A DNA stretch of 64,000 bases, taken from NCBI GenBank assembly GCA_002695065.1, contig NZNW01000133.1, forward strand, positions 1-64,000. Direction: 5' to 3'. Below are positions 1 through 64,000 of the stretch, piece by piece. The notes below the pieces were generated by a model. That model was not told the DNA's origin. It saw nothing but the letters and a program-made list of their open reading frames with translations, and did no database searches. Positions within the stretch are counted from its first letter, which is position 1. Each line of letters starts with the position of its first letter. A program made the position numbers and the translations under genes. This DNA is from Salinicola sp. Its GTDB lineage: Bacteria > Pseudomonadota > Gammaproteobacteria > Pseudomonadales > Halomonadaceae.

Positions 1-1
1 C

Positions 2-724
2 ACGCGGCTGAACAGCCTCGGGCACCGGGGGAAGCCCATCAGCCCCAATACCGTGCGCTTGGAGCTTGCCCTGCTTGGCCACCTCTACACCGTGGCCATC
101 CAGGAATGGGGCCTGGGCCTGACCTACAACCCCGTCCAGAACATCCGTAAGCCCAGCCCAGGAGAAGGGCGCGACCGACGCCTGAGTCCCGACGAGGAGA
201 AACGCCTATTCGCCGTGTTACGCCAGCACAGCAACCCCATGCTGGCCTGGATCGCCAGAATCGCCCTGGAGACGGGCATGCGCTCCTCGGAGATCCTGAC
301 CCTCACTCGCCCTCAAGTTGATGTAAAACGCCGCGTGGTGCGACTCACCGACACCAAGAACAACGAAGCCCGCCTGGTACCGCTGACCCAGGCCGCCACC
401 GAAGTGTTCAAGCAGGCGCTGAGCAATCCAGTGCGGCCGCTCGACTGCGACCTAGTGTTCTTCGGTGAGCCTGGCAAAGACGGTAAGCGTGGTCCCTACG
501 CCTTCACCAAACTCTGGAATCAGGCGAAAAAGAAGGCTGGGCTTGATGACTTCCGCTTTCACGATCTACGCCATGAAGCCGTCAGCCGGCTGGTAGAGGC
601 CGGGCTGTCTGACCAAGAGGTTGCAGCGATCAGTGGGCACAAGTCGATGCAAATGCTACGGCGATATACGCATTTGAGAGCGGAGGATCTGGTCGCAAAG
701 CTGGATAGAATTTGTAAAGTTTGA
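2..724 (+). CDS. Tyrosine recombinase/integrase, C-terminal part (cut by window start)
   Basis: The reading frame is open from the first bases, so the gene begins outside the window; the 240 codons present hold the end of the core-binding domain and the whole catalytic domain. The family's catalytic residues are visible: the first arginine in ETGMRSSEIL, the HDLRHE box (HxxR), the histidine in SGHKSM and the tyrosine in RRYTHL near the C-terminus. Enzymes of this family join short identical att sites to integrate or excise an element. Its position at the edge of a mosaic region that ends in a tRNA fragment near 15.7 kb suggests it mobilises that region, which is inference. No excisionase is seen beside it. 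Confidence 0.9.
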   Translation, partial: TRLNSLGHRGKPISPNTVRLELALLGHLYTVAIQEWGLGLTYNPVQNIRKPSPGEGRDRRLSPDEEKRLFAVLRQHSNPMLAWIARIALETGMRSSEILTLTRPQVDVKRRVVRLTDTKNNEARLVPLTQAATEVFKQALSNPVRPLDCDLVFFGEPGKDGKRGPYAFTKLWNQAKKKAGLDDFRFHDLRHEAVSRLVEAGLSDQEVAAISGHKSMQMLRRYTHLRAEDLVAKLDRICKV

Positions 725-752
725 TTTGGACATTTCCATAGAGGGGTAAAGT

Positions 753-1856
753 ATGGCTGCTGTAAGTAATTCTGTTGTGCACTTGACGATGAGGTTTGGT
801 AAGACGGAGCTTTCTATTGGTACAGGGTTGGTTTACCTGCATCAGGGGGAATACTTTATCGTCACCGCATGGCACAATTTATCTGGTCTTCACTCGGAAA
901 CACTGAGGCCGCTAAGTGATAACTTGGCAATCCCCGATAATGTTGTTGTGAATTTTGCTGTCAACGTGGCGGGCGGGATGACGGTTAGATACCCCATAGT
1001 TTTGCCATTGGTAGATGAAGAGAAATCTCTCTTTTTTGTGCGTAAGGATAATTGGCCTAGAGTTGATGTGGCAGCTATTCCATTTGATCCTGAGGAAAGT
1101 TATTTGGCTGAATTTCACCTTTCAACAGGAGAAGTGAGAGAGGTTTCTATGTCTCTCACTATGGGTGTTATGGGTGTTGGTAAGACCGAGGTTTGCCCTA
1201 TACAAAAGTACCTTGTTCCTAGCCAGGAGGTTGAAAACAAATGGTTGGAATCTGTAGAGGTTACTGAGGAGCTATTTATTCCAGGATATCCATATAATGT
1301 TCAGGATTTTTATGCTCAGCCCGTGTGGAAGCGAGCAACTATTGCATCTTCAGTTCAGCAAGGATGGAATCGAGAACCTAAATTTTTAATAGACAGTGCC
1401 TCGAAAAGTGGTATGTCAGGGTCTCCGGTTTTATATTACAACCCGAATGGTGAGGTCAGGATAAATGGGGCGAGGTATCAATTTGATCAAGATGTTGCAA
1501 TTTTGGTTGGTGTTTATGTTGGCAGAATAGGTGTAACAGGAAATGCTGATCCCCAAATTGGAACTGTATGGAATCAGTCTGTAATAAAAGAGATTGTTCA
1601 AGATAGGTGCTACGAAAAGCTGCCGCATGAAATTGAATTGTCAGATGATGAGTTGCATGAAAATATGCAGGAAGTATTAGCCGGTTGTTCAAGGAAAGGT
1701 TTAGAAAATATAAAAAACGAAGATGTGCCATCACGATTTTATGTTCGTCATCGGCTCATGGAAAAGATTAATGGAAGAGCATCGCTCGACAGGGCGCTTG
1801 TGGCAGTTTTAAAAGCGGCTAAAGACTATGACGGCCCTCTAGTTCCAGACGAGTAA
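753..1856 (+). CDS. Trypsin-like serine protease domain protein
   Basis: This 367-residue protein has the trypsin-fold catalytic signatures in order: histidine in TAWHN (about residue 41), aspartate in VDVAAI (about 105) and serine in GMSGSP (about 222). There is no signal peptide or membrane segment, so it should be cytoplasmic. The last 90 residues look helical and match nothing I recognise. It follows the integrase by 28 bp but is much richer in A+T than its neighbours, which indicates separate acquisition as cargo. Stand-alone cytoplasmic trypsin-like proteins occur in some bacterial conflict systems, but no partner gene is adjacent here. The substrate is unknown. Confidence 0.75.
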   Translation: MAAVSNSVVHLTMRFGKTELSIGTGLVYLHQGEYFIVTAWHNLSGLHSETLRPLSDNLAIPDNVVVNFAVNVAGGMTVRYPIVLPLVDEEKSLFFVRKDNWPRVDVAAIPFDPEESYLAEFHLSTGEVREVSMSLTMGVMGVGKTEVCPIQKYLVPSQEVENKWLESVEVTEELFIPGYPYNVQDFYAQPVWKRATIASSVQQGWNREPKFLIDSASKSGMSGSPVLYYNPNGEVRINGARYQFDQDVAILVGVYVGRIGVTGNADPQIGTVWNQSVIKEIVQDRCYEKLPHEIELSDDELHENMQEVLAGCSRKGLENIKNEDVPSRFYVRHRLMEKINGRASLDRALVAVLKAAKDYDGPLVPDE

Positions 1857-2220
1857 AATTTACTTAATTAGAGGTTTTTAGTAGGCGTGGTCTGGAAGTC
1901 GGGTTCTTAAGGATTTATTGAAAACCAGGCCTCAAAAGGGTGTCCTAATGCTATTGGTGCCATAAGAATAATAATATTATTATTCTTATTATTGCCCGTC
2001 CCAGTTGCCTCAGTTCCGTTGCTGCGAAATTTGTTAAATTTTGTTAATTATTTAAGTTGCTGAAATTACTTTATTTTTATGCGGACCAATCTTTCAAAAT
2101 AATATACTTTGATAATCAATATCTAGTGCATTGATTGCTGTGCAAGAGGCACGCGCTTGAGCTTTGACTTTACTTGGTTAGCATTGATTACGTCGATATG
2201 TGATTAATGGAGTGCTAGTC
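1857..2220. other. AT-rich spacer with a perfect 28-bp palindrome
   Basis: No gene is seen here. The spacer is very rich in A+T and contains a perfect palindrome of two 14-base arms at 1962-1989 made only of A, T and two G/C pairs. It could end transcription of the protease gene, mark a recombination junction, or bind a protein. The sequence does not decide between these. Confidence 0.6.
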
Positions 2221-2454
2221 ATGAAAGTCGAAGACTATCTTGTTGATCGGTTCGGCCTACTGATGAGCATATCAGACCTGGCGGATCTTCTTGGTCGTTC
2301 GCCCGATGGTGTGCGGGTTTCTCTTTATTCAGATACTGAGGTCTCTCGAAAGCTGAAGCCGACGATGGTGAAGGTGGGGCGCCGTGTCTATTTCCGGACG
2401 CTCCAAGTCAAAGACGCCCTTAATTTGGAGCCTTCTGAATATGGCGCGTATTAA
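2221..2454 (+). CDS. Small putative DNA-binding protein of a plasmid/ICE module
   Basis: This is a 77-residue protein of unknown function. The part SISDLADLLGRSPDGVR looks like a helix-turn-helix, and the C-terminal part (KVGRRVYFRT) resembles the wing or strand that follows in small excisionase or AlpA-like proteins. The ATG at 2221 is preferred over an upstream GTG at 2200 because a GGAG stands about 9 bases before it. Its end overlaps the start of the next gene, which suggests coupled expression. A regulator or replication accessory role is plausible but unproven. Confidence 0.55.
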   Translation: MKVEDYLVDRFGLLMSISDLADLLGRSPDGVRVSLYSDTEVSRKLKPTMVKVGRRVYFRTLQVKDALNLEPSEYGAY

Positions 2455-3154
2455 TCCATCGGTAGTGCAGGAAATTCTGGGTAGGGTGATTGCCTATTAC
2501 ACCGCATTCACACTTCTACCTGGTGTTTCGGTTCCTGGTGCAGTTTTTCTCAGCCAAGCATTTTACTGGAGTCGCAACTCAAAGACGAAAGCACGTAATG
2601 GATGGTTCTATAAAAATCAGCGAGGCGAAGATAGCTGGGAGTCAGAAACTGGGTTAACACCGAAACAGCAGGCCAATGCTAGAAAATCACTAGTGGAAAT
2701 TGGCGTTCTTGAGGAAGAGAGGAGAGACGTTCCTGCAAAGATTTGGTATCGAGTGAACTGTGAGCGCCTGCTTGAGCTCTTGGCGGACCAACTCGACGAA
2801 GGCTCTTCTGGAAGTGGTTGTAATTCCCAGTTTTTCCCTTTGGTAGATTCTACTATCCCTTCTGGCCAATCTGGTGGTCAGGATGGTCGAGCCTTGATTC
2901 GACCAAAGGGCAAATCTATTACAGAGAATACAACACAGAGTAGATCAAGAAATAAAAGCGAGGCGGCCAAGGCCAAGAGCCATTCTGGGCCCGAATCAAA
3001 ATTAACGCGGGCGGAGATGGCTGAGTTATTGGGCCAGCAAAGAGCAGACCTCATAGCCAGAAACTACGGCAGCAACAAAGTTGGAGTTCCTGCAGTAGAA
3101 GAAATGCGCAGAACCCTTCGCACATGGAATTCAAGCGGCGCGGAACGGGGGTGA
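2441..3154 (+). CDS. Putative winged-helix replication-type protein
   Basis: The protein has 237 residues if it starts at MARINP, where a GGAG lies about 10 bases upstream. The first 110 residues (FLSQAFYWSRNS, GWFYKNQRGEDSWE, WYRVN) have the pattern of the winged-helix modules at the start of plasmid and phage replication proteins. Such modules recognise origin DNA. The rest is low-complexity and Ser/Gln-rich, then a short helical end. I cannot name the family, so a replication role is inference from the fold pattern and from its place before conjugation genes. It overlaps the preceding small gene by 14 bp. Confidence 0.5.
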   Translation: MARINPSVVQEILGRVIAYYTAFTLLPGVSVPGAVFLSQAFYWSRNSKTKARNGWFYKNQRGEDSWESETGLTPKQQANARKSLVEIGVLEEERRDVPAKIWYRVNCERLLELLADQLDEGSSGSGCNSQFFPLVDSTIPSGQSGGQDGRALIRPKGKSITENTTQSRSRNKSEAAKAKSHSGPESKLTRAEMAELLGQQRADLIARNYGSNKVGVPAVEEMRRTLRTWNSSGAERG

Positions 3155-3200
3155 TGGCCCCGACCGCGCCTAACCACGACTGCCTGCATAGGAGGCATCC

Positions 3201-3530
3201 ATGGCTAGCAGACAGGGTATCACACCCGCCTTCGCCGACAGTGGCCTGTCACGGCTGTACCGATTACACGCGGTCGAACAGCACGCCATCCAGAGTGAGA
3301 TTCGAACTCTGATTATCATTGCCGATTGCGCTTGCGATTTTCTCACCGAAGGCTTGGAAGTCCTTCCCGAAGACTTCTTCACCTGTATTGAGGAGATGAA
3401 AGAGGTAATGGAGTCCATCGACCTGAAAAGTCTGGATTTTGAAAAACGGTCGCTCACTCTCCAGAGGACAAAACGGCGTCTGGAGGCCAATGCGACCCGC
3501 CAGAATCGTCAAAAGGAGGTCAGATCATGA
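3201..3530 (+). CDS. Hypothetical protein leading the conjugation segment
   Basis: This 109-residue protein has a strong AGGAGG ribosome site about 5 bases before its ATG. It is predicted to be mostly helical, has no signal peptide, and ends in a basic tail (RTKRRLEANATRQNRQKE). I recognise no family. Its stop overlaps the ATG of the VirB5-like gene in an ATGA arrangement, so the two are very likely co-translated and belong to one operon. A role in DNA transfer or its regulation follows only from that context. Confidence 0.6.
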   Translation: MASRQGITPAFADSGLSRLYRLHAVEQHAIQSEIRTLIIIADCACDFLTEGLEVLPEDFFTCIEEMKEVMESIDLKSLDFEKRSLTLQRTKRRLEANATRQNRQKEVRS

Positions 3531-4177
3531 GCAACAAAATTTCGTGCGCACGAAAAATCGCTGGTGTCGCTTTCGCGACCACCATCGGTCTATCGCAGCC
3601 AGCCATGGCGGGCGGGATTCCCGTTATCGACGTGTCGAGCCTGACCCAGCAGATTTTGCAGGTCCAGCACATGCTTAGCCAAATCGACCAACTGAAAAGC
3701 CAGCTCGAAACGGCCAACAAGGAGCTGGATAGCATGAGCGGCGTCCGGGGCCTGGGCAATGTCATCGACTCAGCCTATGACACTGCCGTGAACGTCGATC
3801 CTAACCAGGTGCTGAGTGACGCCGGCATCAGAGGCGCGAACGAACACGGCCTTTCCGGTGACGTGGCAGACCTGTATGACAGCGGCAACCAGAACACGGC
3901 GACCTGGCTTGGCCAGTCTCAAAAGTCCCTGGAACAAGCTCAGGAGCGTTTCAGCGAGCTGACCGGCTTGGTGGCTGAGGTCAACAACAGCCCGGACCAG
4001 AAAGACGTTCTGGACCTCCAGGCCCGTATCGGCGCCGAACAAGTCATGCTGCAAAACGAGATGGCCAAGCTGTCCATGCTTCGTTCGCAGGCCGAGGCCA
4101 ACCAGGCCATGCACAACCAGCGCGTACAGCAGATGCGCGTCGCTTCATCAGGGGAACCGTTCGAGCTTGATTGGTAA
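3527..4177 (+). CDS. Type IV secretion pilus-tip component, VirB5/TrbJ-like
   Basis: The 216-residue protein has an N-terminal signal peptide (to about residue 28, ending ...PAMA), then the helical T4SS/VirB5 pattern: VSSLTQQILQVQHMLSQI, a coil, and a long C-terminal helix rich in Q, E and M. Proteins of this family are periplasmic or exported minor pilus subunits of conjugation machines. The next genes encode an EexN-like lipoprotein and a VirB6-like membrane protein, the usual order in conjugative operons. Codons 5-10 overlap one copy of the recurrent palindrome TTTCGTGCGCACGAAA (3540-3555). The C-terminal residues SSGEPFELD recur in the next protein. Confidence 0.8.
   Translation: MSNKISCARKIAGVAFATTIGLSQPAMAGGIPVIDVSSLTQQILQVQHMLSQIDQLKSQLETANKELDSMSGVRGLGNVIDSAYDTAVNVDPNQVLSDAGIRGANEHGLSGDVADLYDSGNQNTATWLGQSQKSLEQAQERFSELTGLVAEVNNSPDQKDVLDLQARIGAEQVMLQNEMAKLSMLRSQAEANQAMHNQRVQQMRVASSGEPFELDW
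3540..3555. repeat. Palindrome TTTCGTGCGCACGAAA, copy 1 (inside virB5-like gene)
   Basis: This is a perfect 16-bp palindrome 13 bases after the start codon of the VirB5-like gene. It is a likely operator for a repressor encoded by the element, by analogy with multicopy operators of conjugative plasmids. Confidence 0.65.
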
Positions 4178-4186
4178 GGAGGCCTT

Positions 4187-4480
4187 ATGGATGTCAGGAA
4201 AATTTCGTGCGCACGAAATATTGCCATTGTGGTTCTGATCAGCGTTGCGCTGACTGGGTGTTTTGATGATACCCCGGATACTGGCCCGGTTCAGACAGTG
4301 GACTGGTACAAAGCGCATGACGATGAGCGCAAGGTGACCCTGGAGACGTGCGGCAACAACCCTGGCGAACTCCAGGAGACGCCGAATTGCATCAATGCAC
4401 TCCAGGCGGAGCGGGCACTGTCTAGCGGTGAACCCTTCGAGCTTGACCTGTCTAGCCTCAAGGGCGATGAGGATTCATGA
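4187..4480 (+). CDS. EexN-like entry-exclusion lipoprotein
   Basis: This 97-residue lipoprotein has a type II signal peptide with lipobox LTGC (cysteine about residue 25). The mature part has the EexN-like pattern of a WYKAHDDER segment followed by two cysteines in CGNNPGE and PNCINALQAE. EexN proteins sit in the membrane of donor cells and block redundant mating. The ATG follows AGGAGG by 5 bases. Its start codons cover another palindrome copy (4203-4218) and encode KISCARNIA, almost identical to the start of the preceding VirB5-like protein. SSGEPFELD also recurs from that protein's C-terminus. Confidence 0.65.
   Translation: MDVRKISCARNIAIVVLISVALTGCFDDTPDTGPVQTVDWYKAHDDERKVTLETCGNNPGELQETPNCINALQAERALSSGEPFELDLSSLKGDEDS
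4202..4219. repeat. Palindrome TTTCGTGCGCACGAAA, copy 2 (inside eexN-like gene)
   Basis: The same 16-bp core is present, extended to an 18-bp perfect palindrome, 15 bases after the start codon of the eexN-like gene. Confidence 0.65.
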
Positions 4481-5472
4481 ACCTGTTTGAAGGCATGTTC
4501 TCCGTCGTTGATCAGGCACTGGACCAGTACATCGTCAACACGGCTACTGACCTCATCGCTTACATCACTCCGATGTTCACCAGCATGTTGATCGTCTGGA
4601 TCGCCATCTGGGGCTATTTGATGATGTTTGGCAAAGTCAGTGAGCCCTTGCAGGAGGGCGTTTTTCGCATCCTTCGCATCGGCTTCATCATGACGCTGGG
4701 GCTGACGGTCGGTACCTATATGGGCGTCGTGGTGGACGTACTGGCTCACGGGCCGGAAAAGGTAGCAGCAGTCATCACGGGGTCCAATGGAGGCGCAGCG
4801 GCCATTTTGGACAGCCTGTTCTCCCGCGTTCTCGCCGTAGCTGATCAGGCCTGGGATAAAGCGGGAGTCATGAGTGGTGATTTCGGCATGTATCTGGTGG
4901 CAATTCTGATCATGGTGTTTGGTGGTGGTGTTGCTATCGTAGTGGCGTTCCTCCTACTGGCCAGCAAGGTCGCTACCACAGTGCTGCTGGCGATTGGCCC
5001 GCTCTTTATCATCGGCCTGCTGTTTAACAGCACCCAACGATTTTTCGAGAGCTGGCTGGGCATGGTGATCAATTTCGGCATGCTGCTGGTTTTGGGTTCA
5101 GCCATTGGGCGCATGGTCATCGATGTCAGCGAAGCGTTCATGAACATCGTGGAATCCTCGGCAGGCAGCATGGCCAGTATGACCACAAGCGCCTATCTGA
5201 TTGCTTTTTTTGCCCTTGGAATCCTCGTGCTGAAGCAGGTGCCGGCCATTGCTTCTGCATTGGGCGGTGGTGTGGCATTGGCAACTCAGGGCGCTCTGGG
5301 CTCTGCTATGTCCGCGATGCGTCCCTCAGCCATCCGCCGTCAGTATCGCGGCGTTCAACGTGATGCACGCTTAGCAGGCAGTGCGGCAACCTCTCCTTAC
5401 CGTGGCGCCAAGTCTGCCTATCGTGCCTACCAGAAGCGTTTCGGTGCTGGCAACACGATGACAGGAGGATAA
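4477..5472 (+). CDS. Type IV secretion inner-membrane channel protein, VirB6/TrbL-like
   Basis: The 331-residue polytopic protein has about six or seven hydrophobic segments, among them ITPMFTSMLIVWIAIWGYLM, a Gly/Ile/Val-rich central pair and LLVLGSAIG. A basic cytoplasmic tail follows (RRQYRGVQRDARLAG). This is the profile of VirB6, the inner-membrane channel component of conjugative type IV secretion. It overlaps the eexN-like gene by an ATGA. No VirB4, VirB8, VirB9, VirB10 or VirB11 homologue follows, so the machine encoded here is incomplete and probably not functional alone. Confidence 0.82.
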   Translation: MNLFEGMFSVVDQALDQYIVNTATDLIAYITPMFTSMLIVWIAIWGYLMMFGKVSEPLQEGVFRILRIGFIMTLGLTVGTYMGVVVDVLAHGPEKVAAVITGSNGGAAAILDSLFSRVLAVADQAWDKAGVMSGDFGMYLVAILIMVFGGGVAIVVAFLLLASKVATTVLLAIGPLFIIGLLFNSTQRFFESWLGMVINFGMLLVLGSAIGRMVIDVSEAFMNIVESSAGSMASMTTSAYLIAFFALGILVLKQVPAIASALGGGVALATQGALGSAMSAMRPSAIRRQYRGVQRDARLAGSAATSPYRGAKSAYRAYQKRFGAGNTMTGG

Positions 5473-5475
5473 GTC

Positions 5476-5760
5476 ATGAATACCAATATCAAGTGGTTAG
5501 ATACCTGGCGCGTCCGCGTTGCGCGGGTAAAGCGTGGGGTGGGGCTGGTCATCTCGGGCCTGTTACTGGTGGTGGGTATCCTGTTGTCTGTGGCGTTGCT
5601 CCCTGAACTGCCTGGTTTGGTCAGCGTCGCTCTTACTGGCGATGGCGAGGCTGCTCGTACCCTGTTTGTCTGCGTGGCCGGTATTGCCGTGTGTGTTCTC
5701 CAGTGGCTATGGCGCGCAACGATATATCCCGAGCTTCGGCGTGATCCATCTCAGAAGTAG
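5476..5760 (+). CDS. Small two-helix membrane protein of the conjugation segment
   Basis: This 94-residue protein has two clear membrane segments, GLVISGLLLVVGILLSVALL and TLFVCVAGIAVCVLQWLW, between basic ends. It starts 3 bases after the VirB6-like stop with a good AGGAGG site, so it is in the same operon. I recognise no family. A mating-pore accessory or surface-exclusion role is possible by context only. Confidence 0.6.
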   Translation: MNTNIKWLDTWRVRVARVKRGVGLVISGLLLVVGILLSVALLPELPGLVSVALTGDGEAARTLFVCVAGIAVCVLQWLWRATIYPELRRDPSQK

Positions 5761-5765
5761 ATCTC

Positions 5766-5960
5766 ATGAGCTACCGGCGCTTGACACCCGAAGAGATCGA
5801 AGACCTGCGAGCTGAGATGCGTGCCTCTGGGCAGTGGATGAAAGCTGAGCTGGCAAAGCGTCGCCGGGAGCATGGAGAGATGGAAGCGGTTGAGACAAGT
5901 GCCTCCCCTAGTACTAATGGCGAAGCCTCCCGATCAGCCCCTGGTGACGAGCAGGTTTGA
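5766..5960 (+). CDS. Small hydrophilic hypothetical protein
   Basis: The 64-residue product is charged, with a helical first half (RLTPEEIEDLRAEMR) and a disordered Ser/Pro/Gly-rich tail. It starts 5 bases after the preceding stop, without a strong ribosome site. The tail codons include the first copy of the TACTAATGGCGAAGCC repeat, which recurs twice in the following non-coding spacer. The 3' end of the gene may therefore have been built or altered by that repeat. No function can be assigned. Confidence 0.4.
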   Translation: MSYRRLTPEEIEDLRAEMRASGQWMKAELAKRRREHGEMEAVETSASPSTNGEASRSAPGDEQV

Positions 5961-6109
5961 GACAGGTCCATGCGTATTACTAATGGCGAAGCCCTTGGGA
6001 TTTAGGATGGCAACGCAGCCAATGGCACATGCAGCTTTTCGTGCGCACGAAATTTCTGAATGTTCCAAAGGTGTTCAAGGGTCCGTGCGTATTACTAATG
6101 GCGAAGCCT
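5910..6109 (+). repeat. Three direct repeats with TACTAATGGCGAAGCC
   Basis: Copies lie at 5912-5927, 5977-5992 and 6093-6108. The last two share a longer unit beginning GTCC(A/G)TGCGTAT. Spacings are 65 and 116 bp. The first copy is in the tail of a small gene. They could be relaxosome-binding direct repeats. Confidence 0.6.
6037..6052. repeat. Palindrome TTTCGTGCGCACGAAA, copy 3
   Basis: An exact third copy lies in the candidate oriT spacer, outside any gene. Confidence 0.65.
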
Positions 6110-6155
6110 AACGCATATCCCTGTGGTTGCTAGCCTCGCCCGAGGAGCCACCATT

Positions 6156-6171
6156 TTTCTTACGTACGAAA
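6156..6171. repeat. Palindrome-like site TTTCTTACGTACGAAA, copy 4 (degenerate)
   Basis: This is a variant of the recurrent palindrome with altered left arm and central bases, between copies 3 and 5. Confidence 0.5.
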
Positions 6172-6261
6172 AGAAAGTCTGGGTTTAGGGCTAGGGCAGG
6201 ATTCGCGGGTTGGTACCACAACGTACCACTGGCTGTGGGAGCCATAGGGAGGTCGGCAAGA

Positions 6262-6277
6262 TTTCGTGCGTACGAAA
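6262..6277. repeat. Palindrome-like site TTTCGTGCGTACGAAA, copy 5
   Basis: This copy differs from the consensus at one central base. It lies about 110 bp before the MobC-like start codon. Confidence 0.6.
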
Positions 6278-6389
6278 AATCCACGTGACTGTGGCCTAGG
6301 GCAGGATTCGCGAAGTGTCAGCCGTTGCCGGCAGGGTGCTGGCATTTGGTACCAGATTTGGAGAGCGACACGCAGTGGAGGGTGACACC

Positions 6390-6920
6390 ATGACAGAAGC
6401 AGCAGTGGTCAAAACCAGGCTGACATCAGCCGAGAAGGAAGCCTGGCAGCGCCTTTGTGAAGCATCTGGCCGTTCGGAGTCAGACGTACTACGCGAGATG
6501 ATTCAACGCGTCTGTGGGGAGAGCATTGCCGAAGAAGGGCGAGACATGATGCGGGGCCCCAAGTCCTGCAAGTTATCGATTCGACTGACTCGCCAGGAGC
6601 AGGAGTTGATCGCAGAGCGAGCCGCCTACGAGGGGTTTCCGAATCGCACTCGCTGGGCTTCGGCACTGATTCGGGCCACGCTGCTACGCCAGCCGGTCAT
6701 GAACGAAGAAGAGCTCTCGGCCTTGATCCAGGCATCCTTCGCACTGACAGATGTCATTGAAAACTCGGGTGGGAGCCGGTTGGGTTTACCCCGCATGCGG
6801 ATCAAGGGTCAGAGTCAGGGAGAAATCAGCATCAAGGAGCTACAGGACAGAGTCCGGGACGTTAACGAGCGCGTGATGGCATTGGTCTCCCGTGGACGCA
6901 AGCGTTGGAATCTAGTGTGA
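6390..6920 (+). CDS. MobC-like relaxosome accessory protein
   Basis: The protein has 176 residues from an ATG preceded by GGAGGG. It carries two ribbon-helix-helix-like halves: VVKTRLTSAEKEAWQRLCEA followed by SESDVLREMIQR, then CKLSIRLTRQEQELIAERAA. The end of the second half and the C-terminal part resemble the MobC mobilisation family, which helps the relaxase open DNA at oriT. Its place directly after a repeat-rich spacer supports this. Its stop overlaps a downstream GTG start (GTGA), yet no intact relaxase follows. It may also repress its own promoter through the upstream repeats. Confidence 0.6.
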   Translation: MTEAAVVKTRLTSAEKEAWQRLCEASGRSESDVLREMIQRVCGESIAEEGRDMMRGPKSCKLSIRLTRQEQELIAERAAYEGFPNRTRWASALIRATLLRQPVMNEEELSALIQASFALTDVIENSGGSRLGLPRMRIKGQSQGEISIKELQDRVRDVNERVMALVSRGRKRWNLV

Positions 6921-7060
6921 GCGTAGGGAAATGGAAATGCCGCGATATTTTCAAGGTTGATTTCTACCCTCCGGAAGAAGGTTATGGTTGTGTCTTGAGG
7001 TACTTTGAAGATGATTGGGATAAAACCAGGCGGGGAGCTGTCAATATCTCCAACGGATGA
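6917..7060 (+). CDS. 47-codon ORF coupled to the MobC-like gene, possible truncated partner
   Basis: A GTG overlaps the mobC-like stop in a GTGA arrangement and opens a 47-codon frame containing KVDFYPPEEGYG and CVLRYFEDDWD. The overlap suggests it was once translationally coupled to the MobC-like gene. It stops at 7060, immediately before sequence of different composition. It may be the stub of a longer mobilisation gene cut by a rearrangement, or a short real gene. I do not recognise the peptide. Confidence 0.35.
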   Translation: MSVGKWKCRDIFKVDFYPPEEGYGCVLRYFEDDWDKTRRGAVNISNG

Positions 7061-7127
7061 TCCAGAAATCCTATAATAAGAGTATGTTAATGTTGAAGCC
7101 AGTTAGAAGGTTTATAACTTAGGCCTA

Positions 7128-7156
7128 GTACAGCCTCTGATTCTCAGAGGCTGTAC
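7128..7156. terminator. Strong hairpin, 13-bp perfect stem with 3-nt loop
   Basis: Arms 7128-7140 and 7144-7156 are perfectly complementary around a TTC loop. The hairpin lies just beyond the 3' end of the minus-strand gene at 7204-7638 and downstream of the mobilisation segment. No long T-run follows on either strand, so termination is likely but not certain. Confidence 0.5.
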
Positions 7157-7203
7157 AGCTGAATTAAAAATTAACGATTGCTTAAATTTTAAATCGACCA
7201 GCC

Positions 7204-7638
7204 TTAAATAATTCCCCACCGGCGAGAGTTTGCTTGCCCAGGAAGAGTGTCCCAAATCTGGCCTTTTGCTCGTGAGGCCTGCATTAGTTTTCCTACTTCA
7301 GGATCTGTGGGGGAGAGTGCTAAAGTGTCAATTATGATCGGGTTGCTTTGAAGTAATGTGACTTTAAGGACTGTGTCTTTGTATGTGTTAGGGCCACCCT
7401 GATTGGTGGTTAAGAGATTTATTCTGAATTGTTGGTTCCATTTATCACTTCCGCGCCAGTCCATTATTTTGCGTTGTGCGTTATTTTTGTATTTTATCGT
7501 TATGTATTCTCTGTATTGTTGGCCGGGAGTTAGGTTGAAAAAAAGGCGCCCAGCATCGTTAGGTATGTCTATTTGATTACCTGATCCACCACTTACTGCG
7601 TGGGCAGGAACCTCAATCCAAAGAACATTTCCCTGCAT
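7204..7638 (-). CDS. AT-rich hypothetical protein
   Basis: This 144-residue protein is predicted to be mostly beta strand (ITIKYKNNAQRK, FRINLLTT, VLKVTLLQ). It has no signal peptide and starts 7-8 bases after a GAGGAAG ribosome site. Base composition is clearly lower in GC than the flanking conjugation and methylase genes, as for the protease gene at 753. It is transcribed alone and against its neighbours. I recognise no family; it is best read as island cargo. Confidence 0.6.
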   Translation of the reverse strand: MQGNVLWIEVPAHAVSGGSGNQIDIPNDAGRLFFNLTPGQQYREYITIKYKNNAQRKIMDWRGSDKWNQQFRINLLTTNQGGPNTYKDTVLKVTLLQSNPIIIDTLALSPTDPEVGKLMQASRAKGQIWDTLPGQANSRRWGII

Positions 7639-7917
7639 TATAGCTTCCTCTTTTTGACTAGTTATTCAGTTAGACACCTATTATTTTTGTACCTTACTAT
7701 AAATTACAATTCAAGCCAGCCTTGTGTCGTGGCAAGAGGTTTCTAGTTTATGTCCTAAAATCAATAAGTTGCCTGTATAGATCTAGCGAAGGTTATTCCG
7801 TGTGGGCAATAGATCCCATAAGGGGCCGCAATGGTGGTGGTATTTGCCACCTGCTCGTTTGTGCATCAAAGTGCATCACTATGTTGCATATTTATTTCGG
7901 ATCGGCTATTATGTCGA

Positions 7918-8178
7918 ATGTCAAAACCACAGTGGTACCCTCCGATGGCAGGAAAAGTTAGAAAATTTGGTCCGCGCCTCACGGTGAGTCTCACCGGTCA
8001 AGATTACGACGACTTGTCGGCTCTCGCAGATAAGGATGATGTCTCTGTGTCATGGGTGGTGCGTCGCGCTATAGACGAGTATCTCGACCATCATCGTCAT
8101 GAAGTAGAGCCTGCTTTACCGCTGCGTCATCTGCAGAAAGCGGAGAGATCTGCCCTTCAGGCTGATGAAAAGCAATGA
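7918..8178 (+). CDS. Ribbon-helix-helix (CopG/Arc-type) DNA-binding protein
   Basis: This 86-residue protein, or 77 residues if ATG 7945 is used, has the RHH pattern: a strand PRLTVSLTGQDYD, a helix LSALADKDDVS, then VSWVVRRAIDEYL. Such proteins dimerise and bind operators. Its stop overlaps the ATG of the first methyltransferase (ATGA at 8175-8178), so it heads the four-gene operon and is probably its regulator or a DNA-specificity partner. Neither start has a convincing Shine-Dalgarno sequence. Confidence 0.7.
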   Translation: MSKPQWYPPMAGKVRKFGPRLTVSLTGQDYDDLSALADKDDVSVSWVVRRAIDEYLDHHRHEVEPALPLRHLQKAERSALQADEKQ

Positions 8179-10046
8179 TTGATGAGGGGGAGTCAGTGAA
8201 TCAGCTGGACGGCGCACAACTAATGATGAATCTTAGAGAGTCTGATGTTAGTGTGCTTTACGAGCGCGCTTTGCCTGCCAAGCGGACGGGGTCGCTGTAT
8301 GGCGCCTTTCCCTACCCGACAAAAATTTCTCCAGAGGCTATTGCCCTCTACATTGCTGCTCACACCAAGCCAGGCGATACCGTCTTCGATGGGTTTTCCG
8401 GCAGTGGCACGACTGGCCTTGCCGCACTGCTCTGTGAGTCTCCTTCTGATGAGCTACGCTCTGAGGCTGAGCGGCTTGGCCTGAAAGTTCAGTGGGGCGC
8501 ACGCAATGCTGTTCTCTATGAGATTGGAACACTCGGTGCATTCGTGGGCCGGACGTTAACGAATCCTCCCGATGTTAAAGCTTTCAGAGAAGCAGCTGAC
8601 CGGATCCTTCATGAAGCTAAAAGTGACTTGAGCTGGATGTATGAGGCAGTCGATCCGGATGGAAACATTGGCGCAATACGACACGCTATCTGGAGTGACA
8701 TATTCAGATGCCCGTCTTGCCTGCGGGAAGTATCGCTATGGGACTCCTGCGTCTCACTGGCTCCAGCACGTATTGCGTCTAAATTTAAATGTCCAGAATG
8801 CAGTCATGAAGCAAGTTTTGGTGAGGTTGAGCGTCTCACTGAGACCGTGGCAGATGATGTGACTGGAGCTGAAACCGTTCGCAGAGCACGAAAAATTGTA
8901 CGCGTATATGGAATCACTGGAAAGGTAAGATGGTCGCGCTCACCGACAAAAGATGATTTATCTTTGCTCGATAAGATTGCATGTGAGCCGGTGCCGGACT
9001 GTGTTCCGAATGTCGCTATACCTTGGGGAGACCTTTATCGACGTGGTTACCATCAGGGTATTACCCATTTGCACCACTTTTATACACGTCGAAATCTTAT
9101 TGTATTTGCAAAATTGTGGGAGCTCGCAGGAGCCTATGAAGGTAGATTGCGTGATGCTTTGCGTTTTTGGTTGCTAAGTTACAATGCCTCTCACGCGACG
9201 GTTATGACGCGTGTTGTGGCAAAATCTGATCAGAAAGATCTGGTAGTGACAAGCGCTCAGCCGGGTGTTCTCTATGTTAGCGGACTACCTGTCGAGAAGA
9301 GCTTGTTCGCTGGTCTGCAGCGTAAGCTAAAAACAATTGCGGACGCTTTTTCAGCTATACAAGGTCGTGCCGGTAAAGTAGAAGTTTGTCAGCATTCTAG
9401 CTGTGACGTTAACTTGGCTGATGGCAGTATTGATTATGTTTTCACTGATCCTCCTTTTGGCGGGAATATTCCATATGCTGAAATTAACTTTATTAATGAA
9501 GCTTGGCTTAGGAGCTTCACTGATCGGTCTGATGAAATTATTGTAAGTAGCAGTCAGAAGAAGACGGTTTTTGCGTACCAGAAGCTGTTAACTGAAGCTT
9601 TATCCGAGGTGCGGCGTATTCTCAAACCAGGAGGGAAGGCGACGCTAGTTTTTCATTCCGCGTCAGCTGAGATTTGGAATGCACTGCAGTCAGCCTATAC
9701 CGATGCGGGTTTAAACGTGGAATGTGCGGGCGTGCTCGATAAGACGCAAGGGAGCTTTAAGCAGGTTACTACCTCGGGTGCTGTGCGTGGCGATCCGGTA
9801 CTCCTTCTTGGGAAGGATCCTGAGAAAGAGAGGGTGTCACCTGGATGTGCTTGGGATATTGCAGAGCAACTCAGCCAGGAGTCGCTGTTGCTAGACCCGT
9901 CTGAACAAACGCCGCAAAGACTCTATTCTCGATTTGTGAATTATTTTCTTGCAAATCACCAGCAGGTGCCACTCAACGCGGACGTCTTTTATCGCTGGCA
10001 TTATGCTAAACTAGCATCTAAAGGAACTGGCTGTGAAAGGGACTGA
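8175..10046 (+). CDS. DNA methyltransferase with zinc-ribbon insertion
   Basis: The 623-residue protein has the SAM-binding motif FDGFSGSGTT at 71-80 and the catalytic motif DPPFGG at 425-430 followed by NIPYAE. These define an amino-methylating DNA methyltransferase (N6-adenine or N4-cytosine). Between them are two CxxC pairs (CPSC about 179, CPEC about 206), a zinc ribbon that may read DNA. The layout resembles DUF1156-type methylases found in large phage-defence operons. It is translationally coupled to the RHH gene upstream and overlaps the next methylase by 14 bp. No nuclease domain is evident in this protein. Confidence 0.85.
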   Translation: MIDEGESVNQLDGAQLMMNLRESDVSVLYERALPAKRTGSLYGAFPYPTKISPEAIALYIAAHTKPGDTVFDGFSGSGTTGLAALLCESPSDELRSEAERLGLKVQWGARNAVLYEIGTLGAFVGRTLTNPPDVKAFREAADRILHEAKSDLSWMYEAVDPDGNIGAIRHAIWSDIFRCPSCLREVSLWDSCVSLAPARIASKFKCPECSHEASFGEVERLTETVADDVTGAETVRRARKIVRVYGITGKVRWSRSPTKDDLSLLDKIACEPVPDCVPNVAIPWGDLYRRGYHQGITHLHHFYTRRNLIVFAKLWELAGAYEGRLRDALRFWLLSYNASHATVMTRVVAKSDQKDLVVTSAQPGVLYVSGLPVEKSLFAGLQRKLKTIADAFSAIQGRAGKVEVCQHSSCDVNLADGSIDYVFTDPPFGGNIPYAEINFINEAWLRSFTDRSDEIIVSSSQKKTVFAYQKLLTEALSEVRRILKPGGKATLVFHSASAEIWNALQSAYTDAGLNVECAGVLDKTQGSFKQVTTSGAVRGDPVLLLGKDPEKERVSPGCAWDIAEQLSQESLLLDPSEQTPQRLYSRFVNYFLANHQQVPLNADVFYRWHYAKLASKGTGCERD

Positions 10047-12132
10047 AGCACTTTCAGCGATTCGAGATGAGGCGCGAGCCTATGAACTGGCGCTGCCTCA
10101 CTCGCAACGTAAGGAGCTTGGTCAGTTTTTCACTGGTATGCAGCTAGGACGCCTCCTTGCACATCTTGCGCTCGAAGAGAAAACTAAATGCATTCTCGAC
10201 CCTATGGCAGGGAATGGAGACTTGCTTGATGCTGCGAGTGAAGCTGCTACAGAAAACGGAATAGCTCTGCAGTATATCGATGCGATCGAAATTGACGAGG
10301 CGACTGCAGCAATATGCGAAAACCGCCTTGAGAAAATTTGTTGCTTGAGCGTTGCCACTCCGCGTGTCTTATCTGGGGATGCCTTTAATCTCGTAACCCA
10401 TAAGGGAATACTTGAATCCGGTTATGACTTGGTCATAACAAATCCTCCATATGTACGCTATCAGGCATTGAACGGACGGGGGAAGCAGGTCCGCAGTGGG
10501 CTAGTAAACATAGTTGAGCAGCGCCTTTCTGATTCTGCAAAAGAGATATGGAAGGCACTCGCACTTGGATATTCTGGTCTTGCTGACTTGTCTATTCCAT
10601 CCTGGCTTCTTAGCGCGCTAATGGTTAAGCCGGGAGGGTGTCTTGCGGTAGTTGTGCCGGCTACATGGCGATCACGCGGGTATGCTGATGCTATCCGCTA
10701 CCTATTACTACGCTGTTTTCAGCTAGAGTTTATAATTGAGGATACTCAGCCAGGATGGTTTTCTGATGCGCTAGTTCGTACTCATCTCATCGTAGCGAGA
10801 AGACTGCCAGAAGACCACATCACTGAGCCCATGAGTGTACGGAAAGAGTGGCCAACAGCTCTTTGGGTCCAAGTTTCACCTGAAGCATCATCTCCCGAGT
10901 CTTTGGTAGGCAAAAATTTTTCCAGCGGTCAGGCAGAATCCGATTTTGCGGCATGGTGTCGTAAAATCGAGCGTCCGAACCTGCCCGGGATTAACGTTCG
11001 TAAGTTTTCACTTGAAAATGAATGGCACGAGTTGAACGCTCGAGCTTCCACGAGCTCGTGGATGAATAAACTCGAGCGGGCTGCATCAAAGCAGACAAAA
11101 CTCATACCGTCGAATTCAGCTGCTGCACTTGTGCCTGAAGCGCTTCGAGATATTATTCCGACTACACTTAACGTAAGCTCTCTGTGCACGCTCGATGCAA
11201 CAGGCATACGCGCCGGACAAGGCCTGCGAACAGGCTGCAACAGGTTTTTCTATGTACGGATCATTCAACAGATTGACGAAGAGCGTATGAGTGTTGTAAC
11301 TGACCCGGCGCTTGGCAATCGGACATTGCCCGTGCCGGCGACCGCTTTAAAACCAGTACTGCACCGTCAAGCCGATCTCGAAGCATGGCGCAACGGCTTA
11401 CTACCCAATACCCGCGTTCTTGACTTGCATCTTTTGCTTTTGCCGGAAGACGTCGAAGAGGCACGTATTGCAGCTAAACATGATTGGATGGAGCTGCCAG
11501 AGGTAATGCCGGAAGAGTTGGCCGAGCATGTGCGAAAAGCTGGCGAGATAACATTAGGAAATGCTGAAAATGCATTGCCAATTTCCGCAATGTCGGCGGT
11601 CAAAACTAATGTCAGGCCCGCGAGAGCTGATAGAATGCCGCGTTTCTGGTATATGCTCCCTGAGTTTAAGCCGCGCCATTTTGCCCAGGCGTTCGTGCCA
11701 CGTATTATTCATGGTGCGCCCCAAGTTTTTGCCAACACCGTGCCAGCCGTACTCATTGATGCTAATTTTTCCACGTTTTGGGCAGAGCGGGAAACTTGGA
11801 GTGCCGCGGGGCTAACGGCTTTTTTAAACAGCTCGTGGTGCCGTGCGGTGATGGAAGCGGCGGGAACACCGCTCGGCGGCGGCGCACTCAAGTTGGAAGC
11901 CGTTCACCTCCGGAAGATGCCCGTACCGCATCTTACATCCGAGGCATTGAAGAGCTTGAACAACATCGGGGAACGCTTACATGACCGCAAAGGCCAGCGG
12001 CAGATCGATCAGATCGTTCTTCGTGCATTGCTAGACAGTAACCCTTCCGAAACTGAAATCGACGTCTTCGCAGAGCGACTCAACGAGCGCCGTGCTGCAC
12101 TGGGCGCGGCTCGACAAAGAGGTGCAGCATGA
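10033..12132 (+). CDS. N6-adenine DNA methyltransferase (gamma-type, NPPY)
   Basis: This is a 699-residue class I methyltransferase. It has the pre-motif LGQFFTG (29-35), SAM motif I LDPMAGNGDLL (about 55-65) and catalytic NPPY (137-140) followed by VRYQ. This is the order typical of N6-adenine methylases of type I and IIG systems. The long C-terminal part (about 300-699) may hold target recognition. The GTG start lies inside the end of the preceding methylase gene, and the stop overlaps the next start by ATGA. Its sequence differs from the two neighbouring methylases, so the operon is not a simple duplication. Confidence 0.87.
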   Translation: MKGTEALSAIRDEARAYELALPHSQRKELGQFFTGMQLGRLLAHLALEEKTKCILDPMAGNGDLLDAASEAATENGIALQYIDAIEIDEATAAICENRLEKICCLSVATPRVLSGDAFNLVTHKGILESGYDLVITNPPYVRYQALNGRGKQVRSGLVNIVEQRLSDSAKEIWKALALGYSGLADLSIPSWLLSALMVKPGGCLAVVVPATWRSRGYADAIRYLLLRCFQLEFIIEDTQPGWFSDALVRTHLIVARRLPEDHITEPMSVRKEWPTALWVQVSPEASSPESLVGKNFSSGQAESDFAAWCRKIERPNLPGINVRKFSLENEWHELNARASTSSWMNKLERAASKQTKLIPSNSAAALVPEALRDIIPTTLNVSSLCTLDATGIRAGQGLRTGCNRFFYVRIIQQIDEERMSVVTDPALGNRTLPVPATALKPVLHRQADLEAWRNGLLPNTRVLDLHLLLLPEDVEEARIAAKHDWMELPEVMPEELAEHVRKAGEITLGNAENALPISAMSAVKTNVRPARADRMPRFWYMLPEFKPRHFAQAFVPRIIHGAPQVFANTVPAVLIDANFSTFWAERETWSAAGLTAFLNSSWCRAVMEAAGTPLGGGALKLEAVHLRKMPVPHLTSEALKSLNNIGERLHDRKGQRQIDQIVLRALLDSNPSETEIDVFAERLNERRAALGAARQRGAA

Positions 12133-15100
12133 GTGCTGACTTGTATCAGGCACGCGAAGCTATAAGACGCTGCTACGGGCTTCGGGAACGGGGTGTAGTG
12201 GAAGCTGTATTGCGAGGTGAGTTCCAATCTTGGTTGCGGCGTATCTTTTCGGAAGCGGAAGACCAACGTTGGCTAAATCATTATGGTGAAGGCGCAGAAG
12301 CTCACGCCAAAGTTGGTGTCGCAGCTGGCGTAGTTGCGAACCGCTTTATTGATAACCTTATCGGTTCCACAACGATCGAATATGAAGCGGACCTGCGTAT
12401 AAATGCGAAGTACGATGAGGGTTTTGAACAAGTCAGAGAACATACGGCGAGCCTGATCCGCCAAGGAATTCCCGTCTCTCAGGTGCGCGGCATTCTTTCA
12501 GATACGGTCGACTGGTACGCCTATGATGTTGCACTCGCTTCCTGCGTAGAGCCCGCTGGGTGCACCGTCGACGATATCCAACTTATAGAAGTGGAGAGGT
12601 TTGAGCCGACAGCTGACGACGAGCAGACTGCCGAGCGGCTAACGCTCTTTTTGCGCAAGCACCTTGCACGTGAGCGATCTCGGCCACTTGCAGCGGACAA
12701 TCTTGCGTTCGATCTAGGTCTCGAGAGCGCCGCCTATAGGCGAAATGTCGATGTGCTTATTGAACTGGTAGAGGCTGGCAGAAGCACTGATCCTGCTATC
12801 GCACTCGCTACTGATCTCTGGTCGCATTTTGTTGACCATTTGGAAGGTGATGTAGGAGGCTTCCGAAGTTCTCCCTACGTAGACGAAGTCTATCTGGTTC
12901 TACTGGCTCGTCTTTTAAGCGCAAATGCTCTCAAGGGAAAGGCAAGAATCAGTGACGACGATGAACTTCAGGGGATCCTGAGCGGCAATCTTTTTCGAGA
13001 CGCTTATCAACTCGACAACTTGGTAGAGAAAGATTACTTTGGCTGGATTACTGAGCCCGCGCACATCGGTGGGTTCCTCCAGGTTGCCCGAGAAATACAG
13101 CGCGACCTTTACGCATATGATTTTAGCTGGCGGGCGGAAGAAGATCTATTTGGCCGTCTCATGGCACAACTCGCACGACGGAGCCAGCGCAAGCTTCTCG
13201 GTCAGGAGTGGACTCCTGTATGGCTGGCCCGCCATCTTGCAGAGCGCTGTCTCGATGACCTCCCCGTCGGGGAAGCTCCCGAAATAGTCGACATGTGCTG
13301 CGGTTCTGGGGCGATGCTCGCCGAGGTGATCAAGGCGGTGAAGATACGCTACGGTTATGTGGACATTTGCCGCCTCGGTAAAGTGGTTACAGGTTTCGAT
13401 ATTGATCCGCTGGCTGTCGCGTTCGCAAAGACAACTTGGGTCATCACGCTGGCAGACGAAATCAAATCGGCGGCCGGTCCGGTTACGATCCCTGTTTACC
13501 ACGCAGATTCTCTATTCGCGGTCACACCGGTTTCGACTTCTCTGCCGATGCTCGGCGAGAGCGAAGCAATTGACATCACACTCGACGGCGAGACAATTCA
13601 GTTTCCTGCCGGCCTAGTACAACCGGAATATCGTGAGCTGTTCGACAGGCTTATTGACTGGGCTTACGATGAAGCACAGCAGATCGGCGGAGCGCCCCCG
13701 ACTGCAGGTGATGCTCGGGCTACACTCAGCACTGCGGCTGCAGCGTCTCACGTGACGCTCTCTGCTGAATTGAGGGAAGCTTCAGCCGTAGCATTATTGG
13801 CGCTTGCCTTGCGCATGAGAGAGCTTGCTGCTGCGGGGCGCAACGGCATTTGGGCCTTTATACTCCGCAATACATACAGGCCAGGACTTCTCGCTGGACA
13901 ATTCAATGGGCTGATTTCAAACCCGCCGTGGCTCGCGATGAGCGCGCTTGCTGATAACCCTTATCGTAAGATGCTCTCACGCCGTGCTGCCCTCTACGGT
14001 ATACAACCAACCGGACAGTCCTTCCTTCATCTTGAACTGGGTACGACACATCTGCTACATGCAGTCGATCGGTATCTTAAGCCAGAGGCTGCCGTTGCGT
14101 GCCTTGTTCCCGGTACTATCCTTAACGGCAACCACCACGAGCGGTTTCGTCAACGTGGTTATATCAGCTGCGACCGGCCGGTTGCGTTCACCGTTACAGA
14201 AATCTGGCAAGTTGCACCGGGTACTTTCAAATATCCTGGCGCAGCAGTAATCGGGAAAAAAGAAGGTAACGTTGCCGTTGCAGACAATTCGGTTGCTGCG
14301 GGGGCGGTCGCCTGCAAGGAGGATGTCCAGCCTGTCAGTTTTGCCATCCGCAATATCGGTGAAGCTCGTACCGCTTGGGTCCTTGAGAGCGGCGGCATGC
14401 CAGCAGCAGCAGGCGGCGAAGAAATATCCAGGCAGGGTGCCGACATTATGCCTCGCACCGCTGTCTGCATCGAAATCCTGAATGACACGGGCCAGGAATA
14501 TCGTGTCGATACTCCGCAGCCCGGCTCGGATTGGGGCTTTACCGTCAAGCAGGCGAAGGAACTCAAGGGAGAGCGTTTTCCTGGCTACGTTGCTTCACAA
14601 TTCATCCACCGCATCGCGCAATCGGAAAACCTACTGCCTTTCGTTTTCGGCCCCCACCGGGCGCCGGTTGCTATTCCAGCCTGTCGGGACACGGAGGGCG
14701 TGTGGCAGTTTTATGAGCCTGTCGACATTCGCCGCATGGGCTTTACGCGCACAGCGCGTCGTTTCTCGGAAATTGACAATAAGCTTGCGAAAATTGGCAA
14801 TAGTACGCTCGCATATCGCATCGATTTCCGGCGCAAACTTTCTATTCAGAACTTTGGCGACGAGGGCTTTGTTGTGTTATCGGGCGCGGGTGGCAAGCAT
14901 ATCTGCGCAGCTTGTTTGCCGATCGAAGAGGCGGCTGAGCTAGTCATCGATCAGACACTGTACTGGCAGGTCGTCACTGAAGAGGCCGAGGCCTGGTTTA
15001 GAACAGGTATTCTCAACAGCAGTGCTCTCACTGAAGCCATCTTGCCCTTCAATCCGGAAGGGGATTTCGGGCCGCGGCATATTCATACGCTGCCATACCG

Positions 15101-15365
15101 CTTAATACCACCATACGATTCGGCGAATGAAGACCACCGCGCATTAGCTATAGTGACGAGGAAAATTTCAGAGGAAGCCACAGCATTTACGGAGGAGAAC
15201 ACCTATATCGGTGATCCAAATCGCTCACTACCGGTTCGTCGCAGAAAGATGCGTGAGTATCTTGCCGAAAGTGACGCCTATCTGGAGCTCAACCGGCTGA
15301 GTGCCGGCATCCTTGGGACAGGACTTGCGACCAGTGAAGCAGAAGCGTCGGGGCGCTGTTTTTGA
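12129..15365 (+). CDS. Large N6-adenine DNA methyltransferase with N-terminal extension
   Basis: This 1078-residue protein has LGQEWTP at 357-363, SAM motif I IVDMCCGSGAML at about 386-397 and catalytic NPPW at 598-601. About 350 residues precede the methylase core. They contain YEADLRINAKYDEGFEQV (85-102), where E84, D88 and K94 could form a nuclease-like acidic/lysine triad; this is a guess from spacing. The C-terminal 450 residues probably recognise DNA. It closes the operon; a spacer with no gene follows, then the tRNA fragment at 15671. A type IIG-like enzyme with both cutting and methylating activity is one possibility. Confidence 0.82.
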   Translation: MSADLYQAREAIRRCYGLRERGVVEAVLRGEFQSWLRRIFSEAEDQRWLNHYGEGAEAHAKVGVAAGVVANRFIDNLIGSTTIEYEADLRINAKYDEGFEQVREHTASLIRQGIPVSQVRGILSDTVDWYAYDVALASCVEPAGCTVDDIQLIEVERFEPTADDEQTAERLTLFLRKHLARERSRPLAADNLAFDLGLESAAYRRNVDVLIELVEAGRSTDPAIALATDLWSHFVDHLEGDVGGFRSSPYVDEVYLVLLARLLSANALKGKARISDDDELQGILSGNLFRDAYQLDNLVEKDYFGWITEPAHIGGFLQVAREIQRDLYAYDFSWRAEEDLFGRLMAQLARRSQRKLLGQEWTPVWLARHLAERCLDDLPVGEAPEIVDMCCGSGAMLAEVIKAVKIRYGYVDICRLGKVVTGFDIDPLAVAFAKTTWVITLADEIKSAAGPVTIPVYHADSLFAVTPVSTSLPMLGESEAIDITLDGETIQFPAGLVQPEYRELFDRLIDWAYDEAQQIGGAPPTAGDARATLSTAAAASHVTLSAELREASAVALLALALRMRELAAAGRNGIWAFILRNTYRPGLLAGQFNGLISNPPWLAMSALADNPYRKMLSRRAALYGIQPTGQSFLHLELGTTHLLHAVDRYLKPEAAVACLVPGTILNGNHHERFRQRGYISCDRPVAFTVTEIWQVAPGTFKYPGAAVIGKKEGNVAVADNSVAAGAVACKEDVQPVSFAIRNIGEARTAWVLESGGMPAAAGGEEISRQGADIMPRTAVCIEILNDTGQEYRVDTPQPGSDWGFTVKQAKELKGERFPGYVASQFIHRIAQSENLLPFVFGPHRAPVAIPACRDTEGVWQFYEPVDIRRMGFTRTARRFSEIDNKLAKIGNSTLAYRIDFRRKLSIQNFGDEGFVVLSGAGGKHICAACLPIEEAAELVIDQTLYWQVVTEEAEAWFRTGILNSSALTEAILPFNPEGDFGPRHIHTLPYRLIPPYDSANEDHRALAIVTRKISEEATAFTEENTYIGDPNRSLPVRRRKMREYLAESDAYLELNRLSAGILGTGLATSEAEASGRCF

Positions 15366-15670
15366 TCTGGAGCGAGCGGGTGAAGGTCTGCTGCGGCTTG
15401 GTGACGGTAGTCATGTCACCGGCCGTAGTGGATAGATGAGGTCTGCCGACTCGACGATATGTGAGCTTACCCAATCGAAGTGGATACCTTGTTTAAATAG
15501 AACATACGTCAATAAACACTCTTGAAAACCCTACTCAGTACACCCCCGGTACACACACCAGCTTCCTGTGCTATCCTCAACCTTCGCTAAGCTACTGATT
15601 CCAATGAACTGTACCTTTCGCTTGATTACGGTTGGTTTTCCTTGGGTATCAGTATCTTATTGATTTACAA
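15366..15670. other. Spacer between the methylase operon and the tRNA fragment
   Basis: There is no open gene. The first 60 bases are of ordinary composition. The rest is A+T-richer and runs up to the tRNA remnant. I see no transposase or second recombinase. Confidence 0.5.
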
Positions 15671-15721
15671 GCGGACTCAATAATACCTTGGTCGTAGGTT
15701 CAAGTCCTACTGGGCCCACCA
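15671..15721 (+). other. tRNA 3' fragment, putative att site (island end)
   Basis: The sequence reads as the 3' portion of a CAU-anticodon-type tRNA: a degraded anticodon arm (GCGGACTCAATAATACC), TTGGTC, a perfect T arm (GTAGG TTCAAGT CCTAC), acceptor strand TGGGCCC and ACCA. No matching 5' half is upstream, so it is not a functional tRNA gene. Such 3' fragments are left when an element integrates into a tRNA gene. It therefore most likely marks one end of the island whose recombinase is at the window start. Confidence 0.7.
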
Positions 15722-15858
15722 TCTTCGAAGTCTTCTCATTCATAACGAGTCCTTTGACCAAGGACTGCCAGATTGATGTTAGCCGCTCGATATAATCCCG
15801 AACCTGTCGAACGCCTAGGTTATGACCTCAATAATGAGATGAAGGTGCATACCCACCA

Positions 15859-16467
15859 TCAATCCGCATCCAATTGCGCCTTTAGGCCTGCAACGGCGGT
15901 GCGTGCCACATCGAGTAACCGGGACTCATCCATCCCTTCCCGCGCACTGGCTGAAAGCCCCGACATCGTGCTGGCCACGAAGTCGGTCACCGCGGATGCG
16001 CGCTCCGGGTGGGTGCGGGCGACGAATTCGCGAATTCGGTCGCGGCGCTGATTGGCCACCCGGCGTGCATGGATGGCGCTGTCATCCCCGTCGGGGCCTC
16101 GCGCGGCCTCGAGTACAAGACACCCTCGCTGTTCCGGGTCTCGCGCATAGGTTCGTGCGGCGCTCTCCAGCAGTTCCGCCAGTGCATCCACGGGCGCCCG
16201 GTCGGGCAGCAGTATCTCGTCCAGGGCGAGGGCCGCTTGCGCGTAGCGCTCGATGACCTGTGCGAAAAACTCGGACTTGCTACCAAACGCCTTGTAGAAA
16301 CTGGGCGGTTTCACACCTAGTGCATCGGTCAGTGCCGCCAACCCCACGGCGTCGTAGCTGCCGGCATGGAACAGCCGCTGGCCCGTGTCCAGTGCGGTTT
16401 CCATGTCGAAGCCACGGGGACGGCCCCGAGCCCTCGGCGCCGATTCGGCATTTTCTTTAGTGTTCAC
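15859..16467 (-). CDS. bdcR: TetR-family repressor, BdcR-like
   Basis: The 202-residue protein has a TetR helix-turn-helix (VGLAALTDALGVKPPSFYKAFGSKSEFF) after a basic GRPRGF start, and a ligand-binding C-terminal half. The GTG at 16467 is chosen because it opens directly beside the operator; an in-frame ATG lies further in. It is divergent from a bdcA-like gene, the arrangement of bdcR/bdcA in Escherichia coli, where BdcR represses bdcA. Inverted arms CACTATAAAA and TTTTATAGTG lie between the two genes and are its likely binding site. The symbol rests on this context and on the strong match of the neighbour. Confidence 0.75.
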   Translation of the reverse strand: MNTKENAESAPRARGRPRGFDMETALDTGQRLFHAGSYDAVGLAALTDALGVKPPSFYKAFGSKSEFFAQVIERYAQAALALDEILLPDRAPVDALAELLESAARTYARDPEQRGCLVLEAARGPDGDDSAIHARRVANQRRDRIREFVARTHPERASAVTDFVASTMSGLSASAREGMDESRLLDVARTAVAGLKAQLDAD

Positions 16468-16509
16468 TATAAAAATCCTTGCGCATGCATTCCGCCTAAT
16501 TTTATAGTG
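16465..16509. promoter_or_regulatory. Putative TetR operator between bdcR- and bdcA-like genes
   Basis: Inverted repeats CACTATAAAA (16465-16474) and TTTTATAGTG (16500-16509) are separated by 25 bases and sit exactly between the divergent starts. They are suitable for repression of both genes. Confidence 0.6.
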
Positions 16510-16543
16510 ATTGCTATCCAATTTGCCACCCGAGGTGCTTCGC

Positions 16544-17254
16544 ATGGATTTCGTAGACAAGCGTGTTCTGGTCGTTGGGGGAAGCCGTGGTATTGGCGCC
16601 GCCATCGTGGCTCTCTTTGCCGATAGCGGGGCGCGTGTGCGTTTTACCTATTCCGGCTCGCAGGAAGCGGCGCAAAGCCTGGCGACGAAGACCGGGGCGA
16701 CAGCGGTCCAGACCGATGCGGCCGACCGCGACGCGATGATGGCGACCGTGCGTGAAGCGGGGCCTCTGGACATCATGATCTTCAACGCCGGCGTACTGGT
16801 AGCGGGTGACCCCCTGACGCTGGATCCGGATGCGGTCGATCACCTGATCGACGTCAATGTGCGCGCGCCGTACCACGCATCAGTGGAGGCCGCACGGGCC
16901 ATGAAGGAAGGCGGGCGCATCATCGTGATCGGGTCGGTCAACGGCGACCGAATGCCGTTTCCGGGACTGGCCGCCTATGCGCTGAGCAAGTCGGCGCTGC
17001 AGGGCATGGCTCGCGGGCTGGCCCGGGATCTTGGGCCGCGCGGCATCACGATCAATGTCGTGCAGCCAGGGCCAACGGATACCGACATGAATCCCGCCGA
17101 CGGCGAACTTGCCGAGCAGATGCACAGCGTCATGGCGATCAAGCGTCACGGCACCGCCCAGGACGTGGCCCATCTGACCGCCTATCTGGCCGGGCCGCAC
17201 GCTAGCGGTATCACCGGTGCCATGCACACGATCGATGGCGGCTTCGGCGCCTGA
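16544..17254 (+). CDS. bdcA: Short-chain dehydrogenase, BdcA-like (cyclic-di-GMP-binding biofilm dispersal type)
   Basis: This 236-residue Rossmann protein has GGSRGIGAA near residue 10, NAG, and the YALSK active-site Tyr/Lys. Segments such as IGSVNGDRMP, YHASVEAAR, LVVGGSRGIG and TGAMHTIDGGFGA match E. coli BdcA closely as I remember it. BdcA binds cyclic-di-GMP and promotes biofilm dispersal, and it keeps the reductase fold. ATG 16544 follows CGAGGTG by a suitable distance. Downstream genes for an EthD-like protein and a hydrolase are close, so it may lead an operon. Confidence 0.85.
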   Translation: MDFVDKRVLVVGGSRGIGAAIVALFADSGARVRFTYSGSQEAAQSLATKTGATAVQTDAADRDAMMATVREAGPLDIMIFNAGVLVAGDPLTLDPDAVDHLIDVNVRAPYHASVEAARAMKEGGRIIVIGSVNGDRMPFPGLAAYALSKSALQGMARGLARDLGPRGITINVVQPGPTDTDMNPADGELAEQMHSVMAIKRHGTAQDVAHLTAYLAGPHASGITGAMHTIDGGFGA

Positions 17255-17283
17255 GCCGTGCACGATCGGCAAGGAGAGTCTGC

Positions 17284-17607
17284 ATGACAGCTACGCCAAG
17301 AGAGACAGCCGTCACGGTCTATGTGACCTATCAGGGGGCAACCGGGAGCCGTTTCGACCGCACTTATTACGTTGACCAGCATCTGCCGCTGGTGATGCAG
17401 GCTTGGCGGCAATACGGACTGGAGAGCGTCAATGCCTTTTTTCCGGCCGTCGAGCAGCCGGGGACGATCGCGATCTGTGAGTGCCGCTTTCGTGACGAGG
17501 CGGCGATGCAGGCCGCCTTCGCCTCTCCGGAAGTGCCAAGGGTCATGGCGGATGTCGTGAATTTCACCGAGATCGAGCCGCATCGAGTCCGAGCCATCCC
17601 GCTGTGA
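17284..17607 (+). CDS. EthD-family small protein
   Basis: This 107-residue protein shows the EthD ferredoxin-like pattern: a strand VTVYVTYQG, then FDRTYYVDQHLPLVM with the family H-x-P-L, and ending ...EVPRVMADVVNFT. EthD proteins accompany oxidative degradation of ethers and other small compounds, but the exact chemistry is often unknown. It lies 29 bases after bdcA with a GGAGAG ribosome site, and the following hydrolase starts 11 bases after its stop. A paralogue is encoded at 20643-20945. Confidence 0.75.
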   Translation: MTATPRETAVTVYVTYQGATGSRFDRTYYVDQHLPLVMQAWRQYGLESVNAFFPAVEQPGTIAICECRFRDEAAMQAAFASPEVPRVMADVVNFTEIEPHRVRAIPL

Positions 17608-17618
17608 AGGAAACGTGT

Positions 17619-18638
17619 ATGAGCAAGCCCGAAGCAACGCCGGCCTATGCGCCCTGGGAAACCACCCCCGCGCGGACCGTCCGGCGCGGACATTTCTGGC
17701 TGCCTGGCGACCGTGTGAGCTTGGCCGGTAACACTTATCAATCCGGTCCCATGTTCGTGGAGTGGGAGGCGCCGGACCAGGTAACACAGTCCTGGCCGAT
17801 CATATTGATGCATGGCGGGGGCTTTCAGGGGACCGAGTGGTTCGACACGCCGGACGGCCGCCCGGGTTGGAAGCAGCGACTGGTGGAGGCGGGTTATGCC
17901 GTGCTCGTCGTCGACCGGCCCGGGCACGGTCGCTCTCCCTTCCATGTCGAGACGCTAGGTGACATGGGGCCGCCATTTTCCTACGAAGGGGGGCGCCAGA
18001 TCTATTTTCCGGGTGACGATGAACGACACACGCAGTGGCCGTTCGCCCCCGATGATGACGCAGCGATGGATGAGTTCATTGCCGGTTACGGTCCGCTGCC
18101 CGCCGATCTCGAGGCCTCTCAGACCCTGGATGCGGATCGCATGGCGGCGCTGCTGGACCGGATTGGCCCGGCAATCCTTGTCACGCATTCCGCGTCCGGC
18201 CCGGATGGCTGGCTGGTGGCCGATCGTCGGCCACAACTGGTCAAGGCGATCGTGGCCATAGAACCGATGGGCCCCCCGTTTGCGGAGATACCCAACATTG
18301 GAGCCATGACGTGGGGACCTACTGCGGCACCGCTGCTCTTCAAGCCGGCGGTGAGTCATCCCGACGAGGTCAAGCATGCCGAACCCGGTACTCTGAAACT
18401 GCCTTCGCTTGCCGGATTGCCGATCTTGATCGTGACGGCGGAAGCCTCGGCATTTGCCAAGGCGAGCCCGCCGACCGCTGCATTCCTCAATACGGCAGGA
18501 GGCTCGGCGGAGCTTTTGCATCTGCCGGACCACGGTATTCACGGTAATGGTCACGGTCTGATCTACGAAAAAAATTCGGACGCGGCACTGGCGCCGGTTC
18601 TGGCATGGCTGGCGCAGCGCTCGCCAGTGTCGAGATAA
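17619..18638 (+). CDS. Alpha/beta hydrolase
   Basis: The protein has 339 residues from ATG 17619, preceded by GAAGGAAA; a GTG at 17604 overlapping the previous stop is less likely. Alpha/beta-hydrolase signatures are the oxyanion segment HGGGFQGTEW, DRPGHGRS, nucleophile serine in THSASG, and catalytic histidine in HGIHGNGH. No signal peptide is seen. It is probably an esterase-like enzyme acting in the same small pathway as the adjoining reductases and EthD proteins. The substrate cannot be read from sequence. Confidence 0.8.
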   Translation: MSKPEATPAYAPWETTPARTVRRGHFWLPGDRVSLAGNTYQSGPMFVEWEAPDQVTQSWPIILMHGGGFQGTEWFDTPDGRPGWKQRLVEAGYAVLVVDRPGHGRSPFHVETLGDMGPPFSYEGGRQIYFPGDDERHTQWPFAPDDDAAMDEFIAGYGPLPADLEASQTLDADRMAALLDRIGPAILVTHSASGPDGWLVADRRPQLVKAIVAIEPMGPPFAEIPNIGAMTWGPTAAPLLFKPAVSHPDEVKHAEPGTLKLPSLAGLPILIVTAEASAFAKASPPTAAFLNTAGGSAELLHLPDHGIHGNGHGLIYEKNSDAALAPVLAWLAQRSPVSR

Positions 18639-18695
18639 CGTCGAAGTACCACGACCAACTGCACAGATTCTGCACAAGATACTGAGGAGAGTGCC

Positions 18696-19526
18696 ATGAA
18701 CAAGACTTGGCTCATCACCGGCTGCTCCAGCGGTCTGGGGAGGCATATCGCCCAGGCCGCTGCCGCGCGAGGCGATAACGTGGTCGCCACCGCCCGCAAC
18801 CCGGACACGCTACGCGATCTCGCCGATCGCTTTCCGGATCATGTGCGGGCCGTTCGACTCGATGTTACCGAGCCGAGCTCGGTGGCTGCCGCCATTGCGC
18901 TTTCGGAGCGTGAGTTCGGTGGAATCGATGTGCTGGTCAACAACGCGGGGTATGGCTTCATCGGCGCGGTCGAAGAGGCGGAGCCGGACGAGTACCGCCC
19001 CATGTTCGAGGTGAACGTGTTCGGTTTGATCGAGACGACACGGATGGCGCTGCCAGTCCTGCGTCGGAGAACCGGGGCGCGTATCGTCAACCTGTCGTCG
19101 GGCGCAGGCCTCTCTGGTGGCGCGGGCTCCGGTTACTACAGCGCTACCAAATTCGCGGTGGAGGGGTTCTCGGAAGCGCTGGCCAAGGAAGTCGGACCGT
19201 TGGGCATTCAAGTGATCATCGTGGAGCCTGGTCCGTTTCGTACCGAGTTCCTGGGACGATCCATCGCGACGGCTGCCAGGGAGATCGATGCCTACGCCGA
19301 GACGGCGGGCCAGCGGCGTGCCTATCGAGATAGCAATGATGGCAAGCAGGCTGGAGACCCCGAGAAAGCCACGGCGGTGATCCTGCAGGCCGTCGACGCT
19401 AGGCATCCGCCACTCCATCTGCCGCTGGGCCCGGTCGCCTACGGGATCGCCGAGCGCAAGTTCGATGCCTTTCGCTCCGACATGGAAGCCTGGCGGGAGA
19501 TGGCATTTCATACCGATTTCGACTGA
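18696..19526 (+). CDS. Short-chain dehydrogenase/reductase
   Basis: This 276-residue classical SDR has TGCSSGLGRHIA, NNAG, LSSGAG and YYSATKFAVEGF (Tyr/Lys). NADP preference is suggested by the basic residue in ATARNPDTL. A GAGGAG site precedes the ATG. It is one of three SDRs in this cluster but only distantly like the BdcA and 21225 proteins, so it is not a recent duplicate. It probably oxidises or reduces a carbonyl or alcohol metabolite handled by the cluster. Confidence 0.82.
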   Translation: MNKTWLITGCSSGLGRHIAQAAAARGDNVVATARNPDTLRDLADRFPDHVRAVRLDVTEPSSVAAAIALSEREFGGIDVLVNNAGYGFIGAVEEAEPDEYRPMFEVNVFGLIETTRMALPVLRRRTGARIVNLSSGAGLSGGAGSGYYSATKFAVEGFSEALAKEVGPLGIQVIIVEPGPFRTEFLGRSIATAAREIDAYAETAGQRRAYRDSNDGKQAGDPEKATAVILQAVDARHPPLHLPLGPVAYGIAERKFDAFRSDMEAWREMAFHTDFD

Positions 19527-19540
19527 GCGGCATTTTTTTC

Positions 19541-19582
19541 GACATCAATAGAAGGCTGGCTTTGACATCAATAGCAGGCTGG
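19541..19582 (+). repeat. Two direct copies of GACATCAATAG(A/C)AGGCTGG
   Basis: Copies at 19541-19559 and 19564-19582 differ at one base. They lie between the SDR stop and the next start, where they could bind a regulator or be a local duplication. Confidence 0.6.
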
Positions 19583-19615
19583 TGGCGAAAACCGTCAGAC
19601 AACAGGAGTAGGGCA

Positions 19616-20470
19616 ATGGATATTGGCGTTATTGGATTAGGGGCGATGGGACGCGCCATGGCGAGCAATCTCGTTGCGGCCGGGCACACGGTCAAGGCCT
19701 GGAACCGTTCCGGTGGCGAGCTCGATGGCGTGACCATGGTGGCTTCGCCGCGGGAGGCGTTCCAGGGGGATGCGGTGCTGACCATGCTCCCCGACGATGC
19801 GGCGATTCGGGAGGCGCTGCTGGAAGACGGTGTTCTGGAGCATGCCGCAGCAGGCACCGTGCATATCGTGGCCTCGACCATCTCGTTGGCATTTTCGCAC
19901 GAGCTGGTGGCCCTGCATGCCAACGCCGGGGTGGATTACGTCGCGGCGCCGGTGCTGGGCAGGCCGGATGTCGCTGCCAAGGGTGAACTCAACATTCTGG
20001 CCGGGGGGAGCGCCGCGGCGGTTGATCGGGTGCAGCCGGTGTTCGAGGCCATTGGCAAGCAGGTATGGCTCATGGGCGACAGGCCGCCCGCTGCCAACGC
20101 GGCCAAGATCGCCTGCAACATGATGATCGCCATGGCGATCGAGGCGATGGCGGAAGCGGTCTCGCTGACCGAGGGCAACGGCGTGGAGCGTGAACGCTTC
20201 TTCGAGTTGATCCTGGGCACGTTGTTCGGCAGTCGCTCCTATCAGGTCTACTCGGCCAATATCGCGAATGGCGACTACGAGCCGGGATTCAAGGCGACTC
20301 TAGGCCTCAAGGATCTGCGCCTGGCCAGTGAAGCCGCCGAAGAAACCGAAGGTTCGCTACCGATGCTGGCAGCGGTCTATCAAAGAATGTCCGAAACGAT
20401 CGACGCCGGTCTCGGTGATCGCGACTGGTCGGTGATGGCGGACTATACGATCCAGTCCACAAAGCGCTGA
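19616..20470 (+). CDS. NAD(P)-dependent beta-hydroxyacid dehydrogenase family protein
   Basis: The 284-residue protein starts with the Rossmann motif MDIGVIGLGAMG and then NLVAAGHTVKAWNR. The 3-hydroxyisobutyrate dehydrogenase/GLYR family substrate loop VAAPVLGRPD and catalytic lysine region NAAKIACN follow. ATG 19616 follows AGGAG. Enzymes of this family oxidise beta-hydroxyacids or reduce succinic semialdehyde or glyoxylate. Alternatively it is an imine-reductase-like member. It lies in the same orientation as the SDR cluster, suggesting common regulation. Confidence 0.82.
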   Translation: MDIGVIGLGAMGRAMASNLVAAGHTVKAWNRSGGELDGVTMVASPREAFQGDAVLTMLPDDAAIREALLEDGVLEHAAAGTVHIVASTISLAFSHELVALHANAGVDYVAAPVLGRPDVAAKGELNILAGGSAAAVDRVQPVFEAIGKQVWLMGDRPPAANAAKIACNMMIAMAIEAMAEAVSLTEGNGVERERFFELILGTLFGSRSYQVYSANIANGDYEPGFKATLGLKDLRLASEAAEETEGSLPMLAAVYQRMSETIDAGLGDRDWSVMADYTIQSTKR

Positions 20471-20642
20471 ATCGATATTGACACGGCTGGAGCCTGAAAG
20501 GTCGTGGCATGGGCCAAATCATTTACCGGAAAGTAGGGTAGGCCATCAGCGACAGGGTTCGCACGCTCACTCATTCCTGGCGTCGTCATCCTTGTCCCAG
20601 GAAAGCTGAACTGCATGAAAACGAGCAATGGAAACGATACTC

Positions 20643-20945
20643 ATGACCAAAATGATGGTTGTTTGTGTTGGTGACGAAAATACGAGATTCGATCGCGAAT
20701 ATTACGCTACCCAGCATCTTGCACTGGCGATGGAGTGCTGGGGGCAATATGGCCTCGAGGCCGCGGAAGCCTTTTATCCCGCTGGCAACGGGGATGGCTG
20801 GCTTTCCATCGGGGTCTATCGCTTTCGGGAAGCCAGCGATATTGATGTGGCACTGGCCTCGCCAGAAACCGAGCTAGTCATGGCCGATGTCAAGAAATTC
20901 ACGGACGCGACAGTCGTGATGAGAAGCCTTTTTTCTCCACTGTGA
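20643..20945 (+). CDS. EthD-family small protein (second copy)
   Basis: This 100-residue protein has the same architecture as the protein at 17284: strand KMMVVCVGDEN, FDREYYATQHLALAMECW, VYRFREAS and ASPETELVMADVKKFTDA. The first H-x-P-L is changed to HLAL. ATG 20643 is chosen over ATG 20628 because a GGAAACG stands before it. Two diverged EthD paralogues within 3.5 kb suggest that the cluster handles two related reactions. Confidence 0.72.
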   Translation: MTKMMVVCVGDENTRFDREYYATQHLALAMECWGQYGLEAAEAFYPAGNGDGWLSIGVYRFREASDIDVALASPETELVMADVKKFTDATVVMRSLFSPL

Positions 20946-21224
20946 CCCTTTTCAACTCACTAGTCGAGAATGGTGGGTTGTGGCCTTTCCGGTTTATCTC
21001 CTCCGCTGGGTGTCCAGCCGTGCCCTGTTGTTCTTAGACCATCGGGCCTGAGACTAAACACGGCCTTAAGTGATTCAAAATGATAAGCAGGTTTGCCCGT
21101 GAGTCTGGGAATTTCATGATTATCGCGTGGGATGAAAGTGAAAGAGTGGGTCCAATGAAGCGATTTTTATTGGACGACTAAGTTTGACTACAGCCCGGCA
21201 GGGCCATGCATAGGAAGTCATGAA

Positions 21225-21968
21225 ATGACCAACCCTTTGAAGAACAAGGTGGCGATCGTCACTGGCGGATCCCGCGGCATCGGTGCCGCTATTGTTCGAC
21301 GTTTGGCTGCGGATGGCGCGACGGTGGTGCTGACTTACCATGCCTCTCCCGGCAAGGCCGAAACACTGGTCTCGGAAGTTCTGGCGTCGGGCGGGAAGGC
21401 GAAGGCGATCCAAGCTGACGCAGGTAATCCGGATCAGGTCAGAGCAGCGGTCAATGACGTGTTCGAAGCCTTTGGCAAGATCGATATTCTAGTGAACAAT
21501 GCTGGCATTCTCGTTCTGGGAAATCCTGGAGAAGTGACATCCGAGGATTATCAGAGAATGCTGGCTGTCAACGTCACTGGCATGGTCGCTGCCACCGAGG
21601 AAGCGTTGAAGCATATGGGGCAAGGGGGGCGCATTGTTCATATCGGTAGTAATGTCACTCAATATGTCGGGTTTGGCACTATTTCACTTTACACCCTGAC
21701 CAAGGGCGCCGTATCTGGCTACACGAGAGGGTTGGTGCGTGATCTGGGGCCGCGTGGCATCACGGTCAACACGGTTCAACCTGGCCCAGTGGAGACCGAC
21801 ATGAATCCCATAGATGGCCCCGTGGCCGAGGTGATGCTTCCCCGGTTGGCGGTTGGACGCTATGGCCAGGGTAAAGACATTGCCGGCGCAGTGGCTTACC
21901 TGGTGAGTCACGAGGCGGACTTCGTCACGGGCGCCGAGTTGTTGGTGGATGGCGGTTTTTCCGCCTAG
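21225..21968 (+). CDS. SDR-family oxidoreductase (3-oxoacyl-reductase-like)
   Basis: The 247-residue protein has TGGSRGIGAAIV, NNAGILVLG, IGSNVT and YTLTKGAVSGY, then LGPRGITVNTVQPGPVETDMNP. It shares the DLGPRGIT-PGP-TDMNP region with the BdcA-like protein, so the two are paralogues of one SDR subgroup. Start at 21225 is preceded by AGGAAG. Its position after a 279-bp spacer suggests its own promoter. Function is limited to NAD(P)-linked alcohol/ketone conversion. Confidence 0.82.
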   Translation: MTNPLKNKVAIVTGGSRGIGAAIVRRLAADGATVVLTYHASPGKAETLVSEVLASGGKAKAIQADAGNPDQVRAAVNDVFEAFGKIDILVNNAGILVLGNPGEVTSEDYQRMLAVNVTGMVAATEEALKHMGQGGRIVHIGSNVTQYVGFGTISLYTLTKGAVSGYTRGLVRDLGPRGITVNTVQPGPVETDMNPIDGPVAEVMLPRLAVGRYGQGKDIAGAVAYLVSHEADFVTGAELLVDGGFSA

Positions 21969-22083
21969 TCCATGATGAGAGGCTTCCTCGTGAGATTTAG
22001 CCTCTTATGTTTGTACAACTGGAACTTCAGCCTGGTCATTGGGCTGATGATGATCCCTCCTATTGAATCTACCCCGCATCTTG

Positions 22084-22349
22084 TCAGATTGGCGAATTCC
22101 ACACGTCGAGGCTGATCAGCCAGCCATCATCTTGCTCCCAAGCGAATACGTTCTCGACGGATATTACCGTTGGATATTCGGCGACATCGCTTGATTGATA
22201 GCGTCCGATGAACCGCTCACATCGCGGCATGATAGGTCCAGGAATATTTTGCATGGATCACCCATGCTTTGTGCATGGCGCAAGAGGGTATGGAAACGGT
22301 GGGTCGAGAAGAGCGCCGAGTCTACGACGATGATCTTTTTGCCTTCCAT
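22084..22349 (-). pseudogene. Remnant of an unrecognised gene (frameshifted)
   Basis: On the minus strand, MEGKKIIVVDSALFSTHRFH begins at 22349 and loses its frame near 22230. A second frame then runs RFIGRYQSSDVAEYP...WLISLDVWNSPI to a stop at 22084. The second segment (48 codons) has protein-like composition and a natural end. Together they look like the C-terminal part of a gene broken by a frameshift just downstream of the MFS gene. I do not recognise the family. The rest of the spacer 21969-22083 shows nothing. Confidence 0.4.
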
Positions 22350-22393
22350 GGCGAGGCGTTCCCGGAGCTCTTGGTCGAAAGGGCAGCTTGCTG

Positions 22394-23851
22394 CTATGCC
22401 CCAGCTACCCGGCCATCGGCGGGTGGCACGATGCTGGGGCGCCGGGCAAGTGTGACGCTCAGACCCGACCCGACGGCGAGACACAAAGCGATGCATAGCA
22501 TTGATACGACGAAAGCGTGGGTGATGGCTGACGGATCATCCTGGAGGCCGAGAAGGGAATAGAAAATGCCACCAATGATCGCGACGCTCAGCGCGGCGCT
22601 GACTTGCAGCGTTGACGTGGCGATGCCTGCGATCATGCCTGAAAATGCCGGTGCGACTCGACTCGTCACCATCCGCATCAAGGTGGGCAGCGCAAGTCCC
22701 TGGCCAAATCCAATCGTGAAGAGCAGGCCCGCGAGCGGCACGAATGCCAACGGCATGCCCAGCGGCGTCGTGGCGACCAGCCAGACCAGGCAGAGGAAGC
22801 CGCCGGCTTCAAGCGCCATGCCAATGGCATTGACGTAGACGCCAACGACGCGCGTGCCCAGTGGGGCTGCCAGCGGTCCCAGTAGAAATCCCGCTCCGAA
22901 CGGCAGGAAGATCAGGCCCGCACTGAGGGCATTCAGATGCAAGGCGCCCTGCAGGAACACCGAGAAGAGAAGGAAGAACGCAGCAATCGTGTAGAACAAC
23001 AGCGCGATCAAGAGTGCCCGTCCCAGGCCCGGCGCTTTTAGCGCGGCAGGAGACAGCAGTGGAGCGCGCCCCGTACTGGCAAGCCTGCTTTCATAACGCC
23101 AGAAGTACCACGCCAACGGCGGCACTGCGCCGAGCGATAGCCAGGACCACAGGGGCCACCCCGCTTCACGTCCCTCGATGAGCGGTATGATCAGCGCGCC
23201 GAGGGTGGCCATCGACAGCACTGTGCCGCCGATGTCCAATCTACGGGCGTGCCGGAGACGCGTATCCTTGAGGAGAGGGATCCCGAACAGCGCGACCAGA
23301 ATTGCCAGCGGCAGATTGATCAGGAAGATCGCCCGCCATCCCAGCCCTAGCAGGTCCAACGAAATCAAGATGCCCCCGAGAGCCTGTCCGATGGTGGCGG
23401 CCAGGCCGAACACGGCGCCATAGAGACTGAGTGCCAGCGGCTTCTCTGTTTCTGGAAAGATCACCTGAATCGAAGCCAGGGCTTGCGGTGCCATGATGGC
23501 CGCCGTCACGCCCTGCAGTATGCGCCCGATGATGAGAGCCCAGGGCGACCATGCGATACCGCATAGCGCCGAGGCGACCGCAAAACCGATCAATCCGCAA
23601 AGGAACACCCTGCCGCGCCCAAACAGGTCCCCCAGGCGGCCGCCGGTAATCAGTGTCACGGCATAAATCGCGGCATAAGCCGAAATGACCAGTTGCTGGG
23701 ACGAAGGCGAGGCGCCCAGGTCCTCGCGAATCGAGGGAAGTGCGACATTGACGATGAAGAAATCGAGCGGCGGCAGAAAGGTGCCGACAAGCAGGATCGC
23801 AAACATTGCCCAGCGGCGTGGTGCGGGAGGCGTCTTGGTATCAAGTGTCAT
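22394..23851 (-). CDS. MFS drug exporter, DHA2-like (14 TM)
   Basis: This 485-residue protein has about 14 membrane segments. It carries the DHA2/QacA-type start LLVGTFLPPLDFFIVNVALP and motif A GGRLGDLFGRGR between TM2 and TM3. Proteins of this group pump out drugs or organic compounds using the proton gradient. Immediately upstream is the palindrome AGGAACC/GGTTCCT (23868-23885), and a TetR gene in the same orientation follows upstream. Control by that TetR protein is likely. Confidence 0.88.
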   Translation of the reverse strand: MTLDTKTPPAPRRWAMFAILLVGTFLPPLDFFIVNVALPSIREDLGASPSSQQLVISAYAAIYAVTLITGGRLGDLFGRGRVFLCGLIGFAVASALCGIAWSPWALIIGRILQGVTAAIMAPQALASIQVIFPETEKPLALSLYGAVFGLAATIGQALGGILISLDLLGLGWRAIFLINLPLAILVALFGIPLLKDTRLRHARRLDIGGTVLSMATLGALIIPLIEGREAGWPLWSWLSLGAVPPLAWYFWRYESRLASTGRAPLLSPAALKAPGLGRALLIALLFYTIAAFFLLFSVFLQGALHLNALSAGLIFLPFGAGFLLGPLAAPLGTRVVGVYVNAIGMALEAGGFLCLVWLVATTPLGMPLAFVPLAGLLFTIGFGQGLALPTLMRMVTSRVAPAFSGMIAGIATSTLQVSAALSVAIIGGIFYSLLGLQDDPSAITHAFVVSMLCIALCLAVGSGLSVTLARRPSIVPPADGRVAGA

Positions 23852-23867
23852 GAGATAGCCCTTTTTA

Positions 23868-23885
23868 AGGAACCGATTGGTTCCT
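23868..23885. promoter_or_regulatory. Putative TetR operator at the exporter promoter
   Basis: 7-bp arms AGGAACC and GGTTCCT flank a 4-base centre, 17 bases before the MFS start. A matching site (GAACCG/CGGTTC) lies before the tetR gene. Confidence 0.65.
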
Positions 23886-23897
23886 AAATGGATAAAT

Positions 23898-24500
23898 TTA
23901 ATTCCGCTCGAGCATCAGCATCGCGCTATCGACCAGCGCGACCATGTCCGCCTCGAGCCCACCGGTTTTTCCCAGCACGCGCATGCCCTGGATCTGGCAG
24001 ACCAGAAAGCGTGCCATGGCCTGCTCATCCCCTTCGGCGATTTCGCCGTTTGCCTGCCCACGCACGATCGCGCCGGCATAGAGTTGCTGTATGCGACGAA
24101 ACATCTGTGCAGCGCGTTCCGCGAGCGCCGGGTCGTGGGCCGCCATCTCGACTGCGATGGCCACAACGAGGCAGCCACGCCGGCCCGCCTCGCCCGAGGA
24201 GAGGCGGGCGTAGCGCAGCAGCGAAGCACGAATAGCCTCTTTGACCGTACCGGGCTGCGACAAGAGGTCTGCGGTGGCCCTGAGTCCCTCTGCCATGTAT
24301 AGGTCGAGCGCCGCGAGCAGCAGCTTTTTCTTATCGCCGAATGCCTTGTAAAGGCTGCCCCGCGACAGTCCCGTGCCTTCGATCAGGTCGGGTAGGGATG
24401 TCCCTTCGTATCCATGGTCCCAGAACACATTCATGGCGTCGCGTGCAGCAACGTCCAGGTCGAACTCTCGGGGACGCCCGAGACCAGCGTGAATTGCCAT
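23898..24500 (-). CDS. TetR-family repressor of the adjacent exporter
   Basis: This 200-residue protein has the TetR helix-turn-helix GTSLPDLIEGTGLSRGSLYKAFGDKKKLL (about 33-61) after GRPREF, with a conserved C-terminal part including GRRGCLVV. It lies directly upstream of the MFS gene on the same strand. Each of the two genes is preceded by a GGAACCG-type palindrome, so autoregulation and exporter control by one repressor are expected. The ligand is unknown. Confidence 0.87.
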   Translation of the reverse strand: MAIHAGLGRPREFDLDVAARDAMNVFWDHGYEGTSLPDLIEGTGLSRGSLYKAFGDKKKLLLAALDLYMAEGLRATADLLSQPGTVKEAIRASLLRYARLSSGEAGRRGCLVVAIAVEMAAHDPALAERAAQMFRRIQQLYAGAIVRGQANGEIAEGDEQAMARFLVCQIQGMRVLGKTGGLEADMVALVDSAMLMLERN

Positions 24501-24529
24501 CGATGTCTTTTCCTGTCGAGTCTATATGA

Positions 24530-24543
24530 GAACCGTTCGGTTC
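24530..24543. promoter_or_regulatory. Putative TetR operator before tetR
   Basis: Arms GAACCG and CGGTTC with a 2-base centre lie 30 bases before the tetR start. They match the half-sites of the palindrome before the MFS gene. Confidence 0.6.
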
Positions 24544-24929
24544 CTATATTAGTCTTCGCTCGCGACTGGGGCAAGCTCTCAGTGTCGTGACCACGAGTAG
24601 TCTGGTGGAAGTGCTCTTCGACGGAACTTGGCGTGCCTGATGGAGGTGCAGACAAGGGCGACCGGCTCTGGAGCCTGAACTGCTGCATCGGGGATCTGGC
24701 CAGGTGAGCAGGGGCTCCGGCGGAAGGTGGAACGGTCTGCGAAAATCGAGCAGCGGCGTTGACTGCCTACCATTCGGAAGGTAGGCTATCTCGCCAATGA
24801 AGAATGCCTTCACGATTTGATCTTCTGACCCATAAGGCTTGCATTCCAGGCGGCATCTTGGGAAGCGCTAGTCTTTGCCAGAAGCGTCGTTGAAATCTCT
24901 GGTAGAAGCGCCTTTGAAGAGGGAGCGTT
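24544..24929. other. Spacer with an inverted repeat GCCTACC/GGTAGGC
   Basis: No gene is supported in this stretch. One inverted repeat with 7-bp arms and an 8-base centre lies at 24765-24786. Its arms and spacing resemble the GTCTACC/GGTAGAC site at 28442-28463. Confidence 0.5.
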
Positions 24930-25250
24930 ATGAAAGAACGCGACGTTGCCGCTCAATTGGCATCGTGTCGAAAGACGATCGATAATGTTGATGCGGCTTT
25001 GGTTTATATTCTTGCTGAGCGTTTTCGGTGTACCAATGAAATCGGCATGTTGAAAGCCGAGCATGATTTTCCTCCGGTGGATGAAGAGAGGGAGAAGTCG
25101 CAATATGCTCGCCTGAGAACACTTGCGGATGACGCCGAACTCGATCAAGTTTTTATTGAGAGATTAATGAGGCTGATCATTGACGAGGCTGTGCGACGGC
25201 ATGGACAGATCGCTGCTGACCATTTAGCCAAGAACGGTTCGGCTACGTAG
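24930..25250 (+). CDS. Chorismate mutase, AroQ type (cytosolic)
   Basis: This 106-residue all-helical protein follows the AroQ pattern: DAALVYILAERFRCTNEIGMLKAEH (helix 1 with catalytic Arg/Lys), VDEEREKSQYARLRTLA, then ERLMRLIIDEAVRRHG. It would convert chorismate to prephenate for phenylalanine and tyrosine. There is no signal peptide. ATG 24930 follows GGGAGCG. It is a stand-alone enzyme, not fused to a dehydratase. A second, exported chorismate mutase gene lies 1.6 kb away. Confidence 0.85.
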   Translation: MKERDVAAQLASCRKTIDNVDAALVYILAERFRCTNEIGMLKAEHDFPPVDEEREKSQYARLRTLADDAELDQVFIERLMRLIIDEAVRRHGQIAADHLAKNGSAT

Positions 25251-25449
25251 GGATAGACGGGGGACGGTCAGTACTCCCCGGTAATGGGGATCGCTACGCT
25301 GTTTCAGCTGTATGGCCGCATTACGTGGCGTTACTCAGGAGCCACTCTCTGCCCAAGCTTTAGAGTTTATCTTTCGACGACTAAAAAAATGACACCAGCA
25401 CGATTTGCGGACAGGCTGGTTGAAAATAGTCATATAATGGAGTGGTCGT

Positions 25450-25989
25450 ATGGAATCGTCTGATCCGGGCAACCTCGAAAATCGCCTGGACATCATCGAA
25501 GACAAGTTGGCTATCTATAACCTTATCGCCTCACATCCACCAAGTGCCGATACTGGACATGGAGATTACACCCTGTCGGTCTATCGCACGGATGGAATCT
25601 TCGATCGCGGCCCCACGTTGGGTGGTGCCCGCGGCGCCAGTAATATCGCATCCTTCATCCAACGCTCCGAGCACGACGCCGCGCGCCACGGCGGCCTGGC
25701 GCATTTCGTGGGACTTCCGATGATCGACTTGCGCGATGACAAGGCGGTAGTGACCTCGTATCTACAAATTGTCCACCTCGATCAGGAAGGCGTGCCGCGC
25801 GACTTGCCTAGTCATGGAGTTTCGACCGGCTATCGCATTCATCGCGCGGTGGTGAACCGGTGGGAACTGGAAAAGCATGAGGGGCTTTGGCAGATCGCCA
25901 AGCGTACCCTGCTGCCAGTTGACGGTACTGATCCGCATCAAGGGCTATTGCGCAAAGGGCTGGATGAGTTACATTTTGACGCACCTTGA
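25450..25989 (+). CDS. NTF2/SnoaL-like fold protein
   Basis: This 179-residue protein matches the SnoaL-like pattern: an initial helix LENRLDIIEDKLAIYNLIASH, then DYTLSVYRTDGIFDRG, a central HFVGLPMIDL strand, and VVNRWELEKHEGLWQIAKRTL. Such proteins are isomerase, dehydratase or hydroxylase-like small domains, or ligand binders. No operon partner is close (about 200 bp upstream and 160 bp downstream). The substrate is unknown. Confidence 0.7.
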   Translation: MESSDPGNLENRLDIIEDKLAIYNLIASHPPSADTGHGDYTLSVYRTDGIFDRGPTLGGARGASNIASFIQRSEHDAARHGGLAHFVGLPMIDLRDDKAVVTSYLQIVHLDQEGVPRDLPSHGVSTGYRIHRAVVNRWELEKHEGLWQIAKRTLLPVDGTDPHQGLLRKGLDELHFDAP

Positions 25990-26149
25990 TCCTCCTGGGG
26001 CTGAGCACGGTCCAGGTAATGAAGCGCCGTTATCTTGAGACTCTCGACGGCTTTCACGAAGCCGAAGTTCGGTTTCTGCGCTCTGGGGCACCACTGAATA
26101 GCGTTCTCTAGGCCTTTGGATTTTACTGAAATGAGGATTGGTGATTACC

Positions 26150-26677
26150 ATGATTAAAGTAAGGATTGCTGATGAGGTGGACCTGAATTCTGACTATTTA
26201 GAGAAGCTGGTATGCCTTATAAACGAAGTCTACGCAGATGCTGAGGCGGGTATGTGGATACCGTCTGCGTCCCGGACTGACAGTGAGGAGTTAAGCTCTC
26301 TAGTTCGGGGAGGTAATCTTATGCTGGCTGAGTCTGAAGGCGACTTGGTCGGTGTTGTCAAACTGATTCTTCTCAGTCAGGATGTTGCTGAATTCGGCAT
26401 GCTTGCCGCTGATAGGAATCAGCGGGGAAAGGGTATTGGGTCGGCATTGGTCGCTCATGCTGAAAAGTGGGCCCTACAGAATGGATGCCGCACAATGCAG
26501 TTGGAGCTGCTGACTCCTCGAGGCTGGGAAAATGAAAGCAAGGAATTTCTAAAAAAGTGGTACTCCCGTATCGGCTATAGGCCGGTTGAAACGCAGCCTT
26601 TCGAGATAATGTATTCCGACTTGGCAGGGCTGTTGCAGACAGAGTGTGATTTCACTGTCTGGCACAAGCATCTGTAA
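26150..26677 (+). CDS. GNAT-family N-acetyltransferase
   Basis: The 175-residue protein has a GNAT core: LAESEGDLVGVVKLIL, the acetyl-CoA loop AADRNQRGKGIGSALVAHAE (Q/RxxGxG/A), and LELLTPRGWENE...YSRIGYRPVE. It should transfer an acetyl group from acetyl-CoA to an amine. ATG 26150 is preferred; GTG 26138 is too close to the GAGG. A 34-base inverted-repeat region follows its end. The acceptor is unknown. Confidence 0.82.
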   Translation: MIKVRIADEVDLNSDYLEKLVCLINEVYADAEAGMWIPSASRTDSEELSSLVRGGNLMLAESEGDLVGVVKLILLSQDVAEFGMLAADRNQRGKGIGSALVAHAEKWALQNGCRTMQLELLTPRGWENESKEFLKKWYSRIGYRPVETQPFEIMYSDLAGLLQTECDFTVWHKHL

Positions 26678-26736
26678 ATAATCACCGGGACGATGGGCAA
26701 GGAAAGTGATTGTCGCTGAAATAGGCTCTTGATATG

Positions 26737-26769
26737 ACACATCACGGGTTTTCACCGTTCATGATGTGT
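26737..26769. repeat. Inverted repeat ACACATCA/TGATGTGT
   Basis: 8-bp arms at 26737-26744 and 26762-26769 are separated by 17 bases, 60 bp after the acetyltransferase stop. It could be a factor-binding site or a terminator stem without a U-run. Confidence 0.5.
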
Positions 26770-26898
26770 AGTCCTTGAGTATGATGGTTGCCATATTTCA
26801 ACCGCTCTTCGTTGAATTCTCTATTTTTCGGCCCAAATGTTCCGCGAGCTGCTGCGTGGATGAAGTCCGTTGTCACTAGCTATTCAAGGATGGATGCA

Positions 26899-27516
26899 AT
26901 GCGGGGCAAAGCGTGGTCTTTCACGTCTGTTTTTCATTTCACGCTACGAGCCATCATACTCGTCATATTGGTACTTGGCGCTGCGTACCAGGCTCGCTCC
27001 GCCGAGCCTGCTGACGATGCGAGGCCGGTGGTGGATCATTTGCTGAAATTGGTTGATGAGCGCCTTGCCATCGCATCGGATGTCGCAGAGGCTAAGTGGA
27101 ATTCTGGTGATCCCATCGATGCCCCGGCACGAGAAGCAAAGATTGTAGATCGGGTCGTGGTCGAAGCCACACGAGCGGGTGTCGATGCGTCATTTGCCCT
27201 GGAATTTTTCAGGCATCAGTTTGATGCCAGTAAACTCATCCAGCATCGACTCCATGATCGATGGCAACGAACGAAACACCCACCCTTTGACGCTCCGCCA
27301 AGCCTTGCTGAATATATCCGCCCCAAGCTCGATCAGCTGACGCCACAATTGATTGAGTCGCTCCGAGATTTCAAGCGCATTACCGTCAACGCGAGTATTC
27401 GGCGATATATTGAAAACCGGTCAGAGACCTTGATAAACGACGGAATAGGAGGTGAGGCAAGAGAGGTCGCATTGCGTCCTTTGCTGGAAACTTCTGTCTT
27501 GAATGAATCGTTTTGA
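26899..27516 (+). CDS. Periplasmic chorismate mutase (exported AroQ-gamma type)
   Basis: The 205-residue protein has a signal peptide (LRAIILVILVLGAAYQARSA, cut near residue 35). The catalytic AroQ-gamma pattern follows: LVDERLAIASDVAEAKWNSG, REAKIVDRVVVEA, ALEFFRHQFDASKLIQH. Exported *AroQ enzymes are known in several pathogens and other proteobacteria; the reason for periplasmic chorismate conversion is unclear. ATG 26899 is chosen because AAGGA is 8-9 bases upstream; other in-frame ATGs lie at 26860 and 26890. Its last codons lie in a 14-bp tandem repeat array. Confidence 0.85.
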   Translation: MRGKAWSFTSVFHFTLRAIILVILVLGAAYQARSAEPADDARPVVDHLLKLVDERLAIASDVAEAKWNSGDPIDAPAREAKIVDRVVVEATRAGVDASFALEFFRHQFDASKLIQHRLHDRWQRTKHPPFDAPPSLAEYIRPKLDQLTPQLIESLRDFKRITVNASIRRYIENRSETLINDGIGGEAREVALRPLLETSVLNESF

Positions 27517-27594
27517 ATAAATCATTTTGAATAAGCCGTTTTGAATAAGCCGTTTTGAATAAGCCGTTTTGGATAAATAGCTTTGAATAAATAG
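27497..27594 (+). repeat. Tandem array, seven 14-bp units (TTTTGAATAAGCCG type)
   Basis: Seven consecutive 14-bp units run from 27497; three central ones are identical and the outer ones diverge. The first two overlap the end of the chorismate mutase gene, supplying its last codons and stop. Unit length is not a multiple of three. Confidence 0.9.
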
Positions 27595-27806
27595 GAGCGC
27601 AGGCTGGTAGCAAGTCCCAAAAGAGCAGGTCGAAAAGACCTTGCGAAAAGACCTTGATTGACCAGGCCCCGACATGATGGTCGCTGCGAAAGCGGGTCGA
27701 AGGGGGGCCGTCGAGCCTCAGCCCACGTTGCTTTTCTTATCGATTCTAGCCTGGTTTCACCGGTACGGCGGGCCGATCTTGACAAATATTCTACTAGAAG
27801 GTAGAT

Positions 27807-28403
27807 ATGCCAATCATGACCAATCCCACAAGTACCGCTGACAAAATCCTGCAATGCGCGCGCTCCCTGATCATCGCTGGGGGGTACAACGGCTTCAGCT
27901 ATGCAGACATCGCCGAAGTCGTAGGCATTCGCAAGGCGAGCATTCACCATCATTTTCCCAGCAAGGTCGATCTGGTGCGTACGCTTCTGGAGCGATATCG
28001 CGAGGAGGCGGAAGCAGGGATTGCTGCGCTGGAACGTTATAACCCTGACCCCGCAGATCAACTTCGCGCCTATGCAAACTACTGGGCGGCGTGTATCGCC
28101 GATCCCACCAGCGCCTTCTGCGTATGCGCCTTGCTCGCGAGCCAGATACCTGTGCTGCCGCCAGAGATCGTGCTCGAGGTTCGGGCGCATTTCCGCATGC
28201 TATCGGCATGGCTCACCGCTGTGCTGGACAAGGGCGCAGCGCAAGGCGTGTTCGTTCTGGCCGGTACCGCTCGATCCGAGGCGGAGGGATTCGTGGCGGG
28301 CGTACACGGTGCGATGTTGTCGGCTCGGGCCTATGGCGACGATAAGGTGTTCAAGGTCGTCACTGATTCCCTGATGGAAAAGCTCGTGCCGAATCGCTCG
28401 TAA
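27807..28403 (+). CDS. TetR-family regulator
   Basis: This 198-residue protein has a typical HTH: FSYADIAEVVGIRKASIHHHFPSKVDLV (about 39-66). The C-terminal domain contains two cysteines (FCVCALLAS). Palindromic sites with GTAGA half-sites lie just before its start (27791-27806), in the following spacer (28441-28464) and before the DUF5666 gene (28532-28547). It therefore probably represses itself and the downstream redox cluster. The ligand is unknown. Confidence 0.85.
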   Translation: MPIMTNPTSTADKILQCARSLIIAGGYNGFSYADIAEVVGIRKASIHHHFPSKVDLVRTLLERYREEAEAGIAALERYNPDPADQLRAYANYWAACIADPTSAFCVCALLASQIPVLPPEIVLEVRAHFRMLSAWLTAVLDKGAAQGVFVLAGTARSEAEGFVAGVHGAMLSARAYGDDKVFKVVTDSLMEKLVPNRS

Positions 28404-28440
28404 AACCGAGCTGGCAAGGAAGGCTTCTGCACGATTTCAT

Positions 28441-28464
28441 TGTCTACCATCCAGTAGGTAGACA
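28441..28464. promoter_or_regulatory. Putative TetR operator TGTCTACC/GGTAGACA
   Basis: Perfect 8-bp arms with an 8-base centre lie between the tetR stop and the DUF5666 gene. Half-sites match the palindrome at 28532. Confidence 0.65.
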
Positions 28465-28531
28465 ACAAGCCGAATCCCTGTTAGCCTTGGATCGGAAGGC
28501 GGCTAAACCCGTCCACATCAATCCATTTGCC

Positions 28532-28547
28532 TATCTACTAGTAGATA
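28532..28547. promoter_or_regulatory. Putative TetR operator TATCTACTAGTAGATA
   Basis: A perfect 16-bp palindrome lies 13 bases before the DUF5666 gene start, placed to block its transcription. A related imperfect site (CTACTAGAAGGTAGAT) overlaps the tetR start region at 27791-27806. Confidence 0.7.
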
Positions 28548-28560
28548 ACCTGGAGTCAAC

Positions 28561-29172
28561 ATGTTACGTCAACTTGTGGTGGGATTTGTCACTGCCGCGG
28601 CCATTGGCTCGGCGGCTATCGCTCAGAGCGCCATGGCTGAGCCCATGAACGTGCGCGGCGACGTGGTCAGCTTCAGCGGTCAGATATTGAAGGTGAACAC
28701 GCGTGAAGGCGAGACCGTCGACATTGCGCTGGCGGAGGGAGCGGTGGTTTCGGGTGTCAGCCGTGCAGCGATTACCGACATCAAGCCCGGCGATTACGTC
28801 GGTATCGCTTCGCTTCCCATGAAGGACGGCGGTAGTGGCGCGCTCGAGGTGCTGATATTCCCGCCAGCCCTGAAGGGCGCCGGCGAGGGCAGTTTCGGTT
28901 GGGATCTGAAGCCCCAAAGCACCATGACCAACGCCACGGTCGCAGACGCCGTCAAAGGTGTGGATGGCCGAACCGTTACCGTCACTTATCACGGGAAAGA
29001 GAAGACAATCACCATCCCCGAAGGAACGCCTGTCGTGACCCTGGCACCGGCCACCAAGGCCGATCTGACGTCTGGAGCGGTCGTCTTCGTCCCCGTCGAG
29101 AAAAGCACGGATGACAGCTTGACCGCGAAGCAGGTCGTCGTTGGCGCCAATGGTGTCGTCCCGCCGATGTGA
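28561..29172 (+). CDS. Periplasmic DUF5666-type protein
   Basis: This 203-residue protein has a signal peptide (VVGFVTAAAIGSAAIAQSAMA). The mature part has two similar beta-rich halves: VRGDVVSFSGQILKVNTREGE...IKPGDYVGIASLPM, and VDGRTVTVTYHGKEKTITIPEGT. These resemble DUF5666/OB-like repeats. It precedes a membrane cytochrome b and a molybdopterin oxidoreductase in the same direction. It could be a periplasmic partner of that redox chain, but its role is unknown. Confidence 0.7.
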   Translation: MLRQLVVGFVTAAAIGSAAIAQSAMAEPMNVRGDVVSFSGQILKVNTREGETVDIALAEGAVVSGVSRAAITDIKPGDYVGIASLPMKDGGSGALEVLIFPPALKGAGEGSFGWDLKPQSTMTNATVADAVKGVDGRTVTVTYHGKEKTITIPEGTPVVTLAPATKADLTSGAVVFVPVEKSTDDSLTAKQVVVGANGVVPPM

Positions 29173-29283
29173 GTGGAGGTCGCCACCGGCCTGGATTCAG
29201 GATTCTGCCAGGCCGGTGGCGCGTTCGATCTCGCAAACGTTGCGCTGTCTCGACCCATGCCGCTAAACCATCAGGACCGACCC

Positions 29284-30156
29284 ATGAATCAGGAGACGCA
29301 ACCGCTCCGCTCGACACCTCTCCAATCGACACCGCGTCGGCGAGCCATCTTCATCCGACGCCATGCCGTGGTTACCCGCCTGTCGCACTGGCTGAACGTG
29401 GTGTGCCTGAGCTTTCTGATATTGAGTGGTCTCCAGATATTCAACGCCTACCCGCAACTCCACTGGGGCCAATACGGCATGGATTCCGATCCTGCCTTTC
29501 TCACGATAGGGGCGAGCGAGAGCCACGGGATGCCGCATGGCTTCGTCGAGATCGGCAGTGTCTCCGTGCCCACCACGGATTTCCTGGGCCTGTCGAAGGT
29601 GGAAGGCGAGTGGACGCCGCGTGCGTTTCCGACGTGGCTTACCTTTCCGTCCTATCAGGATCTTGCCGCTGGCCGGAACTGGCACTTCTTTTTCGCCTGG
29701 GTGTTCGTCATCAACGGTCTCGTCTACCTGGGATATGGTCTCGTCAGCGGACATTTCCGGCGTGACTTGACGCCGAAGGCGCAGGAGCTCGCACCGCGTC
29801 ATTTCTGGCGGGAAATCGTCGATCATGCCCGCTTGCGCTTCCCCGCCGGCGAAGCTGCCCGGCACTATAACGTGCTCCAGAAATTGACCTACATCGGTGT
29901 CATGGCAGGGCTGCTACCGCTGATGATACTGACGGGGTTGACCCTGTCGCCGGGCATGGACGCCGCGTTTCCGGCTCTTCTCGATATCTTTGGCGGGCGC
30001 CAGTCCGCCCGATCGCTTCACTTCATCACCGCTTCGCTGCTGGTCGTGTTCGTGGTCGTTCACGTCGCCATGGTCATCCTCTCGGGGCCCTGGAACAACC
30101 TGCGCTCGATGGTCACGGGTCGCTATGCGATCCGCAGCAAGGAGCCTGACGCATGA
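29284..30156 (+). CDS. Membrane cytochrome b (cytochrome b561/MsrQ-like partner)
   Basis: The 290-residue protein carries four or more membrane helices with heme-ligand histidines (RLSHWLNVVCL near residue 36, NWHFFFAWVFVINGLVYLGY, SARSLHFITASLLVVFVVVHVAM). This is the pattern of b-type cytochromes that feed electrons to periplasmic enzymes. Its stop overlaps the start of a molybdopterin oxidoreductase (ATGA), as in two-subunit redox complexes. ATG 29284 puts the first helix at a natural distance; ATG 29257 is also possible. Electron donor and acceptor are unknown. Confidence 0.78.
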   Translation: MNQETQPLRSTPLQSTPRRRAIFIRRHAVVTRLSHWLNVVCLSFLILSGLQIFNAYPQLHWGQYGMDSDPAFLTIGASESHGMPHGFVEIGSVSVPTTDFLGLSKVEGEWTPRAFPTWLTFPSYQDLAAGRNWHFFFAWVFVINGLVYLGYGLVSGHFRRDLTPKAQELAPRHFWREIVDHARLRFPAGEAARHYNVLQKLTYIGVMAGLLPLMILTGLTLSPGMDAAFPALLDIFGGRQSARSLHFITASLLVVFVVVHVAMVILSGPWNNLRSMVTGRYAIRSKEPDA

Positions 30157-30926
30157 CAGATCTCAAGCGCCGTCGCTTTCTGATCGGCAGTGCGCTGGGC
30201 GTGAGCGCGCTGGCGCTGTCCGGCTGCGACAGGCCGGAACAGAGCCCCGAAGTGGGAGGCGTGATTCGCTCCGCCGAGAAGCTGACCATGAGCGCCCAGA
30301 GACTGCTGCTGGGCCGTGACGCGCTCGCCCGCGAATTTGCCGAAACGGACATCTCGCCAGCGTTCCGCGTAAACGGAACCAGCGCCCCGGACGGTGAGGC
30401 GTATGCGCAACTGGTCGAAGGCAACTTCGCCAACTGGCGGTTGAAGATCGACGGGCTCGTCGACCGGCCGCTGGAGCTCTCGCTGGCGGATCTCAAGAAG
30501 CTTCCTGCTCGCACCCAGATTACCCGTCACGACTGCGTCGAAGGGTGGAGTGCCATCGCCAAATGGACCGGTGTTCCGCTCGGAAGTCTTCTGGCGGCGA
30601 CTGGACTCAAGCCCTCGGCGCGATTCGCGGTCTTCCATTGCGCTGACGAGCTCGAAAAGACGCTCGACGGCAGTGGCCGATACTATGAAAGCATCGACCT
30701 CATCGACGCTTTCCATCCGCAGACGATCCTCGCGTACCGGATGAATGACCAGGAACTATCGGTGGGCCATGGCGCACCGCTGCGTCTCAGAGTCGAGCGG
30801 CAGCTGGGCTACAAGCAGGCCAAGTACATCATGCACATCGAGATCGTCGATAGTTTCGCCGCCTTGTGGGGCGGCAACGGCGGCTTCTGGGAAGATCGGG
30901 GATACGAATGGTACGCCGGCATTTAA
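30153..30926 (+). CDS. Molybdopterin-dependent oxidoreductase (sulfite-oxidase fold), Tat-exported
   Basis: This 257-residue protein begins with a Tat-type signal (RRRFLIGSALG) ending in LSGC, so a lipid-anchored form is possible. The sulfite-oxidase-fold signature RHDCVEGWSAIAKWTGVPL gives the cysteine ligand to molybdenum, with LAYRMNDQELSVGHGAPLRLRVE further on. It is coupled to the cytochrome b gene. Known relatives act in repair of oxidised methionine or in sulfur oxidation. The actual substrate cannot be told. Confidence 0.85.
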   Translation: MTDLKRRRFLIGSALGVSALALSGCDRPEQSPEVGGVIRSAEKLTMSAQRLLLGRDALAREFAETDISPAFRVNGTSAPDGEAYAQLVEGNFANWRLKIDGLVDRPLELSLADLKKLPARTQITRHDCVEGWSAIAKWTGVPLGSLLAATGLKPSARFAVFHCADELEKTLDGSGRYYESIDLIDAFHPQTILAYRMNDQELSVGHGAPLRLRVERQLGYKQAKYIMHIEIVDSFAALWGGNGGFWEDRGYEWYAGI

Positions 30927-31051
30927 GTCGTTCGCCAACCCCAACCAGGGCGTTCGATCACCAATCGACTTCTCAGGCAGCGCCTGGAAACGATTCGAGT
31001 TCTGGGATTTGTCGTTTGTCACGGGATTTAAATGACATCTTCAGTCCGTTA

Positions 31052-31636
31052 ATGGATGGCTGTATGAACAATATGTTGGATCCCTGTCTTGAGTTATCGA
31101 TGAGATCACGGTGGCTCAAGGCATATTACTTTTTCCGATTCGGATTTTCAGTCCTGTGGGTCGCGGCGTCGATGACCTTGGGACTTCAATCTGCCGAGAT
31201 TGCGACGATTTTACTGATCTTATATCCTGCCTGGGATGCGGTGGTTAACTTTATAGGTGCGCAGCAATTTGGCGGGCTGAGTTGGAATAAAGCGCAAGCC
31301 GCCAATGTCGTGGTAAGTGCGGTCGCAACGTTTGCCGTGGTCGTCAGCCTGCAACTGGGTGAAGATGTTGTTCTCTCTGTGTTCGGATCATGGGCCATTC
31401 TATGGGGGTTGTTGCAAGTCAATACCTCCTTGGGGTTTTGGAAAGGTCTTGAGGCCCAATGGGCAATGGTCATGATACTGGGTGGTGCTCAGTCTATCTT
31501 TGTGGGTGCCTTTTTTATTTGGCTGTCACAGTTTGCAGTGCCATTGATAACCAACGTGGCTTATTATGCATCGCTGCATGCTATCTGTTTTTTCATTGCG
31601 GCAATGTGGATGACCGTGAGTGATTTTCGCCGCTGA
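31052..31636 (+). CDS. DUF308/HdeD-like membrane protein
   Basis: The 194-residue protein has six predicted membrane segments (FGFSVLWVAASMTLGL, IATILLILYPAWDAVVNFIG, ...). The even spacing and small loops resemble the HdeD/DUF308 family or a related small integral membrane family. Start is ATG 31052 or 31064; no clear ribosome site decides. It stands alone in a long spacer. Function is unknown. Confidence 0.65.
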   Translation: MDGCMNNMLDPCLELSMRSRWLKAYYFFRFGFSVLWVAASMTLGLQSAEIATILLILYPAWDAVVNFIGAQQFGGLSWNKAQAANVVVSAVATFAVVVSLQLGEDVVLSVFGSWAILWGLLQVNTSLGFWKGLEAQWAMVMILGGAQSIFVGAFFIWLSQFAVPLITNVAYYASLHAICFFIAAMWMTVSDFRR

Positions 31637-32547
31637 TGCTCTTCGTCTGGGGAGTGCCACTGATATGAGATGCTTCCTCGATTTCGATTCACTTTCTGCG
31701 CATCTTGTAGCAGGCGCTGGACTCTCAGGGACTTCCGGGGAGGCAGTCCAGCACGTAGATGTCCGTGTATGAAAAAATAACCCGGCTATGGAAAAGAGTC
31801 AGCGGGGACCGTTTGCCATACCGGGTTGAAGCGGCCGCAGGGACGCTAGCCAGAACAGTAAATTTTGGCGACAGAGTTCTATTCCGTGTTTCAACTGCCA
31901 AAACACCGGGCTCATGGATTTCTATCAATAAATTGCTTTTATCTTTATTTATTTGGTGATTATTGCGAAGTGTAAAGGGTTTTTTTATCTTGTGAACCCC
32001 TTAAGTTTACTGAGGGTTTCGGGGCTTTTCAGGAGTGCTGCTGGCGCCAAAAAGCCAAGTTTGCTTCAGATCGCTCCATTTGACGCAGTGGTCCGATGCA
32101 TCACGGGCCGGCGTGTCGATAAAACCACTGAAGTGCCAGCTGATTCCATCCGTTCGCCTGTGCTCATGAAACATTTCGATACAAACTGATGGGACGTTCT
32201 TGATCCGGATCAATTCGTCTTATGGAGGAAAGAGTCACAGTGTGAGCGGGCTAGGAAGCCTGTTCGCACAGGGACGGTAACGCAGGACGCGTCAGGCAGG
32301 GATGCGTCGGCAGGAAGCCGTGAACGGCCGACAGGGAAGTAGGGCATAGGGGGAGCCGGTTCGACCGGTTCCCCCTTTCGTTGGGCGGAAGGCTCCGCTC
32401 ATGGCGTTGCCGGGATCATTGCGAACGTCGGTGCCATGGTCCAACGTGATAGCTGCGGGTTGCTCCCTGACGGCAATTCGTTGATACCTGGCCGTGTCAC
32501 GCGTGGCGAACGGCGATGCCTTGGGGGAAGAGGTTGCGAGCACCGAT
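31637..32547. other. Long spacer with degenerate CAGGGACG repeats
   Basis: No convincing gene is seen. A 66-codon frame at 31759-31959 lacks a recognisable product. The stretch contains several CAGGGACG/GCAGG(A/G)-type units (about 31837 and 32266-32340) that recur after the next gene (33400-33620). They look like short interspersed genomic repeats. Confidence 0.45.
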
Positions 32548-33186
32548 ATGATGGATTGGATTTCCCAGAACAGCCCGGCCATCACGGCCTTGACCAGCGT
32601 GTGTACGCTCTTCGTCTGGCTGTTCTACGCGCAACTGCTTTACCTGAATTTCAGACGCCAACGTCAACCCAAGATCATCATCAATCGTGGCTTCGGCCGC
32701 ACGCTGCAGGCCCGCTGCGTCATCAGCAACATGAGCCCCGAGCCGATCTTCATCGAACACATCGTCGCGATACTCCACACCGACCAGGGGACGCTCTCCA
32801 AGGATATGATCGACTTCGAGGCGTCGCCGGACGAGCGAGACGAGGCCAGTCGCTTGATCGAGACCACTCGGCAGGGGCCGATGCTCTCCGGCAGCTACAA
32901 TCATATCGGCACTTTCCAAGACATCATCGGCCGTATTCTTCGTTTTCACGGACTCCCCTCCGACGACTTTCAGTCGGTCGATGGGCGCACGCTCCAGTCG
33001 ATAGAGCTGCGGGTCATCGCCGTCTACGGCAGTGAGGACTCGCCCGTGGGGGCCGCCAGAACCTTCGAGCTGACCATGGGTGAATCGGGCGAGGCGCTCG
33101 TGCCGACGCGTCTCGTGACTCGCCGATACGCTTCGCGTCCGAGGCGTCATCGGGTGCGTCAATGGATCCGCGACCTGGACGAATAG
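32548..33186 (+). CDS. Hypothetical membrane-anchored protein
   Basis: This 212-residue protein has one N-terminal membrane segment (ITALTSVCTLFVWLFYAQLLYL) followed by a soluble domain with alternating strands (KIIINRGFG, ARCVISNMSPEPIFIEHIVAIL, IELRVIAVYG). The C-terminus is very basic. Two adjacent ATGs (32548, 32551) are possible starts. The gene is flanked on both sides by the same interspersed repeats. No family is recognised. Confidence 0.6.
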   Translation: MMDWISQNSPAITALTSVCTLFVWLFYAQLLYLNFRRQRQPKIIINRGFGRTLQARCVISNMSPEPIFIEHIVAILHTDQGTLSKDMIDFEASPDERDEASRLIETTRQGPMLSGSYNHIGTFQDIIGRILRFHGLPSDDFQSVDGRTLQSIELRVIAVYGSEDSPVGAARTFELTMGESGEALVPTRLVTRRYASRPRRHRVRQWIRDLDE

Positions 33187-33702
33187 CGCTCTCTCGCCTC
33201 GAGACGCCTGCGTTCTTTTCCCGCGGGCTGGGGCAGGCGATCCCTGTCGAGCGCATGATTACCGGGCCAGGTGTCGGGGGCGGTCAGCGCCGAGCGCGCT
33301 GGCCGGTGGAGATTCACGTTGGCGTAATCGGGCTTTCTGCACCACATTGAGCATTGCATCAGGGATGGTGCGGGGTCCACATACCCAAACATGCCGCCAG
33401 GGACGCTAGGCAAGGAAGCCTCGGGAGGCTTGGTGTGGATGCGGCCGGCTGGCGACAGCCGGATCCCCGTGCATCGAATTTATTTTGCGTTAGATGATCT
33501 GTATCAACTTATTTCGCGAATAACGGGTCTACCGTGGGGCGGTACCAGGGAGGTACCGAATCAACGGAAGGAAGCCGCAGGAAGCGGTTCTCACAGGGAC
33601 GCACGGCAGGATGCCGTGGAGCTGATTGGCAAGGAACAGCAGCGTATCTGAGGCCTGTCACGACAGGGTCTCTTATCCGCTGTGCTGATTGCCTGAACTG
33701 GA
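33187..33702. other. Spacer with CAGGGACG-type repeats
   Basis: No gene is supported. Units around 33398 (CAGGGACGCTAGGCAAGGA) and 33593-33615 (CAGGGACG...GCAGGATGCC) resemble those before the previous gene. Confidence 0.4.
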
Positions 33703-34806
33703 TTACCCACCGGTCTTGCCTGCCTTCCCCCCGAACCGATGACCGCCGGCCGAAGCCGCCGCTCGTCGCTCTTCTTCCTGCTTTAGAATCAGTTCTCCCG
33801 CCGGGAGGCTGTCGCCCCGCGCTTTGCCGATACCGGCCCATTGCGCCCCGAAGCCCGTTTCGCCCCTTTCCTTGGCCGCGGCATTCAGTGCCTTGCCGAG
33901 ATCGTAGGTATTTGGATAGGCCGGGATCTCATCGCGGTCGGCATCTTCGGCCCAAGCGGTAAACCGATTGACCAGGCAGCGCGCAGGTCGACCGGAAACC
34001 GCACGCGTCATCACGGTGCCCTCGCCGGACACCAGGCGAGCCCGATAGGCTTCGTCGGCCGCGCTCTCCGGGCAACGGATGAAAGCCGTTCCCAATTGCG
34101 CGGCTGCCGCCCCCCAGTCCAGGGCGTGCTGGATATCGGCACCATCCATCAGGCCGCCCGCCGCGATGATCGGCAGAGATATCTCCTGGACGAGCTGGCG
34201 GGTCAGTGCTTGTGTCGATTGTCCTTCGTCAGTGGCATCGGGGTCGAACACGCCGCGATGGCCTCCCGCGCCCCACCCCTGGGCGACGATCGCATCGAGC
34301 CCGCACTCCGCGATCTGCCGGGCCTCGGCAAGGCAGGTTGCGGTCGCCATCAACCGGCATCCCGCCTGGCGCAGCGCCTCGATCTGCTCGGGCCGGGGAA
34401 GGCCGAAATGGAAGCTGACGACCGCAGGGCGGGTCTCGAGCAGGACTTCGAGCATGGCGTCGCTGGCCGGGAAGGACGAATAGATCTCCCTCAACTGCGC
34501 CGGTGGGGTCGCGCCGAACGACTCGAACAGCGGGCGGGCGCGCTCGATCCAGCGGCGTTCGCGGTCGTTGTCACGCAGCGCCGGCGCGTGACAGAAGACG
34601 TTGACGTTGAACGGCCGAGTCGTCAGGGCGCGGGTTTCCCGAATGGCCTTGCCTGCGCCCTCCGGCGTCGACGCGCCAACCCCCAGGGCGCCAAGCCCGC
34701 CGGCGTTGGAGACCGCGGCCGCCATGGCCGGTGTCGCGACGCCCGCCATGGGCGCCTGGAAGATCGGCGCTTTCAACCCAAGGTCGTTGATGAATTCGCA
34801 AGTCAT
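33703..34806 (-). CDS. Nitronate monooxygenase (2-nitropropane dioxygenase family)
   Basis: This 367-residue FMN enzyme has APIFQAPMAGVATPAMAAAVSNAGGLGALG at the N-terminus, QGWGAGGHRG with the catalytic histidine about 185, and IIAAGGLMDGADIQHALDWGAAAAQLGTAF. The family oxidises toxic nitronates such as propionate-3-nitronate. It follows hmp on the same strand after 88 bp, so it may be part of the nitrosative/nitro-compound defence module controlled by NsrR. Confidence 0.9.
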   Translation of the reverse strand: MTCEFINDLGLKAPIFQAPMAGVATPAMAAAVSNAGGLGALGVGASTPEGAGKAIRETRALTTRPFNVNVFCHAPALRDNDRERRWIERARPLFESFGATPPAQLREIYSSFPASDAMLEVLLETRPAVVSFHFGLPRPEQIEALRQAGCRLMATATCLAEARQIAECGLDAIVAQGWGAGGHRGVFDPDATDEGQSTQALTRQLVQEISLPIIAAGGLMDGADIQHALDWGAAAAQLGTAFIRCPESAADEAYRARLVSGEGTVMTRAVSGRPARCLVNRFTAWAEDADRDEIPAYPNTYDLGKALNAAAKERGETGFGAQWAGIGKARGDSLPAGELILKQEEERRAAASAGGHRFGGKAGKTGG

Positions 34807-34894
34807 GTCGCTATCTCCCCAGTCATGGCGTTGTTTCCCCGGTCATGGCGCTATTCAAGTGGTGTTGCGGCCCGGGCGTTCCATCGTCATCCGG

Positions 34895-36115
34895 TTAGGC
34901 CGCCAGCGGCTGTGCTGGGCCGAAACATTCGTAGCGGCGATCGCCGGCCGCCACGCCACGGGTTTCCAGCATCCGATCGACCCGGCTCATCATCGGTAGC
35001 GGCCCGCAGAAATAGTAGGTCGCTCCCCACCCGCCAATCCAGCGTTCGAGGTCTGCCGGTTCCAGCTCGCCGCGCTTGATCCCGGAGTCGCCGGCGCCGT
35101 CCGCTTCGCCTGGCTCGCTCAAGCACACGTGCAGGCTGAAGTTCGGATGACGGCTGGCCAGCGTCTCCAGTTCGCGGGTGAACGGTCGCAGCCCGCCGTG
35201 GCGTACGGCCTGGATGAAGATAACCGGCTGCGACGGGGAGGCGTGCAGTGCCGCGTGGGCCATGGAGACCAGCGGTGTGGCACCGATGCCGCCGGCGATG
35301 AAGACCAGCGGCTTGTCCGCCGATTCCGGCAGCTCGAGCGTGAACGCACCGCACGGCGGTGAGAGCTCGATCCGGTCGCCCTGGGCCAGGTCGTCGTGAA
35401 TGCGGTTCGAGACATCGCCCCCGGGAGCCTCGCCATCCCCGACCTCACGTTTGACGCTGATTCGATAAGCCGCGGCGCCCGGCGCGTTGGAGAGACTGTA
35501 GTTGCGCATGGCGGTGTGGCCATCGGCATCCTGCACGCGAATCGAGACATACTGCCCTGGCAGGTGCGCGGGCGGCTCGCTGCCGTCCGCCGGCACCAAA
35601 TAGAGGGAGACGATGTTGTCGCTCTCGCGCTCGCGCCGCACGATCGTGAACGGCTTGAATCCCGCCCAACCCTGATGTTCGCGCTGTTCGGCGTAGATCG
35701 TCCGTTCGCGCTCGATGAACACCCTGGCCAGTTCGCCGTAGGCCGCAGCCCAGGCATCGAGCACCTCGTCGGTGGCGGCGTCGCCCAGCACTTCCCGGAT
35801 CGACGCCAGCAAGTGCTCGCCGACGATCGGATAGTGTTCCGGCTGGATCGTCAACGAGGCGTGCTTCTGGGCGATCACCTCGATGGCATCGGCGAGCGCC
35901 GCCGGATCGTCGATATGCTGGGCGTAGGCGAGAATGGCGCCGGCCAGGGCCCGCTGTTGACCGCCAGAGCGCTGATGCGCGGGATTGAAGTAGTGCCGGA
36001 CCTCGGGGTGGTGCTCGAACAGGCGGGCGTAGAAGTGGCGGGTCAGTGTCTCGCCATGCTGTCTCAGCACCGGGATGGTGCTCTTGACGATATCGATCTG
36101 GGCGGTGGTTGGCAT
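34895..36115 (-). CDS. hmp: Flavohemoprotein, nitric oxide dioxygenase
   Basis: The 406-residue protein has the three expected domains. The globin domain has Tyr29 and proximal His85 (QKHASLTIQ), the FAD domain has RNYSLSNAPG, and the NAD domain has GGIGATPLVSMAH and FCGPLPMM. It converts NO and O2 to nitrate in the cytoplasm. It diverges from an nsrR-type repressor gene, with the site GGTATTTTAAATGCC between them, which is the standard arrangement for NO-responsive control. Confidence 0.96.
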   Translation of the reverse strand: MPTTAQIDIVKSTIPVLRQHGETLTRHFYARLFEHHPEVRHYFNPAHQRSGGQQRALAGAILAYAQHIDDPAALADAIEVIAQKHASLTIQPEHYPIVGEHLLASIREVLGDAATDEVLDAWAAAYGELARVFIERERTIYAEQREHQGWAGFKPFTIVRRERESDNIVSLYLVPADGSEPPAHLPGQYVSIRVQDADGHTAMRNYSLSNAPGAAAYRISVKREVGDGEAPGGDVSNRIHDDLAQGDRIELSPPCGAFTLELPESADKPLVFIAGGIGATPLVSMAHAALHASPSQPVIFIQAVRHGGLRPFTRELETLASRHPNFSLHVCLSEPGEADGAGDSGIKRGELEPADLERWIGGWGATYYFCGPLPMMSRVDRMLETRGVAAGDRRYECFGPAQPLAA

Positions 36116-36142
36116 CTCGACTCCTCTGGCAGGATTTTAATC

Positions 36143-36157
36143 GGTATTTTAAATGCC
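36143..36157. promoter_or_regulatory. Putative NsrR site GGTATTTTAAATGCC
   Basis: This imperfect palindrome, with a core like the AAATGC-type NsrR box, lies between the divergent hmp and nsrR starts. The surroundings are A+T-rich. Confidence 0.65.
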
Positions 36158-36204
36158 TATTTAAATGGGAGTATCATTTACCAAATTATGGCTGTCAAGC
36201 GCTG

Positions 36205-36639
36205 ATGAAACTGACGACGCACACCGATTACGCCCTGAGACTGCTGATCTACCTGGCGGTGAGGGACGACCAGATGCCGGCCACGGTACAGGCCGCTGCG
36301 ACACACTACGGCATCTCCACGCATCATCTGGCCAAGGTCGCCCAGACACTGGTGCAACTGGGGTACGTGGCCAGCCTGCGCGGGCGGGGCGGCGGCCTGC
36401 GGCTTCAGCGGCCCGCCGAGGAGATCGGCATCGGCGCGCTGGTGAGGCAAACCGAAAACCTGGAGCTGCTGGAGTGTTTCGGGCCGGAATCGACCTGTCC
36501 GATCGAACCGGGCTGCCGCCTGAAGGGCGTGCTAGCCAAGGCCCAGCAGGCCTTTCTCGCCGTGCTCGACGGCTATGTGCTGGCCGACCTGGTCGAGAAT
36601 CGCCAGGCGCTGCGCGTGCTGCTGGGCCATCCGGCCTGA
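36205..36639 (+). CDS. nsrR: Rrf2-family NO-sensing repressor NsrR
   Basis: The protein has 144 residues from MKLTTHTDYALRLLIYLA. The Rrf2 winged helix includes GISTHHLAKVAQTLVQLGYV and the RGRGGGLRL wing. Three cysteines (ECFGPESTC and GC in PIEPGCRL) bind the Fe-S cluster that NO destroys, which lifts repression. It is divergent from hmp. The start at 36205 matches the conserved family N-terminus. Confidence 0.93.
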   Translation: MKLTTHTDYALRLLIYLAVRDDQMPATVQAAATHYGISTHHLAKVAQTLVQLGYVASLRGRGGGLRLQRPAEEIGIGALVRQTENLELLECFGPESTCPIEPGCRLKGVLAKAQQAFLAVLDGYVLADLVENRQALRVLLGHPA

Positions 36640-36673
36640 ATGGCTCGCCCCCGGGCAGGGCGAGCCGGATCGT

Positions 36674-37660
36674 TCATCGATTGACATCCACGACGAGGCG
36701 ACCGCGGACGCTGCCGGCCAGGAGCCCGCTCGCCGCATCGATGGCCTGCGACAGGCCGATATCGGTCGTCGTCCACTCCAGCCTCTCCAGGTCGAGTTCC
36801 GTGGCCAGGCGGGACCAGGCCTCCGTCCGTTCCGCATGGGGCCTGAACACGCTGTTGATGCCGAGCAGCGACACGCCTCTCAGGATGAACGGCGCGACGG
36901 TGGCCGGGAAATCCATCCCCTGGGCCAGCCCGCAGGCCGCCACCAGCCCATCGGACTGGGTCTGCGCGCAGGCGTTGGCGAGGGTGTGGCTGCCGACCGA
37001 GTCGATGACCGCCGCCCAGCGCGTCTCGTCCAACGGGCGCCCCGGTTTCGACAGCGGCTCCCGTGGCAGGATCTCCGAGGCGCCGAGAGACTCCAGGTGT
37101 TGCCGTTCTTCCGGGCGCCCGGTCGAGGCGACGACACGATAGCCCCGGCTTGCCAGCAGCATGATGGCGACACTGCCGACGCCGCCGTTGGCACCGGTGA
37201 CGAGAACGTCGCCGCGGCCCGGCTCGAGCCCGTGTCGCTCCAGCGCCATCAGGCTCAGCATCGCCGTGTAGCCCGCCGTGCCGATCGCCATGGTTTGCCG
37301 TAGGTCGAGGCCGCGGGGAAGGGCGGTCAACCATTCCGAGCGCACCCGGGCCATCTGCGCCAGCCCGCCCCAGTGCGATTCGCCGATTCCCCAGCCGTTG
37401 ATCAGCACCCGGTCGCCCGGTTGCCAGGCCGGGTCATCGCTCTGCTCCACCGTGCCGGCCAGGTCGATGCCGGGCACCATCGGGAACCGGCGGATCACCG
37501 GCCCCTTGCCGGTGATCGCCAGGGCGTCCTTGTAGTTGAGCGTGCTCCACGCCACGCGGACGACAACGTCACCCGGCGGAAGGGCATCGGGCGCCAGCCG
37601 AGACAGCGTCGCCTCGGATGACCGGTCTTCGTGCTGGCTGACCACAATGGCATTGAACAT
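36674..37660 (-). CDS. acuI: Acryloyl-CoA reductase/quinone oxidoreductase, AcuI/YhdH family
   Basis: This 328-residue medium-chain dehydrogenase lacks zinc-ligand cysteines. It has STLNYKDALAITGKGPVIRRFPMVPGIDLAGTV, INGWGIGESHWGGLA, GTAGYTAMLSL and GANGGVGSVA. This is the AcuI/YhdH signature. These NADPH enzymes detoxify acryloyl-CoA formed in propionate or DMSP breakdown, which suits a marine or saline habitat. No other DMSP gene is adjacent, so the physiological role stays open. Confidence 0.87.
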   Translation of the reverse strand: MFNAIVVSQHEDRSSEATLSRLAPDALPPGDVVVRVAWSTLNYKDALAITGKGPVIRRFPMVPGIDLAGTVEQSDDPAWQPGDRVLINGWGIGESHWGGLAQMARVRSEWLTALPRGLDLRQTMAIGTAGYTAMLSLMALERHGLEPGRGDVLVTGANGGVGSVAIMLLASRGYRVVASTGRPEERQHLESLGASEILPREPLSKPGRPLDETRWAAVIDSVGSHTLANACAQTQSDGLVAACGLAQGMDFPATVAPFILRGVSLLGINSVFRPHAERTEAWSRLATELDLERLEWTTTDIGLSQAIDAASGLLAGSVRGRLVVDVNR

Positions 37661-37717
37661 GGCTGTCTCCTCGGCCGGGAACGGGTGTCGTGGAATCGCG
37701 AGCGGCGAGCGGCCGGA

Positions 37718-38854
37718 TCACCGCCGCTCTAGCGCTGGCGCGCAGATGACGATGAAGCACGCCAGGATGCCCAACAGGCAGAAAGCATAGTGCAGGGTGA
37801 TGAAGTGGGCGGTAAAGCCGATCGCCGGTGGGCCCACCAGCATCGCGCCGTAGCCCAGTGTCGAGACGCTGGCGATCGCCACGCCTGGCGACGTCTCCGG
37901 ATCGTTGGCGGCGCGAGTGATCGCCAGCGGCATGATCAGGGCGTAGCCCACGCCGAGCAGCACGAAGCCCGCCAGGGCGGTGTAGAGATTGGCAAACAGC
38001 ACCGCCAGCAGCACGCCGGCCAATGCCGAGGATCCGGCAAAGCGCGCTGCTTTCCTCGGGCCGAAGGCCGATATCAGGCGATCCCCCATGAGCCGCATGA
38101 TCACCATGGCCACCGAGAACACGGTGTAGCCGAGCGCCGCCTGCGCTTCGCTGGCCGACGTCACCGCCACCAGGAAGAGCGCGCTCCAGTCCGCCATGGC
38201 GCCTTCGCCGATCGAGGCGCACATGGCAATGATGCCCACCCATAGCAGGCCGCCCCTGGGCAGCGGGAACAGGCTGCCGCCGGAGGCGCGGGGGCGGGTT
38301 TCGGACTGCCAGCGAATGTGGGCAACCCAGCTCGTGATGGCGTAGAGCGACAAGGCGAAGACGGTGAAGTGCACCGCCAGCCCCAGTTCCAGCTTGACCG
38401 CCAGGTAGCCGGCGGCGGCACCGAGGCCGGCACCCAGGCTCCACATCGCATGCAGCGACGACATCACTCGCCTGCCGATGTATCGCTCCGCCTCGCCGGC
38501 CCAACTGTTCATGGCCACGTCCATGGCGCCGTGGGCGCCGCCGAACAGGAACAGCGCGGGCGCCAGCAGCCACAGTCCGGGGGCCAGCGCGATCAGGATC
38601 AGCGCCAGGGTGTAGAAGATCGCGATGGCGAGCGTCGTGCGTGCCGCGCCGAAGGCGTCCGAAGCGCGGCCGGCGAGCGGAAAGGAGACGATGGCGCCCA
38701 GCGCGAGCAGCAGTAGCAGCAGCCCCAACTGGCCGCCGTCGATCCCGTTTTGCTGAACGACGGTGGGGATTCGCGACGCCCAGGCGCCGAACAGCCCGCC
38801 ATTGAGGATGAAAGCGGCGGCAACGGCGAGCCAGATCCGGCGTGCACTAGGCAT
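37718..38854 (-). CDS. MFS transporter, YbjJ-like
   Basis: The protein has 378 residues from MPSARRIWLAVAAA, with about 12 membrane segments. WASRIPTVVQQNGIDGGQLG after TM1 is characteristic of the YbjJ branch of the major facilitator family, whose substrates are not established. Its start overlaps the end of the upstream DeoR-type gene by 8 bases, so the two are one transcription unit. The coupling suggests transport of the sugar-like compound sensed by the regulator. Confidence 0.82.
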   Translation of the reverse strand: MPSARRIWLAVAAAFILNGGLFGAWASRIPTVVQQNGIDGGQLGLLLLLLALGAIVSFPLAGRASDAFGAARTTLAIAIFYTLALILIALAPGLWLLAPALFLFGGAHGAMDVAMNSWAGEAERYIGRRVMSSLHAMWSLGAGLGAAAGYLAVKLELGLAVHFTVFALSLYAITSWVAHIRWQSETRPRASGGSLFPLPRGGLLWVGIIAMCASIGEGAMADWSALFLVAVTSASEAQAALGYTVFSVAMVIMRLMGDRLISAFGPRKAARFAGSSALAGVLLAVLFANLYTALAGFVLLGVGYALIMPLAITRAANDPETSPGVAIASVSTLGYGAMLVGPPAIGFTAHFITLHYAFCLLGILACFIVICAPALERR

Positions 38855-39599
38855 GAATGATCTCCATCCCATCCTGATTGAAATCCGCGACGGCGGTGGT
38901 GTCGGCGTCGGTGATGAGGCAGTCCAGGTGCTCCGGTGCAACGGCGCGGTAGCGCGCGCGGCGACCGATTTTCTCGCGCGAGGCCAGGGCGATCGTTCTG
39001 GCCGCCACCCGTGTCATCGCAAGCTTGAGCTGCGACTCGTGCAGGTCATCGGCACTGAGGCCGAATGCCGGGTCGATCCCGCAGACGCCGAGCACGGCGA
39101 TGTCGACATGGATATCCGTCGTGGCCAGCAGCGCGGCATCGCCGACATTGATGCCGCCGCTGGGGCTCAATTTCCCGCCCAGCATGAACACCTCGACGCC
39201 GTTCTTCTGGCAGGCCACGGCAATCCATGGCGAGGGGGTCATGACCAGCAGGCCGGGCTGCGGCTGCAGCCGCTCGGCCATCGCCAGCAGGGTGGTGCCG
39301 CCATCCAGCAGCAGCGTCGACGCGCCCTCGATTTCGCGTAGCGCGCGGGAGACGATTGCGGCCACCGCAGGGTTCTGGCTCGAGGTTCGATACTGCATCG
39401 GCGGTGACGGAGGCGCAGCGGAGACCGCGCCGCCGCGCACCCGTTGCACCTCGCCCCGTTGCTCCAGGGCGATGATGTCGCGGCGGATCGTATCCAGCGA
39501 CACCTCGAACTCCACGGCAAGCTCCTGCGCGATCAGTTCATCGCCGTTCGCGAGCCGTGCCAGGAGTTTCTGCTGCCGGGTCTGGGGTACATTGAGCAT
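38847..39599 (-). CDS. DeoR-family transcriptional regulator
   Basis: The 250-residue protein starts at MLNVPQTRQQKLLARLA, with AGGAAAG upstream. Its N-terminal HTH (ELAVEFEVSLDTIRRDIIALEQRGEVQRVRGGAV) is the DeoR signature, and the C-terminal DeoR sensor domain includes LLLDGGTTLLAMA and LLATTDIHVDIAVLGVCGID. Such regulators respond to phosphorylated sugars or related metabolites. It is co-transcribed with an MFS transporter and probably controls it. Confidence 0.88.
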   Translation of the reverse strand: MLNVPQTRQQKLLARLANGDELIAQELAVEFEVSLDTIRRDIIALEQRGEVQRVRGGAVSAAPPSPPMQYRTSSQNPAVAAIVSRALREIEGASTLLLDGGTTLLAMAERLQPQPGLLVMTPSPWIAVACQKNGVEVFMLGGKLSPSGGINVGDAALLATTDIHVDIAVLGVCGIDPAFGLSADDLHESQLKLAMTRVAARTIALASREKIGRRARYRAVAPEHLDCLITDADTTAVADFNQDGMEIIHA

Positions 39600-39780
39600 A
39601 TCGCCTTTCCTGCAAGATTTTGCGACAATGTGCATGAAGCTGCATTTTTGTGCAATCATGCGTGGCCGCCGACGTCGAACGGTCACTATGGACTCAGTGG
39701 GTGTAAGGCTTGCCGGTTGTGATGACATAACAGTGGCAGTGGGGACTAGATTTAGACGTGATCAACAGAGGAGATCACTG

Positions 39781-39933
39781 ATGTCCCAACAGACCTGTGC
39801 ATGCCCGAAGTGCGATTGCAAAGTCACCGACCGGTCGGTCGAGGCAGACGGCAAGTTGTATTGCTGCGAGGCCTGCGCCAATGGCCACGCCGATGGAAGC
39901 AAGGACTGCGGCCACGACTGCCAGTGCGGCTGA
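39781..39933 (+). CDS. Bacterial metallothionein
   Basis: This 50-residue cysteine-rich protein has MSQQTCACPKCDCKV, then CCEACANGH and CGHDCQCG. Nine to ten cysteines plus histidines bind Zn, Cd or Cu in the SmtA/BmtA style. The ATG follows GAGGAG closely. It is too short to stand out in a longer overlapping frame. A GC-rich hairpin (39945-39963) follows. Metal-responsive control is likely but no operator is evident. It would sequester zinc or toxic metals in the cytoplasm. Confidence 0.9.
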   Translation: MSQQTCACPKCDCKVTDRSVEADGKLYCCEACANGHADGSKDCGHDCQCG

Positions 39934-39944
39934 CCCCTAGGCCC

Positions 39945-39963
39945 CGGCGGCATGGTGCCGCCG
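39945..39963 (+). terminator. Hairpin after the metallothionein gene
   Basis: 8-bp arms CGGCGGCA and TGCCGCCG surround a TGG loop, extended by flanking GGCC bases. No U-run follows, so it may be a weak terminator or an mRNA-stabilising stem. Confidence 0.5.
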
Positions 39964-40181
39964 AGGCCGTCTTCATCGGCTGAAGCGCGGTAAGCCTGCT
40001 GACCTGTTTCTGCATCTGCCCATCGATGGCATCCCCTCCCAACCCCTCCAACTCATCGAGTCTCCGCTTCCACGCCGCGAGCCATCTTCGCGGATCTGAG
40101 GGACGATGATCCGTGCCGGTCGCGTGCCTGGTAATCCGCTGGCGGGCGAGCGAATCCGTGACGCGGCCATGGTGCGCCGTA

Positions 40182-40257
40182 GCGGCGTGATTCGGCACTG
40201 TCGGAGTGATTCGGTGCTATCGAAGTGATTCAGTACCATCGAAGTGATTCAGTACCA
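40182..40257 (+). repeat. Four tandem 19-bp repeats (TCGAAGTGATTCAGTACCA type)
   Basis: Four units start at 40182, 40201, 40220 and 40239. The last two are identical and the first two are diverged. They sit 75 bp before the Crp-type regulator start, in a position suited to regulation of it. Confidence 0.85.
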
Positions 40258-40331
40258 ACGACGGCGGAATGGGTCAGGATCGACTAGGCTCGAGTTGATT
40301 ATCTTGACCCAGTCAAACCGGTGGCTTGCTT

Positions 40332-41072
40332 ATGACCCGCTCAATTTCGCCGAACGATTTGATGATCCGAAGGCTGCAAAGTATTCATCCATTGTCGAAC
40401 GAAGAGGTTCGAGCGCTTGGAGAGTTACCCCTGGAGGTAGCGTCGCTGGAATCGGGTCACGATATCGTGCGCATGGGGGACCGGCCCAAGCAGTGCTGCG
40501 TGGTGATCGAGGGCTTTACCTGCATCTACAAACTGACGTCCGAAGGCGGGCGTCAGATCATGGCCATCCATGTCCCGGGGGACATCCCTGACATCCAGAG
40601 CCTGCACCTGGGATTGATGGATTTTGGCCTCGCAGCGATCAGTGCCTGCACCGTGGGCTATATCCCCCACGAGAAGATACAGCAGATGTGCGAAGCCCAT
40701 CCCCGGCTGGGGGTGGCCCTGTGGCGCGAGACCCTGATAGACGCGGCGATATATAGAGACTGGATGCTCAATATTGGCCAGCGTGAAGCTTTTGGAAGGG
40801 TGGCGCATCTGGTCTGTGAGCTGATGGTGCGCCTCAAGGCGGTGGGCCTCACTGAGGGGGATTCCTTCAAGTTCCCCGTTACTCAAGCCAATCTGGCCGA
40901 TGCCTTCGGTATCAGCTCGGTTCATATGAGCCGTGTCTACGGGGCTCTCGCCGCGAGCGGACTCCTCAAGGTCACCCGGACTCGGATCCAGGTGCTCGAC
41001 TGGGACGAGCTGCTGGAGGCCGGGGACTTCGACCCGACTTATCTCCATCTCGAAAAGAGCACTCCAGCCTAG
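40332..41072 (+). CDS. Crp/Fnr-family transcriptional regulator
   Basis: The 246-residue protein has an N-terminal cyclic-nucleotide-fold (LESGHDIVRMGDRPKQCCVVIEGFTCIYKL, GRQIMAIHVPGDIPDIQ) and a C-terminal HTH (TQANLADAFGISSVHMSRVYGALAASGLL). There is no Fnr-type cysteine cluster. A paralogue of similar layout is encoded at 63077-63937. The ligand is unknown. The tandem 19-bp repeats just upstream could be its own binding region. Confidence 0.87.
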   Translation: MTRSISPNDLMIRRLQSIHPLSNEEVRALGELPLEVASLESGHDIVRMGDRPKQCCVVIEGFTCIYKLTSEGGRQIMAIHVPGDIPDIQSLHLGLMDFGLAAISACTVGYIPHEKIQQMCEAHPRLGVALWRETLIDAAIYRDWMLNIGQREAFGRVAHLVCELMVRLKAVGLTEGDSFKFPVTQANLADAFGISSVHMSRVYGALAASGLLKVTRTRIQVLDWDELLEAGDFDPTYLHLEKSTPA

Positions 41073-41196
41073 AGGATGACGTTTTGGGGTCGGCAGCGGA
41101 GCGCTGCTGGCCCTTCTCTTTCTGAGCCGATTTTTAACGCCGTATTGCCGAGTGCAGGCAGTTTTCGTACAGAACCTGGAAGCGAGGTGACAGAGG

Positions 41197-41598
41197 ATGC
41201 GTGGTTTTCTACTGATTTCAGGCTTGTTCCTGGCTGGCCTGAGCGGACTGGTACAGGCTGACGACGCCTGCGACGACGCCACCACCCAGCAGGAGATGAA
41301 CGCGTGTGCAGGCGAGGGCTATCAAGCCGCGGACAAGGCGCTGAATACCACCTATGACGAGATCATGGGCCGGCTCGATGGTGATTCCAGGGAGCGCCTG
41401 AAGACAGCCCAGAGGGCCTGGATCGAGTTTCGCGACGCCGAATGTGATTTCGTGAGTGGGCCCACTTCGGGCGGTAGCGCCAACTCGATGGTGAAGGCCG
41501 GCTGCCTGGAAGACCTGACACGGCAGCGCACCGAAACGTTGAAGCGCTACTCGCAGTGCGAGGAGGGCGATATGAGCTGCCCGGTTCCCCGGCAATGA
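41197..41598 (+). CDS. LprI/DUF1311-like secreted protein
   Basis: The 133-residue protein has a signal peptide (LLISGLFLAGLSGLVQA). The mature part follows the DUF1311/LprI pattern: DDACDDATTQQEMNACAGEGYQAADKALNTTYDEIM, LKTAQRAWIEFRDAECDF and a further C-terminal cysteine set. Some relatives inhibit lysozyme. The six or more cysteines fit disulfides in the periplasm. It stands alone. Confidence 0.82.
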   Translation: MRGFLLISGLFLAGLSGLVQADDACDDATTQQEMNACAGEGYQAADKALNTTYDEIMGRLDGDSRERLKTAQRAWIEFRDAECDFVSGPTSGGSANSMVKAGCLEDLTRQRTETLKRYSQCEEGDMSCPVPRQ

Positions 41599-41744
41599 GG
41601 GCTCACGCTGCGCCGTGACGGTGGTTGCGGAGGTCGGGTGTCGTCCAGGCGAAGCCCGATTTATCCAAGGTGGATAGCGTATCGTTGGGCTGCCGGATGA
41701 GAAGCCCTAACCACGCATTGCGGTGGCCTGCCGAGGCCGGAAGT

Positions 41745-42170
41745 TTACGGTTTTCCAGAAGCCATCAGCGGTCTGAAACGGTCACGCTGGGCCCAGAGGG
41801 TCATCCCGCCGGTTGCCACCAAGATGGCAGCGAGTGGCAGTCCGTCCGGGTTCAACACCACATGGAACGCCACGATCACCGCCATGACAGGCGCAAGCAA
41901 TGCCAAGCCGAGTGCAGGCGCCCGATTGCTCAGCAGTAACGAAGCGCCGATCAGTTCGATGATTTTCATCAAGGGCCAGATAAACCCGGCCTCCTTGAGA
42001 GCGGTTTCAAAAGCCAAGCCCGCTACAGACGTTGGCGGATGGATAAGGTGCGATCCGGTGAATAGATACCAGAAGCCATCCATCGCGCCGATCAGGAAGA
42101 TGCTTCCAAGCACCAGTCTCGGGCCGGTATCGACCAATAAAACCTTTGCCTGCGGTAGCGAGAGCTCCAT
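41745..42170 (-). CDS. DoxX-like membrane protein
   Basis: The 141-residue protein has four membrane helices. It has LVLGSIFLIGAMDGFWYLF near the start, followed by LKEAGFIWPLMKIIELIGASLLLSNRAPALGLALLAPVMAVIV, as in DoxX/DoxD-type small membrane proteins. It is divergent from a LysR gene 95 bp away, which commonly indicates that the LysR protein controls it. Function is unknown. Confidence 0.75.
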   Translation of the reverse strand: MELSLPQAKVLLVDTGPRLVLGSIFLIGAMDGFWYLFTGSHLIHPPTSVAGLAFETALKEAGFIWPLMKIIELIGASLLLSNRAPALGLALLAPVMAVIVAFHVVLNPDGLPLAAILVATGGMTLWAQRDRFRPLMASGKP

Positions 42171-42264
42171 CTGAATCCCTTTCAGCTATAAGTTGAATGT
42201 TGACCGATGGAAGATCATTATGCGGTGAATTTCAGCGCAGAGAAGCGAATAGTCTTCATTTGGC

Positions 42265-43233
42265 ATGAATGAAATTCAGATCAGAAATCTGGACCTGAAC
42301 CTGCTCCTGGTTTTCCGTGTGTTGATGGACGAGGGCAGTGTCAATCGGGCCGCAGAACAGCTCGGCCGTACCCCTTCGGCGGTCAGCCATGCCTTGGGTC
42401 GGCTGCGCGACCAGCTTGGTGATCCGCTTCTGGTCCGTGCGGGGGGAACCATGCAGCCCAGTCCACGGGCTCTCGCCCTCTATCAGGAGATACAGCCGAT
42501 CCTCGCCCGGATCGAACGCGCCGTACAGCCGCCCGCGGCATTCAATCCCGCGACAAGCACACGAACTTTCAAGATATCCGGCCCCGGCCTGGACATCGTG
42601 GCCACGGAAATCGTCAGAAGGATGCACGGAGACGCGCCAGAGTCCGGCCTTGCGTGGCAGCCCCTGTCGAAGGAGACCATGGGGCAGATCGTGAGTGGCG
42701 AAATAGACATTGCATTCGGGAACGCCAACTTCCCTCTGCCGGTAGGATTGAAGGCCAAGGCTCTCCCCCCATTGAAACGCTATGTCTTCGCTCGTCGTGG
42801 ACACCCAGCTACAAAACGCTGGACGACGGAGAGTTGGATGCGTTGGCCCCATGTCGTTGTGCGCGCGCCAGGTGCCACCCATGGCACCGTCGAAGAGCGG
42901 TTCGAAAGCTTGGGCCTGAAACGCCGGGTTGGGTTGCACGCTGCCAGTTGGTCAGGCATTGGTGCGGTCCTGAACAATACCGACATGCTGGGTAACTTTG
43001 TCGCGCTGTGTCTATTGGGAGGAGCGCAGGATGAAGACATCCAGGTATTTGAGCCTCCTGAACCCCTGCCCGACGTCTCTTTTCGGGTGATGTGGAAATC
43101 AGAACTCGACGGCGATCCCGCCACCCGGTGGCTACGCAATATTGTTCTGGCGACGTTCGATTCGCTTATCGATGAGGCTGACCGACGCCTCGCCGCATCC
43201 GACATCATCAAGCCGTGCCAAAGCGGCTGTTAG
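42265..43233 (+). CDS. LysR-family transcriptional regulator
   Basis: The 322-residue protein has the LysR HTH (VNRAAEQLGRTPSAVSHALGRLRDQLGDPLLVR), and the effector domain includes SGEIDIAFGNANFP. It lies back-to-back with the DoxX-like gene and is the likely regulator of that gene. The following beta-lactamase gene starts 158 bp after it in the same direction, but the class A regulator AmpR normally lies divergent, so a link to the enzyme is uncertain. Confidence 0.88.
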   Translation: MNEIQIRNLDLNLLLVFRVLMDEGSVNRAAEQLGRTPSAVSHALGRLRDQLGDPLLVRAGGTMQPSPRALALYQEIQPILARIERAVQPPAAFNPATSTRTFKISGPGLDIVATEIVRRMHGDAPESGLAWQPLSKETMGQIVSGEIDIAFGNANFPLPVGLKAKALPPLKRYVFARRGHPATKRWTTESWMRWPHVVVRAPGATHGTVEERFESLGLKRRVGLHAASWSGIGAVLNNTDMLGNFVALCLLGGAQDEDIQVFEPPEPLPDVSFRVMWKSELDGDPATRWLRNIVLATFDSLIDEADRRLAASDIIKPCQSGC

Positions 43234-43391
43234 GGTTCTGTCTCGTTTCTCTTCGCTATCCCATGTCCCCCTGCCTTTTGTCGGTGAGGCCGCAAAAGGC
43301 AGTCGATGGCGCTCGCCCCGCGCCGCTTTGCATGTTGGCGTCATCTGAGGCTAAGTTGCTCGTCCCACCATCTGGAGACGGGGATATTCAT

Positions 43392-44282
43392 ATGCCATTG
43401 ATCGATCGACGGAAGCTGCTTACCGCGACGGCGCTGCTGCCGCTGGCACTCACTTCGCTACCAACGCTGGGGAAAACGGCGAGCGCCTCGAACGGCGACG
43501 TCCAGCGCAAGCTGGAAGCGCTGGAGCAGCGTCACGGTGGCCGTTTGGGCGTGGCGCTCATGAACGTCGCCACCGGTGCGGTGGCCAGCCATCGAGGCGA
43601 CGAGCGCTTTCTGTTCAACAGCACGGGCAAGGGCTTCATTGCCGCTGCGGTACTGGCACGCGTGGAGCGTGGCGAGGAATCAATGGACCGTCGTATCGAG
43701 GTAAGCCAGGCCGATCTGGGCGGCTGGACACCCATCACGGAAAAGCGAATCGGCAGCCCGGGGATGACGATTGCCGAACTCGGTCAGGCGGCCGTGGCCT
43801 GGAGCGACAATGCGGCGGCAAATCTGCTGATCGAGAGCGTGGGCGGTCCCGAGAGCGTTACCGCCTTCTTGCGCGGCATCGGTGACGACACGACGCGCCT
43901 GGATCGCATGGAGCCGGCGCTCAACGAGCATGACCACGAAGGTGACGAGCGCGATACCACGACGCCCCTGGCAATGATGCAGACGCTGCGTACGCTGCTG
44001 TTGGGAGAGGCGCTGTCTCCCTCGATGCGCCACCAGCTTGCGTCATGGATGATCGAAGGCAAGACCGGCGACGCCCGCCTGCGAGCGGGGATGCCGGCAG
44101 GATGGCTGATCGGCGAGAAGACCGGCACCAACTCCGTCGGCAACGCCAACGATATCGGCATTGCCTGGCCAGCGGACAGAGGCGCAGTGATCGCCGTGGC
44201 CTATACCTGGATGCCGGAAGCGAGCAAGGCCCAGCGAGATCAAGTCATCGCCGAGATCGGACGTCTGGCCGCGTCTGTCTGA
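43392..44282 (+). CDS. Class A beta-lactamase
   Basis: The 296-residue protein carries all class A motifs: STGK (Ser77, Lys80), SDN (138-140), EPALN (174-178, the general-base glutamate) and KTG (243-245). The N-terminus (DRRKLLTATALLPLAL) resembles a Tat signal, so the enzyme is probably exported folded. It hydrolyses beta-lactams in the periplasm. No mobile element or integron site is adjacent, so it looks intrinsic to the chromosome. ATG 43392 gives the correct signal peptide. Confidence 0.95.
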   Translation: MPLIDRRKLLTATALLPLALTSLPTLGKTASASNGDVQRKLEALEQRHGGRLGVALMNVATGAVASHRGDERFLFNSTGKGFIAAAVLARVERGEESMDRRIEVSQADLGGWTPITEKRIGSPGMTIAELGQAAVAWSDNAAANLLIESVGGPESVTAFLRGIGDDTTRLDRMEPALNEHDHEGDERDTTTPLAMMQTLRTLLLGEALSPSMRHQLASWMIEGKTGDARLRAGMPAGWLIGEKTGTNSVGNANDIGIAWPADRGAVIAVAYTWMPEASKAQRDQVIAEIGRLAASV

Positions 44283-44621
44283 GCGCCACTGCCATGGCTC
44301 GCATCCCGTGAAGTCCAAACCCGGTCGCTCGCCAAGGGGGAAGTGGTCGATCACAGGAGCAGGCAAGTGCATCGATTTTTGGCGCCCATCAGGATTCTAT
44401 AATGAAAGTTAACTATCTGTTTTATAAAAACATTCCCTAGGTTCGATAATTTGGATATACCATACGATATGCCTCCCAGCTTCAAAAGCTAGCCGTATGG
44501 TTGCGCATCGCAAGAGCAAGTAGCTACGGCTCCACGCCGCCAAGCAAGCTCGCCTGAGGTCACTGTGTGCCCCAAAATGCTCGCACATAGGCTGTTCAAT
44601 CAGTGCCAAGGGTATCGATCC
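44283..44621. other. Spacer, no gene seen
   Basis: This is an A+T-richer spacer between the beta-lactamase gene and a broken acetyltransferase gene. I see no repeats or RNA structures worth naming. Confidence 0.4.
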
Positions 44622-45034
44622 ATGTCAATTCAAGTGAGAGAAGCGAGAGAGACAGACATCGGGGAGATCTTTGCCATCCGCACCAGCGTGGCAGAGAACC
44701 ATCTCCGCTCGAGCAGCTCGCCGAGATGGGCTTCACACCGAAGGCCATTGCCGCCATGCTCGACTAGGGCCCTTGTCTGTGGGTTGCGGAGATTGATGGC
44801 GTCCCCGTGGGTTTTTCAATGGTTCGCAATGAGACCGGGTGCGTATTTGGACTGTTCGTTCGCAACGACCATGAAGGGCGAGGTGTGGGCCGCCTACTCC
44901 TCGAAAGAGCCGAGCGCCATCTATTCGCCAAATTCGATGGGATTTGGCTGGAAACTGAGATCGGCAGTCGAGTCTATACATTCTACGAGCGTGCCGGCTG
45001 GTTTCCCGTTGAGAAACGGGACTGCGGCTTTTAA
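44622..45034 (+). pseudogene. GNAT acetyltransferase pseudogene
   Basis: MSIQVREARETDIGEIFAIRTSVAENHL begins in one frame at 44622. After about 44710 the natural continuation (EQLAEMGFTPKAIAAMLD) runs in another frame. That frame has an in-frame stop at 44765-44767 and then the GNAT core GVPVGFSMVRNE, RNDHEGRGVGRLLLERAE and VYTFYERAGWFPVEKRD. One frameshift and one nonsense codon therefore inactivate a once-complete gene of about 135 codons. A TAG readthrough product is unlikely. Confidence 0.8.
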
Positions 45035-45158
45035 TGAAGTTCGTCAACGCCCGAGCCGTGGCGAGTAACCTTTGAGTAGCAGCATTCGGCCAGGAGCTGA
45101 CATTCAGCGAAATTTGATATAATACTGCAATCACACGCATGTCGCTTGAATTGCTTGG

Positions 45159-45653
45159 TTATGCACTCATCTCTTCGAATACTTCGTCCTGAATCCTTCT
45201 GAGGTCAGCCGCTTTTGAGAATAGGAAGTCGTCGTATTTGTCTCCGGTGATGGCGCCAAGCCCGCCCAGGATATAATCAACAACACGGGGGATACTATCC
45301 CCTTGGCCGTCCGCTGAAATCCGCCATTCTTCTACCTTCGCTCCTATACCGGGGTTCAGTGATTTTATAACCGTCTCGGTATAGCGAAGACTTTCTGAGA
45401 GCGTGCGAATCTTTTGTGTTCTCTCTTTCGACCAGTCTTGTTTTGCCGTCGCATGGATATCCGCAAAATTGGCAATCAATGACTGGATGTTTTTTAGCAA
45501 ATTCTCTCCCTTAAAAAATTGCTGCCTGCTTTCAGCCAGAGCTCGCTGCAATCTATATGCGAGAATGGCGGTAAAGGCAGCCGCAATTGTGGCCATTCCA
45601 GCAAATACTGTAGCCGTTGCTGAAACCCAGTCTGGATGAACCTCTGGCATCAT
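45159..45653 (-). CDS. Cassette gene: membrane-anchored hypothetical protein
   Basis: The 164-residue protein has one membrane segment (VFAGMATIAAAFTAILAYRLQ) and then a coiled, charged region (RALAESRQQFFKGENLLKNI, RTQKIRTLSESLRYTETVI). No family is recognised. Its stop codon lies in GCATAACC, the same motif as in the attC-like site of the next gene, but the remaining half of an attC is missing beyond it. It is probably the last cassette of a small array whose end has decayed. Confidence 0.6.
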   Translation of the reverse strand: MMPEVHPDWVSATATVFAGMATIAAAFTAILAYRLQRALAESRQQFFKGENLLKNIQSLIANFADIHATAKQDWSKERTQKIRTLSESLRYTETVIKSLNPGIGAKVEEWRISADGQGDSIPRVVDYILGGLGAITGDKYDDFLFSKAADLRRIQDEVFEEMSA

Positions 45654-45808
45654 CTACTCCGAATATCTACATTAGCACATTAAAAATATAAATATGCCTG
45701 CTACCTTTTACGGCATATCGGCTTTGGTGTGAACAACCGAACGCAGTTTATCAGCATGGACTAACATTCCATATTCGGCCAGAAGGGGACGATCAGCCAG
45801 AAAAAAAC

Positions 45809-45866
45809 ATAACGCCTCAAGCACCGGCACGGTTTTACTGCGTCCGAGTGCCTTGACTGGTTATGT
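45809..45866 (-). other. attC-like recombination site (site A)
   Basis: On the minus strand the region runs from ACATAAC to GCGTTAT with internal complementary arms TCAAGGCAC and GTGCTTGA around a central loop. This is the shape of an integron attC site. It overlaps the 3' end of the gene at 45835-46593. Confidence 0.6.
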
Positions 45867-46593
45867 GCATTTTCAGCAATCCGTCGTATACAAATGAAAG
45901 ACTATCAATTAGTTCTTCTACTAGACCATCCATAATCGGAATCACAGCATCGAACTGATCAACAGATTCCTCAATGACCACATCTTTAATTTTCTCGTAA
46001 GACATTATCTCTGTGATCTGTCTTACCGATATAGAATCCGACTCTGAATTTTCTATCGTCTGTAATACGCTTAAATTCTTACTCGAGAAACCGGCTTGAT
46101 GCGCAACCTTATTTCGCGGGGTTCGCAAGTGATCTATTGCGCCCTCCATCCTTTTTAGAATTTCAACTGAGCATGGAGAAAAACTCTGCAGCTCTTTATT
46201 GACAGTGCGCTTCCCTCCTAATTTTTCGATCTTACTATTCTCCATCAACATCGTTGATCCAGCTAGTAAATATGATCGATCTACCACGCCAGTTAACCTA
46301 AGTAGAAAGTTCTCTATATGAAAGGCGTGGTGCTCAGAGAAGCTGTAGCCTGAGCCAGGATGATCTGTTTTCTTTAAATACTCGATAGCAATCGACATAT
46401 TTTTGAAGGCATTATCAATCTCAGAAACCCTAGAAAAAACTTCTTGTGCATACACTTCAATAGCAGGCGATTCATAGCTATAGTCTTCATTTGACAATGC
46501 TGTCAATCCTTTGGCCAGGGATTCAGTGACCAACGGAAAGAACTGCCTTATTTTCGGATGCTCTGAGTGCACTGCGCTACTCCATTTGCACAT
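45835..46593 (-). CDS. Cassette gene: putative HEPN-like hypothetical protein
   Basis: The 252-residue, all-helical protein contains PRNKVAHQAG, an Rx4H motif (R-N-K-V-A-H) as in the catalytic site of HEPN RNases, although the rest does not identify a family. Its 3' end lies in an attC-like site, and another attC-like site precedes its start. It has lower GC than the chromosome. It may be an RNA-targeting or toxin-like effector; this is a guess from one motif. Confidence 0.55.
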   Translation of the reverse strand: MCKWSSAVHSEHPKIRQFFPLVTESLAKGLTALSNEDYSYESPAIEVYAQEVFSRVSEIDNAFKNMSIAIEYLKKTDHPGSGYSFSEHHAFHIENFLLRLTGVVDRSYLLAGSTMLMENSKIEKLGGKRTVNKELQSFSPCSVEILKRMEGAIDHLRTPRNKVAHQAGFSSKNLSVLQTIENSESDSISVRQITEIMSYEKIKDVVIEESVDQFDAVIPIMDGLVEELIDSLSFVYDGLLKMHITSQGTRTQ

Positions 46594-46661
46594 AACGCTC
46601 TGGCTTTGCGGCGCACCGGAGCGCCAGCGTAGGTGCGTCCGACAACAGCCATTTGTTAAAC
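46592..46661 (-). other. attC-like recombination site (site B)
   Basis: On the minus strand the site begins GTTTAAC (matching RYYYAAC), contains complementary arms TGGCT/AGCCA and CGCACC/GGTGCG, and ends GCGTTAT. Length is about 70 bp. The stop codon of the gene at 46656 is inside GTTTAAC, as is common in gene cassettes. Confidence 0.75.
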
Positions 46662-47252
46662 GTGGTTCGATTCCCGTACTAGGTGGCGAACTTGGATTGG
46701 TGCATTTTCTTCCATCGGAGCGATCACGTGAATGAGCTCTCGTGATTCAGCAAGCTCCACCAAATGCTCTGAAAGTAAGGTCTCAATTCTGTCCAAGTAT
46801 TCGGGCACTTTCTTATGGAATGCCAATGAACTCTTCCCTTTAGAGAACGGATTCTGCGAGTGAAGCATAGCTCCGCATTTATCGTATAGCCGTTCAAACT
46901 GTTTTCTCGTCAGGTACCCACCTTGAACTCTATGCCAGTCTTTCCTATCGAAGCCGTCTATCGGGACTGGATAGAACTCAGGGTTGATGCTCTCGATCTT
47001 GCGCAAGATCCTAGCGGCATGCCAATCCTTCGCAATATCGTTTCTCACAGAACGGTAAGCCTCTTGGTATGACACCAGCGAGGAGAACGCAATTAACTCA
47101 AGCAATTTCCGCAACTGAAGGGCTTCCGCCTCGATCGTAGTCTGGAGATAAGTGCAGTGAGTTTTCCCGGATGTGAAATCTCGCAGTGTTTCTACCCGAT
47201 AGCGACACTCCCACATCATCGAAGCGTATTTTCTGCGAGTTCTGCTTTCCAT
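46656..47252 (-). CDS. Cassette gene: hypothetical protein
   Basis: This 198-residue helical protein has FERLYDKCGAMLHSQNPF and HLVELAESRELIHVIAPME. The Cys/His segment CGAMLH recalls HEPN-like or Abi-type helical proteins, but no family is certain. Its stop TAA forms part of an attC-like site that separates it from the next cassette. It is the first of three minus-strand cassettes. No integron integrase is seen upstream. Confidence 0.55.
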   Translation of the reverse strand: MESRTRRKYASMMWECRYRVETLRDFTSGKTHCTYLQTTIEAEALQLRKLLELIAFSSLVSYQEAYRSVRNDIAKDWHAARILRKIESINPEFYPVPIDGFDRKDWHRVQGGYLTRKQFERLYDKCGAMLHSQNPFSKGKSSLAFHKKVPEYLDRIETLLSEHLVELAESRELIHVIAPMEENAPIQVRHLVRESNHV

Positions 47253-47679
47253 GCTTTACCTTTTAACAGGTATTAGATAGCGCGATCGTTTTATTTACCT
47301 GAACGCGCACGCACGTTCAACAATGTTATCTAGCACACCATTCGCACCCCAACCTATTGAAACTCCTAAGCATTAAATATAATTCGGCAACATAACACCA
47401 ATAACCGTGCCTACTGCATAACACCCCTGAACGTACATGCGGGCTTTCTCGGATCATCCGCTTTGGGTCGGGACCTGTCAGCCGTCTCAAGCCATGTTAG
47501 GATTACCTTTGGTATCAATCTGCCACATTCCGCTTCACTTCTCTATCCAGCGCTCCCCGCCTTTCGTCGAGTGCGCAGTAAAATGCATCATTTCGCATCG
47601 TTTTTCAGGTCTCGAAATTGCCCCACCCCCCAGTGCTGGCGCGGCTTTGCGTCCTTTGCAACGCTGCATCAAAACCGAA

Positions 47680-48028
47680 CCATTTAGCGCGCAGGCGGGG
47701 CGGGGAGTCGACAGCGTGCCGGCGGTGCCGACGCAAATCCCAGCGATCCGAGTCCCGCAAACGCTGCGGCCACTCCATAATTACCATTTAGTAACACATT
47801 GGCTTACTCTGGCTCTCTCAGGAATGCGCCTTTTGTCTATCGGATGTTGCATGGACGGACTTGAGTGTTTTCCACTCCCTCCTAACCGCTCGCAGTGGGT
47901 AAAACTGCATAAATCCGCATAATTTTCCCGCGCCCTCTCCCCCTCATCCGCGCCAGCAGTGGCGCGGCTCGAGGCCGTTTCGGCAGGTGCCCAAATTCCG
48001 ACCCATTTAGCGCGCGGGCGGGGCGGGG
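47680..48028 (+). repeat. Direct repeat pair, CCATTTAGCGCGC + GC-rich tail
   Basis: 26-bp copies at 47680-47705 and 48003-48028 differ at one base. Flanking sequence is also weakly similar over about 140 bp, so a segment was probably duplicated. Confidence 0.7.
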
Positions 48029-48199
48029 TGCTGATCGCGCGGCGCGGGGGCGCACTGCCGAGGCGGGGTCATAGCGCCGCTGTAGGCAACGCACCGGGCA
48101 ATCTTGGTCCACTACGTCGGGTCGATGCACCACGACGCTCTCGCAGTCTCTGGTGCCCCCTTGAGCGGTATCTCTTGTCCTGGATCGGGTGACAGACCC

Positions 48200-48619
48200 A
48201 ATCCCATCGCTCGCCAGGGGGTGAAGGGGTCAGTGCGTCGCCGTGGGTGTCGTGTGTCTCAGATCCCCCAATATTCCCCTGACTGTTTTCAAAAATCGTG
48301 GCAACGCGGCAACAGTGGTAACAGCCTTTATTTTCAATGAGTTATAAGCGGCAACGCGTTGCCACCACTTTTCAAAATGGCAACAGGGTCAGACGGGGTC
48401 TACTGATACAAGGAGATGTGTTGCCATTGTTGCCATTCCCTTATTCCTATAGGCAACGCTACAGCCCCCGTCATTGCTGGGCGTTGCCTTGTTGCCACTG
48501 TTGCCACAAAAACTAGGTTCCTGTGAAAAACTCCTTTCTCGGTGGCCGGGCCGGTCGCCATGGTGTCGACGGGCCGCCGTCCAGTTGCAGTGACTCCCTC
48601 TCTGGCGAGCGATGGGGTT
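48200..48619. repeat. Putative replication origin: GGCAAC iterons between 18-bp inverted repeats
   Basis: AATCCCATCGCTCGCCAG (48200-48217) and its inverted copy (48602-48619; 17/18 identical) enclose 11 GGCAAC/GTTGCC hexamers between 48300 and 48505, in both orientations. Dense iterons framed by inverted repeats next to primase and helicase genes are typical of a replication origin. This fits the P4-type element, but no direct test is possible from the sequence. Confidence 0.55.
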
Positions 48620-48685
48620 GAGTGGGTTACGGTCTCGGCTGACCGACGGTCGTGTCGCTCTCGGCGCGGGCCGCCAAACACGCAC

Positions 48686-48712
48686 AAAAAAGGCCTCCGC
48701 ATGGGAGGCCTT
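48686..48712 (-). terminator. Rho-independent terminator of the satellite operon
   Basis: Minus-strand stem AAGGCCTCC/GGGAGGCCTT with a GCAT-type loop is followed by a T-run. It lies 40 bases after the last gene of the minus-strand operon. Confidence 0.8.
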
Positions 48713-48750
48713 CCAGATGTCGCCGCTGGCTCGGCGGCAGGGTCAGCGTA

Positions 48751-49662
48751 TCAGCGTTGAACTCGGCCAGTGCGCTGTTCTTCCAATATGCGACGACGAC
48801 GCCTCATTTCGAGTTGCAGCGCATTAGTCGGACCTTTGTACTCCCGTTCGCAGTCGAGCTGGGGAATCGTCTTCAAGGTTTCGAGGGGATCGTCTTCGGC
48901 CACTACTGGGCGCATCGCTTCATCTTGACCTTTTCGTAGACGCGAGGACAGCAACACAGGCAGGCGGTTCTTGGCTTCGGCCTGGATCGCGGCATGGTAG
49001 GAGTCGCTGACGACACCGGCTTGGTACAGCCCCTGGTAGCTGTCACGGGTATCCCGCTCGAGCATCTCCTGCATGGGGTGCATGACATCGATCAGTGCCT
49101 GTCCTTCCGGTGTCGCGATAACCGCCGCCAGGGCGTTGTCGAATTTCTTACGCAGTTCGATCCGTTTGGCCTTGTATGCGGCCGAACCGTAGGCGGTGCG
49201 CGCCTCGATCACATCGATGTTGCGGGTTTCGTACTCCTTCTCGAGCTCGGCCGCCATTGCCTCCAATTCCTCGGCGGTCTCCCGGTTATCGGTGACGGCG
49301 CGCTTGAGCTGCCTCACTTCGCGGGTCACCTCCCCGTCGTTCTCGCGCAGCAGCTCGCGCCAGCGGGTATCGCTGGTCTCCGCCTCTTCGCGGGCCGCTG
49401 CCGCGCCCTTTTGATTGCGGCGCAGTCGGTCGACGTAAGTCTGTAGATCCTTGCGCTTCGCGAGGTAGACATCGCGCAGCTGGGCTTGGGTGGCCATGTG
49501 CTCGGGGACTGTGTCGGATTCCTGGGCGTTGCTGGTGTCGTTGGCGTCGATATTCACGTTTTCGGTTCCTTGCGTCGTTGCGTTGGCATTGGCGTCGGTC
49601 ATGGTCTCGGTCTCTCCGGTCGGTCGCGTGTGGCTGTTGGCGTTGTGGGTCGTGTCGGTCAT
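48751..49662 (-). CDS. Satellite hypothetical protein with Asn/Thr-rich start and coiled coil
   Basis: The protein has 303 residues from MTDTTHNANSHTRP (AGGAG upstream). The first 55 residues are low-complexity (Asn, Thr, Asp, Ala). A long coiled coil follows (REEAETSDTRWRELLREN, RQLKRAVTDNRETAEELEAM), then a globular C-terminal part. It is the last gene before the terminator and follows the DUF927 gene. Coiled-coil proteins at this place in satellites may affect helper capsid assembly, but I recognise no homologue. Confidence 0.6.
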   Translation of the reverse strand: MTDTTHNANSHTRPTGETETMTDANANATTQGTENVNIDANDTSNAQESDTVPEHMATQAQLRDVYLAKRKDLQTYVDRLRRNQKGAAAAREEAETSDTRWRELLRENDGEVTREVRQLKRAVTDNRETAEELEAMAAELEKEYETRNIDVIEARTAYGSAAYKAKRIELRKKFDNALAAVIATPEGQALIDVMHPMQEMLERDTRDSYQGLYQAGVVSDSYHAAIQAEAKNRLPVLLSSRLRKGQDEAMRPVVAEDDPLETLKTIPQLDCEREYKGPTNALQLEMRRRRRILEEQRTGRVQR

Positions 49663-49720
49663 GCGGGTGTCGCTCCTGGTCTGGGTGGCTGGCTGGGTGG
49701 ATTGGCCGGGCGCGGGTCGG

Positions 49721-51499
49721 TCATGCCGCGCCCCGGTCGCTGTCGAGCTTGTCGGGATCGATGACGAAGAACCGGGCCGACCCGCCCCCTGGCAGGCGGT
49801 AGTTCTTCTGGTGGCGGTTGCCGTCGGTCTTGGCCAGCACGCCGCTGGTCTCGAGCGTGCGGATGATGCGGGCGCGTCCGTAGCCGTCGGCGGCCTCGGC
49901 CAGCGAGGCGCGGTTGAACAGATAGAGCCGCTTGCCGTTGTCGATCTCGAAGTACCCGGCGCGGTGGCGCACGTTGGGATTGGGCAGCGTGGCGGCGATG
50001 TCGGAGAACCGGCTATCCCCGTGCAGGGCGATAAAGTCGGAGAGGGCGGCCAGGATCTGGCGATCCTCGGCATTGCCGTCGCCAACGCTGGCCAGCCATT
50101 CGAGGAACAGTTGGCGGCAGGCCCGGGCGGCACTGGTGGGCGGCCACGGCAGTAGCCCGTATTCGATGGCCAGTTCGCCGGCCAGACCGATGACGGCGAA
50201 GCGGTCGGCGACCCGGCCCGCCTGGGGGCTCGACGTCTCGAAACGCTGGCGCACTTCCCTGAAGCGGCGGTGAAAGTGATCGGGATCGCTCTCCGTCACC
50301 AGCCGTTCGACGAACGCCGGCCCGATCTGGCCGAAGTGCTGCGACGCCGCCGTGGTCAGTCGGCGGTGAAACGAGGCGCCATCGCTGCCGTGCACGTCAT
50401 CGAAGGCGCGATAGGTGCGAGTGCCGGCGTTGACGTCGACCATGCGCAGCTCCGCGCCGGCGTGGGCGCTATTGCCCGAGATGGCGGCATGCTCGGAGAG
50501 CGAGCGCTCGCCGCTGGAGAGGGCCAGCACGCGCCAGTAGAGCTTGGGGCGTCCCTCGCGTTCGCGGGTCATGGTGCCCTTGCCGGTCCCGTTGGCGATG
50601 GCGTAGGCCATCTCCTGGACGCGCTTGGGATCGGCGCGCTTGATCTCGTCGAGAATCAGCACCGTGTCGTTGCGGGATGAGGCCTCGATCTCGATGCCGC
50701 CCTTGGACATGTCCCAGGACGCGGCGAAGATGCCGGGATTGCCCCACACCGACGCGGCCAGCGACTGCGCCAGCGATTTACCGCTCGAGGAGTCGCCGAC
50801 CAGATGGACGCCGCCGCCGTTGACGCCGACGCGGGAGAGCAGCGGCCCGGCCAGCGCGCAGCCCACGGCCAGAACCAGCACCGGGTTGCCCTGGCAGTAG
50901 TGGGCCACCTCGGCCTGCCACGCCTCGAGCGTGCCCCGCTCGGTGAAGAGATGGGCGGCCTTGCCGCTATCCTGAAAGCGCACGTCGGCATCGCCGATGA
51001 TCCGGTTGGGCAGCACGAACGCGCCGCTGGTGTCGTGCCAGCCCGGTCGGGTGGTGGTGGCCAGGATGCGGTCGAGGCCGTGGTGGCTGGCGATATAGGC
51101 CGGCACGTGGCGGCGCTGGTTGTACTCGATCTCGAGCCCCTGACGCATGAGTGCCTTCAAGACTTCCTCGCCTTTCCCGGCCAGCGCTTCCATCGGCATG
51201 ACGTGTTCCACCGAGCGGCCCCGGTGGCGAAAGCGCAGCAGACGCCCCACGCTACCGTCGTCGCTGTTGACGGTCTCGGCGTCGACATGGAGCGGGGCAC
51301 AGATCCAGACGTCGTAAGGCTGGCCGGCCTCGTCGCCGTTAGAGTGCTTGATGCCGTGGAACCACGTCCCGGCGCGGAACGTCTTGCCGTCGGCGCTGAT
51401 CGGTCCCTCGTAGACCGCGAAGGCGGGCCGCTCGAGACGGTCTAGGTTGGGGGCGGTGGGCTCGCCGACCAGCGAGAGGGTGGGTTGCGATTCACTCAT
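49721..51499 (-). CDS. DUF927-type ATPase/helicase-like protein
   Basis: The 592-residue protein starts at MSESQPTL with GGAGG before it. The DUF927 signature is seen: a beta-rich N-terminal part, then HVPAYIASHHGL, PGWHDTSGAFVLP, Walker A GDSSSGKS (235-242) and Walker B LILDEI. Proteins of this family replace the helicase half of P4-alpha in many satellites and plasmids. It overlaps the TOPRIM gene by 8 bases, so primase and helicase halves are on separate chains here. Confidence 0.85.
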   Translation of the reverse strand: MSESQPTLSLVGEPTAPNLDRLERPAFAVYEGPISADGKTFRAGTWFHGIKHSNGDEAGQPYDVWICAPLHVDAETVNSDDGSVGRLLRFRHRGRSVEHVMPMEALAGKGEEVLKALMRQGLEIEYNQRRHVPAYIASHHGLDRILATTTRPGWHDTSGAFVLPNRIIGDADVRFQDSGKAAHLFTERGTLEAWQAEVAHYCQGNPVLVLAVGCALAGPLLSRVGVNGGGVHLVGDSSSGKSLAQSLAASVWGNPGIFAASWDMSKGGIEIEASSRNDTVLILDEIKRADPKRVQEMAYAIANGTGKGTMTREREGRPKLYWRVLALSSGERSLSEHAAISGNSAHAGAELRMVDVNAGTRTYRAFDDVHGSDGASFHRRLTTAASQHFGQIGPAFVERLVTESDPDHFHRRFREVRQRFETSSPQAGRVADRFAVIGLAGELAIEYGLLPWPPTSAARACRQLFLEWLASVGDGNAEDRQILAALSDFIALHGDSRFSDIAATLPNPNVRHRAGYFEIDNGKRLYLFNRASLAEAADGYGRARIIRTLETSGVLAKTDGNRHQKNYRLPGGGSARFFVIDPDKLDSDRGAA

Positions 51500-52544
51500 G
51501 GTCACCTCCCGTCATGTCAGTGCTGCCAGCCTGTCCCTGGTCGTCTCGGGACGCGTCATCGAGTCGGGCACGATGCCAGCGATACAGGTCATTGAAGTCG
51601 GTCAGATCGTCGGGGCAGCCTTCCGGCCACTTGGGATAGAGCACCATCGCGCCGACGGCGAGCGCGGCGTCGTTGGCCGCCTGTCGTCCGGGATTGCCCG
51701 CCGTCTGACGGTCGTCGTCGCCGGCGATAACGAGATCCAGCGAACCGTTCAGCGCCTGGCGCAGCTTTTCGGCGACGGCGCGCAGATTGCCGGCGTGCAT
51801 GGCGCACACGGCGGCGTCGCCGGTGAGGCGATGCAGCGTCGCCCCGGTGGCCCAGCCCTCGCAGACGTACACGCGGCCACCCGGTACGATCTCGCCGATC
51901 ACGGCGTAAGCGCCCTGGACCTGTCCGCCCTTGAGAAAGCGTTTCCGACCGTTGGGGGTGATCCATTGCAGATTGACCAGCTCGCCACCCGCGTGGAGCG
52001 GCACCAGCAGCCAGCCCCGACGACACTGGCGCAGGTGGTAGGCCGGGATGCCCTTGTTCATCAGGTAGGGATGCGTCGAGGGGGCGGGCCGTGCGGCGCG
52101 CCATGCCGACCGCGCCCGGTCCGCCGCTTCCTGGCGAGCGTGTTCCCGCTCGGCGGCGTCGTCCTCGAGGCGTTGGCGATAGGCCACCATCGCGGCGGCC
52201 TCGGCGGCGTCGTTCACCGGTGGCGTGATGCCCCGGCGAAACACGCCCAGCCCCAGCCGGCGGTCGATCGCCATGGCGGCGTCGACCTGCCGGCAGGCGT
52301 TCAGGTAGCTGTAGAGCGAGACCAGATCGCCGCCGTGGGCGCTGTTGTCGGCAAAGTCGTTCCACTTGCCGCTGGCCAGCGACACGCCGAACGAGCCGCT
52401 GGCGCGGTCGCCGCGGGCGACGTTGCGGGCGACCCACTCGCTGCCCTGGCGGCTGCCCTGGGGCAGCCATTCGCGGGTGAGGGTTTCGGCGTGGGCCAGC
52501 GAGGCGCGGGACACGCGCTGGATCTTGGCGATGACCTCAGACAT
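51492..52544 (-). CDS. TOPRIM-domain DNA primase
   Basis: This 350-residue protein has a primase N-terminal region (HGGDLVSLYSYLNAC) and the TOPRIM catalytic signatures VYVCEGWATGATL (glutamate) and LVIAGDDDRQ (aspartates), with DLTDFNDLYR near the end. It would make RNA primers for replication of the integrated element. ATG 52544 follows GGGAGG. It pairs with the DUF927 ATPase in the same operon. Confidence 0.88.
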   Translation of the reverse strand: MSEVIAKIQRVSRASLAHAETLTREWLPQGSRQGSEWVARNVARGDRASGSFGVSLASGKWNDFADNSAHGGDLVSLYSYLNACRQVDAAMAIDRRLGLGVFRRGITPPVNDAAEAAAMVAYRQRLEDDAAEREHARQEAADRARSAWRAARPAPSTHPYLMNKGIPAYHLRQCRRGWLLVPLHAGGELVNLQWITPNGRKRFLKGGQVQGAYAVIGEIVPGGRVYVCEGWATGATLHRLTGDAAVCAMHAGNLRAVAEKLRQALNGSLDLVIAGDDDRQTAGNPGRQAANDAALAVGAMVLYPKWPEGCPDDLTDFNDLYRWHRARLDDASRDDQGQAGSTDMTGGDHE

Positions 52545-52863
52545 GGCCACCTCCCGCCCCGTGCGCCCGATGAACGGCCTGCCGCTGGGCGACGCGCTGT
52601 TCGGCGTCGAGACGCCGGGCGGCCACCAGCAGGTCGCTGGCGTCGCCGGTCAGATAGCGCGACACCGTGGCCAGATTCGACAGATCCACCGAGGTGAGGT
52701 CGCGATCCTGACCGTTCATGGTCGAGAGCGTGAACATCAGATCCTTGACCGCATCGAGGCGCATCTCGGCGTGATCGAGCAGCGTTTCGCGGTCGGCGCG
52801 CGGATCGATCAGCAGGCACTCGGATTCGGTCAGGCAGTTGGCATCCTCGAGGCGCTTACCCAT
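52537..52863 (-). CDS. Small satellite operon protein
   Basis: The 108-residue protein (MGKRLEDANCLTESECLLID) has helical segments (RETLLDHAEMRLDAVKDLM, DLLVAARRLDAEQRV) and no recognised domain. It overlaps both neighbours by 8 bases, so it is translated within the replication operon. Function is unknown. Confidence 0.6.
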   Translation of the reverse strand: MGKRLEDANCLTESECLLIDPRADRETLLDHAEMRLDAVKDLMFTLSTMNGQDRDLTSVDLSNLATVSRYLTGDASDLLVAARRLDAEQRVAQRQAVHRAHGAGGGHV

Positions 52864-53095
52864 GGGTCACCCCCTCGGCCACCAGGGTGTCGAGGTCGGC
52901 CAGGAACTGTTGGCGCTCTTCCTGGGTAATCGCGCCCAGCTCGGCGGCCATGCGGGTCATGCCCAGCAGATGGGCGAGCTGTTCGGGGCGACGGTTGACG
53001 CGAAAGGCGATCAACTTCGCGCCGATGACGGCGGTGGCGATTTGATGCGGGGGAATAACGGATCGTGCGGACGCACGGGGGGCGTGATCTGCCAT
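52856..53095 (-). CDS. Small satellite operon protein following the P4-like leader
   Basis: The 79-residue protein starts at ATG 53095, which has a strong AAGGAG about 8 bases upstream. It is helical (PEQLAHLLGMTRMAAELGA, ERQQFLADLDTLVAEGV). The same frame stays open upstream to 53419 and encodes a peptide resembling Ash/Icd-like proteins of P4-type elements (AGAFFVPAMRRYGGLRGE). A long fusion product is therefore an alternative reading. Confidence 0.6.
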   Translation of the reverse strand: MADHAPRASARSVIPPHQIATAVIGAKLIAFRVNRRPEQLAHLLGMTRMAAELGAITQEERQQFLADLDTLVAEGVTHG

Positions 53096-53419
53096 GGGTG
53101 AGGCTCCTTGAGTAATCTCGGAACCGCCCCGGCTGTCGCCAAACAGCTTGGGGGCGGACTGCGCGGGGTTGGCGAACCGGCACTCAAGGAAACCGGCAGA
53201 CCCGAAGGTCTCCCCACGCAGCCCGCCATAACGACGCATTGCGGGCACAAAAAAAGCGCCTGCAATGGTGTGGGCGCTACTGCGCCTTGAGTGGTTCGGG
53301 TCGCCAAACCCGGTCACGGATTTTGCCGCGACGCGAGCATCGTAGCCGGACCCGTTGGGAAGGCGCAAGTCCTCCCCGGCCAAAGGATGACGAATGGCCA
53401 GCGTCAGCCCCCGGACCAT
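53096..53419 (-). promoter_or_regulatory. P4-like immunity leader: attenuator with Ash/Icd-like frame
   Basis: This 324-bp leader before the replication operon keeps an open frame with AGAFFVPAMRRYGGLRGE. It also contains two hairpins that share one arm: an upstream stem GGCGC/GCGCC (53286-53273) and a terminator stem GCGCC/GGCGC (53277-53256) followed by seven T. The two structures cannot form together. Phage P4 immunity works by premature termination in just such a leader. Confidence 0.65.
53249..53277 (-). terminator. Terminator half of the leader attenuator
   Basis: Minus-strand GCGCC, 12-base loop, GGCGC, then TTTTTTT. Its arm GCGCC (53273-53277) can instead pair with GGCGC at 53282-53286. 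Confidence 0.7.
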
Positions 53420-53490
53420 CGGCGTGTGCCGACGCGTGACACCGCGCCGGAATTTGCTAGGATCGTCGTTGCAAAGAGTGTCTTCGAGAG

Positions 53491-53520
53491 CCCCGGCAGC
53501 CCCACGCTGACCGGGGTTTT
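53491..53520 (+). terminator. Hairpin CCCCGG/CCGGGG with T-run (plus strand)
   Basis: 6-bp GC arms surround a 14-base loop, followed by TTTT on the plus strand. It lies upstream of the satellite leader and may insulate it, or form a further structure in the leader RNA of the opposite strand. Confidence 0.5.
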
Positions 53521-53618
53521 CGCGTTTATTAGGCACAAAGCCTCCCTATTCCCCTCGGCGTAAACGCCGAGCGGCTGGATGATTCGCTGTCGTTGAGTGG
53601 TGCGAGCGTGTGGCGGGT

Positions 53619-53882
53619 CTAGCAGTCCGTCTGCTCGTAATCGAGGCCGCAATTGAGGTCGCGCATCAACACCGTGTTGGGATCGCGGGGGAGCGTGGAG
53701 TGCTTGCCGACGCCGCCATTGCGGTGCATCAGAACGGTAATACGCTCGCCACTGGCGCTGTGGCGTATCACTTCCCGCCCGGCGCTATTGATCGCAACGT
53801 TCAGGGCTTCATCCAGCGCCGGCACGTCCTGATCGGTGAAATCGAGCGTCTGTCCGCCGACCGTCAGCGTGAAGCGTTTCAT
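53619..53882 (-). CDS. Small satellite protein coupled to the AlpA-type gene
   Basis: The 87-residue protein starts in an ATGA overlap with the AlpA-type gene. Its beta-rich start KRFTLTVGGQTLDFTDQDVP and ITVLMHRNG are not linked to a known family. A regulatory or anti-host role is possible by position only. Confidence 0.6.
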   Translation of the reverse strand: MKRFTLTVGGQTLDFTDQDVPALDEALNVAINSAGREVIRHSASGERITVLMHRNGGVGKHSTLPRDPNTVLMRDLNCGLDYEQTDC

Positions 53883-54178
53883 GCGCGAGCCTCCTCAACC
53901 TGGGTGCCGAAGTGTTGGATCTGGCGACCGGCCAGCGTGCGGTTACGCTCGGCGAGTCGATTGGCGATCCAGCTATCCACCTCCTCCTCGAGCCAGGCGA
54001 CGCTCTTGTCGCCGATGGGCAGCGGGGCCGGAAAGGTGCCGTTGCTGACGCCGGCATAGATCGCGGATCGGCTCTTGCCGGTCTTAAGCTCCACGTCGCG
54101 GCGGCGAAGGAGACGGTTGCCGAGCTGCAGGCGCTCGACTGTCTGGTATGGGGTGGCTGTCGATGTGACGTTGGTCAT
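53879..54178 (-). CDS. AlpA-family excisionase/transcription factor
   Basis: The protein has 99 residues from MTNVTSTATP. The HTH part RRRDVELKTGKSRSAIYAGVSNGTFPAPLPIGDKSVAWLEEEVDSWI is the AlpA/phage-transcription-factor pattern. In P4 (Vis) and CP4-57 (AlpA) such proteins promote excision and control the integrase. It lies upstream of the operon and below two hairpin repeat units. It is the likely directionality factor for the integrase at 56774. Confidence 0.88.
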   Translation of the reverse strand: MTNVTSTATPYQTVERLQLGNRLLRRRDVELKTGKSRSAIYAGVSNGTFPAPLPIGDKSVAWLEEEVDSWIANRLAERNRTLAGRQIQHFGTQVEEARA

Positions 54179-54226
54179 GGGAATCCTCGTTGGCTGTCTT
54201 GGCTTGCCCGGACCGATTCGGCGGCG

Positions 54227-54431
54227 GGACATGCTTAGCTTGCCCAAGCATCAAACGACCAGCGAGGAACGCTAACTGTAAGTCGATGGCTTACAGATCG
54301 CGGACCGCCAAAAACCTACGCTGGCCGCTTGACCCAGGCAGCGCCGGGGCGTTGCGCTTGGGACATGCTCAGCTTGCCTAGGTAAAAAGTGACCTGCGAG
54401 GAACGCCCGTTGTAGATTCGCGATCTACAAC
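54227..54431. repeat. Duplicated element: GGGACATGCT...CGAGGAACGC plus hairpin, two copies
   Basis: Copies at about 54227-54296 and 54360-54431 share GGGACATGCTNAGCTTGCC and GCGAGGAACGC. Each ends in a perfect hairpin, but the stems differ: CTGTAAG/CTTACAG at 54276-54296 and GTTGTAGAT/ATCTACAAC at 54409-54431. The pairing is thus kept while the bases change. They lie just upstream of the AlpA-type gene. Confidence 0.75.
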
Positions 54432-54594
54432 GAGAGTGGCGAAAATTCGTGATCGACGCGTGTTGACGAACGAAAAAGCCGCAGCCCTCGAGGAAGGCTA
54501 CGGCTGTCATGATGGCCAGTGGTTGCGATGTTCTCGTTCCTGTGCGAGTCAGGAAAGTCTGCCAAAACCAGGAGCCAGGTATGCTTGAATCCAA

Positions 54595-54825
54595 TGGGAT
54601 ACGGTAGCGTACCTATCGCTCGACGATTTGTGGCTTTGTCTCACCCTGGATGAGCAGCGCGGCACCGAACCACACCCCGAATACACTCACTACGCCTTCA
54701 CGGTTACGGGTGATGACTTCGCTCCCCCTGTAGAGCACCTTCAAGCCCATGGCGTCGAAGAATGGCGGCAGATCCGAAGCGAGAGGGGCTCGTTCTATTT
54801 TCGGGTATGCGGAAAGAATGGTTGA
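54595..54825 (+). pseudogene. FosA-like (VOC superfamily) gene fragment
   Basis: WDTVAYLSLDDLWLCLTLDE, EYTHYAFTVTGDDFAP and RSERGSFYF match the central part of FosA/glyoxalase-fold fosfomycin-resistance enzymes. The first third is missing or out of frame before 54595. After SFYF the sequence diverges (RVCGKNG, stop), so the final metal-ligand region is lost. It is a dead remnant, not a functional resistance gene. Confidence 0.75.
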
Positions 54826-54877
54826 TGCGGTCCTTTCCAAAGTCCTTGATTGTTGAAATGTCTGAGAGATAAACAAC

Positions 54878-55786
54878 ATGCGTGGATCCGAGTTTGCAGA
54901 GCTGCAAGGCTTCATGGCGATAGTGGAGCATGGCAGCTTCGTCAGGGCCGCAGAGTCTCTACAGGTGACGGCTTCAGCCCTGAGCCAGAGCATGAAGAGT
55001 TTGGAACACCGCATGCATGTCCAACTGCTGCATCGGACGACTCGACGTGTCCATTTGACGGAAGCTGGGGAGCACTTAGCTGCTCGCTTGCAACCAGCAC
55101 TGCAGGAAGTCTCGGCCGCAGTGGCTGATACATCACAGTTCGCTACTCGGCCCCATGGGCGAATTCACGTGCACGCTATGCGGCTTGGCTCACGGCTCTA
55201 TCTTGAGCCGTATTTGCCTGCCTTTCTTAAGGCCTTCCCCGACATTCGCGTGGACGTCACACTCGATGATGCTTCTCTGGATATCGTCCAGAATGGTTAC
55301 GACTTCTCTATTCGTCTTGGGGAAATGCTCGATCAGGACTTCATTGGCCTGCCATTGGGCCCTCGTATTCGACAGGTCGCTGCGGCTTCGCCTTCCTATC
55401 TTGAAGAGTTCGGTTCTCCGAAAACTCCTGCCGACCTCCGGCGACATCGGTGCATAACGTGGCGGTGGCCAGGCCAGCTAGGCAGTTATCAGTGGGAGTT
55501 CTTCAAGGACGACCATTGGCTGAAGGTCTCGCTGAATGGCGTCCTATCGTTCAATGATCAGCATGCCGCACTAAACGCCGCTGCAAGGGGCGCGGGCATC
55601 GCTTTCTGGGCGGAGGACCAGATTCAGCCTTATGTGGAGCGTAACGAACTAGTGCCGCTGCTGACTGACTGGAGCGCGCCATTCGAAGGGTTCTATCTCT
55701 GCTTTCCTAAACAGCACCAGCATTCGGCTGTGATGCGAGCATTTATCGATTTTCTGAAGGAAACAGTTTCAGCTGCCTCTCATTAA
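54878..55786 (+). CDS. LysR-family regulator (satellite cargo)
   Basis: The 302-residue protein has the LysR HTH (FVRAAESLQVTASALSQSMKSLEHRMHVQLLHRTTRRVHLT) and an effector domain with YDFSIRLGEMLDQDFIGLPLG. It resembles the DhcR/AaeR branch acting on single genes. It precedes an SDR gene in the same direction by 115 bp and probably controls it. Both lie between the AlpA-type gene and the integrase, opposite to the replication operon, as cargo of the element. Confidence 0.87.
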   Translation: MRGSEFAELQGFMAIVEHGSFVRAAESLQVTASALSQSMKSLEHRMHVQLLHRTTRRVHLTEAGEHLAARLQPALQEVSAAVADTSQFATRPHGRIHVHAMRLGSRLYLEPYLPAFLKAFPDIRVDVTLDDASLDIVQNGYDFSIRLGEMLDQDFIGLPLGPRIRQVAAASPSYLEEFGSPKTPADLRRHRCITWRWPGQLGSYQWEFFKDDHWLKVSLNGVLSFNDQHAALNAAARGAGIAFWAEDQIQPYVERNELVPLLTDWSAPFEGFYLCFPKQHQHSAVMRAFIDFLKETVSAASH

Positions 55787-55901
55787 TTAATCTTGCTAAA
55801 TAAACCTTTAAGAAAAGTGCCGATTATTTAGCTTTGGATAGCTCCTAATATTCCCTCTGCCGTCACAGACGACGGCTAATGACCATTGTCTGGAGGGAAA
55901 A

Positions 55902-56654
55902 ATGACTGACTTGAATCTCGAATTTCAGGGCCGTGTAGCGATTGTGACAGGGGCTGCGGGCGGTGTCGGCAGTGCCTTGGTCAAATTACTCGTGGATCGC
56001 GGCGCCAGTGTGGTGGCCGAAGACGTAAAGGCCGAGGTTGAGGATCTAGAGCAATATTCTGAGCGTATCGTGGCGCTCATCGGTGATCTTTCAGAAGAGC
56101 AGACTGCGACTCGAGCGGTTGAACTGGCCCTGGAACGCTTCGGTAGGCTGGACATCCTCGTCAATAACGCTGGGCGCATCATCAATAAGCCTGTGGCAGA
56201 GATGACGCTCGAAGATTGGGATTCCGTGCTCGACGTCAATTTGAGGGGGACCTTTCTACATTCACGCGAGGCGATGAAGGTCATGATCGATGCCAAACGT
56301 GGCAGCATTGTGAATGTGGGTTCCTACGCCTGTCACGTCGCGTTCCCCACGATAGGTGCCTATGCCGCGTCAAAAGGGGCTATCGCTCAATTCACACGCG
56401 TCCTTGCGTTAGAGGGGGCCGAACATGGTATTCGGGCCAATGTGGTAGCGCCCGGCGATGTGGTCACCGGCATTTTGGACGATATCATGCCGAATGGCCG
56501 TGATTTCCTCGCCGAGCATGGTGCGAGTTCACCGGCTGGGCGAGCCGCCCAGCCTGAAGAAATCGCCGAGGTGATCGCGTTTGCTGCATGCGATCGGGCG
56601 AGTTACATGACGGGCTCCGTTGTAATGGCGGATGGTGGTTATACCTCCGTCTAA
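55902..56654 (+). CDS. SDR-family oxidoreductase (satellite cargo)
   Basis: The 250-residue protein has VTGAAGGVGSALVKLL, NNAGRII, NVGSYACHVAFPTIGAYAASKGAIAQF and GSVVMADGGYTSV. It is a classical SDR, likely NAD(H)-dependent. The ATG follows GGAGGG. It is about equally distant from the SDRs at 16-22 kb. With the LysR gene it forms a small regulated module carried by the element. Confidence 0.85.
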   Translation: MTDLNLEFQGRVAIVTGAAGGVGSALVKLLVDRGASVVAEDVKAEVEDLEQYSERIVALIGDLSEEQTATRAVELALERFGRLDILVNNAGRIINKPVAEMTLEDWDSVLDVNLRGTFLHSREAMKVMIDAKRGSIVNVGSYACHVAFPTIGAYAASKGAIAQFTRVLALEGAEHGIRANVVAPGDVVTGILDDIMPNGRDFLAEHGASSPAGRAAQPEEIAEVIAFAACDRASYMTGSVVMADGGYTSV

Positions 56655-56773
56655 TTTGTGACTATCAAGCAAGCTTGAGCGCCGCCAGGAACAATGGCGG
56701 CGCTCCTTATCGATGTAACGCAGCAGGCTCGAAGCATGCAGGCAAAAGACTTTTCCGTAATGCAGATCCTGGC

Positions 56774-57967
56774 CTAGCCGGATGGCGGTGTTGGATAGAG
56801 CTTGTTGGCCCAAAACTGCATCATCGCCGGCCGCTGTTCCGGTGCCATGTGCTCGGCATGGGTATAGATCCCCTCGACACCTGGCAGCTTGTGCGAGAGC
56901 TGCATCTCGATCCACTCGCGGGGGTAGCCGTACTCCTTGAGCCCGGTGGCGACCATGTGGCGCAAGCCATGCGGCACCAAGCGGCCCTCGTACCCCATGC
57001 GCTTGAACGCCATGTTGAACGTTGCGTTCGAGAGCGGTTGGCGAGGGTTGTTCCTGCCCGGAAAAAGCCACCCGAAAGGGTGGGTCATCCTATGGAGTTC
57101 GCGAAGCTCGAGAATGGCCTGAGAGGGCAGTGGGACCTTGTGCTCGCGGCCCATTTTCATTCGCTCGGCGGGAATCACCCAAACGCCAGCCTGAAGATCA
57201 AACTCATCCCATCTGGACAGACGAAGCTCACCGGGACGAACGGCGGTCAAGGTGAGCAATTTCAGGCCGATGCGAACGATGGGGCTGTTGGTGTACCCCT
57301 CGATAGCCTCGGCGAGAGCCGGGAATTCGTCTTGAGGAAGGAATGGGTAATGCTTTTTCTTCTGAGGCAGAAGCGCTGCGCCAAGATCCGTCAACGGATT
57401 GTAGGTGGCGCGCCCGGTAATGATGGCAAAACGGTAGATGTCCCGGCAGAAGGCATGAACGCGCCGGCGTTGCTCCCCCTTGCCCGCTGACTCGAGCCGA
57501 CGCAGCAGCTCTAGCCATTCGAGCGGCTTGATTCCCTCCAGGGGGCGGGAACCCACATAGGGGAAAACGTGACGCTCCAGTGCTCCCCAGCTTTGCTTGT
57601 CTCTGCCTGAGCCGGCTTTCCAGCGATGGCTCATGGTGTCGTGCCACTCCTTGGCCATGGCTCGAACGGTGTGAGTATTAGCCAGCTCCTTCTCCAGCTT
57701 TTCCTCCTTGCGCTGTTCGACCGGATCGATGCCTTTAGCGATGAGGCGTCGCGCGTCCGTTCGCCTTTCTCTGGCTTCGGCGAGCGTGATCTCGGGGTAT
57801 GGGCCAAGGCTCATCATGTTGCGCTTTCCGTTGGGTCGGGTGTAACGCAAACGCCAGCCCCGGTGGCCATTGGGCGAAATCCTGAGTTCCAATCCCAAGC
57901 CGTCTGATAGGGCGATGGTTTTGGGGCCTGGTTTGGTTGTTTCGATCTTGCGGGAGGTTAGCGGCAT
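56774..57967 (-). CDS. P4-family integrase
   Basis: The 397-residue tyrosine recombinase has the DUF4102 arm-binding domain first (MPLTSRKIETTKPGPKTIALSDGLGLELRI), then core-binding and catalytic domains with LTAVRPGELRLSRWDEF (Arg), PHGLRHMVATGLKEYG (HxLR) and LPGVEGIYTHAEHM (His/Tyr). It lies 165 bp from the tRNA-Arg gene, so that tRNA is the expected attachment site. It belongs to the satellite whose genes run to 48.2 kb. Confidence 0.95.
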   Translation of the reverse strand: MPLTSRKIETTKPGPKTIALSDGLGLELRISPNGHRGWRLRYTRPNGKRNMMSLGPYPEITLAEARERRTDARRLIAKGIDPVEQRKEEKLEKELANTHTVRAMAKEWHDTMSHRWKAGSGRDKQSWGALERHVFPYVGSRPLEGIKPLEWLELLRRLESAGKGEQRRRVHAFCRDIYRFAIITGRATYNPLTDLGAALLPQKKKHYPFLPQDEFPALAEAIEGYTNSPIVRIGLKLLTLTAVRPGELRLSRWDEFDLQAGVWVIPAERMKMGREHKVPLPSQAILELRELHRMTHPFGWLFPGRNNPRQPLSNATFNMAFKRMGYEGRLVPHGLRHMVATGLKEYGYPREWIEMQLSHKLPGVEGIYTHAEHMAPEQRPAMMQFWANKLYPTPPSG

Positions 57968-58132
57968 AGTGGCATACGAGTGACAATCGAACAGAGGGTT
58001 ACTCCGATGAGTATGCCATCTGTATACCGGATTTGGGAGGAAGAACTGGGAACGCTGAGGACTGAATTGTAGTGTAACGCTATGAATTTTCTTTGTTTTT
58101 TGGAACTTCTTGGAACGTTAAGGAATGTAATT

Positions 58133-58209
58133 TGGTGCCCCCATCAGGATTCGAACCTGAGACCTTCCCCTTAGGAGGGGGACGCTCTATCCAGCTGAGC
58201 TATGGGGGC
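58133..58209 (-). tRNA. tRNA-Arg (CCU anticodon)
   Basis: The minus strand forms a full cloverleaf: acceptor GCCCCCA/TGGGGGC, D arm GCTCAGCTGGATAGAGC, anticodon loop around CCT in the stem CCCCT/AGGGG, T arm with TTCGAATCC, and 3' CCA. It reads AGG codons. The P4-family integrase gene lies immediately beyond its 3' end. The intact gene next to the integrase is the likely attB/attL. Confidence 0.95.
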
Positions 58210-58379
58210 GGAGGGCGTGACAGCGCAACCGCTGTGTGTCGAGCGACGCATGCGTCTCGAGCGGCGCATAGTATAAGCGCCGGATTCGCCAAGATAAACC
58301 CGCGGTAGCCATTGCGCCGGGACGCTCCGCGTTGGCATTGGTACAATGCCGCCTTCCCGATTCGAGCCATCGCTATCTC

Positions 58380-59210
58380 ATGCCCTGTTCTGATGACTCC
58401 GCCTCGCCCTCGCGGCACGGCAACGACATCCCCGTGGGTCAGGACCGGATCTTCGACGGTCTGGCCGACAAGTTCGCCAATAGCCTCTACGCCACGGCGC
58501 GCGGCCAGATCCGTCTGGCGGTGCTCGACGAGGTGCTGTCCCACTCGCTGCCGTTGGATGGGGCGCCCGCGCTGGATGTGGGCGGCGGTCTCGGCCAGAT
58601 GAGCGTATGGCTGGCCGAGCGGGGGCATCGGGTCACCCTGGCGGAACCGTCGGCGGACATGCTGGCGCGGGCCGGCTTCGGCGAGCTGCCCGTCCAGACA
58701 TTGCAGGCACCGATCCAGGCATTGCCCGAACTGGCGCCGGGGCCGTGGCCATTGATCGTCTGTCATGCCGTGCTGGAGTGGCTGGCGCAGCCACGCGAGG
58801 CGTTCTCCCTCCTGAACGCGTTGCTGGCGCCGGGCGGCCGGCTCTCCTTGATGGTGTTCAATCGCGATGCGCTGCGTTTCTCCAACGTGGTCAAGGGCAA
58901 TCTCGATAAAGCGCTGGAGGATCGGCTGTCGGGCACCGGCCGGCGCCAACGCCTGACGCCGATCTCCCCGTTGACGCATGCCGATATCGAGCGCTGGTGT
59001 GGTGAAGAGGGGCTGGTTATCGAGAGCGTCGCCGGCATCCGGATCTTCCACGACTACCTGCGGGAACGCTCGCCGAGCGAGGCGCAGCTCGCGACGATCA
59101 TCGAACTCGAGAAGCGCTACTGCCGGGTCGAGCCGCATTGGCGGCTGGGTCGCTACCTTCACTACCTGATTCGACGTGCCGACGGCACGCCCCTCGAGGA
59201 GACGTCCTGA
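58380..59210 (+). CDS. cmoM: tRNA 5-carboxymethoxyuridine methyltransferase CmoM
   Basis: The 276-residue SAM methyltransferase has FDGLADKFANSLYATARGQIRLAVL, LDVGGGLGQMSVWLAERGH, CHAVLEWLAQPREA, LSLMVFNRDAL and IFHDYLRER...ELEKRYCRVEP. These match CmoM, which methylates cmo5U34 in tRNA. Start MPCSDDS at 58380 follows the tRNA spacer. It overlaps the rsmC-type gene by one base, so translation is coupled. Confidence 0.93.
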   Translation: MPCSDDSASPSRHGNDIPVGQDRIFDGLADKFANSLYATARGQIRLAVLDEVLSHSLPLDGAPALDVGGGLGQMSVWLAERGHRVTLAEPSADMLARAGFGELPVQTLQAPIQALPELAPGPWPLIVCHAVLEWLAQPREAFSLLNALLAPGGRLSLMVFNRDALRFSNVVKGNLDKALEDRLSGTGRRQRLTPISPLTHADIERWCGEEGLVIESVAGIRIFHDYLRERSPSEAQLATIIELEKRYCRVEPHWRLGRYLHYLIRRADGTPLEETS

Positions 59211-60214
59211 TGACGACGCAGTCCCCCGCGTGCCAGTTGCTGGCTCGCCAGGATGCCGATTATCGCGGCTGGCTGTGGGTCGCGCCGCCACGCGACGGCT
59301 GGCTGGAGTCGGGCGAAGGGCTGGTCTGGAGCGCGGACCTGGATGTGTGCGCGGCGTGGCAGCGGGCGGGTCGCCCGGCCTATGACGCGCTGACGCCGCC
59401 ACCCTCCGAGGTGCCGGGGGCGGTACTGTTCTGGCCCAAGAGCCATGCGCTGGGCGCGTGGTGGGTGACGGCGTTGAATGCGGCGTTGCCAGCCGGTACG
59501 CCGCTGCAGATCGTGGGGGAGAACCAGGGCGGCATCAAGCGTGTCCCCAAGGTGCTGGCAAGCCTGGACCAAGCGTGCCGCAAGCTGGATACGGCGCGTC
59601 GCTGCACGCTGTTCGCGAGCCGAACGGTGGGATCCGCCCGCGACTCGGACGCGGTCTGGCAGACGTTTACCGCCGAAGGGCTGACGCTGGAGAGCCATCC
59701 TGGCGTCTTCGGCCATGGCAAGCTCGACGACGGCACGCGGCTATTGCTGAAAGCATTGGCGCAGTCGCCGTTGCCGGCGCGCGGTAAACCGCTGCGGGCG
59801 CTGGATGTCGGCTGTGGGGATGGCGTTCTGTCGGCGTGGCTGGCGAAGCAGGGCTACCAGGTCACGGCGGTCGATCTCAACGCCTTCGCGGTCGAGGCCA
59901 CGCGGCGCACGTTAGCCGCCAATCAGCTGACCGGCACGGTCATCCAGAGCGATGTCTATCGCCAGCTGGAGGGGACCTTCGAGGCCATCGTCAGCAACCC
60001 GCCGTTCCATCAGGAGCGCGCCATCGATTACGGGCCCGCCGAGAGATTGATCCGGGAGGCGCCGGCGCATCTCGTCGGCGGTGGCAGCCTGACACTGGTC
60101 GCCAACGCGTTTCTTCCGTACCCCGAGTGGTTGCGGGCCGCCTTTGGCGATTTCGAGGTGCTGGCCGACGATCGGCGCTTCCGGGTCTATCGGGCGATCA
60201 AAGCCTGGCGTTAG
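59210..60214 (+). CDS. rsmC: 16S rRNA guanine-N2 methyltransferase, RsmC-like
   Basis: The 334-residue protein has an inactive N-terminal methyltransferase-like half and a C-terminal SAM half: LRALDVGCGDGVLSAWLAKQG, AFAVEATRRTLAAN and catalytic IVSNPPFHQERAIDYG. This two-domain layout is RsmC, which methylates G1207 in 16S rRNA. It is coupled to cmoM in the TGATG overlap and convergent with the HDOD gene by 17 bases. Confidence 0.92.
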   Translation: MTTQSPACQLLARQDADYRGWLWVAPPRDGWLESGEGLVWSADLDVCAAWQRAGRPAYDALTPPPSEVPGAVLFWPKSHALGAWWVTALNAALPAGTPLQIVGENQGGIKRVPKVLASLDQACRKLDTARRCTLFASRTVGSARDSDAVWQTFTAEGLTLESHPGVFGHGKLDDGTRLLLKALAQSPLPARGKPLRALDVGCGDGVLSAWLAKQGYQVTAVDLNAFAVEATRRTLAANQLTGTVIQSDVYRQLEGTFEAIVSNPPFHQERAIDYGPAERLIREAPAHLVGGGSLTLVANAFLPYPEWLRAAFGDFEVLADDRRFRVYRAIKAWR

Positions 60215-61442
60215 TCTGCAGCTCCCTCATGGATTGCAGGGCGCGCTGATTCGCCTCGCCAACGTCCGAGGCCTTGATGCCCAGCGATGTCAGGCGTGTC
60301 CAGGGAATCTCGTTCCACTCGCCGCTCTCCAGCCGGATGGCGGTCTCCAGCAGCGTGCCGACCGGCCCATCGTGATGCAGCAGGGCAGCCGAGATCGAAG
60401 CGTGCAGGGGGAGCGATTCGACGAGCTCCTCCAGAGGGCGATTGAAAAAGGCTTCCAGATAGGAGAACAGCCCCGAGATGAAGGCCTTTTCGGCCAGGTC
60501 CGGGTCTCCGACGGCCAGTTCGCGGCACAGGCAGGCGCGTGAAAGCGCCAGCTGCTGCAGCGATTCCGGCTTGTCCTCAACCTCCGACAGCGCCAGCAAC
60601 GTCGCCAGGCTGCGGATACGGTGGGTGCCGATCAGGGCCACGGCCTGACGCAGCGAGGTGATGTTGATCTGACGCTGGTACTGCACGGTATTCACCAGCC
60701 GCAGCAGTCGTACGCCCAGCGTCGGGTCGCGTCCGATGGCCGACGAGATCTCGCCCACGCTGACCTTGGGTTTGTTGAGCGTCGCGATGAGCTTGAGGAT
60801 GGCGAGGCGATCGGTCGTGACCGCGGCCCCATGAACGAGCTGGGGGCGAGCGAGGAAGTAACCCTGGAACAGATCGCAACCGGCATGCTGGCAGCGCTCG
60901 AGGTCCTCCTCCGTCTCCAGCTTTTCCGCCAGGATCCTGATCTTCGGATAGTGTCGTCGCAACTGGCGGACGATGTGATCGAACCCTTCTTTGCTGTAGT
61001 GCGGGTACTCGAGCTTGACGATATCCACGAGCGGCAGGCAGGGATGGGTGGCATCGGCTTCGGCATAGTCGTCCAGCGCCAGCGTGAATCCCCGCTGCCG
61101 CAGCAGTTCCAAGCGGTCGCGGATGGCGTCGTCGAACGGCATGTCCTCGAGGAGCTCGACGACCAGCCGGGAAGCGTCGAACGGCAGGTCGTCGCTCAGC
61201 GTCTCGGCCGTGAAATTCACGAACAGCGGCTTTCCCTGGCTGACCGTGTTCAGATCGCCCTGGGTAAAGGCATTCAGCAAGACCGTGCTGGTCGCCCGGT
61301 TGCCATCGAATGGCGTCGGCATGGGGCCGCCATCGGTGGGGCGGAACAGAAGCTCGAATGCGACGATGTCCAGGGAGGCGTCGAAAATCGGCTGTCGGGC
61401 GAACAGGACCGCCGGTGCTGGGTGTTCGGAAGCCTCCTGCAT
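60198..61442 (-). CDS. EAL/HDOD signalling protein (YuxH type)
   Basis: The protein has 414 residues from MQEASEHPAP (GAGG upstream). The N-terminal half is EAL-like (FARQPIFDASLDIVAFELLFR, FTLALDDYAE, VDIVKLEYP, LAEKLETEEDLERC, FQGYFLARP). EAL itself is replaced by FELLFR, so diguanylate hydrolysis is doubtful. The C-terminal half is an HDOD domain (SSAIGRDPTLGVRLLRLVNT, ALIGTHRIRSLATLLAL). It is a likely signal-transduction protein. Confidence 0.88.
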   Translation of the reverse strand: MQEASEHPAPAVLFARQPIFDASLDIVAFELLFRPTDGGPMPTPFDGNRATSTVLLNAFTQGDLNTVSQGKPLFVNFTAETLSDDLPFDASRLVVELLEDMPFDDAIRDRLELLRQRGFTLALDDYAEADATHPCLPLVDIVKLEYPHYSKEGFDHIVRQLRRHYPKIRILAEKLETEEDLERCQHAGCDLFQGYFLARPQLVHGAAVTTDRLAILKLIATLNKPKVSVGEISSAIGRDPTLGVRLLRLVNTVQYQRQINITSLRQAVALIGTHRIRSLATLLALSEVEDKPESLQQLALSRACLCRELAVGDPDLAEKAFISGLFSYLEAFFNRPLEELVESLPLHASISAALLHHDGPVGTLLETAIRLESGEWNEIPWTRLTSLGIKASDVGEANQRALQSMRELQTNARL

Positions 61443-61564
61443 GGGCTGTCCTCGGTGGGTCTGATTCATGTCGATTCGTTGACGCCATGGCGGTCGAGTT
61501 TGTCTATCGACCGTTACGCCGCTTTCTGAATCTCCGCTGATTCATTCGAAGGTCTGGCCGCTCT

Positions 61565-62092
61565 TCACTGGAGATCGCGATCCGTATAGCGAATATCGGT
61601 CACGATATAGTGTGTCTCGCCGCCGGGGGCCGCGACCACGACGTCGTCGTCCAGCGCTTTTCCCAGTAGCGCCCGGGCCAAGGGCGCATCGACGCTGATC
61701 CAGTGCTTGGCGGTGTCGGTCTCGTCATGGCCGACCAGGCGCACGCAAAGCTCCTCTCCGTTGTCGTCCTCCAGCGTGACATAGGCGCCGAAATAGACCT
61801 TCCCCGTATCCGCCGGCAGGCGGTCGACGACCTGCAGCTCATCCAGGCGCTTGCGCAGATAGCGGATTCGCGCGATGACCCGGTTGAGCTCCTTCTTGTT
61901 ATAGGTGTAGTCCGCATTTTCGCTGCGGTCACCCAGGGCCGCGGCTTCACCGACCTTGGTCGATAATTGGGGTCGCTTGACGCGGGAGAGATGGTCGTGA
62001 ATCCCCTGGAGCCGATCGAATCCCTGTGGCGTGATCAGGTTGCTCTTCTTTTCCTGACGCGGATCCTTCTTGGGATCGCGCCAGCGGGTCAT
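61565..62092 (-). CDS. greB: Transcription elongation factor GreB
   Basis: The 175-residue protein has the Gre N-terminal coiled coil (LITPQGFDRLQGIHDHLSR, GDRSENADYTYNKKELNRVIARIRYLRKRLDEL) with the acidic tip and the C-terminal FKBP-like domain (VTLEDDNGEELCVRLVGHDETD). It stimulates RNA cleavage in stalled RNA polymerase. GreB rather than GreA is indicated by the basic N-terminal addition (MTRWRDPKKDPRQEKKSN) and by KVYFGAYV. Confidence 0.93.
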   Translation of the reverse strand: MTRWRDPKKDPRQEKKSNLITPQGFDRLQGIHDHLSRVKRPQLSTKVGEAAALGDRSENADYTYNKKELNRVIARIRYLRKRLDELQVVDRLPADTGKVYFGAYVTLEDDNGEELCVRLVGHDETDTAKHWISVDAPLARALLGKALDDDVVVAAPGGETHYIVTDIRYTDRDLQ

Positions 62093-62261
62093 GTTTCGTC
62101 CTTGCATCGAGGTGGCATCTCCAACGGCCTGAGGATGGCGGTAGCCTAACGCGAATGCCGGCATCATCGCCACGATGCCGGCACTCTGCCATTGGCCTCG
62201 AGACCTCGCTCTCAGCCTGGTCGTGATCGTTTAGCGGAAAAGAGTCAAGAAAGAGGGCGAT

Positions 62262-62753
62262 TTAATCTGAATCAATTTTCGCCGGAGGGAAGTTGTTCAT
62301 AGATTTTTCCCGATGTCTCAAATGCAGGTCACCGGGCGACTCGATGATCTGAAGATCCGGGAATAAACCCAGGACATGGAAAGCCTTGTCGAACGTGGTC
62401 AGTCGTGTGCTGATCTCGATATCGAAGAAATTCCTCGCGCTGGAGGGTGTCAAGTCCATGACCCGGAAGAACTCATCGCGCGACCACCCCTTGTCGATCA
62501 AGGCGTTCGATATCTCCACCTTGAGTCGTGTGCCGAGCGGTGGGTGCCAGAGATTGTCCTCATCTTCCGCGCTGGATGTCTGAGGAATGAATTCAGCCGA
62601 GGATAGATGGCTCCCGATGATCAGACTCAAATTCTTGACGCTCAAGCGAGACAGGTCGTCCAGTTCCTTCGACGTGGCCACGAATCTTGGCAACTCCCGA
62701 CACGTCGCGATATATCCGGCTCTATCCCTGGAGACTTGGATCTTGTATCGCAT
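62262..62753 (-). CDS. HicB-like antitoxin with HTH, no toxin beside it
   Basis: The protein has 163 residues from MRYKIQVSRDRAGYIATCRELPRFVATSKE, a HicB-like N-terminal fold. A long helical C-terminal part follows (ALIDKGWSRDEFFRVMDLTPSSARNFFDIEI) that looks like a DNA-binding domain. A HicA toxin would normally lie immediately upstream, but the 300 bp upstream hold no HicA frame. It may be an orphan antitoxin or a stand-alone regulator. Confidence 0.65.
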   Translation of the reverse strand: MRYKIQVSRDRAGYIATCRELPRFVATSKELDDLSRLSVKNLSLIIGSHLSSAEFIPQTSSAEDEDNLWHPPLGTRLKVEISNALIDKGWSRDEFFRVMDLTPSSARNFFDIEISTRLTTFDKAFHVLGLFPDLQIIESPGDLHLRHREKSMNNFPPAKIDSD

Positions 62754-62768
62754 CTTTTTCCTGCTCAA

Positions 62769-63076
62769 GCCGTTTTTTTGCGGGTTATTATTTTTTCTAA
62801 TCTAGGCGCTGCTTTTCACCAACGCCATAATATGGGTTAGTTTTTCCCTGGGAATTGAGAAATTTGGTTCTTTTACAGGAGCGGCCTGCCACTCGAAAAG
62901 GGGAGGGCCGACCCCGGTGGCATTTCGCCGGCGCGGGGCCATACGGAGTGGATCTGGTTCAGGACCGGCCCGCTTTGGGGCTTGGCAGGCGTGCGGGTTG
63001 AATCCACCGATAGATCCTGGCTCGGGATTCGGTAGTCGAGGGGGTGAACGCATTGCTTCATCGTCAGGTGATCTTG
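62769..63076. other. Spacer before the Crp-type gene 3' end
   Basis: There is no gene. The first 100 bases are A+T-rich with a T/A-run at 62773-62805 that could carry the promoter of the HicB-like gene. The rest is ordinary GC-rich sequence. Confidence 0.4.
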
Positions 63077-63937
63077 CTATCGTCTACCAGGTTGCCCCCC
63101 AGGGGATAGCGCATCCCGAGCGTGCGCGGACCGCCCCCGCCGGCTGCCATGGCAATGGTGGAGGTAGGCGGTGCCAAACCCCGATAGGGCCAACAGCCCA
63201 GCGTAATCGGTGATCTGGATGTCGCGCGAGTCTCTGTCCCGGGTCAAAAGCCCCTTCGCCTCGAGCTGGCTCAGGCATCGGCACACATGGACATTGGTCA
63301 TGCCCAGCAAGTCGCCGATGACCTGCTGGGACAGGGGAAGCGACAGGTCCTTCAGTTCAGCGCGCGAGAAGTTGAGGCGTGCGTGAAGCTCCAGAATGAA
63401 ATAAGCGAGCCGACTCGTGGCATCGCGACTGATCAGGTTGTTCAACCGATCCGCCATGATGTTGCACTGATGTATCGTCGTAGCGAGCACGGCATTCACC
63501 AGGCTATGGTCCTTCTGCATCACATGATCGAGCTGCGACTTGTGCAAGGGAATGACCAAGCCTTCCGTCAGCATGATGACTTCATCGAAGCTTCCACCGG
63601 CGTGATGATCGCGCAGGCCGACGATCTCGCCGGGCAGGTAGAGATCGATGATCTGGCGATTGCCGTCCTCGCTGACGCGGCAGGAGCACGCCCAGCCATC
63701 CTGAATCGCCAGTAGATGACGATTGTTCAGCTCACGGTTCTTGATCACGCTACCTTTCTTGAACCGACGAGGCGCCTGCTGCAGTTCAGCCAAGGTTTCG
63801 CGGTGGTCGATCGATAACGGCGTATGGTGAGAGAAAATCTCGAAATATAGCGAGTAGTCGTACCACGCTTGAGCGTTTGCAGAGACGCGCCGACAGGGAT
63901 CGTGCGATCTGCTGGTGACTTCGGCTAACGAAGACAT
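63077..63937 (-). CDS. Crp/Fnr-family transcriptional regulator (second)
   Basis: The 286-residue protein has a cyclic-nucleotide-like domain (FKKGSVIKNRELNNRHLLAIQDGWACSCRVSEDGNRQIIDLYLPGEIVGLRD) and a C-terminal HTH (SQQVIGDLLGMTNVHVCRCLSQLEAKGLL). The C-terminal 40 residues are unusual for the family (SGFGTAYLHHCHGSRRGR...), perhaps from a late frameshift or a lost stop. It resembles the protein at 40332 in layout. The ligand is unknown. Confidence 0.85.
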   Translation of the reverse strand: MSSLAEVTSRSHDPCRRVSANAQAWYDYSLYFEIFSHHTPLSIDHRETLAELQQAPRRFKKGSVIKNRELNNRHLLAIQDGWACSCRVSEDGNRQIIDLYLPGEIVGLRDHHAGGSFDEVIMLTEGLVIPLHKSQLDHVMQKDHSLVNAVLATTIHQCNIMADRLNNLISRDATSRLAYFILELHARLNFSRAELKDLSLPLSQQVIGDLLGMTNVHVCRCLSQLEAKGLLTRDRDSRDIQITDYAGLLALSGFGTAYLHHCHGSRRGRSAHARDALSPGGQPGRR

Positions 63938-64000
63938 AGTAATCTACCTCGGTCGAGGCCCTGCCAAGAGACCTGGCAGGGTTGGTTTCAAAGCTTGTCT

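What the first reader, a model, noticed from the sequence alone, without database searches (positions are those of the whole stretch)
7918..15365. Four-gene operon: RHH protein and three different DNA methyltransferases, no obvious nuclease or helicase
Four genes overlap stop-to-start (ATGA at 8175 and 12129, a 14-bp overlap at 10033). They encode a ribbon-helix-helix protein, a zinc-ribbon methylase (DPPF), an NPPY methylase and a 1078-residue NPPW methylase with a 350-residue N-terminal extension. The three motif sets differ, so this is not a duplication. It lies in an island ending at a tRNA fragment. I know of no described defence or epigenetic system made of exactly these parts; a novel modification-only or modification-plus-cleavage system is the inference.
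Basis: partly seen in the sequence, partly recalled or inferred. Interest (0 to 1): 0.78.

Follow-up and report, generated by a model that had tools for sequence, protein, structure and literature searches.

The report
Three-methylase operon, nuclease partner missing
A mobile island carries three different DNA-methylating enzymes that, in several relatives, sit beside a DNA-cutting enzyme of a known restriction type, so this looks like a rare and apparently undescribed bacterial self/non-self marking system whose cutting half is missing or reduced here.

Summary
The four genes are real and as described. The methylase trio (g2 PglXI-like, g3 Eco57I-like, g4 type-IIG-like) recurs in the same order in 10 of 11 other loci holding g2 and g3 (one lacks g4; one has g2 frame-broken): proteobacteria, an Acidobacteriaceae MAG, a Hymenobacter plasmid, viral-collection contigs. 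'No nuclease' does not hold for the family. First, 7 of 12 loci (window included) also encode a BfiI/NgoFVII-type PLD endonuclease; among 394 genomes of one family the full-length form occurs in exactly the three genomes with full-length g3. Second, g4's N-terminal extension resembles the nuclease region of type IIG enzymes (BpuSI, DrdV), with ExE in place of ExK in 11 of 11 operon copies. In the window's genome no PLD domain was found: only a divergent 144-aa gene (7204-7638, minus) matching the PLD protein's C-terminal domain. Best reading: a multi-methylase restriction-modification family resembling BfiI in parts; this island copy is probably modification-only, like plasmid and phage-like copies, perhaps shielding the element. 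Whether g4 cuts is open (BamHI also has E for K). Eight searches of an open paper library showed no description. New variant of a known kind; methylation and cleavage untested.

The parts
7204..7638 (-). 144-aa gene homologous to the C-terminal (putative DNA-recognition) domain of the PLD endonuclease; no PLD domain; divergent from the operon, with AGAGGAAG upstream of its ATG
   Evidence: blastp 27% id E 4e-8; HMM E 8.2e-8; only hit among 906 window ORFs, none among the same ORFs reversed; sequence
7918..8178 (+). g1, ribbon-helix-helix (CopG-type) protein, likely operon regulator (inferred); start may be 7945
   Evidence: Pfam RHH_1 E 4.1e-7; relatives in 5 other loci: L013, L038, L039, L055, L056
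8175..10046 (+). g2, PglXI-like DNA methyltransferase with zinc ribbon, motifs FDGFSGSGTT and DPPF
   Evidence: PADLOC PglXI E 3.9e-132; Pfam N6_N4_Mtase; motif check
10033..12132 (+). g3, Eco57I-like N6-adenine methyltransferase, DPMAGNGD and NPPY
   Evidence: Pfam N6_Mtase/Eco57I; PDB profile match to M.BseCI 1.8e-9
12129..15365 (+). g4, type-IIG-like protein: N-terminal nuclease-like region, N6 methyltransferase core (DMCCGSG, NPPW), C-terminal region probably target recognition (inferred)
   Evidence: PADLOC REase_MTase_IIG E 4e-46; VIA-align
12351..12395 (+). g4 residues 75-89, D75...IE84YE86ADL: place of the PD-(D/E)XK motif, with E for the usual K
   Evidence: alignment; 11 of 11 operon copies ExE, 9 of 11 solitary relatives examined ExK
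15686..15722 (+). 37-bp repeat of the tRNA-Met 3' end: island boundary (att, inferred)

Best explanation
The operon is the modification half of a restriction-modification family built from two or three dissimilar methyltransferases (g2, g3, usually g4) whose usual restriction partner is a BfiI/NgoFVII-type PLD endonuclease. Shown by sequence: the conserved methylase trio, the association with the PLD gene, intact methylase motifs, and absence of a detectable PLD domain in this genome assembly. Inferred: g2 and g3 methylate the two strands (or halves) of an asymmetric site, as the two BfiI methylases do; g4 adds a further modification; the PLD protein cuts unmodified DNA; the RHH protein represses the operon. 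In the window the partner is reduced to (or replaced by) a stand-alone copy of the PLD protein's C-terminal domain, so this island copy most likely only marks DNA and shields the element from complete versions of the system, the lone domain perhaps binding the same site as a decoy or regulator.
For: PLD gene in 7 of 12 loci with g2 and g3. Each of 5 genomes searched whole (those of L012, L013, L014, L038, L039) has exactly one PLD match at E<=0.1, in the locus. In 394 genomes of the family of L013, the 3 with full-length g3 (E 0 to 4e-282; two further partial g3 matches) are exactly the 3 with full-length PLD (E<1e-100; seven further partial matches); one of the three is a seed, and the chance of the other two coinciding is 1.3e-5 if kinship is ignored. 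The 9 PLD proteins compared keep HxK...SAN...E (5 from these loci, 4 from other plasmids; L055 and L056 show it too), like BfiI H105xK107, N125, E136 (PMC4081073 section 39). BfiI has two methylases, one per strand (PMC4267653 passages). L012 has g2-g3-PLD with no g4 in its MAG. Window genome: only the C-terminal domain found. PLD-less trios sit on a plasmid (L006, whole record searched), on contigs with phage genes (L059, L060) and on this island.
Against: No activity is known for any part. The window's C-terminal-domain protein is only 27-33% identical to the PLD proteins although its methylases are 62-76% identical to those of L039, so it is not a fresh remnant of that PLD gene and its role is a guess; no relative of it was found in plasmids, phages (three E 0.05 matches only) or viral contigs. 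The assembly is incomplete (96%), and sequence between C94 and C136 is unplaced. g4 might itself cut. Of four PLD proteins scanned only L013 passes Pfam's RE_NgoFVII cut-off. The C-terminal domain has no PDB sequence match and its model is unusable (pLDDT 43), so 'B3-like' is inferred from position. PLD relatives also pair with an MmeI-type enzyme, so the partner is not exclusive. Five of 12 loci show no full PLD gene, though flanks are limited (2.4 kb downstream of g4 in L059).
Confidence: 0.55

Rival explanations
1. g4 is an active type IIG/IIL restriction-modification enzyme with an ExE active site; the window operon is self-sufficient modification plus cleavage, and the PLD protein in relatives is an extra or back-up nuclease.
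Confidence: 0.25
2. A BREX-like exclusion system reduced to its methylases: PglXI-type marking with unknown effectors and no cleavage.
For: g2 is closest to type-3 BREX PglXI (PADLOC E 3.9e-132; 35% to the BREX-3 methylase of L007).
Against: No PglZ, BrxC, BrxF or BrxHII match among the island ORFs that were scanned (not every small ORF was); g2 matches positions 112-697 of the 919 of the PglXI model; the partner that tracks g3 is PLD.
Confidence: 0.07
3. Orphan epigenetic regulators or an anti-restriction methylation module of mobile elements with no historical link to the PLD nuclease.
For: PLD-less trios on a plasmid, contigs with phage genes and this island; there other defence-type genes are the neighbours: QatC-like in L057, McrB-like AAA in L060, DUF2326/Lamassu-like in L059, ABC-3C in L006.
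Against: Co-occurrence with the PLD gene in the family of L013 and operon contiguity in L012, L013, L038, L055, L056.
Confidence: 0.13

Closest known systems
BfiI restriction-modification system (type IIS, PLD endonuclease)
   Same: Relatives' partner is a ~360-aa PLD protein with HxK, N and E residues and a separate C-terminal domain; more than one methylase per system
   Different: BfiI has two methylases; here usually three dissimilar ones, one PglXI-like and one IIG-like; PLD domain missing in the window
NgoAVII / CglI systems (PLD R-protein plus ATPase)
   Same: PLD R-protein; PDB profile match to R.NgoAVII 4rct, E 0.0084
   Different: They have a C5 methylase and a required DEAD-family ATPase (PMC4267653 passages); none was seen as part of these operons
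Type IIG / IIL enzymes (BpuSI, DrdV, MmeI, BseRI)
   Same: g4 layout: nuclease-like domain, helical region, N6 methylase, C-terminal region (the BseRI name comes from the annotation of relative L016)
   Different: ExE instead of ExK; co-operonic with two further methylases
Type-3 BREX methylase PglXI/BrxXI
   Same: g2 core
   Different: g2 lacks about 110 N-terminal and 220 C-terminal model positions; no other BREX gene found among the island ORFs scanned

Membership tests
BfiI/NgoFVII-type PLD restriction-modification | PLD endonuclease with HxK...N...E (window copy) | tested here: not met
   Window genome has no detectable PLD domain; so the window copy is not filed as a member
BfiI/NgoFVII-type PLD restriction-modification | PLD endonuclease with HxK...N...E (related loci) | tested here: met
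   7 of 12 loci carry it; motif in 9 of 9 PLD proteins compared and in L055, L056
BfiI/NgoFVII-type PLD restriction-modification | RE_NgoFVII Pfam family above cut-off | tested here: inconclusive
   L013 24.5 bits against 23.8; L012 21.9, L014 17.6, L011 18.2 below; others not scanned
BfiI/NgoFVII-type PLD restriction-modification | B3-like C-terminal DNA-binding domain | tested here: inconclusive
   No PDB sequence match; structure model pLDDT 43
BfiI/NgoFVII-type PLD restriction-modification | methylation protects against cleavage | not testable with these tools
   needs biochemistry
Type IIG enzyme (g4) | nuclease-type domain and N6 methylase in one chain | tested here: met
Type IIG enzyme (g4) | PD-(D/E)XK catalytic lysine | tested here: not met
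   E in place of K in 11 of 11 operon copies; the BamHI precedent leaves activity open
BREX type 3 | PglXI methylase | tested here: inconclusive
   Best PADLOC match, E 3.9e-132, but partial: 112-697 of 919
BREX type 3 | PglZ, BrxC, BrxF, BrxHII present | tested here: not met
   No match among the island ORFs scanned

The most novel reading that the evidence does not exclude
A three-methylase 'self code' that is read by exchangeable effectors: usually a PLD endonuclease (itself swapped between lineages), elsewhere perhaps Qat-like, McrB-like or SMC/ABC-ATPase modules found next to the trio, while mobile elements carry the code without a nuclease as a passport. In this window the effector would be cut down to its reader domain.
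Probability: 0.12. Interest if true: 0.78.

Novelty: new variant of a known kind. Interest (0 to 1): 0.55.

Why it matters
If right, it defines a restriction-modification family that combines a BREX-type, a type-II-type and a type-IIG-type methylase with a PLD nuclease, a set that no match in the libraries used here names, and shows mobile elements carrying only the marking half. It makes a simple question testable: do three separate methylations form one shared protection code, and can an element use it to pass restriction?

Tried and rejected
Duplication of one methylase: rejected, the three match different families. BREX: rejected as membership. A PLD gene elsewhere in this genome: two searches found only the window domain. 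AlphaFold of the 144-aa protein: pLDDT 43, not used; no fold search made with it. Foldseek of the g4 N-terminus gave nothing at E<=0.001; only the realignment of 668 of its ranked chains put type IIG enzymes on top. PDB sequence search with the g4 profile gave nothing at E<=0.1; hhalign of the g4 N-terminus to the MmeI-like N-terminus was insignificant. Idea 'PLD compensates a dead g4 nuclease' was dropped as a claim: PLD also pairs with an MmeI-type enzyme that reads ExK, two solitary copies have ExE of which one (L011) has a PLD neighbour and one (L021) none in the flank held, and E is invariant in the operon copies. The solitary set is a sample: 10 of the 41 plasmid records plus the window genome's own copy. 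Samples without new finds: 146 relatives of the window genome with g4 (own genome, and one weak 56-residue match); 398 genomes of its phylum, not named by the tool, with g3 (own only); 396 genomes of the phylum of L014 (the seed, and one partial match). Phage records: no g3 match. Viral scans with g3 and with the 144-aa protein found none; the g3 scan missed contigs that the g2 scan later showed to carry g3, so these scans are not exhaustive. To check the PLD-less contigs I fetched more flank: no PLD-profile match in the whole contig of L057 (17.4 kb), in L060 with about 10 kb on either side of g4, or in L059 up to the contig end 2.4 kb downstream. Loci L058 and L061 (g2 plus a 70-aa piece of g3; no g4 or PLD) and L062-L070 (distant or partial g2 matches) were left out of the 12-locus counts. 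L055/L056 (88-96% identical) and L059/L060 (90-92%) are not independent, so 12 loci are about 10.

Full report
Observation. Pfam, PADLOC and NCBIfam place g1 as CopG-type RHH, g2 as an N6/N4 methylase closest to PglXI of type-3 BREX, g3 as Eco57I-like N6 methylase and g4 as type-IIG-like (PADLOC lists capped at 25 families). Methylase motifs are intact.

Relatives. A Hymenobacter plasmid carries g2 (broken by a frame change), g3 and g4 in the same order. A pattern-based scan of the species-genome collection with a g3 alignment gave three loci: L012 (gammaproteobacterial MAG), L013 (Rhizobium tropici), L014 (Acidobacteriaceae MAG). Of 394 genomes of the family of L013, three carry full-length g3: L013 itself, L038 and L039; two more have partial matches. 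A viral-contig scan with g2 added L055, L056, L057, L059 and L060. With the window these are 12 loci holding g2 and g3; g4 is in 11 (not L012, whose MAG has no match). L039 is closest to the window: RHH 73%, g2 76%, g3 62%, g4 73%. RHH is in 6 of 12 (window, L013, L038, L039, L055, L056). A GTG giving the 14-bp g2/g3 overlap is kept in window, L013, L038 and L039, not in L012, L014, L006, and third codon positions are poorly conserved while first and second are well conserved.

A fifth gene. Seven of the 12 loci (L012, L013, L014, L038, L039, L055, L056) carry a ~360-aa PLD protein. In L012, L013 and L038 it starts 3-14 bp after the last methylase gene; in L055 and L056 its start overlaps the end of g4; in L014 it lies upstream of g2; in L039 it lies about 3 kb downstream, convergent, behind an SMC-like ATPase gene. 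Pfam calls it NgoFVII restriction endonuclease N-terminal PLD domain (L013 above cut-off; L012, L014 and the related L011 below); profile matches in the PDB are SauUSI (1.6e-6), R.NgoAVII (0.0084) and BfiI (0.65). The nine PLD proteins compared, five from these loci, keep HxK...SAN...E, the residues described for BfiI (PMC4081073, section 39 read). Among the 394 genomes ten match the PLD profile at E<=1e-6; the three with E<1e-100 are exactly those with full-length g3, the other seven are partial matches. The profile held L013's protein but not those of L038 and L039. PLD and methylase similarities disagree: L039's PLD is 64% identical to L014's but 43-44% to L013's and L038's, while L039's methylases go with the window, L013 and L038, so the effector has probably been exchanged.

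The window lacks the PLD domain. Divergent from the operon lies a 144-aa gene (7204-7638, minus) that matches only the C-terminal ~140 residues of the PLD proteins (E 4e-8, E 8.2e-8; sole hit among 906 window ORFs, no hit in the reversed ORFs). Two searches of the genome found no PLD domain. In BfiI and NgoAVII this place is held by a B3-like domain, and isolated B3 domains bind the recognition site as monomers (PMC4267653 passages). I could not show that the domain here is B3-like.

PLD-less copies. Besides the window these are L006 (plasmid, whole record searched), L057 (serine recombinase upstream, QatC-like gene downstream; whole 17.4-kb contig searched), and L059 and L060, flanked by phage genes such as endolysin, DNA polymerase or exonuclease, with a Cro-type HTH gene in the RHH position (the HTH was profiled in L059 and read by eye in L060). 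L059 could be followed only 2.4 kb past g4, less than the distance of the PLD gene in L039.

Island. Window 15686-15722 repeats the 3' end of an intact tRNA-Met on contig C94; a piece that I read as a tyrosine recombinase (31.7% to an L039 ORF), T4SS- and TrbL-type genes and a NikA-like gene just under its cut-off lie between contig start and operon. Beyond the intact tRNA, C94 starts a gene that reads like hsdM (my reading; no Pfam match for its 40 residues), so the left part of the island is not assembled with the window.

Mechanism. Shown: conserved trio, linked PLD gene, missing PLD domain here, intact methylase motifs. Inferred: adenine methylation, shared recognition, protection from the PLD enzyme, repression by RHH. 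BfiI is known to use one methylase per strand, which L012 (g2, g3, PLD) resembles most.

Literature. Eight searches were answered (two returned no paper; 77, 93, 117 and 118 list only the best 10-15). No listed title or abstract start describes this gene set. Of PMC12839542, PMC4267653 and PMC4081073 I saw passages, and of the last section 39 whole. Papers outside the open library were not searched.

Noticed in passing
G000:C41:758-3631 (L002): A solitary g4-like type IIG gene with ExK in the same genome, 24-26% identical to g4.
   Followed up: partly
753-1856: Trypsin-like protein matching phage-defence candidate PDC-S45 (E 2.9e-18), next to the integrase piece.
   Followed up: no
L023, L024, L025: Methylobacterium/Methylorubrum plasmids with a ~938-aa methyltransferase directly followed by a relative of the PLD nuclease; the L023 enzyme is MmeI-family by Pfam: a recurrent IIL-plus-PLD pair.
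   Followed up: partly
L057 11335-13948 (longer in L073): Trio followed by a 264-aa gene and a QatC-like gene (PADLOC E 2.2e-56).
   Followed up: partly
L060 15144-17411; L072 15551-16855: Trio followed by a McrB-like AAA_5 gene and a further gene that may be its partner (my reading).
   Followed up: partly
L064 5691-9620: A 1310-aa protein that holds two g2-like methylase domains in tandem.
   Followed up: no
L006 14001-15796: Hymenobacter plasmid g2 is split by a frame change into two overlapping ORFs.
   Followed up: no
L013 1924-5660: McrBC-like gene pair (my reading; the larger protein matches PADLOC REase_II, E 4.9e-18) a few kb from the operon in Rhizobium tropici.
   Followed up: no
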